From positions 1-34,780 of the forward strand of contig QJVW01000128.1 of the NCBI GenBank assembly GCA_003235575.1: 34,780 bases of DNA. Reading direction: 5' to 3'. The notes under the pieces are model-generated. The model was not told the DNA's origin. It saw only the letters and a program-made list of their open reading frames with translations, and ran no database searches. The DNA is from Candidatus Eiseniibacteriota bacterium (GTDB lineage: Bacteria > Eisenbacteria > RBG-16-71-46 > SZUA-252). Of this stretch, positions 1 to 34,780 are shown piece by piece (position 1 is the first letter of the stretch; every line of letters starts with the position of its first letter). Position numbers and translations under genes: made by a program.

Positions 1-16
1 CCCCTGGGCGTGGAGT

Positions 17-2671
17 CTACGGCTTGCGGAGGCTTTCCATCCAGTTGACGTAGACGGTCGTGGCCGGGAGCGCGAGGGAGCCGTAGTTGCGCCTCACGTA
101 GAAGCGGCGTCCGTCCGCCGAGACGTCGTAGTTGCCACCGTAGGAGTCGAAGTCCCAGGCGATCCGGGTGAAGAGCTCGCGTGGGTTGCCGAGAGTGAAG
201 TTCGGATTGGTGGTCACGTCCACCGACATCAGGCGGCTTCCGCCGCCGATGAAAAAGATTTCGCTCCCGTCCCGACTCCACTTCGCGTCCCTTCCGCCGC
301 CGGTCGACACCTGCCACTTCCCCGTACCGCCTTCCAGCGGCTGAACGTAGACCTCGCGCCGGCCCGATTCGTTCGAGGAATATACCAGCCAGCGGCCGTC
401 GGGCGAGAAGTGAGCATCCGCTTCGAAAAACGGCGTGGTCGCGATGGGCCGCGGAGCCCCGGTGCCATCGGCGTTCATCACCACGACTCCGCCGTCGACT
501 CCGGCGCCACTGCTCCCGCTGATGCAGGCCAATCGTTTTCCATCCCGCGACCAATCGCTGACGCCGATGTCCCAGTTCTCGGCGTGGAGCAGTGACTCGG
601 CCTGGACGCCGTTCGCGGGCTTGACGTAAATCGCGTCGCGGCCAGACCGATCCGAGTTGAAGGCGATCAGGGCTCCATCCGGCGACCAGACCGGCGCGAA
701 TTCCCCCGCGGGGTCGAACGTGAAGCGCGAGCTGACGCCTCTGGCCAGGTCCGTGATCCAGAGGTCCAGGGTGGTTGCGCCGCGGCTCGTGACCAGCCGG
801 CGGCCGTCGGGCGAGAGTGACACGCCGTACACATTTCCCGGTTCGCCGATCGTCTGCAGTTCCCGACCGTCACGGTCGAGACACACGACCTGGGTGAAGC
901 CGCCCGCCGCGCCCCCTCGGAAGACCAGGGTTCCCTGCGACGTCGAGAAGTCGGCGTTCGAGGACGTGCCCCCGCCGGCCGCGACATCGTCCACGACCGG
1001 GAAGGGATCGCCCGTGAACTTGAGCGCCTTGGCGTCGAACGGATGGGCCAGGAGCGCGCGATCGCGGACATAGATGATGTAGCCCGGCTCGACGTATTCG
1101 ATCCGGCTGAAGTTTCCCTTTTGAAGCGTGACGACCTTGTCGGATTCGAGATCGCCTACTTTGAGGTAGGACTCGTCGGGCTTGGACGTCAAGCCCAGGA
1201 AAAGGAAGTGGCGCCCGTCGGGGAGAAAATGGGGCCACGCCGAACCTGTTTCTCCGTTGGCGCGGTCGATCGTCGTCGCCGGCGTCGGGGATCCGCCACC
1301 CGCGGGTACGCGCATGATGGAATCGGTGGGCGAATCGTCGTAGAGGATGATGCCACGCGTGCCCCAGGAGCCGTCGCCTCGGCTGTTTGACTCGCAGATC
1401 GTCTGCGGAGGGCTCCCGTCTACAGCGATCTTGCGGAGCCGCCCGCTCACCATGTAGGAGAGGTAGCGGCTGTCGGGAGACCAGAAGGGCCTTCCGGCCG
1501 ATTCGGTGCCGGCCATCGGCGTGGAGCCGAGGGACCCGAAGGGGCGGAGGTAGAGGCGCGACGTGCCGGTGCTGTCAGTGGCGCTAAAGGCGATCGTGCG
1601 CCCGTCGGGGGAAACCTTCGGCGTGTCGATGAACGTGATCCCCTCGGGAACCGGTGCGAAGAAACGAAGCGGCTGCGGTTTGGGAGGCCGATGGAGGATC
1701 GTATTCGCCCCGAGCAGGAGCGCCGCCACGATTCCCGCGCCCGCCAACCCCCAGGCGAGACGCTCGCGGGATCGCCGCCGCGCCGACACGGTCGCGGGCA
1801 CGCCCGCCTTCGATCCGGCGTCCCCGACCCACTTCAGCTCCAGCAACACGTCGCGGGCGGTCTGGTAGCGGTCCTCGGGGTCCTTTTCCAGACATCGCAT
1901 CACGATCCGGTCGAGGGCCGGAGGCGAGACGCTGGTCACCGCGGAGATCGGCTGCGGGGTCTCCTTCAAGATCGAGGCGATCAGGCTGGCCTGGCTCTTC
2001 CCCTCGAAGGCGCGCTTCCCCGTGGCCATTTCGTAGAGAACGGCGCCGAGGGAGAAGAGGTCGCTGCGCGTATCGGCCTCTTTCCCCTCGAGCTGCTCGG
2101 GCGCCATGTACTGGAACGTGCCGACGATCGTCCCCTCGGCGGTCAGGGCGCGGCTCATCGTCGGCGAGGCCATGTCGCCCGCCGTCGGCGCCAGGCCGGT
2201 GGCGCGCGCGAGTCCGAAATCCAGGAGTTTCGCGCCCGACTTGGTCAGCATGATGTTGCCGGGCTTGAGATCGCGGTGGATCAAACCCTGGCGGTGGGCG
2301 CGGTCGAGCGCGTCGGCGATCTCGGCGCCGATCTTCACCAGCTCGGGGAGCGGAAGCGGGCCGCGCGCCACGCGGTCGGCGAGCGATTCCCCTTCCAGAT
2401 GCTCCATGACGAGATAATCCATCCCGTCGTGCTGGCCGATGTCGAACAGCGTGCAGATGTTGGGGTGGTTGAGGCTGGAGATGACCTTCGCCTCGCGCTC
2501 GAAGCGCTGGCGGGTCTCCGGGCTGACCGTGAGGTGGCCTTGCAGCACCTTGATCGCGACCGTCCGGTCGAGTCGGGTGTCGCGCGCGAGGTAGACCTCG
2601 CCCATGCCTCCGGCGCCGAGGAGTTGAACGATTTCGTAGGCGCCGAGGCGCGCACCCGATTCCAGGCTCAT
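17..2671 (-). CDS. Serine/threonine protein kinase (PknB-type) with transmembrane segment and C-terminal PD40/TolB-like beta-propeller
   Basis: GAGGMGEVYLARD P-loop, AIKVL, HRDLKPGNIML catalytic loop, DFGLA; TM segment GLAGAGIVAALLLGANTIL; repeated SPDGR/WSPDG.IAF motifs. Confidence 0.93.
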   Translation of the reverse strand: MSLESGARLGAYEIVQLLGAGGMGEVYLARDTRLDRTVAIKVLQGHLTVSPETRQRFEREAKVISSLNHPNICTLFDIGQHDGMDYLVMEHLEGESLADRVARGPLPLPELVKIGAEIADALDRAHRQGLIHRDLKPGNIMLTKSGAKLLDFGLARATGLAPTAGDMASPTMSRALTAEGTIVGTFQYMAPEQLEGKEADTRSDLFSLGAVLYEMATGKRAFEGKSQASLIASILKETPQPISAVTSVSPPALDRIVMRCLEKDPEDRYQTARDVLLELKWVGDAGSKAGVPATVSARRRSRERLAWGLAGAGIVAALLLGANTILHRPPKPQPLRFFAPVPEGITFIDTPKVSPDGRTIAFSATDSTGTSRLYLRPFGSLGSTPMAGTESAGRPFWSPDSRYLSYMVSGRLRKIAVDGSPPQTICESNSRGDGSWGTRGIILYDDSPTDSIMRVPAGGGSPTPATTIDRANGETGSAWPHFLPDGRHFLFLGLTSKPDESYLKVGDLESDKVVTLQKGNFSRIEYVEPGYIIYVRDRALLAHPFDAKALKFTGDPFPVVDDVAAGGGTSSNADFSTSQGTLVFRGGAAGGFTQVVCLDRDGRELQTIGEPGNVYGVSLSPDGRRLVTSRGATTLDLWITDLARGVSSRFTFDPAGEFAPVWSPDGALIAFNSDRSGRDAIYVKPANGVQAESLLHAENWDIGVSDWSRDGKRLACISGSSGAGVDGGVVVMNADGTGAPRPIATTPFFEADAHFSPDGRWLVYSSNESGRREVYVQPLEGGTGKWQVSTGGGRDAKWSRDGSEIFFIGGGSRLMSVDVTTNPNFTLGNPRELFTRIAWDFDSYGGNYDVSADGRRFYVRRNYGSLALPATTVYVNWMESLRKP

Positions 2672-2717
2672 AGACCGCGGAGCCTACCACAAATGTTCCC
2701 GGCGGCGTCCCCCATCC

Positions 2718-3713
2718 CTAGCGCAGGAGGGCGTGCTCCCAGCGGTCCCGGTCGTTGATGAGCGGCTGGAGCGCCAGCATGCCGACGGGACCGATCGAGC
2801 GGGCCAGGTACTTCAACTCCTCGAAATTCGCCCGAACCGAGGAGTCCACGGGGATGTCCATGCCGGCGGCGCGCGCCATGAGGAGTCCCTTGGCGCGAAG
2901 GGAGAGTTCCAGGCGAACGCGCAGGTAGCAGAGGATGTCCGCGACGACCGCGCCCGGCAGCCGCTCCGTCAGCTCGGCGAGATACCGTCCGACCCTGGTC
3001 TCCACGACCTCCCCGGAGAGAATCTGATTCAGGGCCTCGACGTCGCGGTCCATGCCCATGCCCAGCCACGACCGCGTGGCGCGGTCGCTCCGCTCGAACA
3101 CGACTCCCAGCAGGATCGGCATGATCGCGAGGAGGAGCCCCGTCGCGACCATCGGCGGAAGCACGAAGAGGTTGAATCCCGCGTGAATGGTCACGGCGAT
3201 CGCGAACCCGGGGAGGAACCAAAGCGGGGACGGCGCCTCCCGGCGCCCGGTCAAGCCCTTGCCAAGGATCGCGAAGATCGCCGTCGTGGTGCCGTGCATG
3301 ATGGCGGTCCCGAGGCCGCGGATCACCCACAGTCCCGGATCGGTCGATTGGAGCGCGTGGGCGTAATAGAAATTCTCCACGAGGGCGAACCCGGCGCCGA
3401 TGGCGAAACCGTGGATCGCCGCGTCGACCAGGAACCCGACCCGCCGCGTGCGAATCAGCCAGGCGACGAACATCGCCTTGGTCGCTTCCTCCAGGACCGG
3501 CGCGAGGGCTTTGCGCAGGATGTCGGGAGGCACGTGGAGGGGGCCGACAAGGGAGAGGTTGAGCCCCCACGAGATCCCCGCGGCCAGCACGCCGGCGAAC
3601 AGACTCTTGGCGACGTCGCCGCGATGGACCAGCTTGAACGAGTCGAGGAACACGAGCGCGGCCAAGAATAGCGTGACGGGCAGGAAGCCGAGTAGAAGGT
3701 GGAGGCCTGGCAT
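2718..3713 (-). CDS. PrsW-like intramembrane protease family protein
   Basis: Multi-TM protein with LEEATKA (EExxK), HGFAIGAGFALVENFYY, IMHGTTTAI and IHAGFNL motifs typical of PrsW. Confidence 0.82.
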   Translation of the reverse strand: MPGLHLLLGFLPVTLFLAALVFLDSFKLVHRGDVAKSLFAGVLAAGISWGLNLSLVGPLHVPPDILRKALAPVLEEATKAMFVAWLIRTRRVGFLVDAAIHGFAIGAGFALVENFYYAHALQSTDPGLWVIRGLGTAIMHGTTTAIFAILGKGLTGRREAPSPLWFLPGFAIAVTIHAGFNLFVLPPMVATGLLLAIMPILLGVVFERSDRATRSWLGMGMDRDVEALNQILSGEVVETRVGRYLAELTERLPGAVVADILCYLRVRLELSLRAKGLLMARAAGMDIPVDSSVRANFEELKYLARSIGPVGMLALQPLINDRDRWEHALLR

Positions 3714-3735
3714 GGCGTGGGCTGCCCGGACGCCG

Positions 3736-6732
3736 CTACAAGATCTTCAACGAGACCATCCAGTCCCGTCTGGGCCCGACGCCGCGCTCGAAGGCGCGGG
3801 CGACGCCGCCGGACAGCGTGAGCCGCTGGAGTGTGAAGAGCTGGAACCGAATGTCGACCTGGGCGCCGACGTCCGCCACGCGGCTGCGGGAGGCGTCGTC
3901 GTCCAGGTTCGTCACCAGACCGCCCGCGAAGAACGACAGACGCGCCCAGGTCGCATAGAAGTCGAGGTTGCCCAAGCGGCGGAACCGCAGCGGAGGCAGG
4001 TTCCAGTCGACCAGTGACTTCACGAAGTTCCGCCCGCCGATCTCGTTCAGTTCGACGCCCGGGAACGCGTCGTAGTTTCGGTACCGCTTGATCGCGCCGT
4101 CATCCACCCAGTTGTTGCCGAATCCCCCGAAAAAGAAGTTGGAGAAGGGGTCGTCGCGATCGCCGGGGGAGTAGCCGGCCGCGCTCCGCAGCCAGATCGA
4201 GGAATTCTTGATCGGCAGCGGCGTGCCGACGTCGACGGTGGCGAGGCCCAGCGTGGATCCCTTCCACCAGGAGTCGCCCGCGAAGCCCGATCGGACCATG
4301 TTCTGGTAGGCGCCGACGCTCCACTTGATGCCCCGCTCGGCGTCGATGGCCCCGATCGTGGCCGCCAGATTTCGGAAGTTCAGTCGTGCGTGCGCCGCGG
4401 TGAGGAAGTCGAACCCGGGCGGCGTCTCGACGTTCTGATACGCGGGAAGCCGGTCGAGCCCGCCGGATCCGCGCACGCCCGCGTGGAACGTCATCTCGCG
4501 AGGACGATCCCAGATCAGCGTCCGTTCGTAGTCCACCGAGCCGCCGTAGCCCTTGCGACCCGTCTTCGTGGGTCCGACCAAATCATAGAAGGACGCTCCG
4601 TTCCAGAAGCCCTCCACGGTCCAGCGCGGGCGCTTGTAGGTTCCCGACAGGTGCCACCGCTCGTTGCCGGGAAGGCCACGCGACGGCGAGTAGGAAGCGG
4701 AGAGGTCGAAGCGATTCCACTGGAGCGGGTCGGAAATCGACGTGGCCAATCCAACGGCGGTGTAGTCCTTGTACCCCTCCACGATCGGATAGATGGACGT
4801 CGCGCCCAATTCCCAGGTCCGGTAGGGCCCCGACCGCGTCACCAGGGAATCGAGGGAAACGCTGCTGGGCGGGGGTATCTTCCAACCCCGCACGATGCGG
4901 TGATCGTCGGCGATGGTCGCCCCCAGGAACGTGATGGCGCTGACGTCGGATAGCGGGTGCGCGTCCGTGATGGTGGCGGGCACGAAGCCCTGCCCCGTGT
5001 AGCGGAAGACGACGAGCGAATCGCCACCCAGGGGCACGGGGCGGAAGAACCCCGTGTCGGTGTTCGTGACGATGTCCATCTGGTGCGCCTCGAGATCGTA
5101 CCGCCAGATGTTGGAGACACCCGTGTAGTACGAGGAGCCGTACAGATACCTCCCGCTCTCGTCGAAGACGAAGCCCGTGGGAATCGACGCGCCGAACTCG
5201 TGGAGCGTCACGACCGTCGTATCGCGCGCGAGGAGCTCGATCGGCCGCATGATCCGAAGCGACTGCCGACCGCTGATCTCCGCGAACGAACCGACGAGAT
5301 GGCTGCCGTCGGGCGAGAACGCGAGATCGTAGAGATCCTGTCCGAACGGCAACGACAGGACGCGCATCCAGTCCTTGTACGGAGGCATGATTCGCACCAG
5401 GGTCGAGATGCCGTTGAAGTGGCGCACGCCCCAGAGCGAGGAATCCGCGGGATTCCACGCGAGATCCCCGACGCGCAGGTCCTTCTGAAGCGGCCGGGAC
5501 TTGCCCGTCTCCAGATTCAGGGAATAGAGATCACGCCACTCGCCGTTGTCCGCCGTGAAGAAGATCGTGCCGGTGCGGGGATCCCCCGCCAGCGACGTGA
5601 CGAAGTAGAGCGCCGCCCCTTTCACGTCCGCCAGATGCCGCGGATCGCCGCCCTCGAGGGGGATCGCGACGATCTGCCCGAACGTCCCGGGGGACTGCAC
5701 GCCCGCGTAGAGAACGCCCCGCTCCCTGTCGAGAATCGCCTGCGACACGGAGCCCAGCGCGTGCCGCGAGAGATCGCGATACGGCGTCGTGGGATACCGG
5801 CGGATGGAGTCGATGTTCGCCTGCTGGAACGTTCGTTCCCACTCGATCCAGTCGTTCCACCCCTCGTCCAGCGACTTTCCGAAGACCCGGCGGAACTGTC
5901 CGGTGACCGTCCGGGCGGTCCCGGGACGCCGACCCACCCATGCGACGATTTTTTCGGGGCCGTATTCCTCGGCCAGGTAGGAGACGAAGCGGGTGCCGTA
6001 GAGGTACGAGTTCACGCCCACCTGAAAGTCGACCTTGGTCCCCTCGGACTCGAGACCCAGCGGATCGTAGATGCGAGCGCTGTCCCGGACCATGGACCGG
6101 AACACCATCTCGTCGTACGGACCTTGCGCCCGACCCAGCCCGCCGGCCATCCACGTCTCGAAGAAGACGGCCACGCCCTCGTGATACCACCGCGGCGCGG
6201 CGCGGCGCGGAACGGTGAGCCACGAGTAGATCATCGTTTCGGGGTGCTCGTTCGTCTCCCGAATCTTTCCGCGGAACAGGCCGCGGAAGAACTTGTCCGA
6301 TCCCGCGGTCTGATCGACCGCCACGATGTGCACCCCTTCGTGGTTCATCGTGAAATTGAAGCGCTCGTTCGCGGGGCCCGACTCGTAGACCGAATTCGCG
6401 GGCGCGATGTCGACGGACATGAAGTTGCGCGGCGAGGCCGACACGCCGGCGTTGCCGTAGTCCATGGCATCGCCGAGGTAGACGGTCACCTTCTCCCCCG
6501 GCCGGTAGTCGAAGAGCTGCTTGTGAAAGCGCATCGAATTCGCGTAGCAGCGGGCGGCATAGGGGGCCAGGTAGGACATCGCCGGCGAGCTGTAGATCAG
6601 TCGAAACTCGGGCGTCTCGATGGCGTGGAACTCGGCGCGCGCCGCGGGAGCGCCGAGCGCCGCGGACAGCGCGACCGCCAGGGCGAGGGCCGCGGGGCGT
6701 GGGCTGGCGAGCAATCGTTCGATCAGGCGCAT
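3736..6732 (-). CDS. Secreted HExxH (peptidase MA-like) metalloprotease with beta-propeller and C-terminal outer-membrane beta-barrel-like region
   Basis: Signal peptide; NHEGVHIV (HExxH) followed by WYHEGVAVFFE; TolB/WD40-like middle (FSPDGSHLVGSF); C-terminal ~350 aa alternating aromatic strands ending WMVSLKIL. Confidence 0.8.
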   Translation of the reverse strand: MRLIERLLASPRPAALALAVALSAALGAPAARAEFHAIETPEFRLIYSSPAMSYLAPYAARCYANSMRFHKQLFDYRPGEKVTVYLGDAMDYGNAGVSASPRNFMSVDIAPANSVYESGPANERFNFTMNHEGVHIVAVDQTAGSDKFFRGLFRGKIRETNEHPETMIYSWLTVPRRAAPRWYHEGVAVFFETWMAGGLGRAQGPYDEMVFRSMVRDSARIYDPLGLESEGTKVDFQVGVNSYLYGTRFVSYLAEEYGPEKIVAWVGRRPGTARTVTGQFRRVFGKSLDEGWNDWIEWERTFQQANIDSIRRYPTTPYRDLSRHALGSVSQAILDRERGVLYAGVQSPGTFGQIVAIPLEGGDPRHLADVKGAALYFVTSLAGDPRTGTIFFTADNGEWRDLYSLNLETGKSRPLQKDLRVGDLAWNPADSSLWGVRHFNGISTLVRIMPPYKDWMRVLSLPFGQDLYDLAFSPDGSHLVGSFAEISGRQSLRIMRPIELLARDTTVVTLHEFGASIPTGFVFDESGRYLYGSSYYTGVSNIWRYDLEAHQMDIVTNTDTGFFRPVPLGGDSLVVFRYTGQGFVPATITDAHPLSDVSAITFLGATIADDHRIVRGWKIPPPSSVSLDSLVTRSGPYRTWELGATSIYPIVEGYKDYTAVGLATSISDPLQWNRFDLSASYSPSRGLPGNERWHLSGTYKRPRWTVEGFWNGASFYDLVGPTKTGRKGYGGSVDYERTLIWDRPREMTFHAGVRGSGGLDRLPAYQNVETPPGFDFLTAAHARLNFRNLAATIGAIDAERGIKWSVGAYQNMVRSGFAGDSWWKGSTLGLATVDVGTPLPIKNSSIWLRSAAGYSPGDRDDPFSNFFFGGFGNNWVDDGAIKRYRNYDAFPGVELNEIGGRNFVKSLVDWNLPPLRFRRLGNLDFYATWARLSFFAGGLVTNLDDDASRSRVADVGAQVDIRFQLFTLQRLTLSGGVARAFERGVGPRRDWMVSLKIL

Positions 6733-6776
6733 GGAAGGGTGATCTTACACAATGGAATCGGGATCAGAAAGCGAGA

Positions 6777-6809
6777 GGAGACCTCGCACCTTCGGAGTGC
6801 GGGATCTCC
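6777..6809. other. Imperfect hairpin (13-bp stem with one mismatch, UUCG loop on plus strand), possible terminator
   Basis: GGAGACCTCGCAC-CTTCGGA-GTGCGGGATCTCC between two minus-strand genes. Confidence 0.5.
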
Positions 6810-6822
6810 TTGTTTTGGGGAG

Positions 6823-6849
6823 GGTGGGGGCCCCTGGGGGGCCCCCACC
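6823..6849. other. Perfect 12-bp inverted repeat with 3-nt loop
   Basis: GGTGGGGGCCCC-TGG-GGGGCCCCCACC, downstream of the minus-strand repeat-protein gene; no clear U-tract. Confidence 0.6.
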
Positions 6850-6893
6850 GGCTCGGAGATGTCGTTCCCTTTGGTTCGACTGCGGTGTGCTCC

Positions 6894-7826
6894 CTAGTAC
6901 TCGAGAACCTTGGCGCCCAGCTCCGGCGTGGCCAGCGCGCGGGCTCCGTTATCCATCTGGATCAGCTTCTGGAAGTCGCCGGAGGTGAAGAGCTTGCCCA
7001 GCTCGGGCGAGGCAGCCATCGCCTTGGCGAAGGTTCCGTCCGAGATCAACTTCGCGAAATCCGGGCTCTCGTTCACGAGCTTCTGCCATTCCGCGCTCTG
7101 CGTCAGCTTCTGGTACTCCGCCGGCACCTTCACGCGCTTCAGGTAGTCGACCGGAACGTTCTGGCGCTTCTGGGCATCGATATCGACCGCCACGTTGCTG
7201 CGCTTCTGGGCGTCGATGTCGACGGCCGTGTTCTGGCGCTTCTGAGCGTCGATATCAACCGCCACGTTGTTCCGCTTCTGGGCGTCGATGTCGACCGCGG
7301 TGTTCTGGCGCTTCTGAGCGTCGATATCAACCGCCACGTTGCTGCGCTTCTGGGCGTCGATGTCGACCGCGGTGTTCTGGCGCTTCTGGGCGTCGATATC
7401 CACCGCCACGTTGCTGCGCTTCTGGGCGTCGATGTCGACCGGGACGACCGCCAGCTTGCCCAGCTCACCCGTCTCCGCGAACTTCTGGAAATCACCGCGC
7501 TGTACGAGCGAGAGGAATTCCTCGGTCTTCACCAGGCGATTGAACTCCGCGCTCGCCACGAGCGACTTGAAGTTCTCGTTCGTGACGGTCTTCCGGAATT
7601 CCGGGTTCGTCACGAGACGATGAAACACGTCACTCTGGAGCACGTCGTTCAGCTCACTGTCGCTGAGTACGACATCACTGCCCGAGATCTGCTCCGTCTG
7701 GTACCGGTTGGCGACGCCGATCGTCCCCTCGACGCCGGTCTTCGGCGGGATGACACCGGTCCATACGAGTACGCCGACACCCACCACCGCCACGGCCCCG
7801 AACAGTGCAACGATCCGTTTGTTCAT
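6894..7826 (-). CDS. Membrane-anchored/secreted repeat protein (12-aa VDIDAQKRxNxA array flanked by 9-10-aa FxxLV repeats), unknown function
   Basis: MNKRIV start preceded by GGGGAGG SD; N-terminal hydrophobic segment ALFGAVAVVGVGVLVWTGV; repeats read directly from the translation. ORF track start (7868) lies upstream of the likely start. Confidence 0.85.
   Translation of the reverse strand: MNKRIVALFGAVAVVGVGVLVWTGVIPPKTGVEGTIGVANRYQTEQISGSDVVLSDSELNDVLQSDVFHRLVTNPEFRKTVTNENFKSLVASAEFNRLVKTEEFLSLVQRGDFQKFAETGELGKLAVVPVDIDAQKRSNVAVDIDAQKRQNTAVDIDAQKRSNVAVDIDAQKRQNTAVDIDAQKRNNVAVDIDAQKRQNTAVDIDAQKRSNVAVDIDAQKRQNVPVDYLKRVKVPAEYQKLTQSAEWQKLVNESPDFAKLISDGTFAKAMAASPELGKLFTSGDFQKLIQMDNGARALATPELGAKVLEY
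7164..7439 (-). repeat. In-frame tandem repeat, 36-bp unit x8 (72-bp A/B higher-order period) encoding VDIDAQKR[SQN]N[VT]A
   Basis: Plus-strand units beginning CGCTTCTG at 7165, 7201, 7237, 7273, 7309, 7345, 7381 and 7417, exactly 36 bp apart. Confidence 0.97.
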
Positions 7827-7851
7827 GGTCCTAGCCTCCCCCTGGTACAGG

Positions 7852-8649
7852 TTACTGCCTGGACTCAACCGAGTCCGTCCTCAAAACCGCCCGTGAAGAC
7901 TTTTCCCCCGAACGGAGCTCCAACTCGAGGGGCGCGGTGCGCGCCGCCTCGGTGCTGAGGGATACGGTGAATGTTCCCGCTCCCTGCAACCCGACCCGAA
8001 TCCGGCTCGGGCTTACTTCCACATCGCCCGCCGAAGGCGGGTCGATTCGAAGAGCCGTGGGGTGGAGCGCGCCCCCGTCAAAGTTGGCCACGATTTCCGC
8101 GCCATCCGCTCCACCACCGTTGGCTTCGATCCGAACGACCACACCGTCCGGCGTCCGCCGCGTGCCGGCGGAAACCATCAGGCCGTCGATTTCCAGCGTC
8201 CGTACTTCCACGACCGCGCCGGATACCTGGGCCCCTGGGGGAATCATCGCCCCCGAGATGTCTGAAGAATCAAACCGCGCGCCTCCGAGCATGCCGCCCG
8301 TGACGATCGCAATGGCGGCGGCGCCGACGCCCACGCCGGAACCGAAGGTCAGGGCGCTCCGCCATGCCGGTACCCGAAAGAAACCGCGCAGCGACTCGCT
8401 CCACCCTGCGCCCTGCGGACGAACGCGACGCCGGGCCATTACCGCGCTCATCACGTTCGACTTCAGGGCGGGGGGCGCCTCCTCGAGCCCGACAGCGCTC
8501 AGGGAGTCGAACAATTCCTTCCAGTCGCCATACCGGTCCCGGGCATCCGGGTTTCGGTCCAAGTACGCTTGCAGCGCCGCCATCTCCTCGGGGGTGGCGA
8601 TCCCGTCGAGATCGTTGATGGCTGTCCGGTCGAACTCTTCGCGGTTCAT
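7852..8649 (-). CDS. Anti-sigma factor, single TM, lacking a zinc HxxxCxxC motif
   Basis: Start codon overlaps the sigma-factor stop (ATGA, 8646-8649); N-terminal helical domain, TM FGSGVGVGAAAIAIVTGGMLGG, extracytoplasmic C-terminal domain. Confidence 0.75.
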   Translation of the reverse strand: MNREEFDRTAINDLDGIATPEEMAALQAYLDRNPDARDRYGDWKELFDSLSAVGLEEAPPALKSNVMSAVMARRRVRPQGAGWSESLRGFFRVPAWRSALTFGSGVGVGAAAIAIVTGGMLGGARFDSSDISGAMIPPGAQVSGAVVEVRTLEIDGLMVSAGTRRTPDGVVVRIEANGGGADGAEIVANFDGGALHPTALRIDPPSAGDVEVSPSRIRVGLQGAGTFTVSLSTEAARTAPLELELRSGEKSSRAVLRTDSVESRQ

Positions 8650-9191
8650 ACGTGCGTAATCCCTTTCCGACCGAGGAGCGCCGCCATGTTTTGCCGCGCG
8701 GTATGGAGCCTCGATTTCACGGTTTTTTCCGGCACTTCCAGCACGTGGGCCATCTCCGCCTGATTCAGATCCAGAAAATGTCGCAGGATGATCACCGTTC
8801 GATTGTCCACCGACAGGGACATCAGCGACTTTTCGATGGCTCCCCCGACGAGAACTTCCTCCGTCTTCCGATCGGCGGTGCCACCGTCCGAAAGTTGCTC
8901 GGGGTCGATCTCTTCGAATCTCCGGGTTCGTCCCCGGTAGTTCAGTGATTCGTTGATCCCGATCCGGTAGATCCAGGAGAAGAACCGATACCTAGGGTTG
9001 TAGGAACCGAGCTTCTCGTAGGCCTTGACGAACACCGTCTGCGCGATGTCCTGCGCGTCGTCCCGATCGTTCGTCATCCGAAGGGCCAGGTTGTATATTG
9101 CTTTTTGGTATAGGTTTACAAGCTCTTCGAAGGCCCTGACATCTCCGCTTACGGCCCTGCTTACCAGCTCTTGATCGTCGCGTTGTGTCAT
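8646..9191 (-). CDS. ECF-family RNA polymerase sigma factor
   Basis: Region 2: AFEELVNLYQKAIYNLALRMTNDRDDAQDIAQTVFVKAYEKL...FFSWIYRIGINESLNYRGRTRR; region 4: LNQAEMAHVLEVPEKTVKSRLHTARQNM; likely start MTQRDDQ. Confidence 0.93.
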   Translation of the reverse strand: MTQRDDQELVSRAVSGDVRAFEELVNLYQKAIYNLALRMTNDRDDAQDIAQTVFVKAYEKLGSYNPRYRFFSWIYRIGINESLNYRGRTRRFEEIDPEQLSDGGTADRKTEEVLVGGAIEKSLMSLSVDNRTVIILRHFLDLNQAEMAHVLEVPEKTVKSRLHTARQNMAALLGRKGITHV

Positions 9192-9277
9192 TAGTACAAA
9201 CCAGGGGCCTGCCAGGTTGGTGAGTAAATGCGGGGCCGGCGGCCATGCGGAATGGGGAGGGGACGGCCCCACGCTAA

Positions 9278-9562
9278 CTAGACTATTTTCAATACCTTAT
9301 CCAGGCCGGTATAGACGAAGACGGTCCGGACGCGTGGGTTCATTCCCACCAAACGCAATTCGTGACCGGAACCGGTCACGCGCTTGTGCAATTCCAGGAT
9401 GACCGTGATGCCCGCGCTGGAGACGTAATCGAGCTCCGTGCAATCCGCCGTCACCGGCCCGCTCAAGTCGCGGAGGGCCTTCTGGGCGTGCTCGGCCTGG
9501 GAGGCATCGAGTCGCCCCGAGAGCTTGACCTGACCGTCGTCACCAATATGGATGTCGAACAT
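9278..9562 (-). CDS. STAS-domain anti-sigma factor antagonist
   Basis: VKLSGRLDASQAE...ADCTELDYVSSAGITVILELHKRV; start overlaps upstream stop (TGATG). Confidence 0.9.
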   Translation of the reverse strand: MFDIHIGDDGQVKLSGRLDASQAEHAQKALRDLSGPVTADCTELDYVSSAGITVILELHKRVTGSGHELRLVGMNPRVRTVFVYTGLDKVLKIV

Positions 9563-9987
9563 CAGGCCTCCTGCTCCCCTCTCCACTCGAGACGCGCCGT
9601 CAGCGTGCTCGTCCGGTCGTGGTACTCGTAGCGAAACTCTTTCGTCATCCGCAAGACGAGGATGATGCCGCGGCCGCCGGGGGAGAGTTCGTTTTGCATC
9701 TCCAGCGCCTGCCGCGCGACCTGCGTCGGGTCGAACGGATCGACCTCGAAATCGCGGAGCGTCAGCACCAAGTCGCCGTTGGCACGGCTCATGCCGATCT
9801 CGATGTCCTGGTGCCCCCGGTTGTGGCGAACCAGGTTCGTGAAGAGCTCTTCCAGAACGAGGTCTACCTCGAACGCACCGTCACCCTTCAAGCCTTCCTG
9901 CTCCAGGTACCCCCGCACGAATGTGAAGATCGAGTCGAGGGCATCGATGTCCCTGGGAAATCGGCGAGTCCAAGCCTTAACCGACAT
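9562..9987 (-). CDS. RsbW-like ATP-binding anti-sigma factor kinase (HATPase_c_2)
   Basis: VDLVLEELFTNLVRHNRG (N-box), DPFDPTQ, GGRGIILVLRMTKEFRYEY (G-box); GGAGG SD before MSVKAW. Confidence 0.85.
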   Translation of the reverse strand: MSVKAWTRRFPRDIDALDSIFTFVRGYLEQEGLKGDGAFEVDLVLEELFTNLVRHNRGHQDIEIGMSRANGDLVLTLRDFEVDPFDPTQVARQALEMQNELSPGGRGIILVLRMTKEFRYEYHDRTSTLTARLEWRGEQEA

Positions 9988-10113
9988 GCGGAGCCTCCGG
10001 CGACGATCGCGCAAATCGAAGGTAAGTCGCCATTCTAATGGTAATTGGCGTCGAATGGTGCGAAAACGATCGTAACCTACATGACGTCAATAGTATAGAG
10101 GTGGAGTTCCAGC

Positions 10114-11304
10114 CTAGGCCGGCCTCACCAGCGAGCGATCGATGTCGGAGAGCCTGGCGCATCCCGCCAGCGCCATCGCCAATTCGAGTTCTCCCCTGAG
10201 AATGTCCAGGACACGGAGAACGCCCGCCTCACCGCCGGCCGCCAACCCCCAAAGGTAGGGCCGGCCGACGAACACCGCGCGGGCGCCTAGCGCCAGCGCC
10301 TTCAGGATGTCCGATCCGCGCCGGAAGCCGCCATCCACGTAGACCTCGGCCCGACCGGCGACGGCGTCGACGACATCGGGGAGCGCGAGGATCGTCGCCT
10401 CCCCGCCGTCCAGCTGTCGGCCGCCGTGGTTCGACACGATGATCCCTTGCACGCCGGCGTCGACCGCCCGCCGCGCGTCGTCCGAGCGGACGATGCCCTT
10501 GAGCACGATGGGCAGACTCGTGACCGATCGAAGCCACTCGACCGTCTCCCAGGTGAGCGAGTGATCCATCAGTTCGTGCACCCGGGCCGCCATGCCCCCG
10601 GGCGCGTTCCAGCGCTCGAACTGATCGCCATACTTCTCGAAATTCGCCATCTTCACCGACGGCGGCAGCTTGAACCCGTTTCGAAAATCCCGTTCACGCC
10701 TTCCCAGCATCGGGGTGTCCACGGTGAGCACCAGCGCGCGATACCCGGCCTGCTCGGCGCGCGCGACGAGATCGCGGGCGATGTCGCGGGTCTTGTAGAT
10801 GTAGAGCTGGAACCAAAGGGGCCCCGTCGCGGCGACCGCGATGTCCTCCAGCGAGGTGGATGCGATGGTGCTCGCGGTCAGCAACGTCCCCGCGGAGCCC
10901 GCGCCGCGCGCCGTCGCGGCCTCCCCACCCTTGTGCGCCAGCCGATGAAACGCGGCGGGCGCGAGGCAGATCGGCATGGCGATCGGCGCCCCCAGCGCGG
11001 TGGTCGCGAGATCGACGCGGCTCACGTCGACGAGAACGCGATGAAGAAGGACCCATCGGTCCATGCCGTCCCGATTCCGCGCCAGTGTCCGCTCGTCCTC
11101 GGCTCCGCCCGCGTAGTAGTCGAACGCGCCGCGCGGCATGGCGCGCCGGGCCGCCGCCTCGGCGTCCGCGACGTTGAGGAGCGCTGCGAGCGAGGAGCTT
11201 GCGGGGCGCGGCGTCGGTCTCGCGGATTCGGCGCGCGTGGTCTGTTCGGCCCGGCGCCTGGCGCCCGCGGTCGAGACTTTCTTCATGGCACGGCGGGTGG
11301 ACAC
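10114..11304 (-). CDS. FMN-dependent alpha-hydroxy-acid oxidizing protein
   Basis: GAFDYYAGGAEDE, LTVDTPMLGRRERDFRNGF, GIIVSNHGGRQLDGG, VYVDGGFRRGSDILKALALGA; GTG start after AGGAGG. Confidence 0.9.
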   Translation of the reverse strand: MSTRRAMKKVSTAGARRRAEQTTRAESARPTPRPASSSLAALLNVADAEAAARRAMPRGAFDYYAGGAEDERTLARNRDGMDRWVLLHRVLVDVSRVDLATTALGAPIAMPICLAPAAFHRLAHKGGEAATARGAGSAGTLLTASTIASTSLEDIAVAATGPLWFQLYIYKTRDIARDLVARAEQAGYRALVLTVDTPMLGRRERDFRNGFKLPPSVKMANFEKYGDQFERWNAPGGMAARVHELMDHSLTWETVEWLRSVTSLPIVLKGIVRSDDARRAVDAGVQGIIVSNHGGRQLDGGEATILALPDVVDAVAGRAEVYVDGGFRRGSDILKALALGARAVFVGRPYLWGLAAGGEAGVLRVLDILRGELELAMALAGCARLSDIDRSLVRPA

Positions 11305-11333
11305 GGTGATCCTCCTGGGGGAACGCCCCCGGT

Positions 11334-11837
11334 CTACTTCTTCCGCACGAACTCCATCGTGAAGGTCTCGCTCTTCCCGCCCATCTCCGAGACCCACTCC
11401 TGCGTCATGTGGTCCGCATCCGGCATGGCGATCGTCACGGCCGTCATCCGCGCGTCGCCTTCGTTCCAGTTCGTGATGTCGGTCATGGTGAACACCAACC
11501 GATCGCCGTCCTTCTCGCAGCGCAGCCGCGGCTGATTGCCCGCGCCGCAGTAGTGCGTCATCACGATGGCGTCGCCGTCCGGGTGGTACACGTTGATCAT
11601 GGCGTCTTCGCTCGTCGGAACCAGGTTCTCGACCAGCGCGCTGCCGTGCGACGTGAGGTGGAACGACGTGGTCGACTGCTCGGCGCCCTCCCCGACTCCC
11701 TGCCATTCGCCGATCAGGGCGGTGAGGTGTTCGAACGCCGCGGGGGCCTTGAACGCGGGCATTTCTTCTTTCGGGGCTGCCGGCGCCGCCAGGGGAACGA
11801 CGGCCAGCGCTAGGGCGATGAGCCACGGACGAATCAT
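11334..11837 (-). CDS. Secreted protein, DUF1579-like
   Basis: Signal peptide MIRPWLIALALAVVPLAAPAAP; LIGEWQGVGEG...MTQEWVSEMGGKSETFTMEFVRKK. Confidence 0.6.
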   Translation of the reverse strand: MIRPWLIALALAVVPLAAPAAPKEEMPAFKAPAAFEHLTALIGEWQGVGEGAEQSTTSFHLTSHGSALVENLVPTSEDAMINVYHPDGDAIVMTHYCGAGNQPRLRCEKDGDRLVFTMTDITNWNEGDARMTAVTIAMPDADHMTQEWVSEMGGKSETFTMEFVRKK

Positions 11838-11955
11838 GGAGAGCCTCCCTCTTTCCACGGTGGACGTGACCGGATGTGAGGAGGAAGAGCCTACCACCGC
11901 GATTGCGGAAGGGGAATGGGGAGCGGTAGACTCCCCGGACACGAAGGGAGGCCCC

Positions 11956-12729
11956 ATGTCCCGCGACACGCGCCTCGATCCGCTCACGATCCTACCCCGC
12001 TATCTCGCGATCCTGGTCTGCCTGACGATTCCGGCGCCGCGGGCAGGCGCCGCGGACGCTGCCGAAGGCCCGCACAAGGCGGGGGCGTGGGCGCTGGAGT
12101 TCGAGATCGATCCGACTTATTCGAGCGGCATCGGATACGTGGCCTCGGCGGCGATTTCGGTCAAGCGGCACTCCTCCGAGCACCGGGCGTGGCGGCTGGG
12201 AATGGCGGTTACGTTCAGCGAGACGGAGTTCGACGGCGAGAGTTCGCAATACCGATACAGCGTCTACTACAATCCGTTGATCTCCAATGAACAAGGATCC
12301 ACCGATTCCCACAACGAGGATCACGTCTATCGCTTGTTTCTCCACGCGGTGCGCCACTACCCGGTTCGGGAGCAGGTCGCGGTCTTCCTCGAAGTGGGCC
12401 CCTCGCTCCGCTACGACGAGGTTCGAAGGTCTCAGCAATCCTTGTATCCCTATGGTTTGGGCGAAACGTATGCAGCCCAGTATGCGGAAACTCGCCGCGG
12501 CGCGACGCTCGACGCGAACGTCGGCTTCGAGTGGTTTTTCTCCAAGCGTCTCTCGCTTGGGGGACGGTACGGCGCCTATGCCGGCTACCAGTGGGGGACG
12601 CGTTCGAGCGGCTCGGAGATCGTCCGAACGAACGGATCCTATTACAGTCGATCCACGGAACGCGGCCGGGTGCGTCGCGTCGACGTGAGCACGACCCGGG
12701 CCACGATCCTCCTCACGGCGTACCTTTGA
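11956..12729 (+). CDS. Secreted protein, probable small outer-membrane beta-barrel, unknown function
   Basis: GGGAGG SD; signal-like N-terminus; alternating amphipathic strands (LGMAVTFSETEF, YRYSVYYNPL, ATILLTAYL terminus). Confidence 0.65.
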   Translation: MSRDTRLDPLTILPRYLAILVCLTIPAPRAGAADAAEGPHKAGAWALEFEIDPTYSSGIGYVASAAISVKRHSSEHRAWRLGMAVTFSETEFDGESSQYRYSVYYNPLISNEQGSTDSHNEDHVYRLFLHAVRHYPVREQVAVFLEVGPSLRYDEVRRSQQSLYPYGLGETYAAQYAETRRGATLDANVGFEWFFSKRLSLGGRYGAYAGYQWGTRSSGSEIVRTNGSYYSRSTERGRVRRVDVSTTRATILLTAYL

Positions 12730-13193
12730 GCACCTCGAAGGAATCGCGCCCATCCTCCTCGCTCCTGGAGACCGACGAAGCCGTCGCGGCGGCCGTGCGC
12801 GCCGTGCGGGTGGTCGCCGTCCTCGGCATGAAGCCCGGCGACGATCCCGGCGCCCCGGCCCATCGCGTTCCCGCTTCGCTCGCCGAGCACGGCATCCGGA
12901 TCATTCCCGTGAATCCGAAGTACGCGAGCATCGACGGCCGCCCGTGCTACGCCGCGATCGGCGACGTGCCGGACCGGTTCGACACGATCGACGTCTTTCG
13001 GGCGCCGCGCTTCATCCCCGGGCACGCGGCGGAAATCCTGGCCTTGCCGGCGGAGCGGAGGCCCCGCCTCGTCTGGCTGCAGAGTGGGATTCGCCACGAC
13101 GAGGCCGCGATCGCGTTGGCTGCCGCGGGCATGCAGGTGGTGCAGGACCGCTGCCTGGGCGTCGACATGGAGCGATTTCGGGGGCGAGACTAG
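12726..13193 (+). CDS. CoA-binding (YccU-like) domain protein
   Basis: VVAVLGMKPGDDPGAPAHRVPASLAEHGIRIIPVNPKY, VWLQSGI, GMQVVQDRCLGVDMERF; TTG start overlapping the previous stop. Confidence 0.85.
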   Translation: MSTSKESRPSSSLLETDEAVAAAVRAVRVVAVLGMKPGDDPGAPAHRVPASLAEHGIRIIPVNPKYASIDGRPCYAAIGDVPDRFDTIDVFRAPRFIPGHAAEILALPAERRPRLVWLQSGIRHDEAAIALAAAGMQVVQDRCLGVDMERFRGRD

Positions 13194-13295
13194 CCGATCC
13201 GCACCGGCGTTCCCGTAGAGCCGCCGCCCGGTATGTGACATTGACCGCAACGTTCGGATAGTCCCGGTCGACAGACCTCGTTATCGTTCGAGGCG

Positions 13296-14429
13296 ATGGA
13301 TGCGATGAGCCCACAGAGATCTTTTCCGCCGACGGCGCGCCCCGTCCGGCCCCCGCGTACCGACACGGCCCGGTGGCGGGCGGTCCAGGCGCGGGACGAG
13401 CGGTACGACGGCCTCTTCGTCACGGCCGTTCGGACCACGGGGATCTACTGCCGCCCCTCCTGCCCCGCGCGCCATCCCGCGCGCGGCAACGTCCGCTTCT
13501 ATCCGGATGCGGCGGCCGCCGAGGGCGGGGGTTACCGGCCCTGCCGCCGCTGCAAGCCGAAGGACGCGGCGCCGTGGAGCGAGCGGCTGGCGCGCATCGA
13601 GCGGATCTGCCGCCACATCGAGGCGAACCTGGACGAGCGGGTCTCGCTTCGCGCGCTGGCGGCCCTCGCCGGGCTCAGCCCATCGCACTTTCAGCGCGCG
13701 TTTCTCCGCGCGACGGGCGTGTCGCCCGCCGCCTACGCGGATGCGCGGCGACTCGAGCGGCTCAAGGGGCACCTTCGACGAAAGGACGGCATCACGATGG
13801 CGATGTACGAGGTCGGGTACGGTTCGAGCAGCAGGCTCTACGAGCGGGCGCCCCGCGCGCTCGGCATGACGCCCGGCGCGTATCGCGCGGGCGGCGCGGG
13901 CGCGGCGATCGCGTTCGCCACGGCGGAGAGCCCCGTGGGGCGCGTTCTCGTCGCCGCGACCGAGCGCGGGCTTTGCAGCGTGAAGGTCGGAACCAGCGAG
14001 AGGGTCCTGCTGCGCGCGTTTCGCGACGAGTTCCCTGCAGCGACGATTCGTCGCGATCAGGCCGGCGTCGGGCAGTGGGTGCGCCGCGTGCTGGCCGCGA
14101 TCGACGGCCGCGCGCCGAAATCCTCCCTTCCCCTCGACATCCGTGCCACGGCGTTCCAGCGGCGCGTCTGGGAAGAGCTCTGCCGCATCCCGCGCGGGGA
14201 GACCCGCACGTACGCGGAAGTGGCCCGCACGATCGGAAAGCCCCGCGCCGCGCGCGCGGTGGGCCGCGCCTGCGCCACCAATCCGGTCGCGATCGTGGTG
14301 CCGTGTCACCGCGTGGTGGGAACGTCCGGCACGCTCACCGGCTACGCCTATGGCCTCTCGGTGAAGCGGTCGCTGCTCGAGCGGGAAGGCGCCGCCGCCG
14401 CGGAGCGGCCGGCTCGGAAGAAACGCTAG
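13296..14429 (+). CDS. ada: Bifunctional Ada: methylphosphotriester-DNA methyltransferase, AraC-type HTH and O6-methylguanine-DNA methyltransferase
   Basis: [22 protein letters not shown]...[10 protein letters not shown]; Ara[18 protein letters not shown] and PCHRVVG. Confidence 0.95.
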
Positions 14430-16534
14430 GCCAGGATCGCGGCCAGCGCCTGGGGATCGGTCACCGGCTCCTTGCAGGCGAAGTGCTCACAGACGAAGGC
14501 CGTGGGCGCCCCGTCGCGTGACGCCTGCACGGAAACGTACGGCGCGAGCGCGGCGAGCGGGCCGCCGTCCCCGGTGGCGGGGCGCAGGTGCACGATCTTG
14601 TTGGGCAGGAACGGCCGTCGCACCGCCGCGACCAGCCCCGGCAGGCGGGGATCGCCTCGATCGGCGGCCAGGGTGATCTCCCGCGACGGTCCGAGCGCGA
14701 AGTCGAGCGCGGTCAGGAGCTGCGCGTGGGCCGCGGGCAGCTGCGACACCTGGCCCGCGAACGCGCGGAACACCCGGTCGGCGCGCGCGGCGTAGGCGCC
14801 GTCGCCCGTCAGCCGCGAGAGTTTCAGAAGCACCAGTGCGGCGATCGAGTTCCCCGAGGGCGCCGCGCCGTCGTAGATCTCCTTCGCGCGCGCCAGGAGC
14901 GGTTCGCCATCCTCGCCGGTGAAGAAGTATCCGCCTTCGACGTCGTCCGCGAAGAGCGCGTTCATCGCGTCGACGAGGCGGCGGCCCTCGGCTAGGTACG
15001 CCGGCTCGAACGTCGCCTCGTAGAGCTCGAGGTTCGCCCACGCGAGAAAGGCGTAGTCGTCGAGGTAGCCCAGGTGCGCCGCGTCCCCGTTTCGCCACCG
15101 GGCCAACAGCCGCCCGTCGTCCCGAACCAGGTTCTCCTGAACGAAGGCCATGGCGCGTGCCGCCGCGTCGGCGTAGTCCGGCTCGCCCAGCACCTGCGCG
15201 GCGCGGGCGACCGCGGCGATCATCAGCCCGTTCCACGAGGTCAGCACCTTGTCGTCGCGATGGGGACGCGGTCGGCCGGAGCGCGACTCGAGCAGCCGCT
15301 CGCGAACCGCCTCCAATCGGCGCGCCGTCGCCACCGGATCGAGGCCGCGCTGCTTCGCGACGTGGGCGATATCGCCGGCGAGGTGGAGGATGTTCGTGCC
15401 CGTCAACCCGCCGGTCGCGGGATCGACCCAGTTTCCCTTCTCTTCGACGCCGTAGAGCGCCGCCAGGAGCTCCGCCTCTTCCTCGTCGACGAGTTCCCGA
15501 AGCTCGGCGGCCGTCCAGACGTAGAACTTTCCCTCTTCGCCCTCGCTGTCCGCGTCCTCCGCGGAGAGAAAGCCCCCGCCGGGGCCGGTCAGGTCGCGCC
15601 GCACGTAGGTGACGATCTCGCGGGCGATGGCCGCGTAGAACGGATCGCGCGTCGCCTGCGCGCATTCCAGGACCGCGATCAGGAAGAGCGCCTGGTCGTA
15701 GAGCATCTTCTCGAAGTGGGGCACCTTCCAGACGCGATCGGTCGCGTAGCGGTGGATGCCGAACCCGACGTGGTCGTAGATGCCTCCGCGCCGCAGCGCG
15801 CGAATGGTGCGCTCCACCATGTCGAGCGCGCGACCGTCCCCCGTCCGTTTCCACCAGCGCAGGAGGAAGGAGAGCTGATGGGTCGTCGGAAATTTCGGCG
15901 CGCCGCCGAATCCCGCGTGCTCCTCGTCGAAGCGGCCGTGCAGCTGCTCGAATCCACGAAGCAGCGTCTCCTCGCCCAGCGCCTCGCCCGGACTCCCGTG
16001 GAACTGCTCCCGGATCGCGTCGGTGATCTTTCCCGCGGCGTCGAGAACGCCCTGCCGCTGCCCATCCCAGGCGCTCGCGATCTGCGTGAGCAGTTCGCGC
16101 ATCCCCGGACTTCCCGAGCGCGCCTGCGGCGGGAAATAGGTTCCCGCGAAGAACGGCTCCTTCTCCGGCGTCAGGAACAAGGTGAGCGGCCATCCGCCGC
16201 TTCCCGTCAGCGCCTGGCAAACCGTCATATAGATGTGATCGACGTCGGGCCGCTCCTCGCGGTCCACTTTGATCGCCACGAAGTGCTCGTTCAGGATCGC
16301 GGCGATGTCCTCCGATTCGAACGACTCACGCTCCATGACATGGCACCAATGGCACGTGGAGTACCCGATCGACAGAAAGATCGGCTTGTTTTCCCGGGCG
16401 GCGCGCTGGAACGCTTCGGGTCCCCACGGGTACCAATCCACCGGGTTGTGCGCGTGCTGCTGGAGGTAGGGACTCTGCTCGGTGGCGAGGCGGTTCGCCG
16501 CGCGGACGCGGGCCGGGCGCGGGGCGTCGGTCAC
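14426..16534 (-). CDS. DUF255/YyaL/SSP411-like protein with thioredoxin-like N-terminal domain
   Basis: [70 protein letters not shown] start overlaps mnmA stop. Confidence 0.95.
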
Positions 16535-17682
16535 GCGTCCACCACCTGGTCGATGACCCCGCCGGCGACGACGCGGTCTCCGTCGTAGAGCACGATCGAC
16601 TGACCGGGCGTCAGCGCCCGCTGGGGCTCGTCGAACCGGACGAACGCCGTTCCCGCTTCACCCGGTTCCCATCGCGCGGGCGCCGGAGCGTGCTGGTAAC
16701 GGATCTTCGCCGTGCCGCGGAACGCGTCGGGCAGGTCGCCGGTCCCCGCCCGCATCGGCGGGCCCGAGGGATAGGACACGCGCGACACGCGAGCCCCGCG
16801 GCGATACAGCGCTTCCTCGCGGTCCACCGTCACGTTGCCGGTGGCCGCGTCGATGTCCCGCACGTAGAGCGGTACGCTCGCCGAGACCTCGATGCCGCGC
16901 CGCTGCCCGACGGTGAAGGCATGAATCCCGTCGTGCTCGCGAAGCGTCGCCCCGTCGGCGTCCCGCACGGCGCCGCGGGGCGACGCCGCCAGCCGCTCGG
17001 GAAATCGCTCGCGAAGGAAATCGATGTAGCGGCGGCCTTCGACGAAGCAGATGTCCTGGCTCTCCCGCTTGTCCGCGACGCCCAGGCCCAGATCGCGGGC
17101 GCGCGCCCGAACCTCGTCCTTGTTCATGTGGCCGATCGGGAAGAGGACCTTCGTCATGACCTCCTGCGACAGCCCCCACAGCACGTAGGACTGATCCTTG
17201 CCGGCGTCGGCCGCGCGGAGGAGCGCCGGCCGCATCGCCTCGTCCACCCCGCGCCGCGCGTAGTGGCCGGTGGCGACGTAGGCACAGTCGAGCGCAGCGG
17301 CACGGCGCATCAGCTCCCCGAACTTGAGCCAGTTGTTGCACTGCACGCAGGGATTGGGCGTGCGCCCGGCCACGTACTCGCTCACGAAATCCTCGATGAC
17401 GTGGTCGCGGAATTCGGTCTCGAGGTCCAGCACGTAGTGCGGGAATCCCATGCGCCGGGCGACCGCCCGGCAATCGTCGATCGCCTCCAGCGTGCAACAG
17501 CCGCGGCTGGGCGAGGGGCCTTCGGAGTAGCACCAGAGCTTCATCGTGACGCCGATCACCTCGTGGCCCGCGTCCCGCAACATGGCGGCGGCCACCGCGC
17601 TGTCGACGCCGCCGCTCATGGCCACGAGAACGGTCGAGGGCTCGGGCGGCAGGAAGTTGAATGGATGATCGGACATGCTCAC
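16531..17682 (-). CDS. mnmA: tRNA-specific 2-thiouridylase MnmA
   Basis: [65 protein letters not shown] start overlaps previous stop (GTGA). Confidence 0.95.
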
Positions 17683-18839
17683 GCGGCGGCCTGCGGCGAC
17701 GCGGCGCGGATCTTGGCCACGACGTCGGGCACGATCTGGAGAACGCGGTCGATGTCGTCCTCGGTGGTGCCGCGCCCGAGGCTGAATCGAACCGCCGCCC
17801 GAGCCACGGCGTCGGGAACCCCCATGGCCGTCAGGACGCCCGAGGGCTTGGTGGAGCCCGACTTGCAGGCGGCTCCGGCCGAGACGGCGATTCCCTTCAT
17901 GTCGAGCGACAGCACGACGTGTTCGCCTTCCACGCCGACGAAACTGAGATGGGACGTGTTGGGAACGCGGGGCGCGCCTTCGCCGTGGCGAACGACGCGC
18001 GGCACGCGGTCGAGAAGCGTCGACTCCAGCCGGTCGCGAAGCGCCGTCAACCGAGGCGCCTGCGACGCCAACGCTTCGGCGGCGAACCGGCACGCAAGAC
18101 CCAGCCCCACGATCGCGGGCACGTTCGCCGTGCCGGGCCGCTTGCCGCGCTCGTGCTCGCCGCCGAACTGGAGCGGTAGCACGCGCGATCCGCGCCGGGC
18201 GATCAACGCTCCCGCGCCCTTCGGTCCGTAGAACTTGTGCGCGGTGATCGTGAGGAGCGTCGCCTGCCACGCCGCGGCGTCGATCGGGATCTTGCCGGCG
18301 GCCTGAACGGCGTCCACGTGGTAGGCGATGCCCCGCGCCGCGCACCGGGCGCCGATGTCCGCCGACGGCTGGATCACGCCGGTCTCGTTGTTGGCCGCCA
18401 TGACCGAGACCAGAATCGTGTCGTCACGAAACGCCTGGGCCACCGCGTCGGCCGGCACCACGCCGGACGCGTCGGGCGGCACGCGCGTCACGGAGAATCC
18501 TTCGCGCTCCAACTGGTCGCAGGCATGCGCGACGGCCTCGTGCTCGATCGCCGTCGTCACGACGTGGCGGCCCTTCCCCGATAGCGCGCGCGCGGCGCCG
18601 AGCACGGCCAGGTTGTCGGATTCGGTGCCCCCGCTCGTGAAGACGACTTCGGAAGCCGCCGCGTTCACGAACGCCGCCACCTGCGCACGCGCCTCCTCGA
18701 CCGCGCCCTTCGCGTCCTGCCCGTAGGCATGAACGCTGGACGGATTGGCGAAGTGCTCTCCGAACCACGGGGTCATCGCTTCCACGATCTCCGGGCGGCA
18801 CGGGGTCGAGGCGTTGTAGTCGAGATAGATGCGGGGCAT
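17679..18839 (-). CDS. Cysteine desulfurase, NifS/IscS family
   Basis: [59 protein letters not shown]. Confidence 0.95.
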
Positions 18840-18888
18840 GGACGGCTCCCTCGGGAGGGTGAGTACGCAGGAAAAGGCTACCAGACAC

Positions 18889-18923
18889 CTCGGGCCGGGC
18901 GCAATCGAAGCGCCCGGCCCGAG
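18889..18923 (-). terminator. Probable intrinsic terminator after the cyclophilin gene
   Basis: Perfect 14-bp stem CTCGGGCCGGGCGC-AATCGAA-GCGCCCGGCCCGAG about 28 bp past the cyclophilin stop; TTTT tract ~10 nt further on the minus strand. Confidence 0.65.
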
Positions 18924-18951
18924 CAATTCTTCGAATGGTCTTGGACCTTCG

Positions 18952-19809
18952 CTACTTGCCGTCGTTCCCCTTCTTGGTGGAATCGGCGGCGGCCCGTTCC
19001 GCTTCCATCTTCGCCTTGGTCGCGGCGGCGGCCTTCTTGCTTTCGGCAACCTTCGCGGCGGCCTCTTCCTTGGCCTTGGCGGCCTTCGCCGCCTCCGCGG
19101 CTTTCGCCTGCGCCTCCGCCTTCTTGCCCTCGGCCTGCTTCGCCAGATACGCGTCGCGCGGCATGATGCGAACCGACTTCACCGTCGTCCACTCGAGCGG
19201 CTTCGACATCTCGCCGCCCATGCCGGGATTCCCGGCGACCGGCGTATTCGCGATGGCGTCGAGCACGTCGAGCCCTTCGAACACTCTGCCGAAGGCCGTG
19301 TAGTGACCGTCGAGATGCGGCGCGGTGCCGTGCATCATGAAGAACTGCGAGCCGGCGGAATTGGGCGTCCCGCTGTTCGCCATGGAAAGCACGCCCTTCA
19401 CGTGGCGATGCGTATTGAACTCGTCCTTGATCTTGTACCCGGGATCGCCGGTGCCCAGATCGGGCGCCTTCGCGTTCTTCGACTTCGGGTCACCCCCCTG
19501 GATCATGAACCCCTTGATGATCCGGTGGAATCCGGTCCCGTCGAAGAACCCCTGCCGCGCCAGCTTCTTGAAGTTGGCGACGGTCTGCGGCGCGTCCTTC
19601 GGCCAGAATTCGATCGCCATCGTGCCCCTCGACGTCTCCATCACGGCGATTTCATCCACGGCCGCACCCGCCTTTCCTTCCGCTGCCTTCGCATTCGGCG
19701 CCTTGGCGGCTGCCTTCGAGGCCGGGGGATCCGCGGCCAGCGCCGCGCCCGCCACCAACAGACCCGCGGCCGTCATCCCCACCACACCACGAATGGACAT
19801 CCGAAACAT
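18952..19809 (-). CDS. Secreted cyclophilin-type peptidyl-prolyl isomerase with Lys/Ala/Glu-rich C-terminal tail
   Basis: Signal peptide; FDGTGFHRIIKGFMIQGGDP, GVLSMANSGTPNSAGSQFFMMHG, LDGHYTAFGRV; GAGGAGG SD. Confidence 0.94.
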   Translation of the reverse strand: MFRMSIRGVVGMTAAGLLVAGAALAADPPASKAAAKAPNAKAAEGKAGAAVDEIAVMETSRGTMAIEFWPKDAPQTVANFKKLARQGFFDGTGFHRIIKGFMIQGGDPKSKNAKAPDLGTGDPGYKIKDEFNTHRHVKGVLSMANSGTPNSAGSQFFMMHGTAPHLDGHYTAFGRVFEGLDVLDAIANTPVAGNPGMGGEMSKPLEWTTVKSVRIMPRDAYLAKQAEGKKAEAQAKAAEAAKAAKAKEEAAAKVAESKKAAAATKAKMEAERAAADSTKKGNDGK

Positions 19810-19835
19810 TGCACCTCCTCGTATTCGGGTCGACA

Positions 19836-21083
19836 TCATCCCTTGCTTTTCTCCTTCGTTTTCAACAGCCGAATGATCCGGCGCTGACGCTCCAGTTCCC
19901 GTTGCGCGCTTTCGGCGTACACCGGGTCGGACATCACTTGCTCGAAGATCGGAATCGCCTCTTCGTGACGTCCCATCTTGTCCAGCGCCTGGGCCCAGCA
20001 GAACTTCAGGCAGGCGTTGGCGCTATCCCCGCTCAGCCCCTCGTGCGCCACCTCGATCGCCCGCTGGTACCGCGTGGCGTCGTAGTAGGCGTAGGCCATA
20101 TTGCAATAAACACCTTTGTAGTTCTCAGGGTCCGCCCGAACGACCTCGCGGAAGAGCTCCACGGCCCGGTCGGTCTTCTGCGACTTCACGTACGCCTGGG
20201 CGAGATAGTACCGATCCACGGTGCCCAGCGAGTCGCCCAGCGCCTCGTAGTGCTTGATCGTCAGCGGGTAACGCTCCAACTTGAAATTGATCCACGCCAG
20301 CTGCTTCTTGGCGGCGATGTCCAGCGGCGCCAGCTGCAGCACGCGCTGGCAGGCCGCGGCCGCCTCGGCGTAGAGACCGCCCCGAACCGCGATCGTCGCC
20401 AGGGTCCGCGTGATCTCGGGGTCCCGCGGGTTCAGTTCCATCGCCTTGTAGAGCGACGAGATGGCCTCGGCCTGCTTTCCCTCCCGGGAGTAGACATCCC
20501 CCAGCTGACAGTAGACCTCCGCTTCGCGATCCGGGTGATTCTTGACGTAGCGGAATGTCGCGCGGCATATCGACGACGCCTCGTTGTAGTCCCCCACTTC
20601 CATCAGCGCGTGGGCGAGCGCCAGCCGCAACGAGACGTTGTCCGGCGTCAGGGCGACGGCCTGCCGATACGCCGTCGCGGCCTCCTCCGTCTCCCCCAGG
20701 GCCATGTGGGCATCCCCGAGCGTCCGGTAGGCCGAAACGCGCTGCGACGAGACGCGCGTCGCCCGCTCCAGGATCTCCACGGCGTCGGAGTACTGGCCCC
20801 GTTCCACCTGGACGCGACCTAAGCCCGCGAGCGCGTCCTGATCGTTGGGGTCCGCCTCGAGCGCGAGACGGAACTCGCGTTCCGCGTCGTCCAGGAGTCC
20901 GCGACCCAGGAAGTCCGCGCCGGCCTCAAAATGGCCCCGCGACGACATGCCCGGGGCGCGCGCGGTTCCCGAGGTCCCATCGGGTCGGGACGCCTTCGAA
21001 CCGGAGCAGCCGGTGGAGAGCAGGATCAGCGTTGCGCAGACCGCGGTGATGCCGATGGGGTAACGCCGGAATCGCTGATGCAT
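19836..21083 (-). CDS. TPR-repeat lipoprotein
   Basis: Lipobox-like LLSTGC; multiple TPR motifs (ALAGLGRVQVERGQYSDAVEILERA, etc.). Confidence 0.88.
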   Translation of the reverse strand: MHQRFRRYPIGITAVCATLILLSTGCSGSKASRPDGTSGTARAPGMSSRGHFEAGADFLGRGLLDDAEREFRLALEADPNDQDALAGLGRVQVERGQYSDAVEILERATRVSSQRVSAYRTLGDAHMALGETEEAATAYRQAVALTPDNVSLRLALAHALMEVGDYNEASSICRATFRYVKNHPDREAEVYCQLGDVYSREGKQAEAISSLYKAMELNPRDPEITRTLATIAVRGGLYAEAAAACQRVLQLAPLDIAAKKQLAWINFKLERYPLTIKHYEALGDSLGTVDRYYLAQAYVKSQKTDRAVELFREVVRADPENYKGVYCNMAYAYYDATRYQRAIEVAHEGLSGDSANACLKFCWAQALDKMGRHEEAIPIFEQVMSDPVYAESAQRELERQRRIIRLLKTKEKSKG

Positions 21084-21148
21084 CGGTCGGTGCCTCCCTG
21101 GATGGCGCCGCGGCGCATGGCGCGCCGGTAACGCGGCGGCCGGATGAA

Positions 21149-22063
21149 TCAGCGTGCCCCGGCGGCCGCCTTCTTCTGCTGGTCCACGTACTCTTGCAGG
21201 ACCTGAACGCTGTTGCGGGCGCTCTCGGCGACGACCGAGAGCGAATCGATCGAAACCACGCGGCGCCAGTAGTCGAGCGCCGCCCCGTAGATGCCGGCGT
21301 CGGCGAACGCGACGCCCATGTTGTAGAGCGCTTCCTGATTGTTCGGTTCGAGTTGGAGCGCGCGCCGGTAGAGCCCGGTCGCGTCGGGGTGCCGTCCCTG
21401 CCCGTAGTAGGCGTTCCCCAGATTGCAGAGGGCGCGCACGTTCGTCGAGTCGAGATCGAGCGCCTTCTTGTACGCGCGAACCGCCTCGTCGATGGTTCCC
21501 GTCTCGGCGCGGATGAGGCCGATGCTGACGTAGGCGTCGGCGATGGGCGGCGTGAGCGTGGTCGCCTTCTTGAACATGGCGAGCGCGTCGTCCCGCTTGC
21601 CGAGCAGCATGTAATAGGTGCCGAGGTTGTAGTGCGCCGCGGAGTCCTTCGGGTTCAGCTTTACCGCCTTCTGGAACGCGGACTTCGCGTCGTCGTAGCG
21701 GCGGAGGTCCATGTAGACGGCCCCGACGCTGACCCAGGCGGTGGAATTGCTGGGATCGAGCGCCGCCATCTTCTGGAAGGCCTTTTCCGCTTCGTCGTAC
21801 TGGTGCGCGCGGCGGTAGGCGGATCCCAGGGCCAGCCACGAATTGGTGTCCTTGGGGCTCTTCTTCGTAAGCGCCGTCGCCTCTTCCACGCTCATCGGCC
21901 GCGGGGCGGAGCGGGAAACGCTCTGGGTCTGGGGCGGCGTCGCGGCGGGCGGATCGGCGGCCGACGCGACCGCGACGGCAAGGACCAACGCCGCCGCCAC
22001 GGCCAGGGCCGCGGGCGGAACGGTTCGGAAATCGATTAACTTGCTCTGCTTCATCGAGTTCAT
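21149..22063 (-). CDS. Secreted/membrane TPR-repeat protein
   Basis: N-terminal hydrophobic segment; tandem TPRs (AWVSVGAVYMDLRRYDDAKSAFQKAVKLNP...); GAAGGAG SD. Confidence 0.88.
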   Translation of the reverse strand: MNSMKQSKLIDFRTVPPAALAVAAALVLAVAVASAADPPAATPPQTQSVSRSAPRPMSVEEATALTKKSPKDTNSWLALGSAYRRAHQYDEAEKAFQKMAALDPSNSTAWVSVGAVYMDLRRYDDAKSAFQKAVKLNPKDSAAHYNLGTYYMLLGKRDDALAMFKKATTLTPPIADAYVSIGLIRAETGTIDEAVRAYKKALDLDSTNVRALCNLGNAYYGQGRHPDATGLYRRALQLEPNNQEALYNMGVAFADAGIYGAALDYWRRVVSIDSLSVVAESARNSVQVLQEYVDQQKKAAAGAR

Positions 22064-22089
22064 GGGGGGCTCCTTCAGGGTCGGACGTT

Positions 22090-22118
22090 ACGCTATCTAC
22101 TCCATACCCCGAAGTCAA
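22090..22118 (-). promoter_or_regulatory. Possible sigma-70-like promoter upstream of the TPR gene
   Basis: TTGACT - 17 nt - TAGCGT on minus strand; -10 match is weak. Confidence 0.3.
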
Positions 22119-22175
22119 CCCGCTTCTCCGTTGCGCCGCAAGGGATTGTGCGGAACCGAGTCCGCCCGCACCGCC

Positions 22176-23690
22176 TCACCGCGCGCCGGTCGCCCCTCCC
22201 GGAACGGGCGCTCGGAACTGGAGCGCCTCCGCGATGTGTGTTCCGGCCACACGGCCGCCGCCCTCGAGATCGGCGATGGTTCGCGCCACGCGCCGTACGC
22301 GCTGCACGCCGCGGGCCGAGAGCCCGAATCGCTCCACCGCGAGCGTGAGGAGCCCCCGCGTCGCGACATCGAGGGGATCGACGCGATCGAGATCCGCCGC
22401 GGTGAGCGCGGCGTTTCGCGCGGGGCCGCGCCGCCGTGACGCTTGGGCGCGGGCGGCGAGCACGCGGGCGCGAACCCGGGCCGACGATTCCCCCTCACCA
22501 CGCCCCAGAAGCCGCGCCGCATCGATCGCCGGCACCTCCAGGAAGAGATCGACGCGGTCGAGCATGGGGCCCGACACCTTCCCCCAGTAGTGCAGGACGG
22601 CGTCCTGGCCGCAGCGGCATCCGCGACGCGCATCGCCGCGGTAGCCGCAGGGGCAGGGATTCATCGCCGCGACCAGCGAGAACGCGGCGGGGAACCGGAC
22701 GGCGCCGGCCGCGCGCACGATCGTGATCGCGCCTTCCTCGACGGGCTGCCGCAACGCTTCCAGCACGCTTCGCCGGTACTCGGGCAGTTCGTCGAGAAAG
22801 AGGACGCCGTGGTGGGCCAGGCTCGCCTCGCCGGGGAGCGGTCCCCGGCCCCCACCGACCATCCCGGCGTCCGAGATCGAATGATGCGGCGCGCGAAACG
22901 GCGGGTGGACGATCAAGCCGGACCCCGGCGCCAGGCGCCCCGCCACCGAGTGAATCGTCGTCACTTCGATCGCCTCTTCCTCCGAGAGCGGCGGCAGGAT
23001 CCCCGGCAACGCCCGCGCGAGCATCGTCTTTCCCGCGCCCGGGGGCCCGACGAAGAGGAGGTTGTGGCCGCCCGCCGCCGCGATCTCGAGCGCGCGGCGG
23101 GCGAGATCCTGGCCGCGCACGGCCGCGAGATCGAGCGGCGAAGGTTCCGAGGCCGGCGTGGAGCTGGTCGACGCGGGCGCGGCGGGGCCGTCGCCGCGCA
23201 GATCGCCGAGGGTTCCCAGGAGCGACGTCGGCACGTCGGAGAGGGCGCGCGCATCGCGCGCGTTCTCTCGTGAGAGCCAAACCGGGCCGAAGCCGTGCCG
23301 CCGCGCCATGACCAGGACCGCCAGCACGCCGCGGGCGGCGCGGACCGTCCCGTCGAGGCCCAGTTCGCCGACGAACACGCCCTCCGCGAGCGGGCGCCCG
23401 GAGGGAATCTGCCCGGACGCGAGGAGAAGCGCGACCGCGATCGGAAGATCGAAGCCCGCGCCCTCTTTCCGCACGTGGGCCGGCGCCAGATTGATCGTGA
23501 TCCTGCGCGCGGGAAATTCGTAGCCGCAATTTCGGACGGCGGCCAGGACGCGCTCGCGGCTCTCCCGGACGGCCGCGTCCGGCAGTCCGACGATGGTGAA
23601 CGTCGGAAGACCGGTGCCGAGATCCGCCTCGACCTCGACGGGACGCGCCTCGACGCCGACGAGCGCGCAGGTGCGCACGCGCGCGGTCAT
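22176..23690 (-). CDS. YifB/ComM family Mg-chelatase-like AAA ATPase
   Basis: VEVEADLGTGLPTFTIVGLPDAAVRESRERVLAA, FVGPPGAGKTMLARALPGILP, FRAPHHSISDAGMVGGG, NPCPCGY. Confidence 0.95.
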   Translation of the reverse strand: MTARVRTCALVGVEARPVEVEADLGTGLPTFTIVGLPDAAVRESRERVLAAVRNCGYEFPARRITINLAPAHVRKEGAGFDLPIAVALLLASGQIPSGRPLAEGVFVGELGLDGTVRAARGVLAVLVMARRHGFGPVWLSRENARDARALSDVPTSLLGTLGDLRGDGPAAPASTSSTPASEPSPLDLAAVRGQDLARRALEIAAAGGHNLLFVGPPGAGKTMLARALPGILPPLSEEEAIEVTTIHSVAGRLAPGSGLIVHPPFRAPHHSISDAGMVGGGRGPLPGEASLAHHGVLFLDELPEYRRSVLEALRQPVEEGAITIVRAAGAVRFPAAFSLVAAMNPCPCGYRGDARRGCRCGQDAVLHYWGKVSGPMLDRVDLFLEVPAIDAARLLGRGEGESSARVRARVLAARAQASRRRGPARNAALTAADLDRVDPLDVATRGLLTLAVERFGLSARGVQRVRRVARTIADLEGGGRVAGTHIAEALQFRAPVPGGATGAR

Positions 23691-23742
23691 GGTTGCCTTT
23701 CCGGGGGAGAGCGGGGGTTCGTGCGTCGGGGGCCGGTCGGCT

Positions 23743-24522
23743 CTAGGTTTCCTTGTACAGCAACGGCTCCAGGCGTTCGCGCAGTTCCTCGTGCGACGCG
23801 ACGGCGAGGCGGGGCTTGATCGTTCCCCGGTGCGCCGGATCGCCCGCGTTCGGAATCAAGGTGAGGTGGATCGAGTAGAGACCCAGCCGATTGGCGCCGT
23901 CGATGTCGTGGAACAGCGAGTCGCCGATCATCGCCACCGATTCCGCCGGGAGCGACCAGGCGGCCAGCGCCGCGCGAAACGCTTCCGCGCGCGGCTTCCG
24001 CACGCCGATGTCCGCCGACACGACGAACGGATCGAAGTAGCGCCGCATCTTGACGCGCTTCGCGACGCGCGCGACGTAGGGCCCGTCCGTGGCGTTCGAG
24101 AGGACCGCGAGCGGGATGCCGCGTTTGCGCAGGAACGCCAGCGTCTTCACCGCGCCCGGCAGCGCGACGATGCAGCCCTCCTCGTACGCGAAGTAGGCGC
24201 GAAGGGCCGCCTTGAGGGCCGCCATCCCCGGCACGCGGATGCCTGCGTCGTCCAGCGCCTCCGCCAGCGACGTCGTGGCGTCGATCTCGCGCCCCGTCTG
24301 GTCGGCCGTGAGCCGGTTCCGCTCGCGGATGTCCATCAGACGCGCGACGAATTCCTCGCCGGCCTCCTCCGGCGGCAGAATCCCCTTCTGCGCCAGGTGC
24401 CGCGCCAGGCGTTCCGTGCAGGGCCTGGCCACGACGTCCGCGTAGTCGGTTCGCGTGGAGGTCATGCTCGGATCGAGTCCGATGAGTGTGTTGCCGAAAT
24501 CGAAGATCGCTGCTCGGAGCAC
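23743..24522 (-). CDS. HAD-superfamily hydrolase
   Basis: AAIFDFGNTLIGLD, LAVLSNATDG, KPRAEAFRAAL, AMIGDSLFHDIDGANRLGLYSI; start codon approximate. Confidence 0.85.
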   Translation of the reverse strand: MLRAAIFDFGNTLIGLDPSMTSTRTDYADVVARPCTERLARHLAQKGILPPEEAGEEFVARLMDIRERNRLTADQTGREIDATTSLAEALDDAGIRVPGMAALKAALRAYFAYEEGCIVALPGAVKTLAFLRKRGIPLAVLSNATDGPYVARVAKRVKMRRYFDPFVVSADIGVRKPRAEAFRAALAAWSLPAESVAMIGDSLFHDIDGANRLGLYSIHLTLIPNAGDPAHRGTIKPRLAVASHEELRERLEPLLYKET

Positions 24523-24619
24523 GGGAACGCTCGTTCGGGGTATGATCGGCGGGAGACCGAAGGGACGTGCGTGAAACTCTAGGGCGCGCGCCCGCCGGGG
24601 GTCAAGCGCGGAGGCGTGC

Positions 24620-25513
24620 GTGGGATCGGATGCGGGAGTCGCGATCGTCGGGGCCGGTGCGCTGGGAACGCTGCTCGCATCGCGTCTCGCGCGCGGCGGC
24701 GGCGCGGTGCGCGTCCTCGCGCGGCGGCGGGACCGGGCCCTGGCGCTTCGTCGCGAGGCGCCCGACGCCGTGACGACCGCGGAACCCACCGATCTCCTTC
24801 CCGCGGCCCTTGTCGTTCTCTGCGTCAAATCCCACGACACCGCGGATGCCGCGCGCCGGATCGCCGCGGCGCTGGCCGCGAATCCCGCGCCGGTCGTGTC
24901 GCTGCAGAACGGCTGGGGCCACATGGACGTGCTCGCGGCCTCCTTGCCTCCGGTTCCCTTGGTCGCGGGGACGACGACGCTCGGCGCCTATTGGGACGAG
25001 GCGGGCCGCTACCACGTCTCCCTCGCGGGCGTGACGGTGTTCGCCGCCTGGAGCGAGGGCGGCGAGCGGCACGCCGCCGACGCCGCGGCGCGCTTTCAGG
25101 CCGCCGGGCTGACCGCGACGATCGCCGGCGACGCGCGCGATCTCCTCTGGCGGAAGCTGGTGCTGAACACGGCGGTGAATCCGATCACCGCCGTTCGCGG
25201 CGTTCCGAACGGCGCGGTCCGAACGACGCCCGATCTCTGGTCGCTTTCCCTGGCCGCGGCGCGCGAGGCCGTGGCGGTCGGCGCCGCGCGAGGACACCTG
25301 CGGGCCGCGTACGACCCCGAACCCGAGCTGGAGCGACTCCTTCGCGATACGGCGGAGAACAGGTCCTCGATGGCGCAGGACGTGGCGCGGGGGCGGCGCA
25401 CCGAGAGCGACGCGATCGTCGGGAGCGTCCTCCGCGAAGGCGCCGCGGCCGGCGTGGAGACGCCGGTCATCGCGTCGCTTGCGACGCTTCTCGCGGGAAT
25501 CGAGACGCGCTAG
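24620..25513 (+). CDS. panE: 2-dehydropantoate 2-reductase (ketopantoate reductase) family
   Basis: VAIVGAGALGTLLASRLARGG, VLCVKSHDT, QNGWGH, KLVLNTAVNPITAVRGVPNG, SSMAQDVARGRRTESDAIVG; GTG start. Confidence 0.88.
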   Translation: MGSDAGVAIVGAGALGTLLASRLARGGGAVRVLARRRDRALALRREAPDAVTTAEPTDLLPAALVVLCVKSHDTADAARRIAAALAANPAPVVSLQNGWGHMDVLAASLPPVPLVAGTTTLGAYWDEAGRYHVSLAGVTVFAAWSEGGERHAADAAARFQAAGLTATIAGDARDLLWRKLVLNTAVNPITAVRGVPNGAVRTTPDLWSLSLAAAREAVAVGAARGHLRAAYDPEPELERLLRDTAENRSSMAQDVARGRRTESDAIVGSVLREGAAAGVETPVIASLATLLAGIETR

Positions 25514-26628
25514 GAGGCGGCCGGCGCGTTGGCCGCCATGCGCCGCATCGCCTCTCGAATCAGCGTTCCCTGCTGCGTCGTCGAGACGCCGGAGTCGGTG
25601 CCGATGGAACGAAGCCGGCCCGACACGAAGAGATCCTCGACGGCGGCGCCGATCGCGGCGGCCGCGGCCGGCTGGCCCACGTGCTCCAGAAGCATCTGCC
25701 CCGCGAGCACCGCGCCGATCGGCGAGGCGACGTTGCGGCCCGCGTGCTTGGGCGCGGAACCGTGGATCGGCTCGAACATCGAAGCCTTTCCGGGGTGGAT
25801 GTTCCCCGACGCTGCCACGCCCATGCCGCCCTGAATGGCGGCGCCGAGATCGGTGAAGATGTCCCCGAACATGTTCGAGACGACGACGGTGTCGAACGAC
25901 TCCGGATTCTTGACCAGCCACATGCAGGCCGCGTCGATGTAGGCGTGGTCCCGCGTGACGTCCGGGTATTCCCCGCCCACTTCCTCGAAGACGCGGGTCC
26001 AGAGATCCATGGCGCCCACGGCGTTCGCCTTGTCGACCAGCGTCAGCTTCTTGTCCTTCGCGCGGCGCCGGCAAAGGTCGAAGGAGTAGCGCACCACCCG
26101 TTCGACGCCCTTCCGCGTGAAGATCATCTCCTGCATGGCCACTTCGTCCGCGGTTCCCTTCTTGAGAAAGCCGCCGATCCCCGCGTAGACGTCCTCGGTG
26201 TTCTCGCGGACGACGATCAGGTCGATGTCCCGCGGCCCCTTCCCCTTCAACGGGCAGAGGTGCTCCGCGAAGAGGCGGATCGGTCGCAGATTGACGTAGA
26301 GGTCGAGGCCGAAGCGGATGCCGGAGATGATGGCGCGCTCCAGGACTCCCACCGGTAGCCGCGGATCCCCGATGGCGCCGAGGAGGATCGCGTCGTGCCC
26401 CTTCATCTCCTCGAGCGCGCTCGCCGGGAGCGCTTCCTTCGTCTTCAGATAATGCTCGGCGCCGAAGGGGTAGTCGGTCCACGCGACGGCGAAGCCGAAG
26501 ATCTCGGCCGCGAGCTCGATCGTCTCGCGCGCCTCCCGTGTTACTTCGGGTCCGATTCCGTCGCCGCCCAGAACGGCGACACGATAGCGATTAGCCAACG
26601 GAGGCACCTCGTCGCGCCCGGTAGTCAC
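25510..26628 (-). CDS. Isocitrate/isopropylmalate dehydrogenase family (LeuB-like)
   Basis: [73 protein letters not shown]. Confidence 0.9.
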
Positions 26629-27850
26629 GGACCGCCGCCTCGAGCTCCTCGTCGGTCAGGGTCGTCTCCCGGGTCTTGGCGAGCCGGAAGATGTGTTCCA
26701 CGAGCGGGCGCTCCGGCTCGTAGCCATGCGTGGTCAACCAGTAGATGACGTTCGATTCGCCCGACATCGGGCCGACGTCGATGATCTGCTTCAGTCCGAG
26801 AAGCCCCGCCGGGACGCTCGAGTAGACGCGGTCCGCCAGCCAGGCGTCCCCCTTCTTCACGGCCTTGATCACCGCCGCGGCGTGAACACCGGTGGCGGTC
26901 CGGAAGGCGTCGCGTCCGATGGCGGGATAGTTGTACGGCAGCGGCACCTTGCAGGTCCGCGACACGAGCTCGGCGTAGGCGGGCAGCGGCCGCAGGTCGG
27001 CGTCGAGCCACCCGAGCAGTTTCAAGTTGATGAGAATGAGATCGAGCGGCGCATTTCCCACGCGTTCGCCGATTCCGAGCATCGTGCCGTGCACGCGGTC
27101 GGCCCCCGCCAGGATGGCCGCCAAGGCGTTCGCGACGGCGAGGTCGCGATCGCGATGGCCGTGCCAGTCGACGCCCACCGCTTCGCCGGTGGCGTCCACC
27201 ACCTCGCGGATGAACCGGACCACGCGGGCGGCGCCCTCGGGCGTCGCGTGTCCCACCGTGTCGGAGACGCAGACGCGTCGCGCGCCGCACCGGACGGCCG
27301 CGGTGTAGAGCTTCCGCAAGATCTCGGGACGGGCGCGCGTCGTGTCCTCGGTGACGTACATGACCGGCACGCCGTTCTTCTCGGCGTACGTCACCGCCTC
27401 CTCCGTGGTGCGGAGGAGCCGGTCCAGATCCCAATCCTCGGCGTACTGGCGAATCGGGCTCGACCCGATGAACGTCGCGGCTTCGATGCGCAGGCCGCTC
27501 TTCTGCGTCAGCTCGATGATGGGATCGATGTCCGCCTTGTGCGTGCGGGCCGCGCAGTAGGGCTCGATCTTCAGCTTCGCGGAGACGATCTCGCGCGCCA
27601 GCGCCAGCGCCGCCTCCTGCGCCCGCGGGCCGGCGCCCGGAAGGCCGATGTCGTTTCCGTGCACGCCGATCTCGGCCTGGTAGTGGAGCGCGCGGATCTT
27701 GTCCTCGATCGAGGGATCGGTGACCGTCGGCGACTGAAGTCCGTCGCGCAGCGTCTCGTCCACCACCTGCACCGCGCGCGGCGGCACGGCCGGCGGCTCG
27801 TCCCCGACGTTCCAGTCGTAGATGAGGTCGCGTTCGTTCTCGTGGCTCAT
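26591..27850 (-). CDS. 2-isopropylmalate synthase/homocitrate synthase-like HMGL-family protein, no obvious C-terminal regulatory domain
   Basis: VDETLRDGLQSP, VCVSDTVGHATPEG, WHGHRDRDLAVANALAAILAGADRVHGTMLGIGERVGNAPLD; start overlaps thiolase stop. Confidence 0.85.
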   Translation of the reverse strand: MSHENERDLIYDWNVGDEPPAVPPRAVQVVDETLRDGLQSPTVTDPSIEDKIRALHYQAEIGVHGNDIGLPGAGPRAQEAALALAREIVSAKLKIEPYCAARTHKADIDPIIELTQKSGLRIEAATFIGSSPIRQYAEDWDLDRLLRTTEEAVTYAEKNGVPVMYVTEDTTRARPEILRKLYTAAVRCGARRVCVSDTVGHATPEGAARVVRFIREVVDATGEAVGVDWHGHRDRDLAVANALAAILAGADRVHGTMLGIGERVGNAPLDLILINLKLLGWLDADLRPLPAYAELVSRTCKVPLPYNYPAIGRDAFRTATGVHAAAVIKAVKKGDAWLADRVYSSVPAGLLGLKQIIDVGPMSGESNVIYWLTTHGYEPERPLVEHIFRLAKTRETTLTDEELEAAVRDYRARRGASVG

Positions 27851-29067
27851 GCCGGATAGGCCTCCACGACGAGCGCGATCCCCTGTCCGCCGCCGATGCA
27901 TGCGGAGGCCACGCCCCAGCGCTTCTTCCGACGGCGCAGTTCGTGGAGCAGCGTCAGGACCAGCCGCGCGCCGGTCGCGCCGAGCGGATGCCCCACCGCG
28001 ATCGCCCCGCCGTTCACGTTCGTCTTCTCGCGCGGGTTGCCCAGCTCCTTTTCCACCGCCAGGTACTGACCCGCGAACGCCTCGTTGATCTCGAACAAGT
28101 CGACGTCGTCGAGCGATAGCCCCGCGCGCTTCAACGCGCCGCGCACCGCCGGGACGGGGCCGATGCCCATCGTGTCGGGGTCGACGCCGGTCACCGACCA
28201 CGCGGCGATCCGTCCCATCGGGGAGAGATCGCGCTTCTCGGCGTGCGCTTCGGTCGTCACCACCATCGCGGCCGCGCCGTCGACGATCCCGCTCGCGTTC
28301 CCGGCCGTCACGAAGGAGTCCTTGCCGAACGCCGGCTTCAGGGCGGCGAGCTTCTCCAGCGTCGCGCCCTCGAAGCAGTGGTCGTCCTTCTCGACGACGC
28401 GCCCGCCCCGACCGGGCAGCGTGACGGGAACGATCTCCTCGGCCAGCACGCCGGTATCGATGGCGCGCCGTCCCTCCGAGATCGAGCGAAACGCGTACGC
28501 GTCCTGCGCCTCGCGCGTGATGCCGTGCCGCCGGGCCAGGTTGTCCGACGTCTGCGCCATGAACAGGCCGCAGTAGGAATCCCGCAGCGCGACGAACAGG
28601 GAGTCCTCGAACCCGTCCGTCTGGCCGAAGCGCAGGCCCGACCGCGCGCCGCGCAGGGAGAAGGGGGCCTGGCTCAGGTTCTCCATGCCGCCCGCCAGCA
28701 CGAAGTTCGCCTCGTCCAGCATGCAGAGGTGCGCGGCGGTCACCAGCGCCTGGATGCCCGAGCCGCAGAGCCGGTTCACGGTGAGCGCGGGTACGGGGAC
28801 CGGAACCCCCGCGTGCAGCGCGACGTGCCGCGCTCCGTAGATCGCGTCGCCGCTCGTCTGCATCGCGTTCCCCATGACGACGTGATCGAAGATGTCGGCG
28901 GGCACGTTGCTCCGCTCCATCGCCGCTTTCGCCGCGATGGCGCCGAGCTCGATGGCCGAAACGTCCTTCAGGGCGCCGCCGGGTTTTCCGTCGCCCGCCC
29001 TACCGCCGACCCACTCCGCCATCGGCGTGCGGGCTCCATTCACGATGACCACGGAGGCTCGATTCAT
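27847..29067 (-). CDS. Acetyl-CoA C-acyltransferase (thiolase)
   Basis: [47 protein letters not shown]. Confidence 0.95.
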
Positions 29068-29079
29068 GTCAGGACCGTC

Positions 29080-29940
29080 CTAGCTGGCGGAATAGTCGTA
29101 GAAGCCGCGGCCCGACTTGCGGCCAAGATGGCCGGCCAGGAACATGAGCTTCAAGAGGGGCGGCGGCGCGAAGCGCGCCTCCCGGAATTCATCGAACATG
29201 ATGTTCGCGATGGAGTATGTGGTGTCCAGGCCGACGAAGTCGAGGAGCGTCAGCGGTCCCATGGGATGGCCGCAACCCAGCTTCATGCCGGCGTCGATGT
29301 CCTCCTTGGTCGCGAGCCCCGCCTCGTAGACGCGGATCGCGTCGAGGATGTACGGGATCAGCAGGCGGTTCACCACGAACCCGGGCGCATCCTTCGTGAC
29401 GACCGCGGTCTTGCCGAGCGCGTCGACGTATCCCTTCGCCCGTTCGAACGTCGCGTCGTTCGTGGGAAGCGCGCGAACGATCTCCACGAGCTTCATCAAC
29501 GGAACCGGGTTGAAGAAGTGGAGCCCCACGACGCGCTCCGGCTTGGCGGCGTACGCGGCGATCTCGGTCACGGAAAGCGACGACGTATTCGTCGCGAGAA
29601 CGGCGTCGGGCGCGCACACGCGGTCCAGCGTGGAGAACACCTCCCGTTTCACCGCGATGTCCTCGGTCACGGCCTCGACCACGAGATCGCGATCGGCGAG
29701 ATCCTCGAGCCGGAGCGTGCCGGAGATGTTCGCGAGCGTCGCGTCGCGAACGTCCGCTGGAATCTTTCCCTTCTCGACGCCGCCGTCGAGGAACTTCTTG
29801 ATGCGCCCGAGCCCCTTGTCCAACAGGCCCTGGTTCGCCTCGTGCACGATTGTCTTCAGGCCGGCCTGCGCGCTCACCTGCGCGATCCCCGAGCCCATGA
29901 GGCCGCAGCCGACGACGCCGACCGTCTTCACCCCTGCCAT
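29080..29940 (-). CDS. 3-hydroxybutyryl/3-hydroxyacyl-CoA dehydrogenase
   Basis: VGVVGCGLMGSGIAQVSAQAG, ATNTSSLSVTEIAAYAAKPERVVGLHFFNPVPLMKLVEIV, CGHPMGPLTLLDFVGLDT; GGAAGGA SD. Confidence 0.95.
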   Translation of the reverse strand: MAGVKTVGVVGCGLMGSGIAQVSAQAGLKTIVHEANQGLLDKGLGRIKKFLDGGVEKGKIPADVRDATLANISGTLRLEDLADRDLVVEAVTEDIAVKREVFSTLDRVCAPDAVLATNTSSLSVTEIAAYAAKPERVVGLHFFNPVPLMKLVEIVRALPTNDATFERAKGYVDALGKTAVVTKDAPGFVVNRLLIPYILDAIRVYEAGLATKEDIDAGMKLGCGHPMGPLTLLDFVGLDTTYSIANIMFDEFREARFAPPPLLKLMFLAGHLGRKSGRGFYDYSAS

Positions 29941-30096
29941 GGCTGTCCTTCCTTCCGGTTGCGGCCGGCGCGGCCCGTCACGATCAGCCGCCGGCGCCGT
30001 CCCGCGTCGATTCCAGCGCCGGATCAAGCCCCCCGCTGACGCAGCGCGTGGCGAGCCCCAGGCGCGCGGCGGCGGCGACGCGCTCCGAGGCGATGG

Positions 30097-30879
30097 TCAC
30101 TTGCCGGTGAACGCCGCCTTCCGCTTCTCCAGGAACGCCTTCATCCCCTCGCGCATGTCCTCGGTGGCCGCGAGGAGCCCGAACGCCACCGATTCCTGCG
30201 CCTGGCCGTGGTCCAGATCGGTTTCCAGCCCGCGGATGGCGGTGTTCAGGGCGAACCGGACGGCGATCGGCCCCTTCGCGAGGATCTCGTTCGCCACCTT
30301 CTCGGCGTGCGCCAGGAGATCCGCCTGCGGCACGACCGCGTTCACGATGCCCAGTCGGTACGCTTCCGCGGCGTCGACCATCCGGCCGCTGCAGATCAGC
30401 TCCAGCGCGCGGCCGAGGCCGATCAGCCGGGGCAGGCGCTGCGTGCCGCCGTAGCCGGGAATGATGCCCAGGCCCACCTCGGGCAAGCCGAGCTTGGCGT
30501 TGTCCGAGGCGAAGCGCATGTGGCAGGCGAGCGCCAATTCGCAGCCGCCGCCCAGCGCGAAGCCGTTCACCGCGGCGATCACGGGCTTGCCGAGGTTTTC
30601 GATCCGGGCGAACGCGGTTTGGCCCAGTCGCGACGAGGCCTCGCCGCCCAGCGCCGACATCTTCGCCAACTCGTTGATGTCCGCGCCCGCGACGAACGCT
30701 TTCTCTCCGGCGCCGGTGAGAATGACCGCGCCCACGTCGGGGGCGTGCTCGAACGACGCGAACGCCGCGTCGATCTCTCGGATCGTGGCCTCGTTGAGGG
30801 CGTTCAAGACCTTGGGTCGGTTCACGGTGACGCGCGCGATCCCGCCGCTCGTTTCAACGATTAGATTTTCGTAGGTCAT
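30097..30879 (-). CDS. Enoyl-CoA hydratase/crotonase family
   Basis: VTVNRPKVLNALN, AFVAGADINEL, AAVNGFALGGGCELALACHMRFAS, EVGLGIIPGYGGTQRLPRLIG. Confidence 0.95.
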   Translation of the reverse strand: MTYENLIVETSGGIARVTVNRPKVLNALNEATIREIDAAFASFEHAPDVGAVILTGAGEKAFVAGADINELAKMSALGGEASSRLGQTAFARIENLGKPVIAAVNGFALGGGCELALACHMRFASDNAKLGLPEVGLGIIPGYGGTQRLPRLIGLGRALELICSGRMVDAAEAYRLGIVNAVVPQADLLAHAEKVANEILAKGPIAVRFALNTAIRGLETDLDHGQAQESVAFGLLAATEDMREGMKAFLEKRKAAFTGK

Positions 30880-30909
30880 TGCACCACTGAGAGTTAGAGG
30901 GGAAGCGAG

Positions 30910-30937
30910 GGGCGCCCGGAGTGGACTCCGGACGCCC
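30910..30937 (-). terminator. Possible terminator hairpin downstream of the TonB-dependent receptor
   Basis: GGGCG(C)CCGGAG-TGGA-CTCCGG(A)CGCCC, 11 bp plus one mismatch; poor U-tract. Confidence 0.45.
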
Positions 30938-30998
30938 GGTAGCCGTCGGCTAGGAAATCATCCTGCACGGTCTAGGTCAAGGGTCTGAAGGGCGTACG

Positions 30999-32951
30999 TC
31001 ACCGGCGGAACTCGATGCCGACGGTAGCGCTCCGACCGCGAGCGCGAAGCCCCTTCACCTCGGTGATCTCGCGGTCCAGCGCGTTGTCCACGCGGGCGCG
31101 CACGCCCACCGGCCACCGCTCCGGCGTCAGCGACGCGGCGAGGTCGAGCACCGCGTAGCCGGGCGTATCGCCCGACAGGTACATTCCGCCCGCGTCGAAG
31201 AAGTCGAACGGATCGCGGGAGGAATCGTTCCAGCGCCACGCCGCGAAGAGCCACAGATCCCGCGCCGCGGCCCACTCCACGTCGGCGCCCGTCCGCCAGC
31301 GCGGACGCTTGTTGAGGCGCGAGCCCGACGGGTCGGCCGTGTTCTTCGCGACCGGCAGGTGCGCGAGCCGCGCGCCGATCGCGAGTCGCTCGCTGGGCCG
31401 GATGCGAACCGAAGCTTCCTTCCCCTCGATGCGCGCGCTCCCCACGTTGTCCGCGGTGTAGAGCGAGTTCGACTGAATCAGGTTTTGAAAACGGGTCTCG
31501 TGCCACGTCAGGCGCGCTTCCAGGCGCCCGTCGAGCCAGCGTCCGTCGGCGCCCCACTCCCACGTCCGCGAGCGCTCGGGCTGCAAGGTCGGAGAGCCGT
31601 AGAACGGATAGTAGAGATCGGTGAGCGTGGGCGCGGTGAACGCGCGGCCGAATCCCCCGCGCAGGCGCACGCCGCCGAGCGGCAGCGACCAGGCGGCGGC
31701 CACGCGCGGCACGCCGTAGGCGCCGAAAATGGAGTGATCCTCCACGCGTAGGCCGGCGTCCACGACCACGCGCGATACCGGATCGAGGTGCGCCTGGGCG
31801 TAGAGCGCGCGGGACTGGACGGTCTCCTCGACGGAGGAGGCGTCGGGGGTCCCGCCGTACTGCGCCTCGTCGTCGCGATTCACGTGTTCGCTCCGGAATT
31901 CGCCGCCCGCGATGAGGCGAACGAGGCGGGGCGCCGCGATCCGCGCACGGAGCGAGCCGATCCATCGCGTGTTGTCGAGACGCGTGTCCTGAAAGTCACC
32001 GCCCGCGCTGTTGGGCTGGTTGTCGTTGACGATGCGGCCACCCAGGGCCGAGGCCTCCGCCTCCAGCGTCAGGCGATCCCCCATCGCGCGCGTCAGGAGC
32101 GCGCTCCCCGCGGTCAGCCGGTCGCGTTCCTCGTAGTTGGGCTCGGCCGCCTGGTGGTACCGGAAGTCGCTGATGTCGTAGACGTAGTCGTAGGGAAGTT
32201 CCTTCACGCCGTGCGTCAGGAGCCCGGCGACGCGAAGCCGCGTGCGGTCGTCCAGCGACGCCTCGGCGTGGGTCGTGGCGTTCCACCCGCGGTAGGCGTC
32301 GCGCACGCCCATCCCGTCCGTCGAAAGACGCGAGACGGAGAGCGCGAGGATCCGCCCGTCGTCGCGCGACGCGAACGAGGCGCCCTGGCGCAGGGTCGTC
32401 TCGCCCCCCACTTCGGCGAAGCCGCGAACGCCGCTCGCGCCCGCCACGCCGCCGCCGAGAACCTGGATGACGCCGCCCACGGCGCCGGAACCGTAGAGCG
32501 CCGAGGCCGGTCCGCCCATCACTTCGATCTGGCTGGCGCCGACGACGCCCAAATCGGAGAAGTCGAACGAGCCGACCCAGGGTCCGTTCAACGGGATGCC
32601 GTCGAACAGGACGAGCGTGTGTCGCGGATCGGCCCCGCGAAGGCGAACGTCCGTGAGCTTGCCCAGCCGTCCGGCGCGCTGGACATCCACGCCCGGCACC
32701 GAGCGAAGCGCCTCGGCGGCCAGGAACGGGCGCGTCCGCTCGAGCCGCGCGCCGTCGAGCACGGTGACGTCGCTGGGCACGTGTCCGAGCGGAAACGGCA
32801 TGCGCTCGGCGGTGACGACCACGGGATCGAGGCGGTAGCGCGGCGTGAGCGAAGAGTCCGCGGGCGTGGCGTGGGCCGGGAGCGCGAGCACGAGGAGCGC
32901 GAGGGCTAGGGACGAGCGGAACAGCGGTGGAGCAGGACGGTTGGAGACCAT
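30999..32951 (-). CDS. btuB: TonB-dependent outer-membrane receptor, BtuB-like (probable cobalamin uptake)
   Basis: Signal peptide; DPVVVTAERMP; plug domain TDVRLRGADPRHTLVLFDGIPLNGP, IEVMGGPASALYGSGAVGGVIQV; C-terminal barrel; preceded by a cobalamin riboswitch. Confidence 0.88.
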   Translation of the reverse strand: MVSNRPAPPLFRSSLALALLVLALPAHATPADSSLTPRYRLDPVVVTAERMPFPLGHVPSDVTVLDGARLERTRPFLAAEALRSVPGVDVQRAGRLGKLTDVRLRGADPRHTLVLFDGIPLNGPWVGSFDFSDLGVVGASQIEVMGGPASALYGSGAVGGVIQVLGGGVAGASGVRGFAEVGGETTLRQGASFASRDDGRILALSVSRLSTDGMGVRDAYRGWNATTHAEASLDDRTRLRVAGLLTHGVKELPYDYVYDISDFRYHQAAEPNYEERDRLTAGSALLTRAMGDRLTLEAEASALGGRIVNDNQPNSAGGDFQDTRLDNTRWIGSLRARIAAPRLVRLIAGGEFRSEHVNRDDEAQYGGTPDASSVEETVQSRALYAQAHLDPVSRVVVDAGLRVEDHSIFGAYGVPRVAAAWSLPLGGVRLRGGFGRAFTAPTLTDLYYPFYGSPTLQPERSRTWEWGADGRWLDGRLEARLTWHETRFQNLIQSNSLYTADNVGSARIEGKEASVRIRPSERLAIGARLAHLPVAKNTADPSGSRLNKRPRWRTGADVEWAAARDLWLFAAWRWNDSSRDPFDFFDAGGMYLSGDTPGYAVLDLAASLTPERWPVGVRARVDNALDREITEVKGLRARGRSATVGIEFRR

Positions 32952-32982
32952 GATCCTTCCTCCCGAAGGACGGGGTCGATGG

Positions 32983-33145
32983 GCGAAGGGGCCGGTCTCC
33001 TGACTCGCGGATCGTCCTCGGGTGGCGCCTTCCCGGGTCTCCCCAGTGGCGTCGTGCCGCCGTCGTCACCGCTCACAGTGGCGGGGCCGTGTCGGACTCG
33101 CACCGACTTCCCGACCTCGCGGAAGCGCGAGGTCATCCCCTTCGC
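32983..33145 (-). ncRNA. Cobalamin (B12) riboswitch
   Basis: Minus-strand motifs GGGAAGTCGGTGCGAGTCCGACACGGCCCCGCCACTGTGA ... GCCACTGG ... GGGAAGGC ... GTCAGGAGACCGGCC; 9-bp closing P1 stem GCGAAGGGG/CCCCTTCGC. Confidence 0.95.
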
Positions 33146-33208
33146 GCCGCGGATCCGATGGGATGCCCGCGGCCCGCGCAGCATACGGGATCGGCCGGCC
33201 AATGAAAA

Positions 33209-33237
33209 GCGGGGGATCGAGTCGTACGATCCCCCGC
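33209..33237 (-). terminator. Rho-independent terminator downstream of lemA
   Basis: Perfect 11-bp stem GCGGGGGATCG-AGTCGTA-CGATCCCCCGC followed on the minus strand by TTTTCATT, ~24 nt after the LemA stop. Confidence 0.88.
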
Positions 33238-33260
33238 GCGCGTCGTGATGGAACCCGAAG

Positions 33261-33845
33261 CTAGAACGCGACCTTCGGAGCCTCCTTCGCCTCGCTCGGC
33301 GCCTCGAAGAGCACGGCCGGTTCGAAATTGAACATCCCGGCCACCAGATTCGCCGGGAACTGCCGAATCCGGATGTTGAAGCGCTGGACGGTCTCGTTGT
33401 ACCGCATGCGCTCCGTCGCGATCCGGTTCTCGGTCCCGGACAGCTCGTCCTGGAGCCTCATGAAGTTCTCGCTGGACCGCAAATTGGGATAGTTCTCGAC
33501 GACCACCAGCAGCCGCGAGAGCGCGCTCGAGAGCTGATTGTTGGCCGCGATCTTCTCCGGCACGTTCGCGGCGCCGCCGATGCGCGCCCGGGCGTCGGCG
33601 ATCGCGGTGAAGATCGTCGTCTCCTGCTTCGCGTATCCCTTCACTGTTTCGACGTAGTTCGGAATCAGGTCGTAGCGCCGCTGCAGCTGGTTCTCGACCT
33701 GCGCCCACGCGGCCCGCGTGCTCTCCTGCTGCGCCACGAGGTCGTTGTACACGCCGCGGATCCATCCACCGACCAGCAGCGCGCCGATGATGAGGGCCGC
33801 CAGCACGATCAGTACCGCGGTCCAGGGGCTCTTCCCCGATGCCAT
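33261..33845 (-). CDS. lemA: LemA family protein
   Basis: N-terminal TM; YNDLVAQQESTRAAWAQVENQLQRRYDLIPNYVETVKGYAKQE; VENYPNLRSSENFMRLQDELSGTENRIATERMRYNETVQRFN. Confidence 0.96.
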   Translation of the reverse strand: MASGKSPWTAVLIVLAALIIGALLVGGWIRGVYNDLVAQQESTRAAWAQVENQLQRRYDLIPNYVETVKGYAKQETTIFTAIADARARIGGAANVPEKIAANNQLSSALSRLLVVVENYPNLRSSENFMRLQDELSGTENRIATERMRYNETVQRFNIRIRQFPANLVAGMFNFEPAVLFEAPSEAKEAPKVAF

Positions 33846-34603
33846 CACTTCTCTCCTCCTGTCGTGGAAACCGTTTCCGGCGGGACGTCCAGGCGCTCCG
33901 CCGCGTCGAGCAATCGTTGCAAGCACTCGCGTGCTTCGGTGAACAGCGTGGTCGTGTCGACGCGCGGCCGTTCGGCGGGCGGCAGGAGCACGTCGTGCAG
34001 CGCGCGCTCCGGCGCGTCGAAGCGGGCCGCCGCGCGCGCGGCCAGTTCGGATCGCACGGCCGGGATCGGCTCGCCGACGAGGTGGAGCAGGCCCGACACG
34101 GACGCCGCGATGGCGGTGCCGGCGCGCGCGGCCCATCGCCTCGCGTCGGCGGCCGTCTCGGGCGCGTCGAGATAGCTCCACGCGAGCGCGAGCGACTGGG
34201 TGCGGAGCGTCCGTTCGACCTGGAGACGCAGCGCGGGCCGCTCGATGACGATCGACGCGAACGGATCGTCGCCCTCCAGCGTTTGGTGAAACGTGCGGAT
34301 CAGGAGGTACTCCAGCGGGAACGTGTCCCGCGACGACGCCAGAATGGAGCGCGTCAGGAGCAGCGGCCGCACCAGGCGACTCCGGGTCCACACGCCCCGG
34401 GCGGACCGGAGCGCGCCCAGCGTGGGCGGATCCAGGGCGCCAAGGACGAGCGCGAGATTGAGGTCGGAGGCGTCGGCGTCGAAGGTCCCCATCACCGCGC
34501 TCCCGTACAGCGTCGCGCTTTCCAACTGCTCCCCGATGGCGGCGCGCGCGGCGGCGATCGCCTCGCGCGCGGCTACCTGGGGATCGAATCGCTTCCGGGC
34601 CAT
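33845..34603 (-). CDS. Nucleotidyltransferase-like protein with degenerate active site
   Basis: ATLYGSAVMGTFDADASDLNLALVLG resembles GSxxxG...SDxD of Pol-beta-type nucleotidyltransferases; stop overlaps the LemA start (TGATG). Confidence 0.6.
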   Translation of the reverse strand: MARKRFDPQVAAREAIAAARAAIGEQLESATLYGSAVMGTFDADASDLNLALVLGALDPPTLGALRSARGVWTRSRLVRPLLLTRSILASSRDTFPLEYLLIRTFHQTLEGDDPFASIVIERPALRLQVERTLRTQSLALAWSYLDAPETAADARRWAARAGTAIAASVSGLLHLVGEPIPAVRSELAARAAARFDAPERALHDVLLPPAERPRVDTTTLFTEARECLQRLLDAAERLDVPPETVSTTGGEK

Positions 34604-34780
34604 TTAGAATCCTCCGCTCGCGCCGCCGCCACCGCTGCGGCCGCCGCCGAATCCGCCGAATCCACCGCCGCCGCCGCCGCCACCGAAGCCACCGCCAAAC
34701 CCGCCCCCGAACCCGCCCCAGGGATCATGCCACCCCCCGCGCCCCCTCCAGGGACCGGATGATCCCCCCCCCCATCGGCG
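34604..34780 (-). CDS. C-terminal end of a TPM-domain (YgcG/DUF477-like) protein, truncated by the window edge
   Basis: In-frame minus translation ...GGWHDPWGGFGGGFGGGFGGGGGGGGFGGFGGGRSGGGGASGGF*, the Gly-rich tail typical of this family, next to lemA. Confidence 0.7.
   Translation of the reverse strand, partial: RRWGGGSSGPWRGRGGWHDPWGGFGGGFGGGFGGGGGGGGFGGFGGGRSGGGGASGGF

Follow-up and report, generated by a model that had tools for sequence, protein, structure and literature searches.

The window, a stretch of 34,780 nucleotides from an Eisenbacteria genome, carries on its minus strand an open reading frame (ORF) for a 310-aa protein in which a membrane anchor is followed by blocks of tandem repeats. 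This gene is one of a cluster of seven, in the order HATPase_c_2 (RsbW-like), STAS, ECF sigma factor, anti-sigma factor, repeat protein, outer membrane (OM) protein and PrsW, with the following features.

9562..10014 (-), RsbW-like HATPase_c_2 kinase/anti-sigma factor; Pfam PF13581; conserved in the cluster
9278..9586 (-), STAS anti-anti-sigma protein; Pfam STAS; conserved in the cluster
8646..9272 (-), ECF sigma factor; Pfam Sigma70_r2 and r4_2, TIGR02937
7852..8649 (-), anti-sigma factor, 265 aa; NCBIfam antisigma NF052375 at 7.5e-10, below the curated cut-off, and synteny
7835..7842 (-), Shine-Dalgarno sequence of the repeat gene; 5/6 match to AGGAGG, strong in nearly all family members
6894..7826 (-), anchor-repeat protein, 310 aa; ORF with homologues in 19/47 class genomes and 59/80 named loci
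7758..7814 (-), transmembrane helix, aa 5-23; mean KD 2.47, topology probably N-in
7647..7826 (-), conserved anchor domain, aa 1-60; motif GTIG..A.RY..(E)QI..DV.L
7446..7658 (-), first predicted helical 9-aa repeat block, F..L units, aa 57-127; 7-8-residue helices, pLDDT ~56-64
7152..7439 (-), eight 12-aa VDIDAQKRxNxA repeats, aa 130-225; 72-nt dimer units
7116..7151 (-), degenerate ninth 12-mer, VDYLKRVKVPAE; from reading the sequence
6897..7115 (-), second predicted helical 9-10-aa repeat block, aa 238-310, running to the C-terminus; pLDDT ~56-79
3736..6732 (-), OM-type protein, 998 aa, directly downstream of the repeat gene; weak Pfam matches to Peptidase_MA_2, Omp85_2 and PD40
2718..3713 (-), PrsW-family intramembrane protease; Pfam PF13367 at 7.2e-17, 62 bits against a cut-off of 23.5

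The ECF sigma gene adjoins an anti-sigma gene whose product has one predicted transmembrane helix (residues ~99-124) and a predicted periplasmic domain of ~140 aa, the arrangement of ECF/transmembrane anti-sigma modules. The OM-type protein reads as a signal peptide, an HExxH peptidase-MA-like domain, a beta-propeller and an Omp85-like C-terminus; these family matches are weak, and the HExxH is invariant in 14 of 14 homologues. It has 378 relatives in GTDB contigs. Just past PrsW, at 17-2671 (-), lies a gene for a Ser/Thr kinase with a beta-propeller-like C-terminal half, outside the conserved cluster as far as we looked.

The seven-gene order is kept in most loci from the window's class and in most of the named loci of a wider sample (described below) that have enough DNA, and about ten phyla have the cluster, ranging from Eisenbacteria to Gammaproteobacteria. 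In L058, L111, L103, L061 and L124, either the STAS/HATPase genes or the sigma pair are found at another place or in inverted orientation. One canonical ECF promoter motif (-35/-10) was not enriched in the cluster. A sequence-only reading of this DNA had placed the repeat gene in an ECF sigma-factor operon; that context proves stronger than claimed, with an order kept across phyla and fusion to the anti-sigma factor in several lineages. Homologues detached from sigma and anti-sigma genes, which would have weakened the proposal, were looked for and found only as two short relatives that lack repeats. The suggested role in envelope stress is likely, as far as sequence can tell.

Anchor and array of the window protein

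The repeat gene (7826..6894, minus strand) opens with an ATG behind a GGGAGG-type Shine-Dalgarno sequence. Reading of the ORF together with TRF confirmed the layout first proposed, in which a 9-aa block, eight 12-mers with a degenerate ninth and a 9-10-aa block follow one another, and the N-terminal hydrophobic anchor was borne out as the transmembrane helix at residues 5-23. The VDIDAQKR 12-mers are consecutive, starting at residues 130, 142 ... 214, and alternate SNVA/QNTA, so that the DNA unit is 72 nt; TRF scores the array at 505 with a 72-nt period and 94% match, and the self-match of the protein (L042 in our set) at the repeat period stands 19 SD above shuffles. Copies 1, 3 and 7 are identical in DNA, which points to recent duplication or conversion. 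In the genome (2.9 Mb, 159 contigs) no second copy of the array was found, the only other match being the opposite strand of the same array. Short G+C-rich tandem repeats (27-nt GCCGCCGCCGAAGCC...) occur near the window end, at 34621-34719.

The window protein had been described as fitting no recognised family, and it remains without a confident repeat-family match in Pfam, NCBIfam or PDB. Its three weak Pfam matches all fall under the cut-offs, none of them of RseB type, and neither it nor several other members gave an informative NCBIfam match. Likewise, the anchor has no trustworthy match in Pfam or PDB, and its Pfam scan yielded none of RseB type. Used alone as query in a protein-pattern scan of GTDB contigs, the window protein matched nothing, because its repeats are lineage-specific. 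A literature search, with subscription papers outside its coverage, found no description of such a protein.

Structure-model confidence is low (pLDDT 49, pTM 0.27), and a Foldseek search with the low-confidence model of the window protein, suggested earlier as a check, returned no PDB match with E < 0.001. Locally, the models support the proposed helical 9-aa blocks, since helix-turn units appear in both outer blocks of the window protein. The solenoid or fibre of short strands envisaged for the VDIDA block is unsupported, the block being modelled at pLDDT < 30.

Distribution of the anchor and turnover of the repeat body

Among members from the window's class, the first ~60-80 residues are conserved and comprise the transmembrane helix and the pattern PPxxGxEGTIGAAxRYQxxQIxxxDVxLxDPxxQAxLQSDxF. 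Alignments of the anchor across phyla show G34, G37, A39, Q46, D51, V52 and L54 conserved at >= 90%. The transmembrane helix is present in 70 of 70 family anchors, and the mean net charge before it, +1.8, implies an N-in orientation.

A first homologue search of 99 related genomes at E <= 0.001 gave matches in 18; a match in G098 (25% identity, in a DNA-repeat ORF) was dropped. The locus occurs in 19 of 47 genomes of the window's class, with both genes detected in 15 and a contig end inside one gene in 4; the contigs of L043 (G044) and L044 (G016) start within the repeat gene. For the wider sample, a profile of 14 orthologues of the downstream OM protein brought in 80 named loci, mostly from other phyla. 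Fifty-nine of these have an anchor match, in every case on the same strand and directly upstream of the OM-protein gene. Ten named loci without an anchor match were read: eight begin inside a repeat ORF, no long ORF is seen upstream in L070, and the neighbour in L073 is a different one. The OM-protein gene of L073, in a record titled Bifidobacterium breve MAG (a doubtful name), is preceded by a histidine kinase and a response regulator, neighbours seen at no other OM-protein locus read. The anchor profile was positive in 20 of 98 genomes from the order of the balneolote G111, in 10 of 51 from the Woeseiaceae, the family of G101, and in 5 of 60 from the Zixibacteria, the phylum of G104; each positive genome in these three samples has a single anchor match.

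Behind the anchor, each lineage carries its own tandem repeat, as read in the class ORFs: LPDADGGKRV units in L025, L027 and L029, LPNPDGARET in L031, VPTENGKTVL in L032, LDAKALAAR in L036, NPGFQKALA in L038, DAAKAV in L039, SNDNFAKLA in L028 and ERATLQEKAALM in L040. Autocorrelation of 73 members gives a smallest period of 9 aa for 40 of them, of 12 for 10, 11 for 6, 18 for 5 and 27 for 2, with other values in the remainder. The commonest 9-mer type, A[NS]P[DE]FxxAL, is predicted to form a 7-residue helix and a 2-residue turn, a unit that runs throughout the body in the low-confidence model of L067 (29 helices including the membrane helix). As modelled, then, the common unit is a 7-residue N-capped helix. 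Matches of repeat bodies to DUF826, Plasmodium HRP, YdcK, LpxA-like hexapeptide and TPR_END_plus were set aside as periodicity or composition. The match of the L058:6079-7842 9-mers to the SPDLSQT 9-residue repeats of the coagulation factor V B-domain (phmmer, 2.5e-14) was taken as short-period convergence.

Comparisons of near relatives show how these bodies change. L057 and L059 (Zixibacteria) have OM proteins that are 90% and PrsW proteins that are 92% identical, and a 27-aa repeat frame in common, whereas all 7 units of the one read RLFQG[DE].. and all 13 of the other RLFKVE..; unit identity is 0.63 within a gene and 0.37 between the two, a value as low as which appeared in 0 of 2000 permutations. 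L029 and L031, with OM proteins 81% identical, carry ten LPDADG... and three LPNPDGAR.. units, respectively. Units are therefore homogenised within a gene and replaced between near relatives. Since the body also tolerates non-helical units, period, length or valency would have to outweigh sequence in it. The defining feature of the family is the conserved anchor with constant replacement of the repeat unit, and not VDIDA, which was seen only here.

In-frame fusion with the anti-sigma factor

The anti-sigma domain and the anchor protein share one reading frame in 16 loci, which lack an anti-sigma gene of its own. Most genomes here are MAGs, and assembly error might account for some of the missing stops. 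The fused lineages are Balneolota, several Bacteroidota/Ignavibacteria and one acidobacterium (the thermoanaerobaculian L092); assembly error is unlikely in Balneolota because one state holds throughout that group. A profile of 49 separate anti-sigma ORFs matches the fused ORFs at E 1e-15 to 1e-37. The fused anti-sigma part is mostly ~92 aa long and has no transmembrane helix; separate anti-sigma ORFs have one in 46 of 49 cases. In fused lineages, therefore, the anti-sigma factor has the anchor helix as its membrane part and the repeat array as its periplasmic part. The OM-protein tree labels 17 rows as fused by counting the ambiguous L037 and requires 4 changes of this state, at least 3 of which are backed by well-supported branches. 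L037 and L052 (Eisenbacteria) look fused, yet their upstream frame seems broken, and we left them as ambiguous.

The anchor ATG within 14 of the 16 fused ORFs is preceded, at normal spacing, by a 5/6 or 6/6 Shine-Dalgarno sequence. Synonymous recoding of the same peptides gave a mean of 5.5 with such a sequence and a maximum of 10 in 2000 trials, and of 707 other in-frame ATGs only 1.6% are so preceded. Having this strong signal before the anchor ATG, the Balneolota ORFs were reclassified from plain fusions to fusions with an apparent internal start. Its retention suggests that fused genes probably give both the fusion and a free arm.

A proposed periplasmic arm and its alternatives

In our proposal, the repeat protein serves a transmembrane ECF anti-sigma complex as its arm in the periplasm and couples envelope state to sigma release, a reading that the genomic evidence makes moderately probable. 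It builds on computed features, namely the anchor, the gene cluster, the in-frame fusion, the fused anti-sigma part without a membrane helix, the internal-start signature and the concerted replacement of repeats. A short cytoplasmic tail and one membrane helix would hold the arm in the inner membrane, a conserved stretch of ~40 residues just outside the membrane would serve as docking part, probably for the anti-sigma factor, and the repeat array, under little sequence constraint, would reach into the periplasm. In the window genome, the arm and the anti-sigma factor, the latter with its own membrane helix and periplasmic domain, are encoded separately; the anti-sigma domain of Balneolota and others, with no membrane part of its own, would borrow that of the arm. 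The arm could sense contact with, or folding of, the neighbouring OM protein, or exposed hydrophobic segments, and would link this state to PrsW, the product of the neighbouring gene, cutting the anti-sigma factor at site 1 and so freeing the ECF sigma factor. In B. subtilis, site-1 cleavage of the anti-sigma factor RsiW is carried out by PrsW (PMC3498285); action of PrsW on the present anti-sigma factor, and the topology, docking partner and signal, are what we infer. Contact with the OM protein is a first guess at the signal, and one that may well be wrong; we make it because cell-surface signalling offers the precedent of a barrel protein whose contact protects the anti-sigma factor (PMC11637429). 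We offer tentatively the wider idea that the hypervariable arm, under concerted evolution, is the sensory part of the anti-sigma complex in a widespread, undescribed class of envelope-stress sensors, with fused genes making both the fusion and a bare arm that competes with or titrates it. Against the arm model, the separate anti-sigma factor of the window, with its own periplasmic domain, could work without the arm, and PrsW and the OM protein may have other roles.

In the E. coli sigma-E system, RseB is a soluble periplasmic protein of two domains that has no repeats, and the site-1 protease is DegS. The window cluster resembles RseA/RseB in having a third gene after those for an ECF sigma and an anti-sigma factor, in its connection with envelope stress and in the gene for regulated site-1 proteolysis nearby; it differs in a partner that has a membrane anchor and repeats and in the nearby protease, PrsW in place of DegS. 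To our knowledge, SigW/RsiW/PrsW of B. subtilis has no repeat arm, no OM protein and no adjoining STAS/RsbW genes. It shares with the window cluster an ECF sigma factor, a transmembrane anti-sigma factor and a PrsW-family protease (PMC3498285), whereas the present hosts are didermic and add the repeat arm, the OM protein and the STAS/RsbW genes. In FoxIRA/FecIRA, the periplasmic domain of a barrel protein protects the anti-sigma factor (PMC11637429), and an OM barrel, a transmembrane anti-sigma factor and an ECF sigma factor occur together as they do here, where the barrel is a candidate; unlike theirs, this candidate does not look TonB-dependent, has an HExxH and a propeller, and is accompanied by a repeat arm. 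The arm would thus be the new part of a system that otherwise operates like known ECF/anti-sigma envelope signalling, in a family that is undescribed as far as we found.

The adjacency of the OM-protein gene, the most constant neighbour relation of the repeat gene, would also suit an envelope tether or spacer, in which the array is a mechanical link or brush from the inner membrane to the OM barrel, signalling is secondary and the sigma factor sets only the amount. A repeat body that tolerates full replacement and copy-number change agrees with such a role, as do a Shine-Dalgarno strength that suggests production in quantity and the near absence of Cys among members. Body lengths from 115 to 741 aa, however, speak against a ruler, a tether would not need fusion to an anti-sigma factor, and in the bodies read no conserved C-terminal motif for OM or cell-wall attachment is visible; we consider this reading unlikely. 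That the repeats are instead products of neutral slippage, tolerated and non-functional, is very improbable: complete replacement of the unit sequences and their homogenisation inside a gene would fit it, as would the DNA-identical copies in the window, but most members, across phyla, have a period of 9 residues or a multiple of it, their frames are uninterrupted, and nearly every cluster seen retains the protein, with bodies of more than 700 aa among those kept. The two short relatives without repeats sit outside the cluster, and none was seen inside it.

The short helices themselves raise another alternative, a chaperone-like client sensor in which the array, in the manner of STI1 domains, binds hydrophobic stretches exposed by misfolded OM or membrane proteins, and occupancy alters the stability of the anti-sigma factor. 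Pfam STI1-HOP_DP (PF17830) matches L058 at 1e-24, L119 at 5.5e-17 and L124 at 7.5e-10, above the gathering score, and the STI1 and ubiquilin matches vanish on 9-mer permutation (four) or reversal; the models show regular 7-residue helices, and STI1 domains bind transmembrane segments (PMC13083928; PMC8010706). With STI1/DP of Sti1/Hop, ubiquilin and Sgt2, the repeats have in common short helices, an NP/DP-type N-cap and this local, order-specific profile match, whereas STI1 is a single cytosolic domain of ~55 residues and the present bodies are tens of tandem 9-mers, probably periplasmic. The match covers only ~25 residues, unrelated families also exceed their cut-offs in these repeats, and the PDB match to STIP1 reaches only 0.089. 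Many members, including the window protein, moreover have large blocks of other types (LPDADGGKRV, VPTENGKTVL, VDIDAQKR). Because the STI1 likeness is local and the window protein does not reach the PF17830 gathering score, we treat client binding, decidedly unlikely in our estimate, as a rival and not as the lead.

If the arm reading is right, an uncharacterised envelope-signalling module is common to about ten phyla, among them Gammaproteobacteria and Balneolota, where a cultured host may exist, and the OM protein with its HExxH, propeller and barrel and the PrsW protease gain a system to belong to. The arm is conserved across phyla in its membrane-proximal part, and its body is replaced even between close relatives; this contrast permits a direct test of whether a sensory domain can depend for its function on period, length and valency and not on sequence.

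The anchor can also exist alone. A repeat-less paralogue of 109 aa, ending WWPTSWFIWRGGW, lies at L125:5178-5507 (+), in the same genome as L069, and adjoins an ORF whose sequence suggests a DksA-type zinc finger and a PP2C (SpoIIE-like) phosphatase; its role is perhaps in partner-switch signalling. A second short anchor-domain paralogue, L126:4819-5382 (+), occurs in the L058 genome, away from the cluster.
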